NCBI GenBank assembly: GCA_022393335.1
Contig: JAJEKB010020951.1
Span: 166,165-230,164, forward strand
Origin: Macrotrachela quadricornifera
Taxonomy: Eukaryota; Rotifera; Eurotatoria; Philodinida; Philodinidae
DNA: 64,000 nucleotides
Direction: 5' to 3'
The position numbers and the translations under genes are program-made. Positions 1 through 64,000 of this stretch are shown piece after piece. The notes under the pieces are model-generated. The model did no database searches. It was not told the origin of the DNA and saw only the letters and a program-made list of their open reading frames with translations. How positions within the stretch are numbered: position 1 is the first letter of the stretch; each line of letters opens with the position of its first letter.

Positions 1-1309
1 ATGTATCACTTTGCATTGATGCATTAAGAAATAATCTGAATACAGTGTAGAAATGTTAACTGACAATGTTAAAAATATACTAGTTTCTTTCTGCTACTTA
101 TACTCAAGCCAATACATTTTATATGGGTCAATAGAGACTTTTAAAAGCAAAAATACGCCGATTTTTCAATACTTGTTAATTGAAGATGTTTTTATTGTAT
201 TAAATTATTTTCTGATAAATAAATGCAAAGTGACTTTAAAATGTATGGGATAATAAAGAATTTGAAGCTCTATCAGAATATATAATTATTTCGTAAAAAA
301 AGGTGTTTCCATATTATTGAAAGATATAAAAACCTGGAAAGACCGTATTTGGGAATGTAAACATGGAGGTACCTTCATTATACTCAATTTGTTTCTATAT
401 TGTTCAAGCATAAACTAAAATACAAATACAGAAGCCGGTATAGAATTTCATGTATTATCAAAGAGTATAATTAATTTTTTTTAAATATTTTTAGAAAATT
501 AGCAGCAGTAAATATATCATGATTAATACTGGAAGGATTGTACTAATAGCTTTTTTTAATCAGAAAAAAGAAAAGGGATAAAAGTGAAGTTCTTTTTATA
601 GGAGTTGTTAGAGAAACAGAACTGAAAGCTTCACTGGAATACATATTATTCATCTAAGATTTGTCCAGTTTGTAGATCTTCGATCAATGATTAATTGAAA
701 ATGCATAGTAACAACTTTCTAAACAGTTATGCTCTTAACAAGATTATTTGAAAAACTTATGAAAAAAATCAGATCATGATATATTATGATACATGATTCA
801 ATGCATCTATATCTCTTTTTTTCAACAATGAAAACCATAATTATCTATTTTGGTTCTAACAAAACTTCTTCAAAAAATTACTCATTTGACCTCTTTTGTC
901 AAAAATGATCCTTATATAATAGTGACACATAAGAATAGGATAGATCCTATCCTCTATTTTAGTATCATGCAATTAGTTGAAGTACAGAGTAGAAAATAAT
1001 ATTCTTTCGACTGAAGGGAGCGTGATACGGAAAAAAGTAAGAGTTTCAGCAAAGATTTTCGGAGTCGAGGAATCGATCATATTGGTTGAAATTAGGTGGT
1101 AGTTTGTCTGTATATTTATATATCTAAACCAATTGGAGAATGTAGTCAACTAGATTAAGACCCAATCCCCCACGCAAAATTTTATTTTTGCCTTAAAACA
1201 TCCAATCTTGACGAAACTTTCAGAGGAAATATATCTTGGGCTGGGCACCTCGTGGTAAAAATTTGAGCTTGAAATATTAAGCCTTTCAAGAGACAGCTTA
1301 AGATTACGG
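1..1309. other. intergenic, no gene seen
   Basis: AT-rich DNA without an ORF that looks coding or a set of phase-compatible exons. The only local structure noted is a short palindrome around 938-955 (AGGATAGATCCTATCCT). Confidence 0.6.
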
Positions 1310-1665
1310 TTCAAAATAGAAATCTTCGTGCGTCTCCGATTTCTCCACCATTTTAAATGCAACGAAACTCAAGCTGGTTTTAAAATGTTTCCAAGATTTG
1401 GGGCTACAACTTAACAGAGTTCGATTTTTTAATTTTTCTGTAGTTTAGTTTTTAAAAAACTTCTTCGGCATGATATGAAATGAGTAGAGTGTAAGTTCCC
1501 AAACATTTTCTTCTCGCCTGACATCAATCATGAAATGGAGAAATCCGACTCTGTTAAGTTGTAGTATCAGATCTTAGCTACGATTTAAAATAAACCCAAG
1601 CTTTTTAACTTTCAAAATGGCGGAGAAATCTGAGACGCACAGAAACAGAAAATCTCAATTTTACA
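1310..1665. repeat. imperfect fold-back element
   Basis: Two diverged inverted arms face each other. CTACAACTTAACAGAGT near 1405 recurs in reverse complement near 1547-1563. GTGCGTCTCCGATTTCTCC on the left (about 1329-1348) matches AGAAATCTGAGACGCAC on the right (about 1623-1643). The centre is unpaired. It resembles an old MITE or fold-back transposon; no transposase and no clear target duplication were found. Confidence 0.55.
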
Positions 1666-1840
1666 GAAACCTAAAATACTTTTTAGAAGTATATTTCATG
1701 GCTTTTCGCCTAGTACTAGTGTTTTTCTACTATCTTAAACAATAAAGAGCCATCTAAATTACATGTGATTAATGAATAATATGACAGAAATGTAACTAGT
1801 ATTTTTAAAATTTGAGATAACGGTGTTCATATTTCGATAA

Positions 1841-2102
1841 TCAATTATCACTATCTGCTTCATAAATATCAGTAATATCACCATCCGATAGTTCTAATGT
1901 AATATCATTCACAACACAATCGTTGTTTTCCTCATTTTGGGTATATGCAATTTCATCATCACTTTCAGTTAAAACAGTACTTGCAGCAACTATTGCTGTT
2001 TTTTTTGCTCGTTTTAAATGTCCTTTTTTAGTTTGTGAAACACAAGAATTTCTCAAAATATCAAGATGTTCGAAAGATGTCGTTTTTCTTAAATAAAGGT
2101 TT
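1841..2102 (-). CDS. orphan acidic coding fragment
   Basis: An open minus-strand frame runs from a possible splice acceptor (CTCTAG, just above 2102) to a TGA at 1841. The translation starts NLYLRKTTSFEHLDILRNSC, has a lysine-rich middle, and ends in an Asp/Glu-rich tail (DITDIYEADSDN). Codon choice looks coding, but there is no ATG at its head, so it would be a last exon or the remains of one. I do not recognise a domain. The mix of a basic patch and an acidic tail would suit a nuclear or transposon-derived protein, which is only a guess. No upstream exon could be assigned. Confidence 0.3.
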
Positions 2103-2110
2103 CTAGAGAA

Positions 2111-5100
2111 ACCTCTCTAAAACTCTTAAAATCCATCGTAAAATAAATAAACTATAGTGGATTCGGTAGCGGACGTGATTCTCTATCATATATGCTATTT
2201 AAAAAGATCGATAAATTTGACCAAAATCAACTTTTTTTGGGTGTGAGCTGAGCCTTAACGTAAAAACATTCAGAGTCAAATTGGAGTTTAATAAGTGAAT
2301 AAATAACTAATAGTTAGTTTTATTAGTTTTCTTAAAACGTTTGCTCCAAGATAAGCGAAAATCTATAGGTTAAGAAGATTTTTCTTTGTTGGCTACTATA
2401 CATGAGATCTTTTGGGTAAGATTTATATAAACATATGTTAAATGACAAAATGATCGCTTGAAGTCCTGTGTCTAGTCTTCATGGGCATTAGCCATAAAAC
2501 GACATTCAAAGTCGACGAAGATTCTTCCTAGAGCACAATGTAAGCTACCCTATTCAATAGCAATTTTTAAATAATTTCCTTTTGCTAAATTTCTTCTTAG
2601 TGAGCATATTAATAAATGCCCAGTAACTTTTCAAAAGAAATTGAAACGAGATACATCTATTGGTTTCAAAGCTGAGCTCATATTGAACGACTAGATGTTG
2701 ATTTGACAAACTTGTTAATACTGTTATGACTGATAGTTTGAGTTTTTTGAACATTTCAGGTAACGCAAGCTCTTCAGTAGAGAACTGGTGAATGCTAACA
2801 CGACGTTATTTGTTTATAATACAGTAAAGAGGAATAGATATGCAGTTATACCGTCCGAAAAATGGTCAGGAGCTCTCCATAATTCTAATTGAAAAAAAGA
2901 AACTTTTACTTTTGAAATAATGATGATTTGAGTTGAGGTCATCTGTATTCCAGGTTGGTTATAGTACGAAACTTGATCATCAACTGCCAATATCTGAGTG
3001 ACATTTAATTCAGGTTTCTTAAAGGAACAATTGTATAGCGAAAAATATCGCGTATAAAAGATCAAAAATGCTGGTCTATCTATGCGTTCAAACAAATCAG
3101 AGTTCAGACTTACAAAATACGATATGTCGAACAATTTGACATAACTAGATATCTGTAATAAACTTAATCAGATTTAATCGAAGGCAAAGAACTCGAATTA
3201 GAGGTGTATTTTTGATGATTATACAACGTTTGTAGAGTAAATATCTAGCTGAGACTAAGGGTACGCACTTTCGAGAAGTGTTTATCTTTGAAAGGCGATC
3301 AATATTTTTCATAAAATCTATCTTATCTGATTATCCTAGTATATTTTTTAACATAAATAAACTTGATTGTTGCATATATACTCAATCTCTCAATCGGTTA
3401 CAGAATTTTTTCGAAGTAATCTGTTTTCTTTTTTCTTGCTGAATGCTCGTAGCACCTTGTTTATTGACTATTTCGGTAAGAAAATCACCGTTAGCATTGA
3501 ATTCTTATGAGCACATTATTATTCCAACTAATTTGTCCTTTATGTCATTGTTTATTCTTTGCTGATATTTTCTATCATTGAAATATATTAGTGATCAAAA
3601 TCAGATACATTCGGTTATATAGCTATCACTCTGATAGAATCAGAAAAAGTACAGTGAATAAACTATTGAACAATTTATTAAGGCTGAATGTGACACCGAC
3701 TAATTATATATGGTGCATTGAAGCTACGCTGATAAATGAATAGGTACTTGAACGATAGATTTATTGAAAGTATGTAAAACTAGGGTAGGAGCTTATAGAG
3801 AAAGTATCATTAATTGAATTTTTACAGAAAATATAAATCTGCATAATATCCATATTGTAATTAACTTGATCTAACAAAAGACATACTGTAATACTTTTCT
3901 AGCTAAAGAAAAAAGTCAGCGATTCTTAGTTTAATATGTAGTTCTTTATTGAAACCGTTATTATGAGAGATCGTTGAAGATTACTGTTTACACTAAAAGG
4001 ATATTGTATGAAACAGCATATTTGACAATAATGCACAGAATTACTGATTAGACAAATATGATTTTCATTTTAAAATTTTAAATCATTAATATTTTTATTG
4101 ATGCTTTCTCAAAATCCTACTAACTTTTATTCTAATTCGATTTTCACTTTATTGCATGTTTAAATAATATCAAATTAATAAGTCAAAGACTCATATTTTT
4201 CTTCATAGAGGCTCGTTTTTTTCCTAATTTTATACATTCTCTCAAATCAATTTGCTAAAATAAGTAAAGATTTACTTTCAACATTGGTATTGCATTCTAA
4301 TCAAAGTATAAATTACAATGTTTGCAGTGCATCATAATATTTTAAAAGTAAAATACATAAGAGTACAGAAATAATCAATCGGAGTTTTCATAAAACTATG
4401 ATAAATTTACTTCAATATTTTTTATAGATGACGAAGAAGAGTTGTTTTAAACAACATTACACCTTATATTTCATAGTTGACTTTAGAGTGCAGACAGGTG
4501 ACATCTGATGACCAATGCGTTACTCAGCTTCACGTTTTGATAACGCTACTTCTGCCAAAGGAAACATTGGGTCCGACTAATGTAGTTTGTATGGGTGATT
4601 ACAAGAAATTACATTTCAAAGTGGAAGAGAATATTGTTTGATATAATAGTCTGAGAATAATATTTTCAAGTTTCTATGCACAAATTCCTATTGAGTGATA
4701 GTCTTTGACATAGATATAATAAATAAGATTTATTCCATGAAGAAGTAAATTAAAAGAATAATTATCATTTATATATGAATCACAGATAGCAAATATTTCT
4801 ATAAAAACATAATAGGTAAAGAATGGACGTTGGCTTTCTATCTTTCAAATGATTAAGAAGACTGAAATATAAAATAAACGATCTTTAAAACTATAGAGCT
4901 TTTCACACTGCATTTCATGATATGTTTTATTTTTTACTACAACGTATTATGTGAATTAAAACTGAAATGCTAGGCGTACTCATGTAATCTGCCCTACTGG
5001 GAAGTTAAGTTTCAATAAAAACAGTTTTTATCAAAATTTTATTGTGATGATATCAATTGAACAGGGATCAAATAGCATAAAAAAATAAGATACTCACGAC

Positions 5101-5370
5101 ATTACTTTTTGATACACCTAAGTAGTGCTTGTTAAAATAACGATGTAGAACCTTATCAATCAATTATACCATCTTCAGAATATGTTATACGTATAACTTT
5201 TTTTGTTTATAATATAAAAGAAAGAAAAAAATTGAAGAAGAATGTTTTCTGTGTGACTCATGAAAAAAATGAATCACGTGTATTTCATTTACATATGGTT
5301 GTGTAAAAAGATAGTAGACACTCTTATAAAACATTCATTTTTTTTTGGTTTTTTAATACTTTTGTAGTAT
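2111..5370. other. 3.3 kb intergenic, nothing recognised
   Basis: No plausible coding exon, RNA gene or clear inverted repeat was found on either strand. Short ORFs here show no domain-like content and no supporting splice signals. Confidence 0.5.
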
Positions 5371-5377
5371 TTTATTG

Positions 5378-6013
5378 ATGATGTTTACCGTACAACAACC
5401 TCTTCAAATACTTGCTTTTGGTGATTCTCTTACAGCTGGTTATTATAATTTTGGTCGAGATTATCATCCATATGCAAAGCATCTAGCACATTTGTTCGAA
5501 TCATCCAATATTCCTGTTCAAATATATGTCCAAGGAGTGAGTGGTGAACGAGTTCTACCAAGCATGGTTCAAAGACTTCGTAGTCTACTGGAAACAATTG
5601 CACTATGTGACTGGATTATTATCCTAGGTGGTACCAATGATTTGGGCTATGGATTACCGGCTGAAAAAATCTTTAAAGAAGGTCTACAACCAATGTATGA
5701 AATGTGCTTAAATCACACGTCATCAAAAACTAAATTAGCAGTAATGACTGTTATTGAAAATACACGTTATTCACCAACCGATGATGGAGATAAGAATCGA
5801 CAAGAGTTGAATAGGATGATTCGAGATTATGTAGCCCAAGTTAATGATCAAAAAAGAATTTGTCTTGTTGATGTTGATAAAGGTACGCCCTATCATGCTG
5901 TAAAACATAGAACCGACTTACAAAAAATATGGGATGACGTTATTCATTTGACACCAGCTGGTTACGATCATATGGCAACATTAATTTTTGATACAATTAA
6001 AAATAGAATATAA
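5378..6013 (+). CDS. SGNH/GDSL-family hydrolase
   Basis: A 211-aa intronless ORF. I start it at the first ATG (5378); a second ATG follows directly. The SGNH blocks are all present. Block I is GDSLTAG with nucleophile Ser17. Block II is the glycine motif VQGVSGERV around residues 51-59. Block III is GGTND with Asn87. Block V is DDVIHLTPAGY with Asp187 and His190, completing a Ser-Asp-His triad. Length is normal for a single-domain family member, which usually acts as an esterase or lipase on acyl or acetyl esters. No signal peptide or membrane segment is seen, so a cytosolic enzyme is likely. The substrate cannot be told from sequence. A TTTTGTAG acceptor-like site ending at 5366 suggests that a 5' UTR intron may precede it. 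It stands alone, with no neighbour of related function. Confidence 0.9.
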   Translation: MMFTVQQPLQILAFGDSLTAGYYNFGRDYHPYAKHLAHLFESSNIPVQIYVQGVSGERVLPSMVQRLRSLLETIALCDWIIILGGTNDLGYGLPAEKIFKEGLQPMYEMCLNHTSSKTKLAVMTVIENTRYSPTDDGDKNRQELNRMIRDYVAQVNDQKRICLVDVDKGTPYHAVKHRTDLQKIWDDVIHLTPAGYDHMATLIFDTIKNRI

Positions 6014-8002
6014 TTAACATCTCTTCAATACTTTTATAATAAACTCGAATAGTTTCTCTTTTCCTGAAATAGTGGACGAAAGACACACACGTTCTTTTTC
6101 TGTCAATGCAATTGAATTGGTTATACCAAGTCCAATACTGGTTGTGCATCAAACGAAAGCACAGAATCATAGATGATTTTTTCTTTTCTTCTTCATTTGT
6201 TAGCATAATAATGGTTGATTGCTCATTTCAATATATTCGTATTAACACAAATCTTTTCTAGTTGAATATTTTTGTTTTGAGTGATATAAGACAAACTAGG
6301 TGAATTTCGAGCAGAAATATAGGAACACATTCTATTCATATAGTTAGAACGAAAACTAAATGTTTGAAGAAGCAATAAAGCATAACGTTCAATGAAATAC
6401 TTGAATGGTCTTTCTTTTGCCGTCTTCTCGTTGATAGTAATACTGAAGATAAAATATACTGGACTATCCAGGAAGTTGAACCATGTCATAAAACTCATCG
6501 AAAGACATTTACAATTTTTAATAGATCAACATATATAGTCTTCAATGGGTACGTCTAGTGATCTACTTACCATCTTCATCTATAACACCACTAGCCTTAG
6601 CAATTGTCGCAGTTCAAGCAGAACACCAAAGAGTTTGTTGATACTGAGTCAGATGCACCATGTTATGTTCATTTAATCTTATGCAAATGTATCTAATTGT
6701 CTTTCCCATATATATATATGTAAACCACTCACAAATCGCTGGTGATAGTCTTGAAATCAGAAGTACTTATGTTGAGGATTTGACCTCGATAGTTAGTCCA
6801 CTGAATCCTCGGAAGAGCTCTGCAATGGTCAGTATGAATACGGCAGAGTTGCACCAAAGAATATGAAAGCTGAACTTTCGTTCCGATTGTGCACGATCGA
6901 AGGACTCAAGTCTCATTCGCTTTGGGGTGTAATAAATATGATAAGTTTCCTGTTCATGTATTAATCAAAAAGTGAAGCACACTCAAGATCATATAAATCA
7001 TTAGAGCAGACCGCGTACACCCTGCTTGTTTTGCATACTTTCTCTGGACTTTTTTCGCGGAAAAAAACAATGTATTTGCTGTCACTTGCGCAGAGCGAGC
7101 AAGTTTGATAAGAAATCGACGAATGATGCAGTTTTACAAAGTAACTTTTTTCAAGTTACAAAAGAAAACAGAACATAGTTAATATTCAAGTGAAGCAGTG
7201 TGTATTGACAACAATGTGGTGATGTGATCAGTATTGCTGCGAAGCCATATGGTCTGAGACACTGTTGTGCAGAATAATGGTTCAAAATATTAGTGAAAGA
7301 TATGTGACAATGATGGCAATCGAATAGATTCAATGAAATATCGATCGTATTGTATGGTGAGCTTATAGAAGCTTCCCGAGATCGATTATACTTAGTTGTC
7401 TTTGGTCTGATCTTTCTTTAATAGTTCTGACACATAGTACTTCACGCTGAGCGGAGAAGTGCATAGAATGAGTTCTGTTCAATTTTTACAGCTGTTGCTT
7501 AATTTTCTAGTATAGTTTTCGGGAAATAATATTCGAAATACAAGTGCTGAAAAAACTGACTCAACTAATACATAGTTATCTAGTAGATAAGTTCTCATAC
7601 AAAGAATTTCTTATTTTTCTGTTGTATTTAGTCTTTGATTTTATCCAGTTTGCATTGTCATGGTGTCAATTGAAAATGATTGTATGCTGTGCTCTATTAT
7701 ATCTACATAGATAATGTATCATTCACTCACAATACTTCATTATGAAATAATCATGCATACTCATACTCTACTGGATTGCCTTTATTCCATGTGCATTTTC
7801 TATTCTTGTTTATTTAGAGGACAACATAATTTAACATGGCTTTTTTCTTTGCGTTCACTTCACGTAGAAATGAAATACATTCTAATTGACTTACCACTGT
7901 ACATATTCCGTATATTTACCAGTCGATATATCTTCAGTTTTGACTGGAACAGGAAGCATTTTTCTCAGATACTTTCTGCATTAAGAAAAAACTGTAGATT
8001 AA
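6014..8002. other. intergenic, no gene seen
   Basis: Nothing was recognised. A short minus-strand stretch near 6555-6615 ends in a good donor (GATG|GTAAGT) and reads ATIAKASGVIDEDG, but a stop lies directly upstream, so it could only be a gene relic. Confidence 0.45.
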
Positions 8003-8004
8003 TA

Positions 8005-8194
8005 AACCCTTAAAGGGTTTGTAAAAGTACAGCGTTTAGCAACCCTTTTCATTAATTTTTTTAGATGGGTAATTGAAGTTCATGAACTCATTGATAAAGC
8101 CTAATAAAAGGTTTATGGAAGGGTTTAGGGAGTTTTCATAAACGGTAAAATAGGGTATTTTGTACATTGCACTTTTATAAACCCTTTAAGGGTT
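8005..8194. mobile_element. 190-bp MITE with AACCCTTAAAGGG ends
   Basis: The ends are near-perfect inverted copies of AACCCTTAAAGGGTTT followed by a shared TAAAAGT. Each end is itself an internal palindrome. TA dinucleotides flank both ends (8003-8004 and 8195-8196), as expected for Tc1/mariner-type insertion. There is no coding capacity. Confidence 0.65.
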
Positions 8195-8292
8195 TAGTAT
8201 TCTACAATTTTTTTCTAGTGTAGGGTTTAGCAGGCTCTACTCTTATTTAGAATAGATAAATGAAATAAAGGTTATACATCAGAAATCAGGTG

Positions 8293-8504
8293 TTCAGATA
8301 GGGCACTAAGGCTACCATACTACCGAAACCTGATCTGCCTGTAATAGGGACAAGCTGCGATTCTCAGGCCAGTGTAAGTGAAAGGCCCAGACAGGCCAAT
8401 AATCTTCTTAAGCGTCTGAATGACGCTGCTCTAAAAATTGTAGTCTGTGCTATGACCGATAGATCATGCTTGGGTAGGATAGTAGCCTCAGTGCCCTATC
8501 TGAA
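8293..8504. mobile_element. 212-bp MITE, TTCAGATAGGGCACT ends
   Basis: Terminal inverted repeats of about 32 bp begin TTCAGATAGGGCACT and continue through GGCTAC, with a few mismatches between arms. The middle is GC-richer than its surroundings. No obvious target duplication and no ORF. Confidence 0.65.
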
Positions 8505-8510
8505 TCTCTA

Positions 8511-8632
8511 GGTTATAGTCAGTCATCTTTATTTTATCCGCTCGAAAAAACGGACAGGCCTTGACAGGCCGCACAGACTTTCAAAACGAGGCCTGTTTGG
8601 ACCTCTGTGCCGTAGCATTTGACTATAACTAA
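8511..8632. repeat. 122-bp inverted-repeat element
   Basis: GGTTATAGTCAGT at the left faces TTGACTATAACTA at the right. The interior is GC-rich, with repeated CAGGCC/GGCCTG motifs. It abuts the preceding MITE. Confidence 0.4.
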
Positions 8633-9689
8633 TGCTTTATTATTTTTTTCAATAATAAAGTCTGCTGTTGAATTTGTATCGTTTGCTGTCAATCGCGAAT
8701 TTTAAATTTATCAGAAAAATGTAGGAGTGCTCGATTGATTAATTTTATATTCATATCTGCGAAATATTTTATAAGCAATACATCATCTGATGCTAGTGTT
8801 TAGCTTCCTATTCGTACATCAGCTTGGGTACACTAACTAAAATTGATTTACATTGAAATAAGAGGTGTTTCACAAGCTGCAAAACGATTCCTAGATAGCT
8901 GCTAACTGTGAATTTATTCATGATTATCATGGTTAGATTTTATAAACAAGAGCTTCTGTGTATATTAGAGATGGGCACGGTTCTGTTCAGATTGGTTCAC
9001 AAATATTGTGGTTTTAATTCGGTTCGTTTCTCGAAAAATACGAACTATGTCTATCTCCGGTGGATGTCGAAATATACGATGATTCTCCAAATCCATTGTG
9101 GATTTATTCAATAAACTTACAGAGCAATTTAAGCTAGCAGTTAAATCAATGATAAAACAAAAGTAATTGATAATAAAATGGGAAAATCTGAAATAAAAAA
9201 AACGATAACCCGATCACTCGGCGCAGTATTAAATAGAATATGTCATGGCAATCAAAGAAAAATCGAAATTTATATTCAGAATGGATGGATAAAAGGCACA
9301 CTGGTCGTGAGACAATTGACTAACATTGGAGAGAAATTACGATTTACTAGAAATTCTCCATCTAAGAACTACCCTGCTGCTTTAATAAATCACAGAAAAG
9401 AAATACAAGGCTTTCACATGTCAGTCTATTAACGACTGCGCTGAAAAGTTGTTTATTTACGAACTATTCGGCTGAGGTTTGACTTCTCGCAGAAAATGAC
9501 TACATTCACAGGAAAATAATTCATAATAAGAATATCGAATATAGCAGAGATGGAATCGGTTTGTGTCTTTTTCGAATCGAAACGAAAAAAATCTCAAATT
9601 GAACGAAACCAAGTCAAATCTTATAACAAAATAACGAATATACAGAGGATTCTATAAATAATGACCACTGTATAAATCAGTTGGATCAA

Positions 9690-9914
9690 ACTTGAAAGTT
9701 GAATTCAAGTATTCAACTATTCTTCTCATTCCTAGGATTTCGCCTTCACCGTCACCTAGCCCTCCACCACACAAGGGTTCCGTCCTCATCTAGCCCTATT
9801 CCCCACAGAATTCCGCCCTCATTCTCACTTGGCTTTCAAGAGTTCTACCGTCGCCCGCATCTGGCCCCTCCATCATTAAAGTCGAATAGTTGAATACTTG
9901 AATTTAAGTTTCAA
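9690..9914. mobile_element. MITE with TTCAAGTATTCAACTATTC ends
   Basis: Inverted ends of about 33 bp carry TTCAAGTATTCAACTATTC on the left and the complement on the right. They enclose a C-rich interior, unlike the AT-rich flanks. A relative with the same ends and a GC-rich core lies at 39074-39326, and weaker traces occur near 35290-35660. Confidence 0.6.
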
Positions 9915-10985
9915 ATATTACATATATGTTTTCTGAATGGGCAATAATTTCAACTCAATTTTTGGGTTAGAATTGGTCGGAATTGATTAGACTTGAAGTT
10001 CGCATTGACTGGAGTTAGCATAAGATTGAAAAGAATTATTGCATCTTCAACCAAATGGATCCTGCGCAGATTTTCAAAAAGTTCAAACCGAACTGAAAAC
10101 CATTTCGTTCCTTTCGCTTCCGAACCTAACTAGTTCTATGTCTGTTTACTTTATACAGTGTCTTCTGTAGATTCTCTCATATCCTCACTTCGAGAAGCAT
10201 CTTGTGAAAATTACCAGCTTAATTTCATCTTCAAAAGCATCTTCCGAAACTTATCCAACTCACCCATGTGTCTTGGACTGTATCTACAAAACAATTCCTG
10301 TCACCCTATTTTCAGAAAACACCTTCCGCAGATTGTTCACATCACGACAACAAAGCGAACCTTCTTCCGAAAATTTCTACATTCACCCTCGCACCATTCG
10401 TCATTCACCCCTCACCCCACACCCATACTCTAAAAGACTTTTCAATATGCATCTAGTTAAATGTTATGACATCTGTTTTTTGTTAATAAGGCTTCTTAAG
10501 ATTTTCTCATTTTCACAAGAATTTATATCGAGAACTGCTTCATTATGATAAGTCGTTATCTTGGTCGGCTCTGCCACACGCCTCTCTCTTTCCAACTTAA
10601 AAAATTTTTGCACGAAGAAATATAATATATGCATGCAAAATGTATGCTTTTTCGTCAAAGAAAGGTAACGCTTTCATTATTTTAATAAGAAGTGTAGTGA
10701 ATTTCGCGGTGTTCTGTTTCTTGTAAGCAAGCAAAATATTTTTTTCGGTTTCTATGCAATAAGCAGTGCCGACTTATAACGAATGCAATGAAAAAAAAGT
10801 ATAGAAACCATAGTGCAAGTGAAAGAGAACACCTGTGTCGTAGATCATATATATGTATATATACGCTACATAACGGTTAGATAACATAAACTTTTGAAGA
10901 GTGTACAAGTGCATTATAGCAGTGTTTTGTAGTGTGATACATCAACGTGATACATGATATATTTTCTATCCGTATTTGTGGATCC

Positions 10986-12434
10986 ATGTCTTATTACAAG
11001 AAAGCAATAGTTATTTTACTTGATCCGCATATTCATCGATCTGAATACTACCAGACATTTAAAGTTGCCTTTTCCACTATTTTGGATGCAGAATGGAGAC
11101 GGACAACAAGCTTTTACAATATCAACATCGATGATCTGGTAAAAAATGAATCTTATAGAAGCTTTTATTCACATAAAAGTGGTGCCATCGAAACAGAAGC
11201 GTTTGACAAAGAAGTTAACTGTATTCAATATATAAAAAAAAACAAAGACAAAAAAATTTTCTTTATTATCTCGAATTCTATGGCTGAACATTTTGTACCA
11301 AAAATTCTTGCAAATTATCCAAGGACATTACGGACATCTGTTGGTGATTCGTATGGCCCCATTTATGTGTTTTGTGGTAATAGTTCGAACCACCAACAAT
11401 GGGCTTTGAACTATATACGATATGTACAGTTCTTTGGCAGTGAAATCAATCTTTTGAGTCAATTAGCACAAGACATTGGAGTCTATTTTATCAATCTGGG
11501 ACAGCAACAATATGATCATAAGGATCGTGTATCCATTCGTCAATCGCTCAGATACTTTCATTGGGCAAAAACTTTATTCAGACGAGCCAATGAAATTGGA
11601 ACAATCATGATATCTAATAAACGTGAACGAAATGTGGATAAGCAAATTAAAATGGCTGAAGCTCTACTTGATCAGTTATCAAATAATAATGATGATGATG
11701 ATATTGACAAACGCATTGTTTGTAGTCAACCTACCGATGATAACGATATAGAAATGCATGAAGTGTATCAACAGAGTGATATAATTGTATCATCATCTCT
11801 TTGTCAAACTGAAATACCAGACATCAAAAATAATCTTTCCTTGTCAGAGTCTACTGATTCCACTGATTTCATCAGCATAGGAGAGAAGCTACTGTTACAA
11901 ACGAAAGATTTCAGTGATGATCAACAAAGCTGTTCAAATATTCGTATCTTTCTTTTACAACCTTTAATTTCAACAGAAAACTTTAGAAGTATGCATTCGA
12001 CGTTAAGCCAACTCCTCGGCACATATTTAACCACTTTTCGAGAGGAAGACAATTATTGTAAACTAATGAATAAAAGTGACTTACAATTCATTGTTTTACT
12101 CCTTTCGACTGATGACAATGACAATATATTACTTGGCAAAATGTGTTCATGCTGTCCTTCTGCATCAATATATTTGCTACAACCAGAAACCTACACTGAA
12201 GATAAGAAACAAGAAGTTATTATGAAATATCATCAAGTACACGCCATGGTAAATGATGCCGAAGAACTAGCCATTAAAATAACACTTGATGTTGCTTTGA
12301 AATGCAGAATAATTGGAGATCGCTATGCTCGAAACAATGAAAAGAAATGCTCAAAACAAATGTATGATCAATGTATCCAATTGCTCAACCGGCTGAATAC
12401 TTTGGCGCAGAGGAATTCGAATAATCACGGGTGA
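10986..12434 (+). CDS. uncharacterised 482-aa protein
   Basis: A single long exon. The frame is open from 10947, but the first ATG is at 10986 (MSYYKKAIVILLDPHIHRSE), which I take as the start. I recognise no catalytic domain. Two globular parts are separated by a low-complexity acidic linker (NNNDDDDIDKR around residue 240, followed by a Ser/Asp-rich stretch). Both parts contain IFF/IVLL-type beta-strand patterns: FFIISNSMAEHF in the first part, and IRIFLLQPLISTE and FIVLLLST in the second. This suggests the same fold twice, with the second copy diverged. The last 60 residues look alpha-helical and may be a TPR-like hairpin. No signal peptide or membrane segment. Codon use is coding-like throughout, and no frameshift is seen. 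Confidence 0.75.
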   Translation: MSYYKKAIVILLDPHIHRSEYYQTFKVAFSTILDAEWRRTTSFYNINIDDLVKNESYRSFYSHKSGAIETEAFDKEVNCIQYIKKNKDKKIFFIISNSMAEHFVPKILANYPRTLRTSVGDSYGPIYVFCGNSSNHQQWALNYIRYVQFFGSEINLLSQLAQDIGVYFINLGQQQYDHKDRVSIRQSLRYFHWAKTLFRRANEIGTIMISNKRERNVDKQIKMAEALLDQLSNNNDDDDIDKRIVCSQPTDDNDIEMHEVYQQSDIIVSSSLCQTEIPDIKNNLSLSESTDSTDFISIGEKLLLQTKDFSDDQQSCSNIRIFLLQPLISTENFRSMHSTLSQLLGTYLTTFREEDNYCKLMNKSDLQFIVLLLSTDDNDNILLGKMCSCCPSASIYLLQPETYTEDKKQEVIMKYHQVHAMVNDAEELAIKITLDVALKCRIIGDRYARNNEKKCSKQMYDQCIQLLNRLNTLAQRNSNNHG

Positions 12435-14347
12435 TCATATATTATCCTGATTTCCTATCGTGTGACATTGTAAAAAAGCTTCGACCACGTATAAAATTCT
12501 CTTTTTTTATTGAGTAACTAGTTGTTTCAAAAACATAGTAATTCAAAATGAAAGTAAGCTAATAATATTTATTGCTTTTTCCACTGTAAGAATTTTCGAG
12601 AGCAAGGATGACTATGAGGACACCGCCACTTCTGCTAGTGCTGCTACTATGATGGTGGTACTGTAGCAGTGGTACGGCAACTTTTCTGGGAAAAATTTCA
12701 AAAATTCATGGTTTTGCACAGAATCTCTGCACTCACACCAGACAGATATGGAACTGGCACCGGTTAGTCTACCGACAAACCACTCGTGACCGGTAGTCCG
12801 GTGACCTGCCGGTCTATTTATTTATTTTTCCTGTTTTTATTGCATAAAACTGTTCAAAACTTTCGGATATTACTGTTGCCGATACCGGTCTTCAAAAACC
12901 CAGATCGGTTCCATCTATGATACAGGGTGTCCTAAAATGTTTGTACATATTTCGTTTTGCGTATATCTCCGCATTGACAAGCGACACAAGCTTGATTTTT
13001 TTTCAAATGATGCGCTGTCAAAAAGATTATTTCTTGTTATCTTCTACCACACGGTGCTATTTAGATCCTAAGAAAAATATAAATAAGAACTAAAGGATCT
13101 AAAATATTTTTACTATAGTTTATGCGAGATGATTACTCTTCGAGATACTGTTCCTGATACTCTATTCATTAGTCCGCTAAACTTGGTTCCAATCGCAAAT
13201 AGAAAAAGTCAGCCACTGAATTTAAGCATTGGCTTCCAACTTTCGTGAGTTGATCGTTTCCAGAATTCTTTCCAGCTAGAATCAGCTGTTTCCTATCTAC
13301 CTGAGTCTGCCTATATATACTTTGTACCATGGGCAAACGATGTTTGAATGCCTCACGACGTCAAAAGTTTTTAAATATTGGTGCTGTATGTAGTTTCGTG
13401 AGGTATTAACAAGCATATATTGAGATCAGAACTCTTGGCTTCGGCTTTCATGTTTTTACAACTTATCTCGTTGAGATTATTTTATAGTTATTGCAGTACA
13501 TTTGTTAATTAAAGTGTACACGCTAAATCATACTATCGACAATTAACTGTAAAACTCTCGGTTACTTGTTCAATATGCAATACTTTCTTTTGTGTTTCTT
13601 GGCAGCAATACTTTGTTCATATCTTCTCTTATAAAATAATCAGCATCGTATTTCGTTAAAAAAAAAAGAAATATACTATGAGAAAACAGCTCATTCTTAT
13701 ATTAGAAACCAGAAGTGCACGGGGCAGAAGATCTACGGAGCGAGTGAACGATAAAAAAAATTTTTTATAGAAAGAGTGTGTTCATTTTTTTCGAAATCTC
13801 AACAAAGAAATCCCTCTCGACTTGTGTAAACACCAAGCAAGTGGTGTATTTCCTCAAGGAAGGTGAAATCTCAGCGACTATCATGGCTAAATCAATTTTG
13901 ACATCATGAAAACGCAAAATTATCAAAATTTATTAAGGTATATAATGTCATAACGGGACGGATCGGAGCTTCTTTTTAACCAATTCTTGGCGCTCTGCGG
14001 GTCACGGAGCTAGAAGTGAATGGGTCGGGGTGGAGGGGGGGAGTGTAAAAAAATTGTGCTCGGTGCACCTTTATTAGAAACAACGTATTACGATTGATGA
14101 CGCATGAAGCAATACTGTATATGTGCGGCTAATTTGAAACTTTATTCGTAGGATCAAAGGGTTACTTTGAGAGAGCAAACATCAAGCTAAAACATCTCAA
14201 CCAAGTCTTTTCCCTCTTTCTTTGTATGTTATCATACTTTGCATAGAATTGGCTATCAAGTAGAGATATGACATGAGTTTTGTTTCAGCATAACACACGG
14301 TGAGAAATAATATTATGTCAGGAGGATACTACTACAATTTTAAGTAG
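12435..14347. other. intergenic with element ends
   Basis: No gene. Around 12745-12919, ATATGGAACTGGCACCGG faces CGGTTCCATCTAT, which looks like the ends of a short hAT-type MITE. Immediately after it (12924-12940) is ACAGGGTGTCCTAAAATG, a sequence typical of Tc1/mariner termini, without a partner that I could find. Confidence 0.4.
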
Positions 14348-14349
14348 TA

Positions 14350-15500
14350 AACCCCTCCCCGCAATAAAAGGCCCCGGGCCTTCTAAAATGGAAAAGCAAA
14401 TGAAGTTTTCAGGGGGGACTTCTATTTGGGGGGGCTCTACTATTAGAAATTTTCAGTTTTTATTCCCCAGAAGATTCGTAGATCTAGTAGTAAGTTTTGC
14501 TTTTCATTTTCTTTTCAGTCACATTAGTAAAACAACTCCTTTCCGGTCGCAAAATACGAAATAATCGGGAGGTATAGTTTTCGAGAAAAATGCATTCTTT
14601 CACGCAATGAACGACACTTTGCACTTTGTTCTACGTTTTTCATTTTGAAACGATTTTTTTCTAAATCAGTATAATAAACGAAGTCCAGAAAAGTTTTCGA
14701 AGCGACCCTAGTTTTTTTCAGATAATGTCAGATGATTGAAGTTCTTGTGCTCGAGTCAAAAACTTAAAGCTTTAAAATCAAAGTGTGAAACATTTCATCT
14801 GACTTAGACTTTTATGTTGATTTCGAATTTTCATTTAGTTTGTGATTAAGTCGTTTGTGAATTCAAAAATCCTCGAATACCACCTGAAATGGCTATGATT
14901 CCAGTAAAACCGGTTTTTTCAGTACAAGGAAGGAAAGAGAAAAAGTGCTATGTAACTTTATAAGCGGTCGTATAATCAGTGAAATAAAATGAAATATTTT
15001 CTGTCATCGCTCACGTAGAAAAAGTAAATAGATTTACAAATTAATCTATATATCGGGCACTCGACGACATTTAATGCGCTAGTGCCACTATGGTATATTG
15101 TCTTCGATCACCAAAACAACCTGTTTCTACTCAGTTTCTAAAACTGAATCAGAAAAAATAGTTTTAAAATGAAAAATTTAGAACAAAGTCGGAAACTTTG
15201 TACATTTCACGAAAAGATTCATTCTTCTCGAAAAACAACACCGCTTTAGTATTTCCTATTTTTCGATCAGAAATGGGTTTCTGCTGAGCCTAAAACGTTG
15301 TTATTCGTGATCAACAGCTAAAACTATCGAATAATGTAAAGAAAAACGAAAAAAATTTACTCGCAATTCTGCATTTTCTAAAAAAACAAAATATAAAGCC
15401 CGGGCCTTCTAATACGTCGATCATTCGCAAAATTTTAGGGGGCCTTCTAATTAGGGAGGCCCTTTTAATTCGGGAGGGCTTTCTATTGCGGGGAGGGGTT
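14350..15500. mobile_element. 1.15-kb non-autonomous transposon with C-rich TIRs
   Basis: Both ends read AACCCCTCCCCGCAATA inward, as an exact 17-bp inverted repeat. Beyond that lie further GC-rich blocks (GGCCCCGGGCC left, GCCCGGGC right) spaced by AT-rich DNA. TA dinucleotides sit just outside both ends (14348-14349 and 15501-15502), indicating Tc1/mariner-like insertion. The roughly 0.9 kb core has no long ORF, so movement would depend on a transposase supplied from elsewhere. Confidence 0.75.
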
Positions 15501-15502
15501 TA

Positions 15503-16908
15503 GACATAATGAACTTTATATCAAATGAAAGCACGTCAAAAATGGGGTTTATTGATACTAACTAGTAAGGATTATGAAACTTTTTTTAATATCGAACTTA
15601 AGAAATCTTCAAAAATTTGATACTATTTTTGCGGTAAAAAAGTAAAGTCTCAGTAGTTCAAAAACGAAACAACATGTTTTTCTTGGATATTTTTACATGG
15701 TTCGATAGAGTCCGTTGATTTCTACAAAACTGTATATATGAAAAAATTTTTGAACAGAATTATTGGATTAAAAGTCGCTAAAAGCTGTGTAAAGAATATA
15801 TCAAAACTCTGCATTTTTTACACTTTTTAGAGAGAGAAGGATTTGTCTGTGTCTATATATAGCGATAAAAGGCACAAAACATGATAGCCTACGCTGAAGA
15901 AGACAGAATTTAAAAACTGTTATTAAAAGTTTCTTTATAGTCTTGATGTCAATCATGTCTAATTGTAAAAGGCGTTTTATTGCGACAAATGATTACATCG
16001 ACACTTGAGTCTCTCGACAGTAGAGCCCCGCCATATGAACCTCATCCCACCCGCTGTGTCAGCATTCACCATCAGTTGCATCTATATACTCATACTCACC
16101 GTCGCCTTGACTCTAACTCTCATTCTTGATCTTGTCTCGTGCTCCTCCTCACTAAGCTCTCATCCTCAGGAATTATACGGGGTTTATTTCAAAAGATATG
16201 AGGATTTATTAAAATATCTCAAAACATAAACCTCGACAGCTGCTGTTCGCTCTTTACCATACTGAGCGATGTATACGGAGTTCATCACAGACTTTGACCA
16301 AAGTTACATATTGAAGAGCTCAAATGTCGGGAACCCAAGTGTCGTATAATCCAACAAATGAAATAGTTTAACATTTAACTTCCTCCTCACAATTATATGT
16401 ACATTTTCATACGACAAATAAAAATTGAATGAAATGCATGTGAAGGTAAGCTGAAAGTTGATCTTTCATATACCACATGATTGATTATTTAATACTTATT
16501 TGTAGCCAAAATTTCTCATAATTTCTATCTTCAAAAACCAACATTTTTTGAAGTAGAAAAACGAAAAATGTGCTCCATTTTTTCACACCTTATACTTGAT
16601 TGCACATCCCTGAATTCTGTATGAATCTATATTATGTCTATATTTTTTTTGTTGAAAAGACCATGTCAGGGTACAGTTCATGACAACGGTCTTTCTTTTA
16701 ATTAAGCGTTGTTTTTACCATATATACAGGCATTCCTATAGATAAACTCCTCATTCTAGAGTGTCATAAGGCACTCAAATTCCATCCGATTTCTTCACTC
16801 AAAAAGTACGAGTTTTGAAAAAAAAAGGTTTCTGTCAATCGCTGCATCTTGACATGCTCCTCCAAATAAAACTAAAATTAAATATATAGAATATAGGATC
16901 ACAAAGAA
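15503..16908. other. intergenic, no gene seen
   Basis: AT-rich DNA without convincing coding exons or inverted repeats. The short ORF at 16005-16229 is compositionally odd (Thr/Leu/Ser-rich) and lacks support. Confidence 0.4.
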
Positions 16909-17054
16909 TTTCGATTCAGGGATGTCATAATACCGATACGCTGGGTAATGAGAAGCTACAGGTCAAGATATCTAGAAGAGCAACCACTGCATTACTCTAT
17001 CTTTCTCTCGTTACATCAAAGTTTTCAAAATTTTCAACATTATGAGGTACCTGA

Positions 17055-17300
17055 AAATTTTGGTGTAACGGGATGGATACGACAAAATTTTCACTACCCC
17101 TGTAATTTTGAAAATTTTGAAAGTTTTGGTGTAATGAGATGGATACGACAAAATTTTCACTACTCCCGTAATGTTGAGAATTTTAGTGTAACGAGGTGGA
17201 TACGACAAAATTTTTCGATACCCCAAAAAATTGGAAATTTTGGTATAACGGAATGGGCACGACAAAATCTTCAGATATTCCAAAAAATTGCAAGTTTTAT
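17055..17300. repeat. minisatellite, 57-66 bp unit
   Basis: Four units start with TTTTGGTGTAACGGGATGG or close variants at about 17059, 17125, 17182 and 17239. Each continues with ATACGACAAAATTTTC. The repeats are open in both orientations, which creates spurious ORFs. Confidence 0.75.
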
Positions 17301-17569
17301 GCGTTTCTTGTGTCACGCACAGATATTTCACTGAACTCCAATAATTATCCATAGCATCAAACTTGCGGATTATGAAGGGACTTTGTATAGCCAGGTGACG
17401 ACCTGTACAGTATATAACGTTACATTATTCTTCCAAAGTTTCGGTTAAGTGTAGCAGTAAATAACGTATTCTGGAGTCTAGTGAGGATTTGCTTTTCCGA
17501 GGAAATACAAACGAGTTTGTTTTGATATCTTGAGGGTGAGGGTGTGGGGAAGGGTGAGGACGAAAATGA

Positions 17570-17752
17570 CATCAGCGCATTACCGAGCATGCGGGTGAGG
17601 GCGAAAATGACTGCAGCACAACACGGAGCATGCGGGTGATGCCGAAAATGACTGCATCACATCACCGAACATGTGGGTGAGGGTGAAAATGACTACAGCA
17701 CAACACCGGGCATGCGGGTGAGGCCGAAAATGACGGCAGCACATCACAGCGC
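17570..17752. repeat. GC-rich minisatellite, 41-bp unit
   Basis: The phrase CATGCGGGTGAGG recurs at 17588, 17629, 17670 and 17711, an exact 41-bp period, each followed by CGAAAATGAC and an AGCACA block. It is markedly richer in GC than the flanks. ORFs across it are repeat artefacts. Confidence 0.8.
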
Positions 17753-18565
17753 GCCCCGGTGATAGCGAGATTAGTTCCAGCACAACGTATGGTTCCACGA
17801 TAGACGATAGAGTAACGATTGATCGAAGAAAAATTAGGGCGGTGAGAAAGATTTTCCGCTTCCGCTGTATGTTTGCAGACTATGCGCCAGAGCCTTACCA
17901 CAAAACTACACTCCATTCGTTTCATATCAGCTCTCACATGCCCCCCAACTGATGTCTTCCGAAACGCCGAGCAATACAGTTAAAATTGATTAAACTCCAT
18001 TAGACTCCAGCAACTTACGCACGAGGTACTCACAATAACTGACATCAGAATACCATTACGAAACATAGTTTTGTCGTATCCATCTCATTACACCAAAATG
18101 TCTTATAAATCTGGATACCCACCTTTAGGATATTATGACATCCCTCTTTCGATTACCCAATAGGCTAGTTTTGCTCCTTACTTGATGAACATCTTTCTTA
18201 AACGTTACCACATAAAGCTGAAAATTCAACTATGGTCTCTTCATCACAGCTTCAATATATTTCTTGGAAATCTCATCCGATTTGGATGTGTTTGGCACAA
18301 GATCGACCTTTGGGGGAAGAACGGTCTTAAGTGCTTTTCCACTTCAAAAACGATTTTCAATATGATTCCTCAAAATTAATGTTCATCATATATATTGACG
18401 CTTGGAAGACTACTTTGTCTAACGGTAAAAACCGACACGTGTTTATCTTGCTTTCTATGAAAAGTTATTTGCAATCCAAGACTTCCAGATTACTTTTCGG
18501 CTATTATTTATAACATTAAAGATCATTTTTCTTTATTTATATTTTAGATTCTTGAGTTTTAGCGT

Positions 18566-19030
18566 ATGACAAATCTACGCGTTATACACTTCGACCCCAA
18601 TAATCGATATCCACCACTTGATAGTTATTTTGGCCCTAAAATTCAACATTTCGTTTACCAAGACAATTGTTGCGAATATGTACAAAATGAAATAGGCAAT
18701 TGTAGACGAATAGACTTATTTCTATCTTCCACAAACAGAAATATAATAAACACTTATTTACCATCATATAATAATATATACTTTCACTTATATTGTTCGA
18801 CTGCTGATAACATTCCAGAAAACGAAGGTTTATTCCCACAACGTGAACGTGTTGAAGTGTTTGAGGAAATCTATGTTTGGACATGCATTGGTTTCGTAAT
18901 TGCACATCATGATTTCATGAGACTTAGAGGAATCAATGATCGCAATGAAGGCCTTACAGCGTTACAAAGAACACTTAATATATTGATGGGAGAAGTACAT
19001 GAAGCAAGAGCTGGTACACAGCCAAATTGA
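18566..19030 (+). CDS. uncharacterised 154-aa protein
   Basis: An intronless ORF from an ATG at 18566. A TTATATTTTAG acceptor-like site about 20 bp upstream suggests a spliced 5' UTR. The protein starts MTNLRVIHFDPNNRYPPLD and has a Cys-pair segment (DNCCEYVQNEIGNCRR around residues 33-48) and a probably helical C-terminal third. No signal peptide, membrane helix or known motif. Codon use fits a real gene. It begins about 420 bp beyond the hAT-like element. I cannot name a function. Confidence 0.6.
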   Translation: MTNLRVIHFDPNNRYPPLDSYFGPKIQHFVYQDNCCEYVQNEIGNCRRIDLFLSSTNRNIINTYLPSYNNIYFHLYCSTADNIPENEGLFPQRERVEVFEEIYVWTCIGFVIAHHDFMRLRGINDRNEGLTALQRTLNILMGEVHEARAGTQPN

Positions 19031-19922
19031 GGATTACCTTTAACACTTATACAATAATACAAACTAACGGATAGTTTTTTCTTTCAACTGATAAATAAGT
19101 ATTAACAATGATCACTAACAAAACTTTGAAAAATACTTTTATGGAGTAACATTATCAGTTTCAAGAATAAAAATCCTAAGTTTCAGCAAAATCACAAGAA
19201 AAAATAATACATTTATTTTCTTGCAGGTATTTGGCTCGTGAATCAACGTATCCTGTACGTTTCACTCACAACAACGAGAATTTATTTTACGAATACTACA
19301 CAAAAGTGAAGTTAGTATTGCATACGAATAATATCACCAGTGATTCACTTAGAAATTTGAGAGTAAGGATGTTAATTTTCCAGCAATTAATATCAACAAT
19401 ATCGAGATGAACCCGTGTCCACGAAAAGTAATGGAATTTTTCATGAATTTTTTGAAGTTTTTTATCAGCATGAATTGGACAAACTCCTAGACGAACCATG
19501 GTGGATTCTGCTGCTAACTTCAACTTTATCAAAACTACAGCATTTTTAAAGAGCTTATCAGATGGCACAATTCTTTATCGAAATTGATATTATGAAAAGA
19601 AATTATTCAGCAATTTTCTCATAAATATGATCTTTGAATAAACCACTTCATTCTAATTGAATTATGATACACGTATTCGAAGACTTTGCTTTTGGGCTAT
19701 TCTTTCGAAAACGTACCAAACTTTAAATCGAATAAAACTTGTAAATATTAGTATAGCTAAAGATTCAAAACAAATTTAAGAAGCTTGAGAAGAAATCCGA
19801 ATAGGAAGGACAAGTTAAGACCTTCCACCTACAATCGGATTCCTGGAAATTTTCCATTTTAAATGATAGAAAGGTGAAACTTTTCGTCCGATATTTTGTT
19901 TTGATCAAAAATTGAATACCAA
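19031..19922. other. intergenic, no gene seen
   Basis: No coding exon, RNA gene or inverted repeat recognised. Confidence 0.4.
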
Positions 19923-20238
19923 AGCTGACTGCCAAGACAGAAGATTTAGAGGACTGATATTCATGTTTACTTAAATTTTATGGCTCTCTAATAAGAAAAC
20001 TAAGGCTTCTCGTCAGAAAATAACCTTATATTTGAGATTGCTTTGGCATAAACTATAACAAGCACAGATTTTCTTCAAAGGCTAATGAGTTTGAAAATGT
20101 TGCAAAAATTCCTGTGGAAATATCATTTTTTTTGTTACCTCCGTTTAAGTAGACTATGAATATATATTGCTCTCCTCATCGAAAACCTTAATTTTACTGT
20201 TAGACAGTCCTCTAAATCCTCCGTCTTGACAGTCAGCT
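19923..20238. mobile_element. 316-bp MITE
   Basis: The left end AGCTGACTGCCAAGACAGA with GATTTAGAGGACTG faces the right end, whose complement reads AGCTGACTGTCAAGACGGA with GATTTAGAGGACTG. The terminal inverted repeats are therefore about 34 bp with a few mismatches. No ORF. Confidence 0.65.
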
Positions 20239-21022
20239 ACTACACGAAAATTAGATAACAACAGTCAAAAGAAGCAAGTAATACAACAGTAAACAAAGTA
20301 AAAACATTCTGTTCAAGTTATGACAAATATTATTGTCTTGGTTGTTTCAACGAGAAAACATCATACTACGAAATAAAATAGTTCAAGCAATATCGAGACA
20401 GAGTAAATAATACATAACATGTAAGCTTATGGTCGAAAAACAAAGGAAAAAAGTGTTTTCTCATCATTGTCTTCTGAGAATGTGACGGATCCCACTGATA
20501 GGACCTATCGGCCTGAAAGAGTTAATCATTATTCTCGACAATCATAATCAACTAAACTGATGTTAAAAAGTGCCAGAATATTTTCACACGTGGTTAAATA
20601 GAAAATTTATATTCATCAAATACTCAGTTAAACGTCATAGTTGAAAATATTCATATAGAATCTTACCATTACGTGCAATATATATTTAATTTTTCCTATT
20701 CGGTGCAAGAACATGCAATGTTTCATGAATATGTTAAAAGTTTATGTGTAAATACGAGGCAATAACATTTGCATACAGACACATGTCAGAGTTACATATA
20801 TTCTAATACAAATTTAGAAAATTTAAAGTAAAATGTCAAAATATGTGTATGCGTCGTAAGTACAATAGCGTTTTCAGATAAACACATTTGCGATGTTTGA
20901 TGAAAAACAATTATATACTATTAATTAATAATGCTTACATGCAAACAGCATACTCATGTTTTCCGTTGATTTTTAAAATCAGAATCATATATTGCATTGT
21001 TTAAAGACTATGCATATATATA

Positions 21023-21922
21023 CAGTGGTGTGCAAAAATAATTGCCGCTGCGGTTACACATTTCCTCGAACCATATCTACCAAGCGCATAAACGAATTCT
21101 TCTCAAACTTTTACCAGTAATCAAGGATGTACCATAGATTGCAGTGAGGATGAAACTTCTCAAAAAGTAACGTTTAGTAAAGTGAGAGACCTCATGGTTC
21201 GAGATTCTACTGCTTTCCTAGTATAGCAAACGATCGAATTACACTTCTGGGGCTAGGACAATCGCTGAGTGGCGAGAATTATATTCTTTACGAAGGCTGG
21301 GGTCCATAATATCTAACGACATGCAAATGAGCTCCAATCACACGGGATCTTAGAAGCAAATAGAACTTTACGATGTATAGAACGACCAACAAAAAAGGCG
21401 CCCCAACCCGATTTTCACACTATCTCGACAACGACTTGTCCGAACGACGTGAAATTTTCAGGGTTGCCAGACCTGAACTAGTAGATGAAATTTGTTCCAA
21501 ATGCACAATTCTCATAATTCATCTTCAGCGTCAAACAGAGGTCACAAGTTGTGAGGGTGAAGCTGGGTTTCTTTCCTATCTAAAAAGGATAATAAATGTC
21601 GTATCGAGCTGAAAGTTTAGCTACAGGATCTTGATTTAAAACGAGGTTGATCCCTTCTTTAACTTTTTCTCAAAGACACCGTTTTGGCTAGAACATAGTT
21701 TATGTACATGGGAAAAAATGACCTTAATTTATTTGAGAATGTCGATGAAGCTATATGTTTTTCTGTTTTTTTAACTAAGGAAAAAGAAAGCTAATTAATA
21801 ATTATTATGTTTGTATACCCTGCTGTATCTATTATCTATATATAAAAGAACTTTCAATATTCGTTGTGTTTAGTGAAGTAAATTTGTAAAATATTAACGG
21901 CAATTATTTTTGCACACCACTG
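21023..21922. mobile_element. 900-bp Tc1/mariner-type non-autonomous element
   Basis: Exact inverted repeats of 25 bp start CAGTGGTGTGCAAAAATAAT. TA lies just outside each end (21021-21022 and 21923-21924). CAGTG-starting TIRs plus a TA target are typical of Tc1/mariner. The interior has only a 79-codon ORF (21373-21612) with no transposase motif, so this is a deletion derivative or an unrelated passenger sequence between mobile ends. Confidence 0.8.
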
Positions 21923-21924
21923 TA

Positions 21925-22434
21925 TATACAAATGCAACGATTTTAATGAATTTAAAATCCAGTTTAATGGATTGTTGAAACATTCGTTTCGGAAGATGAT
22001 ATGGCATCTTCGAAGCCGTATGATTTGTAAGCGTGTTTTCTAAATTCCTACATGACTGGGTATTATTTAAAAGCCTAATATATCAATATGATTATTTTAT
22101 AAATTAATTTTTTTTCGCTAATTGTTAATATATTTGTAGATCAAAATCATTCCTCATTAATAGCAAATGTTAAAGAGAAAAAAGCCGGTAATTTCGTCAA
22201 AGACATGGGAACGATTTGGTTCATCGTATCACGTTATGATAGAATTATTATAGAGATACATATATTCGTATTTCTGATTGGGAGAAAAATCATTTTAATT
22301 AATTTCATACATGTTTATATACTGTTGTGTATATATTACAACAAGCAAAAATCTGTTTTTATTGTATAATGAAATCTAAAAATGTTCCAAGAAAAAGACA
22401 TGGAATTTTTATGAAATTTAGTTTTCTTAAAAAT
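21925..22434. other. intergenic, no gene seen
   Basis: AT-rich spacer, the presumed 3' flank of the downstream minus-strand ubiquitin-like gene. Nothing else recognised. Confidence 0.4.
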
Positions 22435-23277
22435 CTACCATAATTGTTGACCACATTCACATTGACCTGTAGAATTAAAATTCCATTGATTTTGGTACTG
22501 CTTCATGTCCGAAGATGTGACATGTTGTAGTAGATCTTTAAGTTGTAAATTTTGATTTAATTGCCATTGATGATTAATATAGAGACGTTTGATAGCTGTG
22601 TCAAGAATTTCTTTTTCAATATAATTTCCTGTCGTCATCATGTTTTGATGTGCATTCAATGTATTATTGGACGTATACGAATTAAATTTCCATAAACCAT
22701 TTTCAAAACTAAAATCAACTCCGGCAAAATTATCGGAAATTTCTTCATTAAAGAACCATTTGAATAGACGATTAAACCAAGTATCTTGGTTTGTTTGAAT
22801 ATGTTTTATGGCATCAGTGTTTTTTATGAGAATATAACCTGTCTTACAATGTTTACCGTTAAGTCTAAAATCTGTTTGCCAATTATAACCATAAACAATG
22901 AATCCAATGAAATTTTTTTTTGCATCGAATTTATCCGAAGAACAAGAGAAATGTACACTACGCATTTCTAATAAATGTTTATTCGAACTATCATCAGTTA
23001 CAATTGTAAGGCATGATCGATCGAGACTAAGATGTGCATGCGATAAAATTCCAATTTTTGTACATAATACAAGATCAAGTGTAGTCTCAGGTTGAATATG
23101 GTAATCATTTAACGTTTTTGTAGATTCTAATGAAATTCCAACTAGAGTTAATCGTTGTTGATTTGATGGAATTCCTTCTTTATTTTGAATTTTTATTTTA
23201 ATATCTTCAATAGTTTCAGAAGGTAGTACTTCAAGTGTTATTTTCTTTCCCGTTGAATCTTTGATATAAATTTTCAT
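22435..23277 (-). CDS. ubiquitin-like domain fusion protein
   Basis: A 280-aa intronless ORF with a clean ATG at 23277. Residues 1 to about 74 are clearly ubiquitin-like: [19 protein letters not shown], then [14 protein letters not shown], then [17 protein letters not shown], matching ubiquitin's beta-grasp throughout. The Lys48-equivalent position is not lysine, and the Gly-Gly processing site is absent (LVLCTKIG follows), so this domain should not be cleaved or conjugated. The remaining 205 residues match no family that I know. They contain aromatic-rich segments ([14 protein letters not shown] near residue 165) and end in a CECG motif. A likely reading is a ubiquitin-domain adaptor in which the Ubl contacts the proteasome or ubiquitin-binding proteins; that role is inference. 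Confidence 0.85.
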
Positions 23278-25337
23278 TTTTTTTAATTATATATATCTTG
23301 TTAACAACGATAAATATTATTGATTACTTTGTTTTGAATAATTGTTGTTAGGAGAAAAGTTAACGCATTTTTCCCCAAGGTTATTATATTGCGCACGTTT
23401 GTTTTAAATTTTTTATGTGACTACGGCATTTATTTTCTTATCGTCATATTTTTGCTTTCCTTTCATCATTGTTTGTCGGCAACTACATTGGTTGGTTTCT
23501 TACTTTAATATTGACAATAATTGTGAAATAATGAATAAAAACGACATCTATTTTTTTCGAGTTTTATTGTAGACAATATAGTAGACTATATTGCCTCTAT
23601 AACTAATAGAAGGTAGAAGATATATATTATCATAATTAAAAAAAATTCATTGAATTTAAATTTTTCGAATCTTTATGTTTGATGTTCTTCATTTGATTTA
23701 ACTTGTGGAAAGAGAATTATCCCATAGAAGACTTTATTAGAATATGTATTTCCTAAATATTTACTGTAGTTTTCAGAGTTTTGAATTCATTTTCATTGGA
23801 GTGGATGATTTCCTATGTGTGAATGATCACGTCTATGTGCACAATTATTTACAAGTAAACGAGTCAGGGATATGCTACAATGAAAAAACAAAAAGAAGTG
23901 AATGCGATGCTGGAATTCGAAGTATTAAGCACACTTATTACTTTTCATTCATCTAGTTAATACTAGTTTTCAATATTAGGATTCAAAAGCCATCGTGTCA
24001 ATATATTTTTAGAACTTTTCTAAATTTTGTGAAGTTCAAAAAATAATATATATTGCAGGGCAAAACTTCAACATACAATAATTGCAATAGTGAGCGCTAT
24101 CAAAAATAATAAATAGATTTTTGATTTGTTAGAATATAGTACATGATGAATTGAGAATCTATTATTCATTTCAAAATAAAATGCACTCGGTTACAAGTCT
24201 ACCTGGAAATCAAACAACTTTAAAACCCTTCTAGAGAATTACCGTCTAATTCACTTGATTTTTAGCTGAAATTTTTATAATATTCTTTATTCGCGTCTAC
24301 ACGCACTTCAAAAATAGTATTAAAACGTATTTGAATGCAAATAGGAAATGATTTTAAACGAGGTTTTGTATGAGATCGAAGCAGCATGCAGTTAGTAAGA
24401 ATCACTCGAACGAGTCTAAATATGATTAAAAAATTTGTAACATATAAGAATCCATCCGCATGCAATGATAAACTGTTTTGAACGCGTGGAGAAACATTTT
24501 CTAAGGCTCAAATAAAATTAAAACCAGCTACCATTACGACCCCGATATCTAATTACTAGTTCATTTGTTCAAATCTGATCATCACCACTTAAGGTAATAA
24601 ATCAAATAATTCAATCCATTTGCTAAAGACAGGTTAAGACGGCCAAAATGTGATATATTTGAGTTGACATGCGGTTGAAATTAAATCGTGTCTAGACGTT
24701 AGAAACTATTTCACCTAGGCTGCGTTTACAAGTGTCCCAACCACGATTTAAACACGTTTTTAGCGAAAAAATATTTACATGAGATTAGATCTGTCTATGA
24801 GCAAATTTTCATGACCAAATTAAAAATGAAAATATACCTAATTGAGCAAATCCGGTCTATATAGACTAATCAGAGTAGTATAAAAGGACATGTGGAACGA
24901 TTAATCATCGTCATCAACAGCTTTAGTAAAAAAGCTTTCATAAAATATTTTTTTCTACTAGCTAAAATAAATACCCTTATGTTCGACTGCAACGCAGTTA
25001 TTAAAAAAGTGATGACATGAGTAAAAATATATGTTATTAACACTGTCATGAAAGACAAACAAAAAGTTCAAAGAATAATAATGAAAAAAAAATTCCGAGA
25101 TAATCTATTTTTTTTCTTCGGTAATCAAAGATTTTATTCTGCAGATCTTTGTGTCTTGTCTGATATTTTAGAACAAGCTGGAACGATGCATATAGTTCAT
25201 ACATCATTTAGTTTTACATTTTTATATATTTTTAAATATTTATTTTCTTTTCAATAAACAAACTCATAAAGCAAAGTATTCATTAGATAATATTAGAAAG
25301 TCAATTGTATTTCCATTGATCATCTATGATTTGAAGA
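23278..25337. other. intergenic, no gene seen
   Basis: Two kilobases of AT-rich DNA between the ubiquitin-like gene and the small minus-strand gene. Short ORFs lack splice or domain support. Confidence 0.4.
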
Positions 25338-25590
25338 TTATCTTCTCGTAGGATCAGGTGGTCTGTAATTAAAGATAACATACAGATAGTAACAAAAGAA
25401 AGAAAAAAAAACGAATAGATTGAATATACTTAGTTGTTCCAGTTGAGTGGGACGTATTTGAAGTGGTTTGATTGTTATTTAGCGATGCATTATTAGTTTT
25501 TTGGGGATTGTCTATCATTGGCAGATTGTCATTCCATACCTTCAATCCCGAAACCATGCTTTTTTCTTCTTGCTTCTTATTCGTGTCCAT
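25338..25590 (-). CDS. small hydrophilic two-exon protein
   Basis: Exon 1 runs 25590-25430, from an ATG. A 67-bp intron (25429-25363) has a GTATAT donor, a long T-rich tract and a TTTAATTACAG acceptor. Exon 2 is 25362-25338 and ends in TAA. The frame joins cleanly to give 61 aa, starting MDTNKKQEEKSMVSGLKVWN and ending KPPDPTRR. The middle is Asn/Thr/Ser-rich and probably disordered. Without splicing, the frame would run into a hydrophobic FFFFLLLL stretch that is simply the intron pyrimidine tract, which supports the intron. No known family. It is divergent from the caspase-LRR gene, about 520 bp away. Confidence 0.5.
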
Positions 25591-26111
25591 TTATTTGTAC
25601 TATGAGAATGTTTCTTTTCAAAACTATTTTTTTCTTCTGTTCTTTCGATATGAAATTGTGAAAAAACAATTTTTTTGTCATTCTGTAATTATAAAAGAAA
25701 TGTCAACAATCTTTTGCGCAGTAAAAATATAATATTTCTCTTACGCATTTGCAAATATTGTAAAATAATGGATTTCTATAAAAAGAAAATAATGTCTAAA
25801 CAATGCCTGAGAAAGTTCTATAAAAGCAGAATTCTGTAGAATAGTAAATGTGAAAAATAAGAGAGTAGCATCGAGAAGTTTCTCATGTGTTCTAATACAA
25901 GTGTAATGCGATGCAATTTAATGTTGCTATATCGCAGTGTTGTTCAGTATAATATATTGTCGGATGTATTACAAAAATATAGAGTAATGGCAAGCAAAGA
26001 ATTTTTTGTCCAAAAAAAGTTTTTTAAAAGTTCAAATTCAGAATAGAGAAGAATAACAATCATTTTGCATGATATGATAGTATAATAATTTTTTTCTTAT
26101 TTTTATAGATC

Positions 26112-27817
26112 ATGTCTTCTCCATTAGTAGGAACAATCTGTTTACCAATTATAAAACGAGCCCTTCTCATCGGTAATGACAAATACGAAACCTCATCTCG
26201 ATTAATGTGTTGTGTCAACGATGCTCAAGATCTCAAAGATAAATTACAGTCAATTGATTTTAAAGTAACAATTGGTATAAACATGTCCTATTCCGAAATG
26301 GGAAAAATGATCAGTCAGTTTGTGTCTGAAATTTGTAAAGGTGACCTTGTTGTCTTTTTCTTTGCTGGTCATGGTAGTCAATGTAATGGTCAAGATTTCT
26401 TTCTACCAATCGATGATGAAAAAATAACGAATAGTAATATTCTTCAGTACTGTGCTATAAGTGGTCAATCTACATTGAATCAAATCATGAATAAGCGACC
26501 GTTAGCGACCGTATTTTTACTCGACTGCTGTCGCCGTAATTTTTCTGACGGAACTAGACGCGCTATTGGCTCCGAATCGCAATGCAACGTTCAGGCAGTA
26601 GCTGGATCTTTAGTAGCATATGCTTGTGATGCAAATAAGTCAGCGGGTGATGTATCAAAGAATACGAGAAATGGTATTTTCACAAATCGTCTTCTTCAAA
26701 GTATTACTGAACCTAATTTGCGAATTGAAGATATGATGAGTCATGTTTGTAATGGTGTCATGACAGATACGAATGATAGACAAACTCCTGTACGAACCTG
26801 TGCATTTCGTAACTCAAATATTTATTTGAATTATCGAACAGAACCTTGTAAGATTTCTTAGAATTTTCTTATTAGATTTTTAGTCAGGATCTTGACAAGA
26901 TTCACGAACTCTCTCGATTAAAACATTTTGTTATTCATTATAGGATTTCGATTAATTGTAAAAGTAAATTTTGTTTATGATTTAGTGAATCCACCTCCCC
27001 CAAATACAAATCCTGAACTTCAAAAACAAATTGTTAATGAAGCAAGTGATTCCTTACATTTGAATGACATGAACTTGACTGATGAAGACATGAAAATCGT
27101 GGCTTATTATGCAATAGAATGTAAACAAGTAAGTTCAGTTATTTTCAAAGATCACATTAGTATAATAATTTAAACTTCAAATCAATTATTGAAATTACCT
27201 AGTACCCTCATGAATATTCTCCTTTTATGAGGTCTCTTTTGAAATGATATAATTACTTAAAGCATCATTTATTATTTTTATCATAGATAATAACAACGCT
27301 TAACCTTGCGACAAATAAAATTGGAGTCGATGGAGTACAATATTTGACTGATGCATTAAAGAAAAATGATGTAAGAGTTTTTTTCTGTATAATTTACTTT
27401 TATCCATGAATATTTAACATTGAACATTAGAAAATTACAACACTCTATCTAACTGGAAATAATATTGGAAATGAAGGTACCAAATATTTGGCTGATTTAT
27501 TACAAACAAATAAGGTAAAAAATAATATTATATAAAATTGTATATGAATATTTTTTATATAGAAACTGACAAAACTTGGTCTTGGACAAAATCAAATAAA
27601 CGAAGAAGGTGCTCGATATTTAATTGATGCATTACGAAAAAATACAGTATGACAATTTTTTTCTTTGTATATTTATTAAATATATATTATTCTTTTCTTA
27701 TATTCGAAATAGACATTGACAACACTTTATCTTGAATATAACAGTATTGGAAATGAAGAAAGAAAAAACTTGTTATCATTGAAAAAAACTAATAAGAAAT
27801 TAAATATTAGTTGGTAA
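26112..27817 (+). CDS. caspase-like peptidase with C-terminal LRRs
   Basis: Six exons join in frame: 26112-26847, 26986-27128, 27287-27370, 27431-27514, 27563-27646, 27713-27817, giving 411 aa. Residues about 14-245 form a caspase/metacaspase-like p20 domain. It has a KRALLIGNDKY strand, the catalytic histidine in FFFAGHGSQ (His87) and the catalytic cysteine in LLDCCR (Cys140, after Asp138). A proline-rich linker (NPPPPNTNPE) follows. The C-terminus has leucine-rich repeats of the 28-residue ribonuclease-inhibitor type, such as ITTLNLATNKIGVDGVQYLT. Exons 3, 4 and 5 are each exactly 84 bp and phase 0, one repeat per exon. An acceptor-like TTTTTATAG just upstream suggests a 5' UTR intron. By family knowledge it would be a cysteine peptidase whose LRRs sense a ligand or partner. 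The exon 2 acceptor at 26985 is chosen because the nearer TAG at 26943 would create a stop. Confidence 0.9.
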
Positions 27818-29256
27818 TTTGTTTTTTTTTTCATTATTTTGTGCAAATCAAATAATGGAAATATCTATATTTCAATGATAATAAAATAGAGTTATACAAT
27901 AAATCTTTTAATATCTAACAGATTGATGTTTGATTATTTCGACTTGTTTTTAGATAAATATGAAGATTTCTAGTTATATAGTTTATAAATATTTAATCTA
28001 TATAGATGTACTGTTTTGAATGGTTGAGATATTGAATAGATTATTCTTTATGCTTTGATCATTACAACAGTCATTTCAGGACTGGTGTTTGATATTCGTT
28101 ACAAACTAAACAAGTAATGCTCGTCGCTGCGACTTGCTAAATCCTTGACAGAATTCTATTTACCATTATCGTTTACTGTTCTCTAGATTCTGCTCTGATA
28201 ATTATGCTGAATACGTGTGCAAATATTCTACAAGATCCAGCCTTTAAACTTTTTGTTAAGACTTTCATATGGTAACGTAAAGCATAGGTCGCAGTTGATC
28301 ATCGTTATCTCTGCTCCAATCCATTCTCTACAGGACACTCAAAGAAAAACAAGTAAAAGCACATACATCTATGAATAAATGCACCATGTCTAAGTTTATG
28401 AAACATCGCTGCAAAATCTTAATTATTTCTTTTTGCAAATACCGAATATTGAGATGCATGAGTTCCTCAAAATATGATTGGATGAAAGTTGTATACTGAA
28501 AATAACTGAGCAATGCACTTTAAGCAGATGTTCTTTTAACCCGGTGACAAGCAAGCTTATTTTACTTTGTCGAATCCTTCCTTCGTCGAGAAAATATACC
28601 AGTCTTCGTTTCTACACTTCTGTGACTATTCACTTGAAAAGACATCACATTTTAAAAGTTGAAAACAAAAAAAATTGTCTCCATAATTATAATAATAGAA
28701 ATCAGATCCTGTGTTTAAAGATTATTATTTTGTTGTTCTACCATCGATGATGGTTGGAAAGAGATTGATCACAGGCACTGTCACCACAACAACATGTTCA
28801 TATACGAAGCAACATTGTAACGAAGACAATAATTACGAAATCAAATACAAAAACTATCACATAAACATAAGTTGACTTCATCTATCGTGAAATGCATCGA
28901 ACTCTGGTAGTAAATGACATTTGTATTATCTACTTGATACTTCCAACGATCTAGAAGCTCAGTTTTTTTCACCAAAAATAGGTTTCTATTTTTGTGTTCA
29001 GTATACGAACTTTCAGGTCAATGAATCAGTCTCATTCTTGAATAGCAAGCTAAGTGCACATAAATGGCTGACTCTTTCAAAAAAATCAAAGTTTTCTGAG
29101 CATACTAAGTAACATTTTAAGGCATCGTACAGAATGACGTAAAAAAAATGACATTTTATAAGAGATTTCTTTAGAGTATCATTGTCCGTGAATCCGATTG
29201 TTATCCAAGCTTGAAAATTATGACCTTTGATTCTATCTTTACAAGAGCGAAATCAT
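27818..29256. other. intergenic with repeat traces
   Basis: No gene. Around 28105-28190 a stretch beginning AACAAGTAATGCTCGTCG resembles the dispersed repeat at 43850-44110 and 51955-52212. Confidence 0.4.
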
Positions 29257-29355
29257 CAAGGGGGAAAAAAGCGGATTTGGGATTTTCAGATTTTTTGGGA
29301 TTTTCTGGATTTTTTTGGATTTCAAATCCAAAAAAATCCGCTTTTTCCCCCTTGG
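29257..29355. repeat. 99-bp hairpin with GGATTTT core
   Basis: AAGGGGGAAAAAAGCGGATTT at the left pairs with AAATCCGCTTTTTCCCCCTT at the right. The loop is a run of GGATTTT-like units. It is a compact fold-back with no coding content. Confidence 0.65.
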
Positions 29356-29671
29356 AAATTATCCTCCATAAAGTACCAGCAGTTGCAAAATTCTTACTAA
29401 GTAAAATTTAGAATTATGTAATTTATACATTCATATATTATGACGAATATTAGAATTCTATTAGGATGAAGGTAGGTAGCAAATGTTTTCGGGGCATGAT
29501 GAAGGACCGTCAAAAATTACGAGTTGATATATTTTTTTCTACATATACTGTAAAAATATATACTGATTGGTTCACTATATTCAACCTACAAGGTACAAGT
29601 TTACTTGCTCTTTGTATCTTTATTCCTCATCATTTTATATGTTCACCTTTGACTATTCATTTGTGTTAGTA

Positions 29672-29914
29672 AGGCCCCCAACAGACTGAAAAAACTTAAA
29701 AATGAATCAGCTGATGTCATTAGCATCATTGCGTAGAAAAATCAATCAAGTTTCCTAATTCAACGTTAAATTTTCAGTATGTTTCTGGTCATGGAACTCA
29801 AATAGGCTGAAGGATTAACGCTGAATTAGAAAACATAATTGATGATACTTCTACACAACGACGGCAATGGCATTGGTTAATTCACTGTTAGGTTTTTCAG
29901 TCTGTTTAGTGCCT
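29672..29914. mobile_element. 243-bp palindromic MITE
   Basis: Inverted similarity runs most of its length. AACAGACTGAAAAA near each end, and CTAATTCAACGTTAA against CTAATTCAGCGTTAA near the centre, pair with each other. The arms have diverged moderately. No ORF. Confidence 0.6.
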
Positions 29915-29949
29915 AAATGAAAAAACAGATCTTAACATTATATTATTTT

Positions 29950-30630
29950 TATTATACCCAGGTCGAACGAAACGGTCCGTATATGGTCAAATATCAGGCT
30001 GTTAAGTGGAAGCAGAATTACGGATCGTACGATTGTTAAAATTAAGCCGTATTGGGCGGTATACTGTGAAAATACGGCCTTGCAAATCAGACCATTTTAT
30101 GCCGCAACGGTGAAGCATTTTGTTAAAATTCACGTTTGGGGTTGTTTCAGTAAATATAGATTTAGAAAATCGGTTTTATTCAAGGTAACGTTGGATTCAG
30201 AGTTGATGTGCAAAATTTACAAGAATGGGCTTTTCCCATCGGTAAAAAGATGTTTTGATGATTACAGCTATCATTGAAAACTTTTAGAAGATAATGATCC
30301 GAAGTACACCTCAAAAATGAGTAAATGATGTACAATCATTACCATAGTTCTCACAATCTCTAGACTGTAACCCAATTGAAAATGTTTGGGCTCTAATGAT
30401 GCTCAAAATAAACAGGAAACCACCAACATCAATCAATAATTTCTGCAGAAGAATAAAAAAGAATGAAAAAGTTTATTTGCTGAAAAATTGATGGATTCTG
30501 TGGAAAATAGAATAACCTTATTAATTATCGATATGATGTATGCATAATTCAGCTTTTGCAAATAAAATATCAAAAATGACTCTTTTATCTTGTCCATTTC
30601 TTTGCTCGCGCCCACTTATGGCGAGTACTG
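29950..30630 (+). pseudogene. Tc1-like transposase relic with right TIR
   Basis: Scattered frames match Tc1 transposases. TVKHFVKIHVWGCFS lies around 30108-30150. LLEDNDPKYTSK (second catalytic Asp) lies around 30281-30317. DCNPIENVWALM (catalytic Glu) lies around 30365-30403. These pieces fall in different frames with stops between them, so the gene is dead. The right end reads, in complement, CAGTACTCGCCATAAGTGGG and is followed by TA at 30631-30632. The N-terminal DNA-binding region and left TIR are missing, apparently truncated by or replaced with the neighbouring MITE. Confidence 0.8.
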
Positions 30631-31419
30631 TATATATAATGATTCAGTGGCCGCGGAATGTTACGTAACTACTACTTTCATAAGTTATCTTGGAAAAGCC
30701 GCAGCTATTATTAGTAGCTAGCCCTCTAAAAGTCGCTACGGAGCACTTTGCCAGTCCGTAAAAAGCTATAGGAAGCATGTGTTCGTATTAAACATAATAC
30801 TACAAAAAACAACGCCAAGGCATTAGAAATATGTTTGAAAGTCGTTTTTCGACTTTTAATAGAGATGAAGTAGTTGTTTTTGAGGAAAATTGGGATTTGG
30901 ATTTTTCAAGTTTGAGGCGTACAGCCGGCAGTAGCGATGTTCCCTACATATTTTGCATATATACAAAAACCCTATAAAGTGGTCTACCATGGTAAAATTA
31001 TGGAATTATAGTCACTTAGTTGCCTCAGTCCTGTAACAATTCGTCTTCTCTCTTAGTGCATTGTTTCATCTCTACCTAAATCTGTAATAGCAGAACTAAG
31101 AATGTTCAGAATAAGTGCAACAATGGAGACAATTTTGGTGAGTACACAATCAGTATTTCAGTAATTATACCGCCAAAGCACATTCGCGTAGAAAACAAAG
31201 GAAACATTTTTACTATTTCCTATTTTTCACATCACGACTTTATTGCAGTTTTTTTCATACGGGAAAAAAATCATCACGAAACGTAAGATGTACTTATGAA
31301 ATATCAGAAGAATACAACATAGTGAAAAAAAAATAGGCGTCATCATTAAGTCGATACATTACGTCTGGAAGGATTTATACCAAAAGAAAAAGGAAAAAAT
31401 GAAAGTTAAGTGAGAATGT

Positions 31420-31918
31420 TATAGAGCTTGTCCAGCTAACGCGGGACCAGCGTGGCCAAAGTTGAAGTTCNNNNNNNNNNNNNNNNNNNNNNNNNNNNNN
31501 NNNNNNNNNNNNNNNNNNNNNNNNNNNNNNNNNNNNNNNNNNNNNNNNNNNNNNNNNNNNNNNNNNNNNNNNNNNNNNNNNNNNNNNNNNNNNNNNNNNN
31601 NNNNNNNNNNNNNNNNNNNNNNNNNNNNNNNNNNNNNNNNNNNNNNNNNNNNNNNNNNNNNNNNNNNNNNNNNNNNNNNNNNNNNNNNNNNNNNNNNNNN
31701 NNNNNNNNNNNNNNNNNNNNNNNNNNNNNNNNNNNNNNNNNNNNNNNNNNNNNNNNNNNNNNNNNNNNNNNNNNNNNNNNNNNNNNNNNNNNNNNNNNNN
31801 NNNNNNNNNNNNNNNNNNNNNNNNNNNNNNNNNNNNNNNNNNNNNNNNNNNNNNNNNNNNNNNNNNNNNNCGAAAGATGAAAAACGGTGAGTGCGTTACC
31901 TGTGGACAAGCTCTATAT
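31420..31918. repeat. inverted repeat enclosing an assembly gap
   Basis: The 400 Ns (31471-31870) are flanked by inverted copies: AGAGCTTGTCCAGCTAACGC on the left and GCGTTACCTGTGGACAAGCTCT on the right. The gap therefore sits inside a fold-back element of roughly 0.5 kb if the N length is right. ORFs drawn across the Ns have no meaning. Confidence 0.65.
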
Positions 31919-31960
31919 AAAGTCGATTGATTTAAAAACAAGCGAAACATTTGCATTCAA

Positions 31961-32692
31961 ATGGCTGAATCTCAATCTTCGATCAACACGTCAAAATACG
32001 TATTGAAATGGGATGATTGGAACTCATCCGATCATCATGTGATCACAAAAATGAAAGATTTAATCGAAGCATTGAAAAGTCAAGAAGTCGATACTATTGC
32101 CATTCTGCCAGAATTAAAAATTGGTTGGGATGCTGCCATTCATATCTTTGGTCAAAATGGCCGTAATCTATGTAAACCTGAAGTAGTCTCCACCTGGCTC
32201 TCTTTGTTGTTAACTTTGGCATCGTCAAAAGGAGTTACAGGCAAATGCATTGCTTCTTCATTTACCAAAAGTTGTGGTGGTTGTATGGTTTATACAATTT
32301 TAACAGCAGTTGGTTGCTTTCGTTCAGAACAAAATGTGAAGTTAGCATTTGATTTCTTTTGTCATATATTAGCTGATGTTGATGGCAAAATACTAGAAAT
32401 GGAGGAAGTACGCCAACTTTCATCACTCTTAGTTAACAACATGTCAGCTCAAACTCAAGATGTAGCGGGGCGTGCTGTATGTTTGACATTACATTGTTAC
32501 TATTATATGAACGGCACACAGAGGACAATTGTCAAAACATTGTCGAATCTTATTGAAGGACTTGGAGTAATATGTACTTCAAACACATTTGTAAATGAGA
32601 TGAGATCAAATCCATCTTCTACTATCGAAATACTCAAACAAAGTATCATGGATAAATCATTTTCAGAGGAGTTTGCTTCCAGTAAATGGTAA
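31961..32692 (+). CDS. uncharacterised 243-aa helical protein
   Basis: An intronless ORF from an ATG at 31961, close after the gap, so upstream exons cannot be excluded. It starts MAESQSSINTSKYVLKWDDW. The body reads as successive amphipathic helices rich in Leu, Ala and Ser (for example VVSTWLSLLLTLASSKGV near residue 75 and LAFDFFCHILADVDGK near 130). Several Cys are present (FTKSCGGCMVYT). The pattern is compatible with an all-helical fold of ARM/HEAT type, but I recognise no family. No signal peptide. The 5' flank is part of the inverted repeat around the gap, so its promoter may lie within or beyond that element. Confidence 0.65.
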   Translation: MAESQSSINTSKYVLKWDDWNSSDHHVITKMKDLIEALKSQEVDTIAILPELKIGWDAAIHIFGQNGRNLCKPEVVSTWLSLLLTLASSKGVTGKCIASSFTKSCGGCMVYTILTAVGCFRSEQNVKLAFDFFCHILADVDGKILEMEEVRQLSSLLVNNMSAQTQDVAGRAVCLTLHCYYYMNGTQRTIVKTLSNLIEGLGVICTSNTFVNEMRSNPSSTIEILKQSIMDKSFSEEFASSKW

Positions 32693-33328
32693 CAACTATC
32701 GTAAAACCATTGATGAAATAATTTATCATTAAAAAATTGTTTTTCACTTTTTCTTGTATATTTATGCGCGAACTTTGTACATAAAAGTATTCATAAATTT
32801 CTCCTATTTGAATTTTGCTAGTCAGAACTCATACATAGTGCACGGCAACTTAGACTATCATAAAAAAGATGTATTAGGCAGTAAATGAATAGTTAAGATC
32901 TTGATAATGCGAAAATATAGGATTAGAATTAATATTGTGAAATATAGGGACAAAAATTCGGACCCACTACCTCACACCCACCCCACAGACCGCTACCAAC
33001 AGCGTAACAGATCAACATCGACAGGCGATAAAGATCATTGAATATGTTTCTATAGTAGTAAGGTGAAGTAGCAGCCCATAGATAGACTCTTCTAGCAACG
33101 AGAAAAAGTATCCTAGACCAGGGATTACCCTAACAGGTTTTCAACAAAATACACACTCTAGAACAAGGCTATTATAGCACAATCCCTATGGGATTCAAAT
33201 ATAAAATGCGATGTAGCTTCTTATCTACATCATCAATACTCAAATCAAGCGAGGAAAATGGATCCCAATAGATTCTAACAAGCAGTAAGAGTGAATAGAA
33301 TATTTGTATCGAACTATACGAAAATCTA
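32693..33328. other. intergenic, no gene seen
   Basis: Spacer between the 243-aa gene and the downstream transposon. Nothing recognised. Confidence 0.4.
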
Positions 33329-34101
33329 CAGGGTGTTTCGTAAGTTTTGAGGCGCGACAAAATTCGTGTATACAAACACATGAAACAATGTCTAATCATT
33401 ATGTTTCTATATCATCTTCGAGTACCCCTGATGGCCTTTCAAATGATATATAATTGAATAAAATCGTTTCTTATAATAATAAAAATATAAACATGGGAAT
33501 GTGACGATAAAATTTTTGAAATCGACAAAATAGAATGCAGAGTTTATCAAAATGTTGATAACATTCTTTTATTTCACGTATATCTCGGTGTAAATAAATA
33601 ATAAGATCTTGAAATTTTTCTTAAAAGATGCAACGTGAAAAGCTTTACAAGAAGTATCTAAATAAATAGATACTGACTTGTTCTGATGGTATAGTTCATA
33701 CTCAAAATGAAGAACCTTTATAATGGTGCTACTTGCCACCGGATTGAATATAAGAGAAAAATATTTCGAAGAATTTTTTATTTTACAAGTGAGATCTGTT
33801 TGCATACATTTTGTAAAGCTTTTTATAATGCATCTTTTGAAATAAAACTAATGAACTTATTTTATTCTCAAGTTGAAATATATGTGCAATAAAAAAGTCT
33901 TCGAAATATTTTTTTGTTATACTCATTATCATCCTCCTAAAGCTTGTTTATTTTGCGTATGAGCTATGCCATGAAAATAAATTAGCAAGTGATTATTTTG
34001 ACACATTTGTAGAGCTTTTCACGTCCCATCTTGATTAAACACTATCCTATGTGTTCGTATACAGGAATTTTGTCGTGCCTCAAAACTTATGAAATACCCT
34101 G
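33329..34101. mobile_element. 773-bp long-TIR Tc1/mariner-type element
   Basis: The ends read CAGGGTGTTTCGTAAGTTTT (left) and, in complement, CAGGGTATTTCATAAGTTTT (right). Similarity continues for about 70 bp (for example GACAAAATTC, AACACAT). TA flanks both ends (33327-33328 and 34102-34103). Inside, inverted copies of a GATGCAACGTGAAAAGCTTT motif occur near 33628 and 33820. This motif also appears near 53730 and 62865. No transposase is present. Confidence 0.75.
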
Positions 34102-34103
34102 TA

Positions 34104-36329
34104 TTAATCTGCTGTGCTCTTCTCTCTTATGTATCGGAAGTTGGAAGACTGATTCTTCCTTTTTGATTTTCGTCTTCCTTCTTGAAAACTTGTTAACAAG
34201 AGTTTTGTCAGGTCTATAACATGAGGAGATAGTGAGATTCACAATCTTACTGTTGTGAATCGTAAAAGATGAAAGATTTGTTTTCTAGTGACTTAAGTAC
34301 CTGTGTAATCACACTTATCAATATCACATCTAACGACCAATCGCATAGTTAAGATGCTCTGAATTTTGAGCCATTTACCAGCTAAATTCCTCTGAGCATT
34401 ATGAGCAACAGCGAAAGATTTACAATCGATTGATCAGTACTTTTTTCTCAAAAACTTTCTTCTACCAGGAAAGTTAATGAACAGGGGTCGCAGCAGAGGG
34501 TATGATAAAGAACGATTTTATGAAAGAATTTTTTTAAAAAAAAGAAGGAAATTCGAACAGAAGAAGGAAAAGAAGGAATTTTTCTGCAGTACAGCGTTGT
34601 AACGAGTAAATTGAATACGACGTTCAATAAAAAAAGATAGGAATGAGCTCAGGAAAGTAAAATAATTTTTGAATCATTATTTTGCCACGTTATGAGATCG
34701 TTCTCTCGGTTTTTTACTGAATGCAAATAGAGAACGAATTTCAAAGATGAACAGTTGTTTCCGCAGTCACGCAATGTCCGTGTATGTTGTTGTCGTTCGC
34801 ATGTGTCAATGACTCTTTCGGTAGTTCTACAGATCACGCATACCCCTTACTAGAGCCTGTCGAATCCTACGCGTATCTGAATCCAAGCGAATTTGAATCT
34901 GGTTGGGCTCTTAAAATTTTGTGTTAACTAAGTCCAAGCTCAGGTTTGAAGATTCTTAAACTCGTTAGGTACAACTTCTCATCCACATGCGTTGCCATGC
35001 TGTGTAAAGACTGTGAAAATTCATGTATGATCGAATCCATCCGTTAATGGGATATCAAATATGTGCAGTGGTATTCTCGTTCTGTGCCCATAAAATAAGT
35101 AACACAATGCATAGTGGCCATTTTCATCTCCCACTTTCACGCACAGCGGGAGCGGAACGAAAAGTTAGTCTAAATACCATCCCCACTTTGATGTGTCAAC
35201 TCGAAGATGATTCAGAGTTAAGTTTACTGGACAACTTAGCTTTTAGTGCTCAAAGTTGCATACATGTAGAACTCGAAGACTCTACTCGAGTATTAAAAAT
35301 TTTAATTGAGTTTTCAACTATTCAATTATTCATCTATTGATACATGAAAGATTAACGACGCTAACTACAGGATGCTTCCTGCAGGATGCTAGAAATAATA
35401 CACGCATGTTGAGGGTAAGGGCACAGGTGTGGGTGAGGGCGTGAGGGTGTCAGAAGTGAGGACATGGGTGTGGCTGATGTTGTCAAACAGCCGCTAGGTA
35501 TAGGTGATTGTCAAATGCAAGGGACATTGTCTCTCCTCGTTCGATTACTTTCAGCATCGTGCAGGCAGCGTCCTGTAGGCAGCATTCTATAGTAGTATCT
35601 TTAGTCCATCATATAGTAATAGTTTAATATCCGAATAGTTGAATAGTTGAATCGGATTAACGATTTCTACACTACTGGCTTATGGTGGATATGTTAAATA
35701 GTGCAATTTTCTGAACCAAAGCAAGGGCAGCTAAGATGTTGATATTCGACATATTCAACATGGTCACTGCACGGTGGAACACTTTTAAACTCGATCTCCG
35801 TGGGTACACTCAAATATGTTCCCTTGTTAGTAATGAATACGTTTGATCAGTCGCATATACTTCAACTGTGAAAACGATATACCTATAATAGTAATTCTGC
35901 TGATCTTTTCCAATTTTTAGCAAAATTTCGTTTTATTCGATGTGGAATGTGATCTGACATTGAATGACATTTAGTTGTCCATGAAACAGAATTCTATATC
36001 GAATTCTCTTGTTTTTTTTTTTAAATCTCAGCAGAACTTTATATGATTCAGTGCACTCATTGAGATAAATTCTAGTCAACATTATCATTTTTATACTGTA
36101 GTTATTTATCCGTATAAGAATTCTTAATTCTGCTTAGTAAGCATCCTGCAATATCTCTATTTTTGTGCAAAACTTTAAATCTCTTTCTTGAAACGATGTG
36201 GCATACAAAGAAAGTCATCTGCTTGAGTTACACTATGAATCAGAATACTTCTAACAAAATTCTTTTCACGTGAATACAAAGTTAATATTAATGTTTAAAA
36301 GCGTTTCAAAGTAAGACTATGTTCATTGT
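34104..36329. other. intergenic, no gene seen
   Basis: No coding exon was recognised. Between about 35290 and 35660 there are fragments of the TTCAACTATTC-ended MITE family around a GC-rich, GAGGGTG-repeat interior. This is probably a degraded copy of the elements at 9690 and 39074. Confidence 0.4.
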
Positions 36330-39300
36330 TTATGGATTGGCAAGTGCAGTGATCTCCGATGACGTTAGTTCGCGTGCATAAACGTAAAATTCATCAAGAA
36401 ATCCGTAAAATTGACGCATTTGTACCGTACCCGCGTTGCATACGCCCGTTCCAAGCAGCGAACTTCCAAGTGTGATTGTCATAGGAATACCACTAGCCGA
36501 AAAGGCAAATATACTAGACGAAGTTTGTAGACTACCGTTGACATATAATCGTTGGCCATTAGTTAATGAATAGGTGGTCACGATATGAGTCCATGTATTA
36601 AGTGAAATCTGGGGACCAGTAAGTGGCACATTGGTACTAATACGCCAACTGTTGATGGAAATCTGTCCGGTTGAGCTGAGACCCATAATAGGTAGGCACC
36701 ATCCACCTGTTTGCGCTCCATCAGTTCGACTACTTAAATGTATAATGGTCCCGCCAGCACGGCTTATTGGATAAATCCAAATTGCAACTGAATATGCCCA
36801 TCCATCTGTTCCGAAGCGTCTCAAACCTGTGATTTGCACGTAGGATGACGAATTTTGAAGTGAAAGAGCTTGATTTACTCGACCCAATGATGCATATGAA
36901 TAGTTCGTACCTGTTCCATTAATTAACAAAGGACCAGAATCAAGAAGTGTATTTCCATCAAATGAAAGATGGGCAACCAAGGTGGCATCATTCAGTATTT
37001 CTGTTGCATTCTTTGCCCGACCGAAGTAAGCAATTGAATCAAGACAACCATCAAAATAATTATACGGTGTTAATACTCCATTAGTGCCAATAGTCAGTGC
37101 ACTAAAAAACAAATATTTTCATTGAAATTCCTTTATTCAAAAAAGAATAAATGGAAAGAATGAATTAAAAATAAGAAAAAACAAATACTATATTATTTTG
37201 AATTTCAACTAGACTTTTTTCTAATTTGATATCCAAATTGTCTTTTCTACTGTAAGATTCTAAATTACATATTTTTGATGTAGTGATCATCCAATAACTT
37301 TCAGAGATACATATAAATGAATGCTAATAATAGTGATAAAAGGATAAATCTACTGTAACTGTGACTAAATAAATGCACAACAGAAACAAAACGAAATCCT
37401 TACATAAGTCAGCATTAAGAATATACGTAAAATAAAAAAGTTTAGTATATCAACGCAAAATTGTTGCATGATTAGTTCTCGTGAATTTAAACTTTTTCCA
37501 TTGACGCACCAAATTTGTACATAATGCAAGGTAAAAAAAATTTCACAAATATACGCAGGCTTCCAGAGGTTTTCTATGAACACAGAGCTGCTTTTAAAGG
37601 TTCACGTTAGACCAGGATAAATTATCTCGTTTCAATGAAAAAAAAGAAGCACTATATTATATGAATTTCCGATTAACTTTAAGTTTAAAGATTAAGCATA
37701 CTAAATTGCCTACTAACCCTGTTGTGCCCTGATATGGTCCAGCTGAACTACGCGACGCATCCAAATATCCATTGACATAAACGTACTGTGTATATGTCGA
37801 GTAATCATAGATATAAGCCTAAAATTCATATAATATTAGAACTTTGTTTCTTTGCTATATTCCTTTCTTGACACATACCATATGATACCATGTATTCGTA
37901 TTTAATACCTAAATAAAATCAAAAAGTAATACACATTATGCAGAAATCAATTATCATAATGAGATGTCCTCATTGCTCGTTTACCTGATTTCCTGAAACG
38001 TCATCTAAGTAGAAACAAAAATAGATGCGCCGATTTCGAACAATAATATAAAACGATTTATCTAGAGCATTTTGTTCAAACTGTCCAAACACGGCATTAT
38101 CTGAGCATGAACTATTATTACAGAACGATTGCGCGTACATCCACAATTCGAATGTAAACGATGCATAAGCCATGTTAAGAAAAGGTGGAGTATTGATTGT
38201 TATTGATTGATTTCTTGATCGATCCAACCAAAGACATGAGCCTGCTCCATTATAACCTGGTGATAGATAGGTTGGACTATTGTGGCTAATTCCATTAAAA
38301 TTATTGTACAAATCTTCCAATGTACTGTCGAAACTCCAAAATATGCGAGCAGCTAAAAAAATTCAGGAAAGAAATAGCAATCGAATTATTATGCAAAATA
38401 CAGACGTGTTTGACATATCGAACCTATCCATATATCCGTATTACCTATATTAACAACACATATAGAAACAAAAGTAAATCGATCCGTTTGTAATTGCAGT
38501 CACTTACATGTACATATATTGGGTGCTGTACAATTACCACCATTAAGACATGAAGAATTGCAGGCAGCTACAAAGAATTTGATACTATACAAAGTATTCA
38601 TCATAGAAAAAGAGTCTTTCTTACATATTTGACAAACACTACCGGTCCATGGACTAGTACTGAAAGAGCCTTACTTAAATCAATATTCGTCGGGAAAAAT
38701 AAATATATTTACCAATTACAAACATTTGGTGCTATACATGTACCGTCATTTTGACATGAATTTGTACAATTTGCCGAAGCACATGTTGGACCATACCTGT
38801 TTTGAAGATACATATATCGTTTATGGAATGAAACAACTCGTTGAATAAAAACTAAGACATACCAGCCGGTAGTGCATGTGCAAACATTTGGTGCTGTGCA
38901 AACACCGTTTGTGCATGTTGGATTGCATACAGCTATTAATAAAAATAGTTATTATTCATTATAATAAATAATTTTCGTGAAAACAAAATGATTGGACAGT
39001 TTTATTTCAAAAACTTAAAGTAGTAGGATTGTGGTACTTTCACATAGTTCTTTCGCCCACATATATATAATATTTGAAACTTGAATTCACGTATTCAATT
39101 ATTGAATACTTGAAATTCTCAACTATTCAATTAGAAAGGCTAGAGGGTGCGACCCTGTGTGAGGGTGCCACATGGAGTTAGAGAGCGCGACCTACGTGAG
39201 GGTACCATGTTGGACTATTAGGCGCTATTCTTTGTCGAGGTCCCAGATGGCGAAATTTTTAATGATTTCAATACTGGAATAGTTGAAGTAATAGTTGAAT

Positions 39301-41456
39301 ACTTGAATTCAACTTTCAAGTTTGACACTGTTGGTCCCCTTAGTTTCCTTAGTCCCTCCTGTATCCTTTAAAAAGGGGTACTATACATATGAGATGTATA
39401 TATACTAAATTCAAGAATTCCTTAGTCCCCTTGCCTTGCTAAAAGTGGACGGTTGTTTTTTCTTCAAAATTCAATTTGAATTAAAAAAAACCATAGAGTC
39501 CCCAAAGAATGATAAGCTATTCGTGAAATGAGTATGCTTATACGAACGTTATAGTCAACTATAGATATTCCTCGAAATTTAATTCTTGAGCAATCATTAC
39601 ACACTAAGATAAAATGTGTAGCACTTTGCAACACAATGTACAACACATTCAAGTGTTACACAAGAAGCTCGTTGCGACACATTTCTTCCATAGAAACTAT
39701 GACACATTCTTGCACGAAACATGCGACATATTCTGAAAGCATGGTTCGAATCTCCCATATGGCAAATTTAGAATTTTTTTTTTCTCGAAATCATATGATT
39801 GATATATTTTTCGATTTAATTATTACCACGTGGAAAACTCAAGGAGGTCAGATTTTAGGATTTGTCCATCTTTGAAGTAATCCGATCTCCATCAAACCAC
39901 TTAAGGGCAGTCCTCTCTCAATCATTGGTCGACAATGGAATATTCTCAACAAATAAATACTCAAGAATAATTGTAAAAAATTAATTAAGACGAAAATATA
40001 TAAGTTCTGTACGTTCAATCATGTTGTTTATAAATGGTTGTATGTTCAAAACATGACGGTGAATGAACAGTTAGCAGACAGAAAGAAAGAAATATATATA
40101 CGATACATTTTCTCCATTGAGATTGCGACATATTTATTTTTAGTGTGTAAATTAATTGATCTACTAAGCTGTCAACATTATTTTATTTTGAAGAAAAAAG
40201 GATTAAGTTTCTTTCTATTTAAATGTACATCCACCATTTCTTCGTTACGTTTGCAAAACTTGTTCATATCTGGCTGTCAGCAAAAATATTTACTTTCTCC
40301 ATATGCTATATGTTATGGAATTTATTCTCCTCATTCGATAGACATTTTATAAAGTTGCCTAAGATTTTTCATACATAAACAGAAATATTATACGAATACA
40401 CTCTTATTTCATTATCATTTAAGTGACAATGATGAGTTAGTCACCTACCGCTACGATCGAAAAAGCAAAATATATGTGACATGCATGCTATGTACATTCT
40501 AATAAGCTATGAATACATGGAAAAGAGTGTATGTCGTTAGCTTATTATTACCGAGATACTCTGCCTTGTTACGATATTTTTTAACACAATGTCACCGTTC
40601 CTCTCGTAGCATACAGCTAAGGTAAAAGTATACCTTTTTTATAGCTCACATACACTAATCGAGTCAATACTTGTACTTCAGGATATGAATCAAAAAACTT
40701 GCTTTTGCCTTCGAAATACGCTCTCAAACTTCTTTATTTTATAAGAACTAACTGCTTTTTTGAGAAGTTTTCAAAATGCTCGTTTATTATTGACAGTAAT
40801 CGATGAAAATGAAGATTTTATGAAGTTTAAACAATTTAGATAATTTCTTACAATGCGCTTAAATTGTAGGGAACACATTCTATGAAACAACAGACATGAG
40901 TTTGTTGTTGTTAAGATTGATATTATTGATGTGGAAGTTAACCAAGCCGACACGATTATGATTGCTTACTTTAAGAGTAATCATAGGTGATAGGGAACGA
41001 TATTTATCGTCTCAGTAGCCTTTACATATTCCATATTCTTGTATATTAAGATATACTTGTACATACAATAGAAACAATGAGATGTTTTACTTACTCGTTA
41101 TTGATGTTGTTTGTGAAAATTTAGATTTATCTAGTACGGCAACAAGCACTGTAGTAATTATGATAGTAAGGAAAAGAGCAGCAAACACAGACAAAATTGT
41201 ACAGAGAGGCGTGCATAAACGGCAACAGATTCTTGAATTTCTATTAAAGATCTTTAATTAGCAGAGAACTGAGAGTGTGTAGCTCACTTGTGTTTTCTTT
41301 GTTTTTGTTTTCGATTAGATGTCTCGAAATGATTACTAAAATGATGTGATTGATTTGTGGATGAATATATCTATTTGGATCAGATGAGAGCAATGATGAA
41401 TCAAAAAAGCAAACTCACCCTATTGACACTATGATTATTAAAGATACTGAAATCAT
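36330..41456 (-). CDS. type II membrane EGF/laminin-G-like protein, 11 exons
   Basis: The exons, 5' to 3' on the minus strand, are 41456-41419, 41335-41288, 41240-41095, 38932-38863, 38796-38713, 38659-38625, 38567-38508, 38352-37985, 37908-37879, 37818-37718 and 37101-36330. Every junction keeps frame, for 583 aa. A basic cytosolic segment (NRKQKQRKHK) precedes one membrane helix (about residues 43-65, LSVFAALFLTIIITTVLVAV). Then come three short cysteine-rich EGF-like repeats (residues 78-160: CTNGVCTAPNVC, CQNDGTCIAPNVC, CLNGGNCTAPNIC). Two laminin-G/concanavalin-like jelly-roll domains follow (about 161-367 and 370-583), with NTNTWYHM and SLNTWTHIVTTYSLTNGQR motifs typical of that fold. 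Without a cleavable signal peptide, the C-terminus should face outward. The likely role is adhesion or carbohydrate recognition at the surface, by analogy. The 2.2 kb third intron is exceptionally long for this window and carries a MITE. Confidence 0.88.
39074..39326. mobile_element. MITE in intron 3, GC-rich core
   Basis: The left end GAAACTTGAATTCA with TATTCAATTATT faces the right end AATAGTTGAATACTTGAATT with CAACTTTCAAGTTT. The core repeats GAGGGTGC/GAGGGTACC-like units. It has the same end sequences as the element at 9690-9914. It lies inside the long intron of the membrane-protein gene. Confidence 0.6.
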
Positions 41457-43849
41457 ATTCACTTGAATTCACCTAATGAAATCCAATTATTAATATAAAA
41501 AATGGCTCAACATTTTCAAAGAGGAAAGTTTGAAATAAATGATTCAAAGATGTCTTTTATTTGTCATTTGTTTTCTTGTAAAGATGAATACATTCAAGGT
41601 TGAGAATAAATGAAGAAACATTAAAAGTTTGAATCACTGTCCGACATTTTTTAAAGGCATTAACTATCTTTTCAGCGAATCTATGTTCATTCTGTCAATA
41701 TTTGAAATAATTCCTGTTGCAAAAGTTCTGAGACAAAATCTTCTTTCGTTTTCTAGTCGCTTAAAAGTAATTGGTTAGACTCAGAAATGGTATGTCTGTT
41801 TATGTTCGAAAGCGATGAGGAAATGTTTAGAAGGTCTTAAAAATTGGTTTGAGATGGAACGAGTGTGTCGCACTTTCTAGAAAAAAATGTTCGTTTATTT
41901 CTGACCCGCTTGATAATATTTTCGAAGAGTGACAAACTAAAGATTATGACCAAAATTTGATAGCCTTTTAATATACCGATGAAGAAATTGTGTGTTTGTC
42001 TCTATTCGACAAAAGTGAGAAAATCTTTCAAAAGACTAAAATTTGGTGTGGACGACAAAGAAACAGGACCTTTGCTAATTTCCACAAATTTCCTTACAAA
42101 GGTGCTATGAATCATCGAAGACGATGATTTTATAAAGTAAACACTTCTTTACAAAACATCATGTCGTATTTAACTCTAGCTTGAAATTAGAAGCATTTTC
42201 TCAAGAAATATTTTTATGTAAAAGACAATTTAGTCGAAAAATAGATTTTTCCAAATTGAGGATGATAAAGAAAAACGAAAACTGAAATGCCTTATTTCAA
42301 GATAAAAAGAAGATCAAATAGCTCGTTTCGTAGAATAAAATTTTGCGTAACAAGTTGGTCTATCAGCAAAAGTTTAAACATTTAGTTTTGAATCCCAATA
42401 ATGAGAATATATAAACAGATTTTCTATCTAAACTAATTTTTTACGACTTTTCAAATGTTTCTTCACCGCTCTCAACCATAAACAGACACAATTTCTCAGA
42501 GCGTATTTGAAAAGAACACAACATTCTGGGTCTAATCAATTATTTTTAATATGCACTACCTACTTTTAAACGACCGAAAAACGAGAGAAGATTTTATCTC
42601 AAAACTTTTGTAACACGGCTTATAGACATCAATATTGTATCTAGAATTGCTATGTGTCTCATGCGAAGTTTGAAATTGGTCAATCTTTTGTAACTCGAAC
42701 GTTTTCTAGAGTCAATTCATTCCTTTTTTCTTCTAGAGGCAAGATCAAAGTTTCTGTTTGTAAAAATTTACAGAGTGAGAACTGATTATTATGACTTCAC
42801 CTCAGGTACTAATTGCTTTAGTTGATGAATTCTATTATTGATGCTCGAAGATTGCGTGTCAATCATTGATTGTTCATCAAACGTCTTTGAACAAGATAAA
42901 TCATGATGATTTCTAGTTGTAGTAGACAAAATCTAGATAAGTAAAGTACATCGAAAAAGTAGAAAAGATTAATTTGATGAATCAAAGGAATAATTACTTC
43001 GTTCGTATTCGAAGGCTTAATTTTTTGTGATGAGCGAATTTTTATATGATTGAGACGAATGGATTGATTCTAAAAAAAGATTTAAAGAATATTAGTGATC
43101 ATTTATAATTTGCAAAATAATTATTAGATAATGTACATCAATTTGCAATAATCGATGGCGATAATGACGACGACGACAATGCTTGATAATATTGGATGAT
43201 TTTAATGGCTGTGATTGAACTGAATGCATTGCTAGTAATAAAGTCTTATATTCCGTAAAAAAAACCCGGAGTTTTGACCGTTTCACTTTCTAATAAATGT
43301 ATGTACGCTGCGGATTGAATACAATATTTATTCTTGAAAAGAAATCTGATTATATATGCTTCTCTACATCAATCATGAATTATACGATTTCATTAACGCA
43401 CAAAAAAAAATAAGAATTTGGGCTTGTCTTGTGTCTATATGTTAAAATTTTTGACCATGTGCTTTATTATGCTTTTTTTAATGAGTTTTCATCGATAAAC
43501 AAAATATGTAAATTATATTGTTTTTTATTTTTTTAGAGAGAATTTTAATTAGTTATTTTGAATTTCAATCAAATATATGAGCACTAACAGCTAATACAGA
43601 TTAAAGCAAGAAAGAAAAGCTGAAATTTTTACAATAAAAATTTCAGTTTTTAATTAAATTTATTAGAAATATGTTTTTTTTTCAGATAACTATATTTTAT
43701 TTCCAGCATCAATTAAGAATAATGTTCATTAGTTTTCTTTACAGCATAATGTTGACGTGAATACAAATATGAAAAAGTTTCGAATAATTCAATAATTGTT
43801 TTCATGTTTCTCAAAACATGGAAATGTATTTTTCACTATTTCTTCATAA
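41457..43849. other. intergenic, no gene seen
   Basis: The presumed promoter side of the 11-exon membrane-protein gene, with 2.4 kb of AT-rich DNA beyond it. No coding exon recognised. Confidence 0.4.
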
Positions 43850-44180
43850 ATAAACAAGTAATGTTCATCGACAGTCGATTCATTTTGCCTTAAATTGACA
43901 GAATAGCTATGCAGATATAATTGTTGAAAGATGTGAACAGGGATCTAATAAGCGTGTATACTTGACTGTCTGTAACAGAATAACTTGGTTATAGCGGTCA
44001 TCTGGTAACTATGGTTAAAACAATCCTGGAGGAGATCATAAAGATCATCTAGTCATTGTGATTAGTTTATTACTCAATGGTGTATCAACAAAAAGATGTT
44101 TTATCAATAAATTAGAATTCTATCGGTGAGTTTGAAAATAAAATAATGTGCAACAAAAACTACATTCTTTAAATCATCTG
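43850..44180 (+). repeat. dispersed repeat, copy A
   Basis: It shares a series of blocks with the reverse complement of 51955-52212: ACAAGTAATGTTCATCGAC, TAACAGAATAACTTGG, TCATCTGGTAACTAT and others, with about 20-30% divergence by eye. The last part (44085-44180) resembles 51460-51560 in direct orientation. It is a moderately old interspersed repeat with no coding content. Confidence 0.6.
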
Positions 44181-44477
44181 TTATAATTTTTTGTTTGCAT
44201 TCAAATTGCGTCTTTATAAGCATTTTTTTGTATGCGTATTCATGTCGAAATCCAATCGTGAGAAATATACTACGCAAATATGCAAATCGTTTGCATCAGA
44301 TATCATGGACTGTTACGTCTATAACCGTTTAGGTGCTGCCCTTTCAAATAAAGCGTTTTCATATTTCATCTTGATTTACAACGGTATTGTAGACAATAAT
44401 ATGAATCTTTCCCTCGACTGAAAGGAGGGTCATATTAAAAAAAATAATTTATGTGTATGTTTGTGTCAGAGTCAAAA

Positions 44478-44556
44478 GTCAAAAGAACATACTTAAGCGA
44501 AAGCTCTCTTTGAGAGCTGGGCTCGGACTCATCAGTCATACGTATGTTCCTTTGAC
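44478..44556. repeat. short inverted repeat with internal hairpin
   Basis: GTCAAAAGAACATAC (44478-44492) pairs with GTATGTTCCTTTGAC (44542-44556), 14 of 15 bases. A smaller hairpin AGCTCTC/GAGAGCT lies between them. This could be a transposon end or a structured RNA element; no protein. Confidence 0.5.
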
Positions 44557-44699
44557 CTCCGGATTTAGGCCAATAGGGTTTTTCGAAACTCTAGCTCATG
44601 TCATTTATTTTTGAATTTAAGAGAAAGAAAAATGAATATTTATATTACTGAAGACCGTTATGCATCAACCAGGTGTTTTCATTATTATATGTAAATGAG

Positions 44700-45714
44700 A
44701 CATTGTCAAATGTTTGCGCTCTTGTTTTTTCCTTTAGCATTCCTCAAACATTTTCCATAGGTCATACATCTGCAAATTTTGCATCTCCATCATCTGGCTC
44801 GATTTTTTCTTCAAAATGATCAGCAATAACATTCAGAGCGACTTTAGTTCGATGTTTTGAGTCTTGATCATCTTGAAATATAAATTCATCTAGATCTTCT
44901 ACTACTTCAGCAATTGCTGGAATAGCTTCTTCGTCTAAAAATTTAGCATATAATTCATCAGTCATGTAAAATCGTTTAGAATTATTCTTTGGACGTTGAT
45001 CTCGTAACCATTGAGTAAAATTTATTGGACCATCTTGTGGTATTAACCTTTTCGTACAAATTGCACCCCAGAACAAAACACCAACTGGATATTTTGAAAT
45101 CGACGCGTTTCTTAAATCAGGAGAAATTTCAGATGAATTTTCGGCATACACCACGTCATTTTTACTATTGTAATAACCTTCAATTGTAAATATACCTGAA
45201 AAATCAGTATTAATAATTCTGTTCTATTGCCATTTCGACCTAGCTTTTCTTGCACCGAATTTTTTTTGATTAATTGTTTCGCACAAGCAACACGTCGTAC
45301 TCTATTCATTCTTGATAGTTTTTGAGCTTTTCTTAGTTTAAACGGCTTCAAATTTAATTCTTTAGTTACTCGTTACACCAACGTTTTTTCACCTTTAATA
45401 TTGTTACGTTTTAAATAAGATACGACTTTTCTTTAGCTTTGACCTCTTGTTAAATGTAACAAACGTTTTACTGTTTTTTTCAATTGTTTTGTTCGAACAG
45501 TTCGTGGTACTCCACATCTTGGTTTATCTTTTATTGTCCCTCGTTGTAATATTCGATTTATTTTTCTTCTTAATGCATCACGACGTAATCGAGGTGGATT
45601 TTCATAAGATTGTACTTCATCAGCAATATCACATGCCATCCACGTAGGATTCATTTCCTTCAAAGAAAGAACGAGTCCTCGAAATTGTTCCTCCAAACTA
45701 ATGCTGGTTGACAT
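44700..45714 (-). pseudogene. broken mariner/IS630-family transposase
   Basis: Minus-strand frames give a helix-turn-helix N-terminus from an ATG at 45714 (MSTSISLEEQFRGLVLSLK, later RRDALRRKINRILQRG). A basic middle segment follows (about 45351 down). The catalytic half is from about 45205 down, with TDFSGIFTIEGYYNSKNDVV, PVGVLFWGAI and FIFQDDQDSKHRTK. Breaks seen are two in-frame stops in the linker (near 45435 and 45372), a frameshift near 45210, and two TGA codons where the family has tryptophan (the first at 44762, after FADV; then in PMENV-stop-GM). The spacing from the second Asp to the Glu of PMEN is about 37 residues. Terminal repeats were not identified. Confidence 0.85.
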
Positions 45715-46027
45715 AGCTTCCAATTGCTTCGAAAACTCAATATTTCACTGTATTTTTACTTCGAATAAAACCACTGTATTTATAGATCGAACTGGTGAAT
45801 GAGTACATGAATACATAAGACGTATACATTCGTAAAAAACAAAGGAAAAGTGATTAGGAATGCCTGGAAAAGATAGTGCGAATACAAAGATATAAGACAT
45901 GTACAGAGAGTACACATAGATCAAAATATATTTCGAACACCTGGGTGAAAGTGCACTGAGATTGTAAAGATGTTATAAGCCGAAATATGAGCGTGACACA
46001 AACAAATAGAATGGAGATAAAAAGTTA

Positions 46028-46102
46028 GTCCCCTCGCGGGACTCGAACCACGCACCTTCTGCTTACCGGGCAAATGCCTTAACCAGTTAGACTAGAAGGG
46101 AC
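46028..46102 (-). tRNA. tRNA-like Pol III gene, GGT in anticodon position
   Basis: A 75-nt cloverleaf-like sequence. The acceptor halves GTCCCTT and AGGGGAC pair. The D arm pairs GTCT/AGGC. The anticodon stem is TTTGC/GCAGA around a 7-nt loop CCGGTAA. The A box is TAGTCTAACTGG and the B box is an exact GGTTCGAGTCC. A T5 terminator follows within 5 nt (46019-46023 on the plus strand). Oddities are C where the invariant U33 should be, three bases between the acceptor and D stems, and a T stem that needs a bulge to pair. GGT would read Thr ACC codons, an anticodon not normally used in eukaryotic nuclear tRNA sets. It may be a diverged tRNA, a tRNA pseudogene or a SINE head. Confidence 0.55.
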
Positions 46103-46447
46103 AACTTTCTCTCCATCTTATACACATAGTGATTCACCACCTAACAAGATCCAGATAATGATGATGAATACAGTAACTACTGTCAAATAATCGATTATCA
46201 GACATCACAAATCTAAAATTGTTTACGTAATGATTCAAAATTCATCTTGTGTATAAGATGAATATCACCAATTAATTAGCACGGTTTTTTAGTATGTATT
46301 TCTAAACAAATAATTTTCTTACTGGATGAATTGGATGGTGTTGATCATAGGCAGTTTTGTAGAGCATCTTTTGCTGTATCTTTTTACCATAGAGACAAAT
46401 TTTTAAACATATTCTTTAACAATGAAAAATTCATTATAGAAATCGAG

Positions 46448-47210
46448 TCAGGACTTCTGGACCACCCTTTATGCCAAGTCCAATCATTTCTAACAATTTG
46501 TTAAAAGTTTTTCTGAAGTCTTTTTCGAAAAAAATGTCAGGTATCTTGGAGACCGCATGAATTAATCGTTCTTGATTTCTTTTAAATATTCAGCAAAATT
46601 TTGTTCGATCATGTCGGTTGTGTTCTAGCACCACTAGAGATAGGTCAGAAATTTTTTTAGGGTACGTCAGTCGTAAGTCATTTGATCCTAGCTGGCTTAT
46701 TGAGGACAAATCAGCTAACATTATTGTTCATGAAGACAGGTTTTAATCAAAACTTAAAGGTGATGTATTCTTTAAATGAAATAATTCTGAGTGTAGGTAA
46801 AGACAAGATCATAGAGTACAAGTACTATATCGAAAACTGTTTGAAGTCCTTTTTTAGTGGAATATGAAAACAAATAGAGATATCAGGTTCAAAATGCACA
46901 AAAATGCTTCATGATCATCGATGGCTTCATACTCATCCAATATTATTAATTATTTGACAGAAGAAAATATCAATATAATGTCTTATCCACCTTATTCCTC
47001 AGACATGATATTATGTAATTCCTGACTGACTAATTTTATCAAACGTAGTTTAAGTAATTAAAGAAGTGAAACTTCGTTAGCTCACGTGGTTTCCAGGATA
47101 CTTGAAATTTTTTTCAAAAAAGACTTCAAAAAAACTTTTAACAAATTGTTAGAAATGATTGGTCTTGGCATAAATAATCCTGACAACTATCCTCAACATT
47201 TGATGAAATA
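46448..47210. pseudogene. mariner relic between inverted arms
   Basis: Arms of about 115 bp containing CCAATCATTTCTAACAATTT are inverted at about 46480-46590 and 47055-47170. The plus-strand interior (about 46915-47030) reads as a decayed mariner transposase C-terminus: NIINYLTEENINIMSYPPYS corresponds to the family's helix before the catalytic PPYSPDLAP motif. There are multiple stops and no intact ORF. Confidence 0.6.
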
Positions 47211-47274
47211 AAACTAAAAATATATCCTTATCTTTATATTTTTATTTAATGTTGCACGAATTTTTGGTGAGACC

Positions 47275-47460
47275 TAAGTATATCCATCTTATTCCCCAGA
47301 CTTGGCTCCTATAGACTACCACTTGTTTCATTCTTCCTCGAATTATTTACTCGAAAAAAGAATTCAATGACGAGAACAATCTAAAAAATGGATCTGCTCA
47401 ACTATTTTGACTAAAAATCTTAGGACTTCTAACAAATACGGAATCCTTTTTCTTGTCATA
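47275..47460 (+). pseudogene. second mariner transposase fragment
   Basis: The plus-strand frame reads YPSYSPDLAPIDYHLFHSSS, the signature of the third catalytic residue region of mariner transposases, followed by a degenerate C-terminus. It lies just downstream of another relic of the same family but is a separate copy. No N-terminal part is present. Confidence 0.7.
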
Positions 47461-47511
47461 GTATTGGTGACAGGTCATAGATAATAATAGAGCATATATT
47501 TTTGAAGGTGT

Positions 47512-47636
47512 CCTAGTCGAACTTTTTTTTTCATGCGCTAGGGAAGACTTGAGCTCAAGATGTGTCCATAGCGTATGACATTCAGGATCAAGAAACTCAA
47601 GAATGTCATGCGCTTGCTAAAAAAAAGGTCGACTAG
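47512..47636. repeat. 125-bp fold-back
   Basis: The left arm CTAGTCGAACTTTTTTTTCA with TGCGCTA pairs with the right arm CATGCGCTTGCTAAAAAAAA with GGTCGACTAG. An inner pair, TATGACATTC and GAATGTCAT, extends it. Confidence 0.55.
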
Positions 47637-47766
47637 AGTGAGTTATATTTTTTATGTTAAAAATTAAAAAGAAAATTTTCAAAAAAAACGCAAAAAATTT
47701 CTTATCAACTTAATATTTATAATGAAAAATATAGTTTAAAGTATAGTTTTTTTGTTTTGTCTTCTA

Positions 47767-48954
47767 TTAATCTTCTTCAGTCATTGTCATATTTGAGTTT
47801 TGGAAATGAAAAGCTACACATTCTCCACATTTGTCATATCCAGTTTCTGAACAGGAACAATGCCATGAAAAACCATGTGAAAATGTTTTTTCACATATAT
47901 CGCATACGAAACCTTCTTGTGGATATTTCTGTCCATTGTCTTGTTTGCGGTGTTCATCGTCGCATAATTCAAGTGAATGATCTCGTGGACATTTAAATGT
48001 TGTCGGATCTTAAGAAAAATATAGACGAACTATTTTAATGTATCTTTTAATTAATTCAATTTCTTTATTTTATTATCATAATTTTAGACGATAGTATATT
48101 CATTAGAATTATAAGCACAAATTAAACTAGTTTATAACAGTAATAAGAAGAACACTTACCATTACAAGGTGTTTTTCCAATCTGATAATTCTTTATTTTA
48201 TATTTGATCACATGTTGAAGTATTTTCTGTTCGAAAATATCCATGCTTCGTAGACCAGCGCCATATTTTTCATGATCATTGAATGTTCCACTATTATATT
48301 TGAGATTTCCATTTTTTTCTTGAGCAAAACCAGAAACTAGTTCAAATGATTTTGATGTTCCATGTCGTGCTTCGTACCAATCAAAGAGCTGCTTATGCTG
48401 AGTACCTTTATCGGGTTGATATTGATAGTCATCTTCGCACCTAAGCAATACAATATTTTTGTATCGTGTATCCAGTGGATACATGACTATACCCGTCTTA
48501 GATTTATTACAAGAACAATTATATGATGAACATCCATAACGACTTGAAAGAAAACGTTTTTGACCATCTTTGGTATTTGCACAAACACCCCATTGAGGGT
48601 CATAATTAACAGCATTTCCTAAATTTCAAAATTGAATAAAATAAGAATTAACAGGTACGAATGAAAGATATCGAGAAGAGATATATATGAAGAAATAGAG
48701 GAAGAGTGACAATAAAAGAGGTAAAGAAACCGAAAGTGGCGATGCTAGGAATGATCTTAGCTCATCTTAACGGGTTTTTAATATCAACATTTTAAAGATA
48801 GTTTCCTGATTAAATAAACAATGGTTTAGAGATGCGATCGAGCCACTATTTTACTTGTCTTAATCGTCCTAGATGCTGATGAAAGCTTTATCTGTAACAC
48901 TGCTTTTTATTTTTTCTTTTCATGATACTTACTTTCTCTTGATTCGAAAGACAT
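47767..48954 (-). CDS. Cys-rich zinc-binding-like protein, three exons
   Basis: Exons are 48954-48933, 48618-48160 and 48008-47767, with phases 1 and 1 agreeing, for 240 aa. The first exon encodes only MSFESRE. Exon 2 gives a conserved-looking domain: NYDPQWGVCANTKDG, then SSRYGCSSYNCSCNKSKTG, then MYPLDTRYKNIVLLRCEDDY. I do not recognise it. Exon 3 encodes paired Cys/His motifs FKCPRDHSLELC and FVCDICEKTF, then SWHCSC and GYDKCGECV. These resemble C1/ZZ-type zinc-binding folds (about residues 164-225). A structural zinc module for protein or lipid contact is plausible; an enzymatic role is not indicated. No signal peptide. Introns are 314 and 151 bp. Confidence 0.8.
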
Positions 48955-49012
48955 TCTTGTGGAATTTTGATGAGTGATTTTTTCTACGGCATCCGCAAAA
49001 TACAATTCAAGT

Positions 49013-49515
49013 AAAAATTGTTGTTTTCGGTGTTTTATACATTAACTGATAGAACTCGAACTACTGATCACGAATATCAGGTCCTTATTCTCATTGAAGG
49101 CTTCCTTCTGCTCCAAAAATTCGAAATATTCGAAAGGTGCTATTTTCGTCAAAAATAGGTTTAAATAGATTCCAGACATAAAATTCTACGGATGATGCCA
49201 CTCCGAATTAGGCAGAGTGTTATTTGTATAGACTGATTTTGTAAACTTATCTATATTCAGTTTTTCACAAAAAGCCTTATTTGCATTCGAAAACCGTTGA
49301 ATATAGATACGTTTACAGAATCAGTCTATACAGATAATACTCGGCCTAATTCAAAGCGGCATCATCAGTAAAATTTTATGTCTGGAATCTATTGAAACCT
49401 ATTTTTGAAGCAGGAGAAAGCCTTTAGTGAGAATAAGGACCTGATATTCGTGATCAGTAGCTCGAATTCGATCAGTTAATATGTAAAAAGTCGAAAGCAA
49501 AAATTTTTACTTTAA
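49013..49515. mobile_element. 500-bp fold-back element
   Basis: Almost the whole segment is a diverged palindrome. CTACTGATCACGAATATCAG and GGTCCTTATTCTCA on the left recur inverted on the right, and further pairs (AGACTGATTTTGTAAAC against GTTTACAGAATCAGTCT) run to a short centre near 49263. The arms are about 215-240 bp at roughly 90% identity by eye. No ORF. Confidence 0.75.
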
Positions 49516-50157
49516 TTTTGCTTTGTGGGCACTTTAAAATAAAAATGTACACGTAAAAAAAATGATTGTTGACATTTCTTTCTGATAAAAATCAACTGTT
49601 TTTACTACTACTGCATAATACAATACTCGTAAGCAATATTTGTCTTTCTTTTTATTGTTGTTTTTTATATTGTACATAATGTATTTTTCAGTCTTCTATC
49701 ATTGTCGAAGAATTTCTTTCTTTTCATATTCACTTTTCTACAAATTTTTTGTCGCTCGACATTTGTAACTGCAAAATTTCAAACTTATGAACATATAAAA
49801 GAAAGTATTTGAATGCAAAAATTGTAGTAATATACTTAAAATTTTATAGGAAAGAATAGTTGGTCTTTTACAACATTTTAGTAATTCAAAATCATAATCT
49901 TTCTTTTCGCTTGTACGTCTGTAAAAGACAAGCGTAAGAAAAACTAAATAATTTATTCAATAGACATATCTGTTTTTCAAAAAGAATATTATTTGAAGGT
50001 ATTTCAACTTGTTCATTATTTTTCAAATATCATTGAAAATACTCGAAATGTAAAGTGAAATCTTTTATTAATATATTATTAAAATGTGAGATGATCAGAT
50101 ATTGTGAAAAAAAATTTAAATCAATTTTCACATCAAATAATGATGCTTGATGTAAAT
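49516..50157. other. intergenic, no gene seen
   Basis: AT-rich DNA, including the presumed 3' flank of the small secreted protein gene. Nothing recognised. Confidence 0.4.
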
Positions 50158-50421
50158 TTATTCATTGTGAGATAGTACAATTTGATCCGGTTCAAACCCG
50201 ACAATCTTAACACCTTCAGCCATTTCTGCAGCAGATGGTCCTTCTTCATTTTCAGTTACTGATTGATCATCATTGCTTGCTGACTCGTTGCTTGCGCTTT
50301 CTTCAACCGCAGGTTGTTCGTAATTTTCTGCATTTTCTTCATTGACTGGAGCATCATCACTTTTAACAGCCAAAACCAAAAGACAGACCATTGTACAGAG
50401 GAAAATTGTTGTTAAACGCAT
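50158..50421 (-). CDS. small secreted acidic protein
   Basis: An 87-aa intronless ORF with an ATG at 50421. Residues 1-21 form a good signal peptide (MRLTTIFLCTMVCLLVLAVKS), with cleavage expected before DDAPVNEE. The mature part is strongly acidic and Ser/Asn/Glu-rich (ESASNESASNDDQSVTENEE, about residues 41-60), hence probably disordered. It ends in a more ordered VKIVGFEPDQIVLSHNE. No cysteines remain after cleavage. I know no family for it. Size, leader and acidity suggest an extracellular, perhaps ion-binding or matrix-associated, peptide; the function is unknown. Confidence 0.7.
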   Translation of the reverse strand: MRLTTIFLCTMVCLLVLAVKSDDAPVNEENAENYEQPAVEESASNESASNDDQSVTENEEGPSAAEMAEGVKIVGFEPDQIVLSHNE

Positions 50422-51954
50422 TTTTTTTTTTGTTTGATTTAAAATGATATCGAATCAAGATTTACAAATCCTTAAATATAGATTTTAAAGTCATTAAATC
50501 ATTTAGATTGTCCTCAGAAAAAAACCAATTAGAACAACATATGTGCTAAATATGTTTTCTTCTCATTTTATTCAAAAATGTACTTTTATGTTATTTTATA
50601 TTGATGAAATAATTACTATGAGCGTACTTGCATTCTTATTGAATAAGATATATCTTTTCAAAGAAAAGTTTTTAGTTTTTTTATTCTGTGTACGAGAAGG
50701 ACAAATACTACAAAAATTACTTTCACCATTAAATACAGCTGATGCATAAGAACAAAAATTGGTGATTAAATATGTCCTTATCATACAAATATTCGATGAC
50801 GTATCTTAAGAAAATCCATTAAAGAAGAAATTTTCTTTTCATTCAATTTAACAACCATAATGGTCAAATATTCAGTTGTAAGATAAATAAATCTTTTTCA
50901 AACTTTAACCGATCAGTCCAGTCATAGGTATTATTTAAGTTAAGTTAAAAAACCAATCTTATTTAATATCTTTCTCATAGAGAGAAAAAGAGCAAACTTT
51001 CTCTATTTCTACGTACAATACTGTATTCATGCATAAAATCCAAATAGATTTTTTTGAGTCAACGCCTTAATTTATTAAAAGATATAAAAGAAGAGAAAAA
51101 CAATACAATCAGGACACAAAATTAGATATTACATGTAGGCTATTAAAAACAATTGAGACATGCATAACAGATGTCTTATACCTCATAAAATGGTTTTAGT
51201 GAGAATGTGTACAATATTGTTGGATATTTCCTAGACTGAAAAGCTAGGGTCTAGAAAACGAAATTCACCTGTGCCTGTCTGTCTGCCGGTAACGTGGTCA
51301 ATATAACCATTCAAAACTATAGTTCGAACATGGTTCTAATAAACATGGGAAGACAATAACAATCATCGAATCACTATGATTTAAATTAATCAACCAGTAT
51401 TGATTAAAAATAACAATCATTATTTAATTATTTATTTTGATTGGACTTTTGTCCAATGCTGCATCAACAACTACGTGCTTTATCAATCAATTGAAATTTT
51501 ATGGGTGAATGTGAAAATAAAATTACAATAAATAAAAGTCATATTCTTGAAATAATGTTACCAATTTTTTGAAATAGAAACAGTGCTCAAATAACATAAT
51601 TATTGAAATTCGCATTGTTGTTCACAATATTATTTTAGTTCATGATAATATATGAAAACGTTTTATGTAAAAGAGTAGCAACCAAACGATCATATACATA
51701 ACAGTTCATGATACTAGATGCAAAGAATCTCCGTATTTGAGTAGCATTTTCTTCACGATTGGACATCGATATTGATACCCACGCAAAAAATGCTTATAGA
51801 GGGGCAGTTTGAACTCAAACAAAGAATCATATGAAACTATTCAAAGAATATGACTTCTGTTTATCGTAAACTCATTTGTAAAATTCTAAATTATTGACAA
51901 AGCACCTACTTGTTGATACAAGATTGAATAATAAGTTAATCAAAATAATATATT
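50422..51954. other. intergenic with repeat traces
   Basis: No gene. 51330-51560 resembles part of repeat copy A (for example CAACTACGTGCTTTATCAAT against CAAAAAGATGTTTTATCAAT). Confidence 0.4.
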
Positions 51955-52212
51955 AACCAATAATCGTTAGTTTTAACCAGTACTAGTGGACTAATTTAAA
52001 CAATAATGATGGGTTGATCTTTATAATCATCTTCACGACTGTTGCAATTATAGTTACCAGATGAACTCTATAGCCAAATTATTCTGTTACACGTAACCAA
52101 ACATATTTAATCCTCGTTCACATCTATGAGTAATTATATCGACATTCCCATTGTGTGAGTCTAGGACCAAGTGAATCAACAGTCGATGAACGTTACTTGT
52201 TTTGTTTGATGT
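51955..52212 (-). repeat. dispersed repeat, copy B
   Basis: The reverse complement matches 43855-44065: ACAAGTAACGTTCATCGAC, TAACAGAATAATTTGG, TCATCTGGTAACTAT, and an ATAAAGATCA block. It lies about 130 bp from the 15-bp duplication of the ribozyme-bearing insertion. Confidence 0.6.
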
Positions 52213-52339
52213 TAAAGGCGACTACAAGTATTTGACCCAAGAGTAGAATATATATAGGTTTGTAGAGGACAACTTTCTCTATTCAGTGGTGCATTTATTA
52301 TGAAATTCTATTGTGCACCGTGAGAGAAAAATAAAGTAA

Positions 52340-52354
52340 AACTATATGTTTAAG
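52340..52354. repeat. 15-bp target-site duplication, left copy
   Basis: AACTATATGTTTAAG here is identical to 52883-52897. The two copies bracket the inverted-arm element exactly, as expected for staggered-cut insertion. Confidence 0.75.
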
Positions 52355-52440
52355 TTGTAATTTGTTAAGGAAGGACATACTAATTCTATTTAATGTTTGA
52401 ATACTCTTCCTTGAAATAAATAATTAATTTAATTCTCTGT

Positions 52441-52473
52441 GACGTTTCGGTAGGTCGAAGCCTCCTTCGTCAG
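52441..52473 (-). ncRNA. hammerhead ribozyme motif, left arm
   Basis: Minus strand: CTGACGA core, a stem II formed by GGAGG and CCTACC (bulged A) with loop CTTCGA, then GAAA, C, and GTC at the expected cleavage site. Stem III is only two base pairs (AC/GT). Such minimal type I hammerheads in Penelope-like elements are thought to work as dimers. The sequence is identical to the right-arm copy. Confidence 0.7.
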
Positions 52474-52794
52474 ACTTTTTTATTGATAGAAAATAAAATA
52501 AAAATGAAACTAGAACATTTCACACACTTTTATATATTCATTCTATTCTTCTAGTAATTTCTGTCTTTTTCTTTCCTTTTCTTGTTTTTCTATTGTTGAT
52601 AGTGGGTCGGAGGAGAATGGCAAATAAGAGTCACTCCTACCAGCTATCACCGTCTTGCCGACCCACTATCAACAATAGAAAAACAAGAAAGGGAAAGAAA
52701 AAGACAGAAATTACTAGAAGAATAGAATGAATATATAAAAGTGTGTGAAATGTTCTAGTTTCATTTTTATTTTATTTTCTATCAATAAAAAAGT

Positions 52795-52827
52795 CTGACG
52801 AAGGAGGCTTCGACCTACCGAAACGTC
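52795..52827 (+). ncRNA. hammerhead ribozyme motif, right arm
   Basis: Plus-strand copy of the left-arm motif with all invariant core bases: CUGANGA at 52795-52801, GAAA at 52820-52823 and GUC at 52825-52827. Predicted cleavage is after C52827. Stem I would be short and interrupted, so activity as a monomer is doubtful. Confidence 0.7.
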
Positions 52828-52897
52828 ACAAAGAATTAAATTAATTATTTATTTCAAGGAAGAGTATTCAAACATTAAATAGAACTATATGTTTAAG

Positions 52898-54430
52898 AGG
52901 AGGTTCTCCAGAAAACAGGTACTCGGCTACAGAAAAATTTATTTTTGGGTTTAATTACTTGAAAATAAAGGTCCCATTTAGTTAGTACTAAATCTAAAAT
53001 ATTAGCTTTTTCTGATCATTCTTTACTGAATTTTGATATGCGTCATGATAACAACTCTTATATATGAAAACTGATAAATCTTGAGATTTTATAATAAATT
53101 TTGAAGAAATAGAAGATTTTGTGTAGTTTTAGTGAATAGTTGTATTTTTAATAAGAAATGGAAATTTTCGATCTTAAACGATCATTATCAACCTTTTAAA
53201 CACGACCTTATATACAAGATATTAAAACAAAACATAAACCAGTAGAAGAAAACACGACAAACATGAACATAATGACAAATTATGATTTTCAATACAAAAC
53301 AGACATTAACTTAACTTCAATAACCATTAACTTCATTAACTGCTGTTGTAAAATATCCAATACCTATGTATCTGCACATTAATTTTACTCAAGATGATAA
53401 GTACTACTTTGTATAATAATATATGAAAACTGATAAATCTTGAGATTTTATAGTAAACTCACACATCCTCACCCTCACCCACACCCCACTGAAATAAATA
53501 TATTTTTAAAAAAATATGCTTTTTGCAGCAGTTATCTCTTTATTTTCATATATCTATGCTATTTGATCACCATTTAGCTAATTCTATAATAATAGAATTT
53601 TGATAAAAATTATTTTTATTCACACCTAGCTGGTTATTTTCGATTGCAATGGATGTAGTACTTTTGAATTACATTTTACCAGTTTGTCATCGTTTATCCA
53701 GTTATATTAAAACCCAGTATATACCACATGATGCAGCGTGAAAAGCTCTACATTTAATAAAGGGCTACTTATTTTATAGTTGCACCTGTTTGTTTTCAAA
53801 ATAAGCAAAATTCTGAGTGACCAAATTTCGATATTATAACGTATTAAATGACGAAAAAATGCAATACCAAATGTTCCATACATTATGATCTGAAACAACC
53901 AACTAGATATCAACAAAATTACTTTTTATCAAAATTCTATTATTATAATATTAGATAAACAGTGATCGAATAGCATAGAGCAATAGAGCAAAATACGCTC
54001 TATCTTTTTATAAAAAAAGAATTTTTTTTTGAGTCCTCTGTAAGTAAAAAGAGTGCCACTATCACTACTTTTTGATCGCCTTAAGTAAGAGCTACGACAG
54101 AAAGAAACAAACACATGTATGAACTTACGTATATTCGGAAGAATAGAAAAAGCTGACTGTATAACGTTATCATATTTTTTGTTCATTCGCTGTAATTGAA
54201 ATACCATATCACAACATACAAAAATGTTTCGGCCCATCACTAGGTGGGTCCTACCGATGCAATTCATGGCCATGAAAGGGTTAATCAAAAATAATCTTTA
54301 GAAAGAAAAAAAAATAAAATAATTTTGCATTAATTTAATTTAACTTTATCTGACTGATGAAGTGTTTGCTGATGTATAACAATTTATTGAGCTGCAATAA
54401 AAAAATAATGTCGATTCTTTGCAGCCGAAT
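52898..54430. other. intergenic with shared sub-repeat
   Basis: No gene. 53722-53830 carries GATGCAGCGTGAAAAGCTCT and TCAAAATAAGCAAAATTCTG, also found in the elements at 33329-34101 and 62584-63537. A decayed member of that family is likely. At 54421-54442, CCGAATCGGTCCCATCTCTA resembles a hAT-type terminus. Confidence 0.45.
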
Positions 54431-54518
54431 CGGTCCCATCTCTAGATCCCAATGCATGGTGATCTCAATTGGTTTACGAAGTTTATGGAAGCATTAAACT
54501 TAAGTCATATGGATTGGC

Positions 54519-54978
54519 TTGGTATGGAAATGTTGCCCGATTCGATGCAACATATACTTGATTCTTTTTGTGTGCAGCATCTCATACCTCGACAGAATGC
54601 ATCAATGCTCGTATCAATCTAACGGTATATTTTCGTTAAAAGCAGTGGATATCATACGATGGAACAAAGATCGAGTGTATGGAGTAGATGTTGATGATAT
54701 GCACTTCATTTCCTTTCAATATGGTGCATTGAATTTCGACCCATCAGTGCAAAGTCTCGATTGAATAAATAGTGCCCGGACGAAATATTACATTTGATGT
54801 TAATACTCATTCTACTTCTGCTAGACCTATTAATGTGCAAGAGTTTCTGATGATGAGAGATAGCAATTTAAAATTATTTAGTATTAGTTCCTTGTCAAAT
54901 TCTACTGATCGTATACAACCATTAAATAATCTTATCTTTTATAAAGTCAGTCTCGATTTATTTCTTTTTGTATTATAA
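54519..54978 (+). pseudogene. possible gene fragments, unrecognised
   Basis: Two open stretches follow each other in different frames. One reads FSLKAVDIIRWNKDRVYGVD (54519-54764, with a TTG rather than an ATG at its head). The other reads GRNITFDVNTHSTSARP (54772-54978). Codon use looks coding, but there is no start codon, splice logic or known domain. A decayed exon pair is the most I would claim. Confidence 0.25.
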
Positions 54979-55041
54979 TAGAGCACAAAAAATAATAAAT
55001 TATATATTTGACTACGTTACAATTCATACGAGAAGCAAACT

Positions 55042-55674
55042 TTATTGTATTGATGGGATAATATGTCGTCGTTTTTCATATTGATATAATTTGACAATTA
55101 ATAAAATAAACCATCGAGAAATTATCAATAAACCTCCGTACAGTCCAATAAGTGATGTAGTGATATCAATTATATCACCATAACCACTATATGAATAACG
55201 ACATAATGATGGAGAATATTCATTGAAATATTGTTCATACGAAATATTTACTGGATATTCTTCAAGCATCAGTTCTTCAAGAATTAACTCAACAGTCAAG
55301 TTTACATTAAAATGACTTGAAACAAGAGAAGAAGAATTTCATGCTTTGTAAGTATTACTCGCATCAATACATTGTTCATCATAAAAACATTGAAGTGTTG
55401 ACTGTAATAGACTTTCTAATGGATAACATCCTATCATCATATATTTCAATGCTTGACTATATTTTGATGATGTTCCACAATTACATTCTTCATAAACAAC
55501 TGGTTCTGTGTGAGCATACTTCATACTATCTATAATTCCCACAGATTGATATTTCCAATTAGATGAATACATATTCATTAGCATATTCACTGATGTCATT
55601 TCACGTATTAGATTAACTATACCAAGAAATGATTGTGATCTTCTTAACTTAAAATCATCAATAGTTAATTGACC
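55042..55674 (-). pseudogene. membrane-protein C-terminus with internal stop
   Basis: One continuous minus-strand frame, broken by a single TGA near 55339. Before the stop it reads SFLGIVNLIREMTSVNMLM, then CNCGTSSKYSQ, MIGCYPLESLLQSTLQCFYD and EQCID. After it come LTVELILEELMLEEYPVN, then SPSLCRYSYSGYGDIID, a membrane helix (ITTSLIGLYGGLLIISRWFI) and a short basic tail. A Cys-rich ectodomain followed by one helix and a cytosolic tail suggests a cell-surface protein. I think it belongs to a family expanded in rotifers, but I cannot name it. The TGA stands where a leucine codon would restore the frame. The upstream part is cut off at the palindromic element starting near 55676. It is either a pseudogene or a live gene with a sequence error. 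Confidence 0.55.
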
Positions 55675-55675
55675 C

Positions 55676-55915
55676 TAGTGAATGTACTGAGCTAAGGGTA
55701 CCCATGTACAAAGAAAGCATCACCGGGGTACCCGATACAGGTTCTTTGAAAAAGTCTCAGTAATTATACTGATGTAGGGACTGCATTGGATACCCATACC
55801 AGTATGTTTACTGAACAAATACTTGTATGGGTACCTACACGTGTAAATTTACTGAAACAATTTCTACAGAGTACCCTAAATTTGTCTCGTTCTGTGTACC
55901 AAACTGTTCATTCAT
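55676..55915. repeat. palindromic element with GGGTACCC motifs
   Basis: The centre is a strong hairpin: GATACCCATACCAGTATG against CATACTTGTATGGGTACC-like sequence around AGTATGTTTACTGAACAAATACT (55800-55850). GGGTACCC occurs at several points, and AGCTAAGGGTACC at the left mirrors AGAGTACCCTAAATTT at the right. It directly abuts the broken membrane-protein gene and may have truncated it. Confidence 0.5.
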
Positions 55916-56269
55916 CATTTTCTTTTGCGCACATGACTTAATATAAGCAATTAGACAAAACGTAAGAAATTAATTTTTTTTATACTATTCTTTTCGTGGA
56001 TTATTTCTTGACTATTTACTAGTAGAGAACATGCCGATCTCGATAGAAAATTGAGACAGGACTACCTTGAAGTGGTCTGATGGAAATTCGACCAACTCAG
56101 GTCCAGAGGTCATATTTCAGAATTGACCTGCTTGAATTTTCATAATTGGAAAAATTAAGTTAAATTAAATTAAAAAAAGTGACATAAAATGCCTGAAAAG
56201 ACAAAGAAACGAAAAAAGGGTCAGGGCGAGGCTCGATCATCGACACACTGCAATTTTGGCGCCAGGGTA

Positions 56270-56625
56270 CACTGTAAACAAAAAAGTATCTTTACCGAAC
56301 CAAAAAACAGATCGGCGTGCTGGTACACGGTCTGATCCTTTACTGGTTTTCTAAAAAAAACGTTTCGTACCAAACTTCTTTTCAATGAACAACAAAAAAG
56401 GTTTCGTACACAAGGTTCAGTATCAAACCTCTATCTGGAAAGGCCAGAAAAGGTTTCGTTCTGAACTTTTTCAAAAAAATCAAAACAAGGTTCCGTAGAG
56501 AAGGTTTCATGTTGAACCTTTTACGCGAGATTGAAAAGTGGTTTCGTCGAGACAGTTTCGTATTAAACTTTTCACACTAACTGAAAAAGAAGTTTCCTAC
56601 AAGCTTATTCGCACTAAAGCTTTTG
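56270..56625. repeat. GTTTCGTA-motif array, copy 1
   Basis: It begins CACTGTAAACAAAAAAGTAT next to a TA and ACCGAACC. About nine occurrences of GGTTTCGT/GTTTCGTAC-type words follow, at irregular 20-45 bp spacing, interleaved with AACCTT words. The start resembles the ends of the larger array at 57363-58194. No ORF. Confidence 0.55.
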
Positions 56626-56868
56626 TCATCTATTCAATAGTTGATGACGGAAGCAGCTCCAGAGGTATTGAAGCAGTTGAGTCGCCAAATTGTTTCTTAA
56701 ATTAATCTATAATAAAGAGCAAATCAATTAATTTTATATAATACGACAAACTTACCCATACACTTTATGAGTGAGTCGATCTAAACAGAGAAAACAAAAA
56801 TGTTTGTTTTCTATTAGTGAAACTTACCCATAATTTGATACAAAGATGGTTTTGAAATAAAACACGAG

Positions 56869-57229
56869 TTAATTTGGATTAGATGATAAATATATCCACG
56901 GGTCCCATATTGAAGTCAATCTGTGACAGAAAAAAAGTTCATTTATTTGAATACAGCAAACTTACTGATTAACTTGTAGGATTTCTGAAAATATTGGGTT
57001 CGGCAGTGTTGTCACCAAACCTAAAGCTATATACAATTAATTAATTAATTAATTAATTAGGATACTAGTTTATCAAAAAAGTGCTTACTTGATTATGTGC
57101 ATTCGGATGTGCAGGATGTCTTCCACAATATAACAAGACATTAGCACAAACACTTAATTTTAAAAAATCTTCTATATGAAGATAATTTTTCATGAACTCA
57201 CTCGTATATATATATATATAACCTGCATC
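56869..57229 (-). pseudogene. possible GPCR-like exons
   Basis: Two minus-strand exons (57026-56966 and 56920-56869) join in frame. They read LVTTLPNPIFSEILQVN, then QLTSIWDPWIYLSSNPN and a stop. DPWIY inside a hydrophobic stretch resembles the N/DPxxY end of helix 7 in rhodopsin-like receptors. An upstream open exon (about 57229-57070, EDFLKLSVCANVLLYCGRH) ends at a GTAAGC donor, but its phase does not match, so the model is incomplete. It could be a decayed gene or chance. Confidence 0.25.
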
Positions 57230-57362
57230 GGCAAAACAAAACGGTGAATGAGTAGTGGACAAAAAGGTTCTGTAAGTTTTAAACGCATCCTTAAAGGTAC
57301 TTTAGGTCATTTTTTGAGGGCTAACTTGAAGTACCAGTAGTAACTTTCTGAGGGCCATCTCA

Positions 57363-58194
57363 TACTGTAAAAAAAATTGGTATTCTACCGAATTTTGAAG
57401 TTTTGATATTATTTTACGAAACAGTTTTAATTTTCGTGGCATGAAAATTGTTTTGTTAATTTTCATACAGATTCTCACCCCCAGCCCGAAAATTGAATAG
57501 AGTTTTGAAGTTTTTTTACGAAACCCTTGAGAAGTTCTCTGTATCATGCGTTAAACTTTCAGCAGTTCCGTATAAGTTCCGCAAACTCATCCATAGTTTC
57601 GTAAGTGCTCTGATACTTTCACACATATTGTGCGAAACTTGTGATGATTTCGTAAAAGACATGCCGAATCATAATATCGTTTATGACACTATGAAAAGTT
57701 CTGTACAATGTAAGCTGAACCTTTTGATGTTTTACGAAACTTTCGATAGATTCGTATATAATATGTGGAAGCTGTAATTGTTTCACGAAAATAACAGTGG
57801 CTTCGTAAAATATGAAAAGGTTCAGCGTACATTGTATAAAACTGTTCATAGTTTTGTAAATGATGTATTAGTTCGGTACATCTTTTACGGAGTTATGACT
57901 AGTTTCGTACAACATATACAGAACTATTAGAGCATTTACGAAAGTATGGCTGGTTTCGTAGAATATATACGGAATGTTTAAATACTAAGCGAAACTGTCA
58001 ATAACTTTGTACAAAGGATATGGAACTTCTAGAGGGCTTCGTAAACAAACTTCGGAACCTTCTGCAATTTTCAGAACTTAAAAAGGTTCTTTATAATAAT
58101 TACGAAACGATTTGTATGCCACAGAACTTAAAATCGTTTCGTAAAACTGTACCAAGCCTTTAAAGTTCGGTAGGCCTCCTATTTTATGTCAGTG
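57363..58194. mobile_element. TIR element filled with TTTCGTA/TACGAAA words
   Basis: The left end ACTGTAAAAAAAATTGG with CTACCGAATTTTGAAG faces the right end, which in complement reads CACTGACATAAAATAGG with CTACCGAACTTTAAAG. TA follows the right end. Between them, at least 18 TTTCGTA or TACGAAA words occur in both orientations with about 35-45 bp average spacing, alternating with AGTTC/GAACT words. There is no transposase, and the ORFs inside are by-products of the repeats. Confidence 0.65.
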
Positions 58195-58548
58195 TATCAT
58201 TGTATATTGGTATTTGCTTTTAAATCTCATGATCTCTTCCATAATTGCCATCGGTAATAGTTCAATTTTTTAAGAAGCCTTATTTTTTGGTCACGGGTTT
58301 CTTAATATGGCTTTGAAGTTAATAAAAATCTCCATCGTTTCGTTTCTGAATGGTATATAAACCCCTAAGGGAAAGAAATTGAATGAAACGATATTATTCC
58401 ACACGAACTTACTATTGAATTACTTTTACACAATTATATTCTATTTTATATATATATATATATATATATGCACCTTTTTTTAAACATTTAATAGATGCTC
58501 ATTTATCTGCTGATAGAAAATACATAGAATACAAAAGAAATTATGCAC

Positions 58549-58850
58549 TAGGCATGCACCGAATCCGAACGTTCGGGTTCCGTACTGAGTTCAGTCATTT
58601 TTGAATTATATTATAAAAGAGATAATGGTAAGTCAAAAGAAATGGTTTCATGATTGATTATGAAAGGCCTACAAACAATGAGAACAGTAATCCAAAAACT
58701 AAAGACCCATGGGTGTCGTAGAAAAATTTTAACAACGTTTAAAAATACCCGGATCCGAACCTGAGTCCGAACGTATAGACCAAATTCGAATCCGAACGTT
58801 AACCGTTCGGTCCCGAACCCCGAACTCGAGTCCGGGTTCGGTGCATGCCT
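58549..58850. mobile_element. 302-bp hAT MITE with 8-bp duplication
   Basis: The ends read TAGGCATGCACCGAATCCG and, in complement, TAGGCATGCACCGAACCCG. TTATGCAC is directly repeated immediately outside both ends (58541-58548 and 58851-58858). This end sequence and 8-bp duplication are classic for hAT. Only a few mismatches lie in the outer arms. Confidence 0.85.
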
Positions 58851-59004
58851 ATTATGCACATAAACTGAGCTACAATTAAATAATGAGTTTGAAATAATTT
58901 ATCCAAATTTTTAAAGATTATCTATTTTGTGTTCATTTCGGAGAGGGTGGGCTTCTAATATGTTTGGAAAGTTATAACCTTGGGACTAGGTTTCTATTCT
59001 GTGA

Positions 59005-59025
59005 GGGGGGGGGGGGGGGGGGGGG
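59005..59025. repeat. 21-nt poly-G run
   Basis: An uninterrupted G21, extraordinary in AT-rich DNA. Its length is probably uncertain in the assembly. It could form quadruplex structure. Confidence 0.8.
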
Positions 59026-59719
59026 TTAGTGAAATTATCGATCACATCATGAAATACCCATACTCTAGACATTTGTTTCTCTCTGCACAACTGGGAGAAA
59101 TTATTTTGGAACTAAACTCAAACGAAACTCAGTTTCCAAGAAATTCTCTGCTGTATGTTATTAGCTGTGTATCAGGGTTCCGAAGATAAAGAAAATGAAA
59201 CTGATATGGTGTTATTTGATTTGTACAAATCTTGCATATGTTGGTTCTTTTGAAATATTTGTTCTTAAATGTGACACAAACGTCTTAAGACTGAACATCA
59301 AAGTTAAGATAGTTAAGCAAACAAATGAAATCTACCAAGTGAATATATTAATAAACGATCATTAAAGATTTTCTTTTCAAATTTAGTAAGAAGAAATTGT
59401 AAAATTGACCAAATGCTTATTTTCCGTTTAATAGATGGGAATCTTGATGTTTTATTAAAGATTAGAATAATCAAAATCAATCAAATGAATAGTAAATAAT
59501 AGATGGACACTGGTATTGTTCTTTTTGATTAGTTGGAACAGAATCTTTTTAGAGATAAGCCTAAAATTGAGAAAAAAATTCATAGAATGATCTGATATTC
59601 TGCGGTAAAAACCGTAATATTAGCGAATTATATAAGGAAAACTGGTGGTTTAGTGTGCTTCTTCGTATTGTCTTCATAGCTTATTCACTCAACTTAGCTC
59701 GTCTTTTGTATAGTTGAAT
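59026..59719. other. intergenic, no gene seen
   Basis: AT-rich spacer containing the candidate last-exon sites of the F-box gene (see that entry). Nothing else recognised. Confidence 0.4.
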
Positions 59720-60964
59720 TTAAAAGGATAGACTTACCTTAACTATGAATCCACCTTCACAATACATGAACCTATCTGTTAAGGGTTCACCAGGTTTCCC
59801 AAACGCCAAGTCAGAATCAGTGCGATGTTCAACTTGCACTTTTCGTATCTTCCAGTAGATGCCATTCTTCTTCTTCTTTTCTGTATAGGAGCGCTTTACC
59901 CATTCCACTACGCTCAATGATACACCTTTCTCCATGTAACCCATATTTAGTTGCACTTTCTTTAGCTTTGTCAGGTGATCTGGCGACGAGAGAAAGGAAC
60001 TCCATTGAGACGAATGTGGCAACTCGCGCAGGCTAAAGGATTGTACTCGAACAGTTAGATTTAGTAAGTTCACTGTTTTCGAGAGTAGAATTCGGAGGTC
60101 TTCGAAGCGCTCTTGGCATAACGGATAATTTGGAAGAGCAGTGAGCGAAATGTTAAGACTCTTAAGTTTGGGTAATTCCACTAGAGTGTGCGAGGCTTTT
60201 GTCAAAGCAGTTAACGAGAGAGATGTCACGTTCTGAATAACGGGAAACATCTGTGCAAGGTCTTCAAAATCGAAAGCAATCCCGGCAAATTGTATCCGTT
60301 TTAGAGTTGACTGAATCTGTGAAAGTTGTTGAAATGGCTGACAACTCCCTTTTATACTGGCGTGAAGATTAAGGTACTTCAGAGATGATGACCTTGGAAA
60401 TACTGTTATCAGAAATAGACGATCCAAGATTTTTGTCGAAGACAAGGTGTCCGTCATGATATCAAGCATACGAAGTTTGTTCAGAATCGGCAAACTGTTC
60501 ATTAGCAAATCAATTACTTTTTCACAATTATGCTCTTCGACTCCTTGGAGGTCCAAAAATTGGAGGCCAATGAATGACTGAAGGCGATCAAAAAGGTTCC
60601 ATCTCATTTCTAAATCTTGGCTGGGTACCATTTTTCCGAATAGAAAAAGTTCCAATGATCGGACTTGCGCCGGATTGAATCTGAGCATGAAGGCAGATGG
60701 AAGAGAATATTTTCGTGCTGACCATACATCGAATCGAAAGTGCAGAGGAGTACGTTGCTCGATGATTACATTTAGTTTAGCATTAAGATCGTAGAACGAT
60801 TGAGTGAGCTCCCCTGCTGAGAAAAACTCGAACACCTCAATCAAAATTTCGATGGGTAGCTCTTCAAACCGGGGAGCTTTTACTTCGACTATCGTTTTTG
60901 CTTGATCGTCGCTTTCATCTAGTGTTTTTTTCTCCAGTGAACTTCGTGAAAATACGTCTTCCAT
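59720..60964 (-). CDS. F-box protein with leucine-rich region
   Basis: The ORF is 414 codons from an ATG at 60964. Residues about 33-72 are an F-box (RFEELPIEILIEVFEFFSAG, then ELTQSFYDLNAKLN), the part that binds Skp1 in SCF ubiquitin ligases. The rest is a long irregular leucine-rich region (for example QFLDLQGVEEHNCEKVIDLL, LKYLNLHASIKG and LKSLNISLTALPNYPLC), the usual substrate-binding module. The frame reads on to a stop at 59720, but FIVK is followed by an ideal donor (AAG|GTAAGT, exon end 59738). The true end is probably a short last exon, either AYL-stop after the TTTTAG near 59560 or NIRSFYEFF after the GCAG near 59602. F-box proteins of this size with similar N-termini are common in rotifers, in my experience of such genomes. 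Confidence 0.85.
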   Translation of the reverse strand: MEDVFSRSSLEKKTLDESDDQAKTIVEVKAPRFEELPIEILIEVFEFFSAGELTQSFYDLNAKLNVIIEQRTPLHFRFDVWSARKYSLPSAFMLRFNPAQVRSLELFLFGKMVPSQDLEMRWNLFDRLQSFIGLQFLDLQGVEEHNCEKVIDLLMNSLPILNKLRMLDIMTDTLSSTKILDRLFLITVFPRSSSLKYLNLHASIKGSCQPFQQLSQIQSTLKRIQFAGIAFDFEDLAQMFPVIQNVTSLSLTALTKASHTLVELPKLKSLNISLTALPNYPLCQERFEDLRILLSKTVNLLNLTVRVQSFSLRELPHSSQWSSFLSSPDHLTKLKKVQLNMGYMEKGVSLSVVEWVKRSYTEKKKKNGIYWKIRKVQVEHRTDSDLAFGKPGEPLTDRFMYCEGGFIVKVSLSF

Positions 60965-61430
60965 GCCAGTAGTATAGCTGAAGAGATAGTGAGATCTTTG
61001 TGAAGATCACTGAAGTAAAAAAGGAATCTCTTATCTGTTGTATTTGCTTTTAGATAAAAGTCACATTCTTGCTTTCACTTCTTCAAAGCGAGGGCTGGTG
61101 AAATAATAATACGATAGTATCTTCTCTCGCACACTGTTAAGTATCTTCAAGAACAAAAATATAACTCTTCTCAAACAGTAGCAATCACGAACACTTGTTC
61201 ACCTATTAAATGATATTCATGTACAAAAATTCTTCGAAGTCGAGGAGTACTCAAAATCTCAAAAAGTCAGAATCCATCGAAACGCAACGAAAGTTGGGTC
61301 AGTTATCAGAGACTTTCCATTATTATACACCACTCATTCGAGATCAATATGAAACACTCTATAAAGCTACAGCAACTGTAACTATATTCTCACACTTCTC
61401 GAACTCAATTAAAAATCTTCTTAGAAAATA

Positions 61431-62265
61431 CAGGATGGACCATAAGTAGCACCCCGATAAGAAATTCTAATATCTCCATTGCAGCTAGAGCAAACGAGTT
61501 GTTTTTTTTATCAATGATAGAGACATGTTCAAAGTTTATATCCCTAAAGACATGTCTAGAGAAATCCTTTGCTAAGTACCACTAGTGATTTCAACAGAAA
61601 AATTTTACTTTTTCACAACTAGGAACAGAGTGGCCCAAAAGTCGCGCAACGGAGAAAAAATTCAATATCTCTACTATAGATCAAGCAAACGGGTTGATTT
61701 ATTTACCAATAATAAAGGTATGTTTGCACTTTCAATACATGCAGACAAGGTTAGAGAAAGCCTTTGTTAAATATTTTTATTCAATGATCTCTCTAGGCGT
61801 GTCTTTATGAAAATGAAGCTTGAATATGCCTGTATCATTGATAAAAGAATCAGCTCGTTTGCTCAAATCAAAATGAAGATATCCAATCCTTTTCTCGGCT
61901 GCGTGACTTTTGAATTATCCTGAGAAGTCACATTGCAGAAAAAGAATTGAATATTTTCATTACGAGTCGAGTAAATGAGCTCATATTTTTATCAATGATA
62001 GAGGCATGTTCAGGCTTTATATATATAAAGACATGGCTAGAAAGATCCTTTGTTAAGTGTATTGTTTTTCCTTTTATCTGTGAAAAAGTAAAATTTTTCT
62101 GTTGAAATCACTAATGGTACTTAGCAAAGAGTTTCTCTAGACATGTCTTTAGGGATATAAAATTTGAACATGTCTCTATCATTGATAAAAAAAGCAGCTT
62201 GTTTGCTCTAGCCGCAATGGAGATATTAAAATTTCTTATCGGAATGTTACTTATAGCCCACCCTG
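61431..62265. mobile_element. nested composite of one inverted-repeat unit
   Basis: The outer ends are CAGGATGGACCATAAGTAGC and, in complement, CAGGGTGGGCTATAAGTAAC. They are flanked by TA, with arms of about 190 bp. Between the arms lie three further diverged copies of the same roughly 140-bp unit (recognisable by GTTTGCTC, TTATCAATGATA and GACATGTCTAGAGA-like words), in alternating orientation: plus, plus, minus, plus, minus from left to right. The inner pair (about 61627-61921) starts CAGAGTGGCCCAAAAGTCGC and looks like an older element inside the younger one. No transposase. Confidence 0.7.
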
Positions 62266-62583
62266 TACAGATAAATCCTTCAGCCCCATTATATCAATAT
62301 AAGAAAAACTCTGAAAATCCGCACAAGCGACAACTAATCTCTACGGTGGAAACAGGCACTTCTAGCATAATTCGTACATAAGTCAGTGAGAATCGTAGAA
62401 TAATCGAGTGAGAATTGAAAGAAAACGAGAAAATATAGCCAAAAGACTTTGTTAAAGTTTTTTTCAAAATTTTCTCGGTTTTGCTCAATTTGCACTCGGT
62501 TCTTCTACAATTCTCATTCACTTCTCTGGAAATAACGTTGAAAGCTCATAGTTTTAACTTTAAGACCGTTAATCTGTAACATG

Positions 62584-63537
62584 TGGACCATAAAGAAGAA
62601 AGGTCTCCGTATTGCGACTATAGTTTCTTCTGATTTCGATCTCACAAGTTGATTCTTTTATCAAAAGATGCGGCGTTAAATTCTCTATAAAAAGATCATT
62701 AAGCTTGCTCCTAAAACGAATCGATAAAAAATTTAGAAAAGATTATCTAACACACAAAAAGTACCAAACTTTTAAAGCTAGCAAATGTCTCATGAGTGGC
62801 TACTGTTCGTAGAACTTTTTCTTATCGTGACAGGTATTTTATCAGAACAAAGTATAGGATAAAATGCAGCATGCAAAGCTCTGCAAGATGCATATATAAT
62901 TATATTTTATATACACAACCATTATTTTTAAAATAAGCAAAAACTTGTCCGACGAGTTCTCGATTAGATCCCTTTTGGTCTTGTGGAGTATTCTTTATTT
63001 TAAAGAGGAGAGGGTGTTACATATTTAAGATAAACTGTTCGTTGTAGATAGTAGAACGTTTGATGTTGTATCTTGTGGTATAGTTTTTTTTCTTCCTTTA
63101 TATTATGTAATGGAAATGTCAATAAGAAACATTAAATTTGTAGTTCCCCAAAAGTTAATCTTATTCGGATCATCGAAAATATATCGGACAGAATTATATC
63201 TATTCTAAAAACAAAAATTATGTATATAAAATATAATTTTATATGTACTTTGTAGAACTATTCACACTACATCTTATCCTTCACGTTGTCTTTAAAATAA
63301 ATGTACTAGTTCTTAAAAAATCAGAGACACAAGCATTCCTTAGATTTGAAAGTTGAGTACTTTTTATGTGCTGGATAATCTTGTCTAGATTATTTTATCA
63401 ATTCACTTTAGGAGCAAGCTTAATGACTTTTTCGTACAGAATTTAGCGGTACATCTTTTGGTGCAAGACTCAGCTTGAAAGTTCAAAAACAGAACAAGCC
63501 ATAATCAAAATGCGGAGACCTTCATTCCGTATGGTCC
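62584..63537. mobile_element. 954-bp element with ~190-bp inverted arms
   Basis: The arms share GGACCATA near the ends, GAAGGTCTCCGC/GAAAGGTCTCCGT, TTAAGCTTGCTCCTAAA and AGATTATC blocks, inverted (62584-62785 and 63350-63537). The inner part carries GATGCATATATAATTATATT and AGGATAAAATGCAGC-type sequence related to the elements at 33329 and 53722. No ORF. The right end lies about 30 bp upstream of the splice-acceptor-like site of the next ORF. Confidence 0.6.
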
Positions 63538-63582
63538 GTCCATTAGTATCAAGTTTCTTTTTATTCATTCTTATAGAATGCT

Positions 63583-63876
63583 ATGGAATTGCTGTCCGAA
63601 GACCGAAAAGCAAAATTCACAAAATCAGATCTCGAAAAGAAAATTACCGAAATACTACATCTCGAAAATAAAGCCTCGAAAAATCAATTCGGGGAGGGGA
63701 CATTTCGCACAACCTTTTCATTACGATTTCCAGACACGAGAAAAAAGACAGGTTGTTCGCAATTAAATGTATGGGAGTTCAGAATGACAAAAATCAATAA
63801 AGAATTGAAAGATCAGGGTGTTCCTAATGAACGTTGTCCGGAATATCGTAACGAACATCAACAGTTGCTTTCCTAA
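63583..63876 (+). CDS. uncharacterised 97-aa ORF or last exon
   Basis: Open from an ATG at 63583 to a TAA at 63876. The frame is also open a few codons upstream, to a TTCTTATAG acceptor-like site. It may therefore be a terminal exon of a gene whose earlier part has been separated by the transposon at 62584-63537. The protein is charged and begins MELLSEDRKAKFTKSDLEKK. A helical first half is followed by FGEGTFRTTFSLRFPDTRKK and a tail with NERCPEYRNEH. No recognised domain or leader. Confidence 0.4.
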   Translation: MELLSEDRKAKFTKSDLEKKITEILHLENKASKNQFGEGTFRTTFSLRFPDTRKKTGCSQLNVWEFRMTKINKELKDQGVPNERCPEYRNEHQQLLS

Positions 63877-64000
63877 AGATAAAATCCTGAAATTTGACTG
63901 AAGTTTGTAATAAAAATTACCAAGAGATCGTAATGAAACTTAAGGCAAATAAGTGTAGCGAATATCTGCAGATCGCAATGGAGAAGACAGATAGTTCCGA

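Follow-up and report, generated by a model that had tools for sequence, protein, structure and literature searches.

Cervera and de la Pena 2014 and Lunse 2017 are reportedly the sources for the minimal type I hammerheads of Penelope-like elements (PLEs). These hammerheads are known from the pLTRs of PLEs and from Terminons, have no non-conserved nucleotides in helix III, and may act as a dimer (PMC7761336, in its available text). The Penelope elements of A. vaga (Pen2/Pen2a_Av and solo pLTR insertions), as described in the available part of PMC3846280, have pLTRs of ~200 bp, one of them inverted head-to-head, together with short target duplications (8-10 bp), a palindrome located at the junction and at the 5′ end of the pLTR and, optionally, a 31-bp tail at one inverted pLTR; hammerheads do not occur in the main text of that paper. 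Poseidon of Anolis carolinensis (PAc) carries a tail that comes from an internal start within its ORF (at ORF 111-118) and has a hammerhead that overlaps the ORF start, needs protein and is dispensable for insertion in vitro (PMC11167929). Metazoan non-LTR retrozymes, finally, are small, AT-rich, non-autonomous elements arranged as direct tandem repeats, with type I hammerheads that are mostly canonical (PMC7229834, in its available text).

Here we describe an insert at 52340-52897 of a 64,000-nt stretch of DNA from the rotifer Macrotrachela quadricornifera (assembly GCA_022393335.1, contig JAJEKB010020951.1, positions 166,165 to 230,164), the whole of which we call the window. Like A. vaga Penelope, the insert has pLTRs of ~200 bp, one of them inverted head-to-head, a palindrome where the junction and the 5′ end of the pLTR lie, a short target duplication and a tail on one arm; unlike the A. 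vaga elements, it hardly exceeds its two pLTRs, and its duplication measures 13-15 bp rather than 8-10 bp. With the minimal hammerheads of PLEs and Terminons its motifs share the pLTR location and a helix III free of non-conserved nucleotides, but differ from that type, as far as PMC7761336 describes it, in having an additional A that separates A9 from helix II and a single bulged base within that helix. As in PAc, there is a tail from an internal start in the ORF and a hammerhead near the ORF start; the start site is codon 8 here, and in the related locus L010, described below, the hammerhead ends ~62 nt before the ATG instead of overlapping the ORF. The insert is also like a retrozyme in being small and AT-rich and in its type I hammerhead. 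An identity as a metazoan retrozyme was rejected, since what we found was an inverted pair attached to PLE sequence and not a direct tandem with a canonical type I hammerhead. A reading of this DNA made from its sequence only had considered a distinct non-autonomous hammerhead family; neither that nor a new kind of hammerhead element is supported, and the arms belong to the known class of Penelope pLTRs (PMC3846280). The layout is already published for bdelloid Penelope elements, and it is the ends of the insert that give a clue to the copying mechanism.

The insert and its Penelope-like source

The inverted arms lie at 52381-52610 and 52658-52887, are 99% complementary and are separated by 47 nt; trimmed of chance run-on, each measures 226 nt and the two are 99.1% identical, much as the sequence-only reading had described them. 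The 15-bp direct repeats that it placed at the flanks are likewise present: AACTATATGTTTAAG occurs at 52340-52354 (the left target-site duplication) and again at 52883-52897 (the right one). The duplication proper is 13-15 bp, because the first two bases of the right copy also end the right pLTR arm. In random placements, only one of 2000 boundary pairs gave a direct repeat scoring as well.

Between the left repeat and the left arm are 29 nt (52355-52383, minus strand) that constitute a PLE tail: 5 nt and then ATGTCCTTCCTTAACAAATTACAA, the first eight codons (MSFLNKLQ) of a Penelope ORF, identical in 24 of 24 nt to the ORF start of L010. The left pLTR arm (52384-52610, minus strand) has its 5′ end facing the centre and is 99.1% identical to L010 over 52384-52609. 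At the centre, 52597-52657 (plus strand) is PLE 3′ region from upstream of the pLTR; it forms the junction and the loop, aligns with L010 from position 3123 and contains one palindrome arm, TGATAGTGGGTCGG. The right pLTR arm (52658-52884, plus strand) has no tail. From 52597 to 52885 the insert is 98.6% identical to L010, and in this alignment the stretch from the loop through the right pLTR is one uninterrupted PLE 3′ end. The left half is the same pLTR in inverted orientation, followed by ATGTCCTTCCTTAACAAATTACAA and then by the target duplication.

L010 itself (contig C4134) has an uninterrupted frame of 829 codons at 619-3105 with a match to RVT_1 (E 1.1e-11). On either side of this frame is a copy of the arm, partial before it (531-658) and complete after it (to 3410), with one orientation for the two, and this pLTR-ORF-pLTR order around the ORF identifies the PLE plan. 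The nearest relatives of the L010 protein share 74-75% identity with it; most of the organism-labelled relatives are from Rotaria (48-55% identity), and two weak ones are from an ant and a tapeworm, a profile that points most probably to a bdelloid rotifer as host. In the L010 ORF the GIY-YIG domain (PF01541) gave no Pfam match at E<=10, and a GIY-YIG-like stretch is discernible by eye only; one homologue (P0042) does have PF01541, and another (P0012) is labelled as a GIY-YIG endonuclease by its source. Taken from these alignments, the window arms are almost certainly pLTRs of a Penelope-like retrotransposon that is present in the same genome. The insert as a whole is very probably a severely 5′-truncated PLE, consisting of two head-to-head pLTRs, one of them tailed, within a target duplication; for its origin we infer a two-ended event.

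Several other features of the window may be recorded here. Just to the right of the insert is a 39-nt direct repeat (53060-53098 and 53419-53457; 97% identical, 359 nt apart); a long run of N, either a gap or a masked stretch, falls within 31375-31956; and a 153-aa ORF at 44762-45223 (minus strand) resembles a Tc1/mariner transposase by eye, without a Pfam match. Four of the ten window ORFs that were scanned scored above the Pfam cut-off, as GDSL lipase, ubiquitin, caspase and Laminin_G_3.

The hammerhead motif in the pLTR

Each arm contains the motif CTGACGA...GAAACGTC, at 52795-52827 (plus strand) in the right arm and at 52441-52473 (minus strand) in the left, resembling a minimal type I hammerhead whose predicted cleavage would fall after 52827 and after 52441, respectively. 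The sequence-only reading had credited each arm with a complete hammerhead core. The core letters (CUGANGA, GAAA and NUH) are indeed there in both, but “complete” is only loosely right, in that helix III is reduced to two pairs without a loop, helix I also has two pairs, and an extra A precedes helix II.

The ribozyme letters alone are weak evidence, since a loose hammerhead pattern is expected by chance 0.36 times per window and at least two such patterns turned up in 6 of 100 shuffles. Rfam hammerhead models found no match at gathering score in the window, nor at E<=10 in 52300-52950 (the Rfam matches near the insert are to other families, mostly microRNA-type hairpins, and fall below gathering scores), and a scan of viral contigs with 25 bases of the motif found no match. 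What makes the motif credible is that it is conserved in other copies and placed in the pLTR of a PLE. Across 44 arms it ranks 20th of 218 by conservation, with a mean match to the window of 0.83 vs 0.68 over the 217 other columns. A13, A14, U16.1 and the base that directly follows the cleavage site are kept in every one of the 43 arms that cover the motif, A6 and A9 are kept in 42, and C17 is either C or T. The whole catalytic core is found in 20 of these 43 arms, including all four arms of L010 and L019, loci with long pieces of PLE ORF. U4 has been lost in 13, among them a group that reads CAGACGA. This variant occurs in the pLTRs of L021, L025, L027, L028 and L030, with the rest of the motif largely kept; one L025 arm reads CAAACGA and one L027 arm CAGGCGA, again with loss of U4.

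For helix II the best register has an additional A following A9 and a bulged s16. Its five pairs are kept in 31-38 of the 43 arms, with a two-sided change in one arm only (A-T, s3-s17), and the C15.2-G16.2 pair is kept in 31. The canonical register for helix II was tried and rejected: the three pairs by which it differs hold in only 8, 30 and 3 of the 43 arms. Helix III, a two-pair ACGU without a loop, requires two motifs to form. On these sequence features, the hammerhead of each pLTR appears to belong to the minimal type I class, whose members may cleave as direct-tandem dimers. L012 and L013 are 5′-truncated, single-pLTR PLE copies from two contigs that resemble each other; helix II has six pairs in them and is perfect or almost perfect, and the helix III pair is C-A.

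A chance resemblance to a hammerhead, or an artefact of assembly, would be in keeping with the expected frequency of the loose motif and with the state of core residue U4, where only 30 of 43 arms have T. Both are very improbable, given that the two arms differ from each other, that the insert has its own target duplication, that the same architecture is found on other contigs, and that A13, A14 and U16.1 never vary.

Folding energies do not favour the ribozyme, because the competing folds are more stable: the free 49-nt motif forms a TGACG/CGTCA hairpin at -10.1 kcal/mol vs -4.4 kcal/mol for the open core, and two copies of the motif reach -11.9 kcal/mol when constrained to the dimer vs -25.3 kcal/mol unconstrained. 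In the window, moreover, the motif copies are inverted, so that no two sense motifs come to lie in one transcript. The long hairpin that had been foreseen for either strand is borne out by the predicted minimum-energy folds: insert transcripts from both strands form a single hairpin (-378.3 and -382.5 kcal/mol) that takes up the whole sense motif in pairing with its complement, and cleavage of this copy is therefore unlikely. As modelled, a transcript of the inverted insert would probably go uncleaved and form double-stranded RNA instead.

Head-to-head loci across the genome

Further copies of the arm, which the sequence-only reading had suggested looking for, were sought by searching the 450-Mb assembly with the left arm (the window lies on contig C4424), and at least 48 matches were found, with direct-order and inverted layouts both present. 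Nineteen loci were taken as inverted. They amount to about 14 independent loci, given their shared flanks and neighbouring ORFs: flanks 90-97% alike make apparent alleles or duplicated contigs of L017/L022, L029/L032, L034/L040 and L035/L038 (in L034/L040 only the insert and right flank are common to both), and L011/L014 have neighbouring ORFs in common. In L034 and L040 the right flank is 97% alike over 1.3 kb and the left flanks differ, perhaps reflecting a rearranged allele. L037 was dropped from all counts (99.96% the same as L036), and L020, L023 and L024 stand outside the 19, with only ~15-17 nt of a second arm past the palindrome. The arm alignment omits the short second-arm pieces of L011, L014, L015, L016, L022, L029 and L032; L015 was left out of the conservation analysis and the trees, and two arms below 95 nt were left out of the trimmed tree.

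The junction is largely the same from locus to locus. The 3′ region of L010 has, at 3116-3197, overlapping inverted repeats (GACGGTGATAG/CTATCACCGTC and GATAGTGGGTCG/CGACCCACTATC), and one of the window arms starts where the palindrome has its first arm (query position 14), the other where it has its second (position 76). A probe made from the window junction aligned in one piece, comprising the loop and part of both arms, at 15 of the 19 inverted loci; these palindrome-joined loci are the window, L009, L011, L014-L019, L022, L025, L027, L034, L036 and L040. At the other four (L029/L032 and L035/L038) the probe did not align in one piece. L014 and L015 retain few bases of one arm, and L022 enters masked sequence. 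When the 44 arms were ranked by conservation, the top eight of 218 33-column segments were on the second palindrome arm and on the beginning of the pLTR. The inverted repeats at L010 3116-3197 lie next to the block with the strongest conservation in the pLTR region and may be an RNA structure for copying or insertion.

One junction position common to 15 of 19 loci, together with the finding of several inverted inserts on two contigs, would be understandable if the inverted hammerhead dimer were a distinct non-autonomous family, mobile as a unit. The inserts that recur share their flanks, so they look like alleles or duplicated contigs rather than new insertions, and in L019 the inverted pLTR is joined to pieces of the PLE ORF. 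The arm tree (42 trimmed arms, with two arms from each of ten inverted loci) also speaks against such a family, which we consider highly unlikely. At four of the ten loci (L009, L018, L019 and L036) the two arms are each other's closest relatives, from which it follows that head-to-head pairs arose repeatedly, in several PLE lineages. Within L018, L019 and L036 the arms are far nearer to each other (98.5, 99.5 and 85% identity, respectively) than to those of any other locus (at most 82, 76 and 75%). Gene conversion could be an alternative source of this likeness. The earlier reading had offered template switching during reverse transcription or a distinct non-autonomous family as the origin of the pair; reverse transcription stands, and the family gives way to the identification of the arms as PLE pLTRs.

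The remaining loci are less tidy. The window arms are 99.6% identical to the 3′ pLTR of L010 vs 99.1% to each other; the arms of L017 share only 88% identity, and one of them shares 90% with L010; L025 and L027 give a mixed picture; and one arm of L034/L040 is nearer to L023 than to its partner. At L017, L025, L027 and L034/L040, then, at least one arm is nearer to another locus than to its own partner. An untrimmed tree had given 95% for the window pair; this was owed to the inclusion of flanks and tails, and the trimmed tree replaced it.

The outer ends of the inserts are more regular. With up to six mismatches allowed in scoring a tail, 14 of the 19 loci (11 of the ~14 independent ones) have one outer end 0-4 nt past codon 8 of the ORF, and none of the 19 has both outer ends there. 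Those without a full tail are L015, L016, L022, L035 and L038, with a short tail piece on one arm in L035/L038; in L019 the other arm continues into the ORF. L020, L023 and L024 have no tail at the same threshold, and including them brings the count to 14 of 22. In L011, L014 and L027 the tail-less arm is truncated inside the pLTR. Among pairs whose arms both extend to the end of the pLTR and include one full tail, the other arm was, by eye, tail-less in seven cases of seven, a small sample of our own choosing (the window, L009, L017, L018, L025, L034/L040 counted as one, and L036); L035/L038, with its short tail piece, would make an eighth. If each arm were tailed half the time, the pattern in all seven would be expected once in 128.

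Target repeats measure 13-15 bp in the window, 13 bp (one mismatch) in L017 and 11 bp in L025. The share of random placements that matched the repeat was 0.05% for the window, 0.4% for L017 and for L025, 2% for L040, 4% for L034, 5% for L018, 6% for L036 and 6-7% for L035/L038; at L009, boundary comparison gave no target repeat. The repeats of the window, L017 and L025 are thus good, those of L034/L040 weaker, and those of L018, L036 and L035/L038 close to chance. This variable length is unlike the fixed-length duplication of a DNA transposon. Long inverted repeats between direct repeats are, to be sure, what a MITE-like DNA transposon would present if its terminal inverted repeats were long, but with target repeats that vary, an ORF tail on one side only, and copies in direct order that flank a reverse-transcriptase ORF, we give that interpretation almost no credence.

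Formation of the pairs

How the pairs are made is less certain. We favour, at even odds, a reading of head-to-head insertions as the traces left by two-ended target-primed reverse transcription, with a different fixed start site for each strand. The protein of the element would nick both target strands, and, with PLE RNA as template, the left 3′ end would then prime a cDNA starting at codon 8 of the ORF and the right 3′ end one starting at the pLTR end; these same-sense cDNAs would anneal through the palindrome at the 5′ side of the pLTR, and repair would close the join. Since same-sense cDNAs can pair only by way of the palindrome, the location of the junction fits two-ended priming. A tail on one side that ends at a fixed codon is hard to obtain by copying one arm from the other, and is natural if the strands are primed separately. 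A lizard PLE protein, when purified, cleaved and extended both target strands and used internal starts whose spacing corresponds to the tail (PMC11167929); no strand difference in start site is reported there, so that study leaves the single tail per pair unexplained. In the open-licence PMC literature we found no proposal of two-ended priming for inverted pairs.

The published account of palindromes at the head-to-head junctions of A. vaga (PMC3846280, in its available text) is self-priming: antisense PLE RNA or cDNA folds back at the palindrome and copies the second arm, and the element would still be a Penelope. At the loci described here, too, the palindrome sits at the junction, and the arms of the window, L009, L018 and L019 are 98-99% identical within each locus, both of which suit self-priming. 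A fold-back copy, on the other hand, ends where its template ends, and yet only the left arm of the window has the 24-nt ORF tail; the single tail is found again at other loci, where it stops at the same codon; and if one arm had lost its tail later, the loss would need to have stopped near the pLTR end every time. We therefore regard self-priming, the main rival model, as possible but rather unlikely.

Should two-ended priming prove true, the conservation of the palindrome would be explained by its role in joining the two cDNAs. The one-tail pattern offers a means of separating antisense self-priming from two-ended priming by sequence. The inverted ribozyme pair seen here is a by-product of Penelope retrotransposition and not a separate ribozyme element, tempting as the latter reading is. 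For the rotifer itself, a long double-stranded RNA that matches an intact-looking pLTR would be a plausible source of silencing small RNAs.
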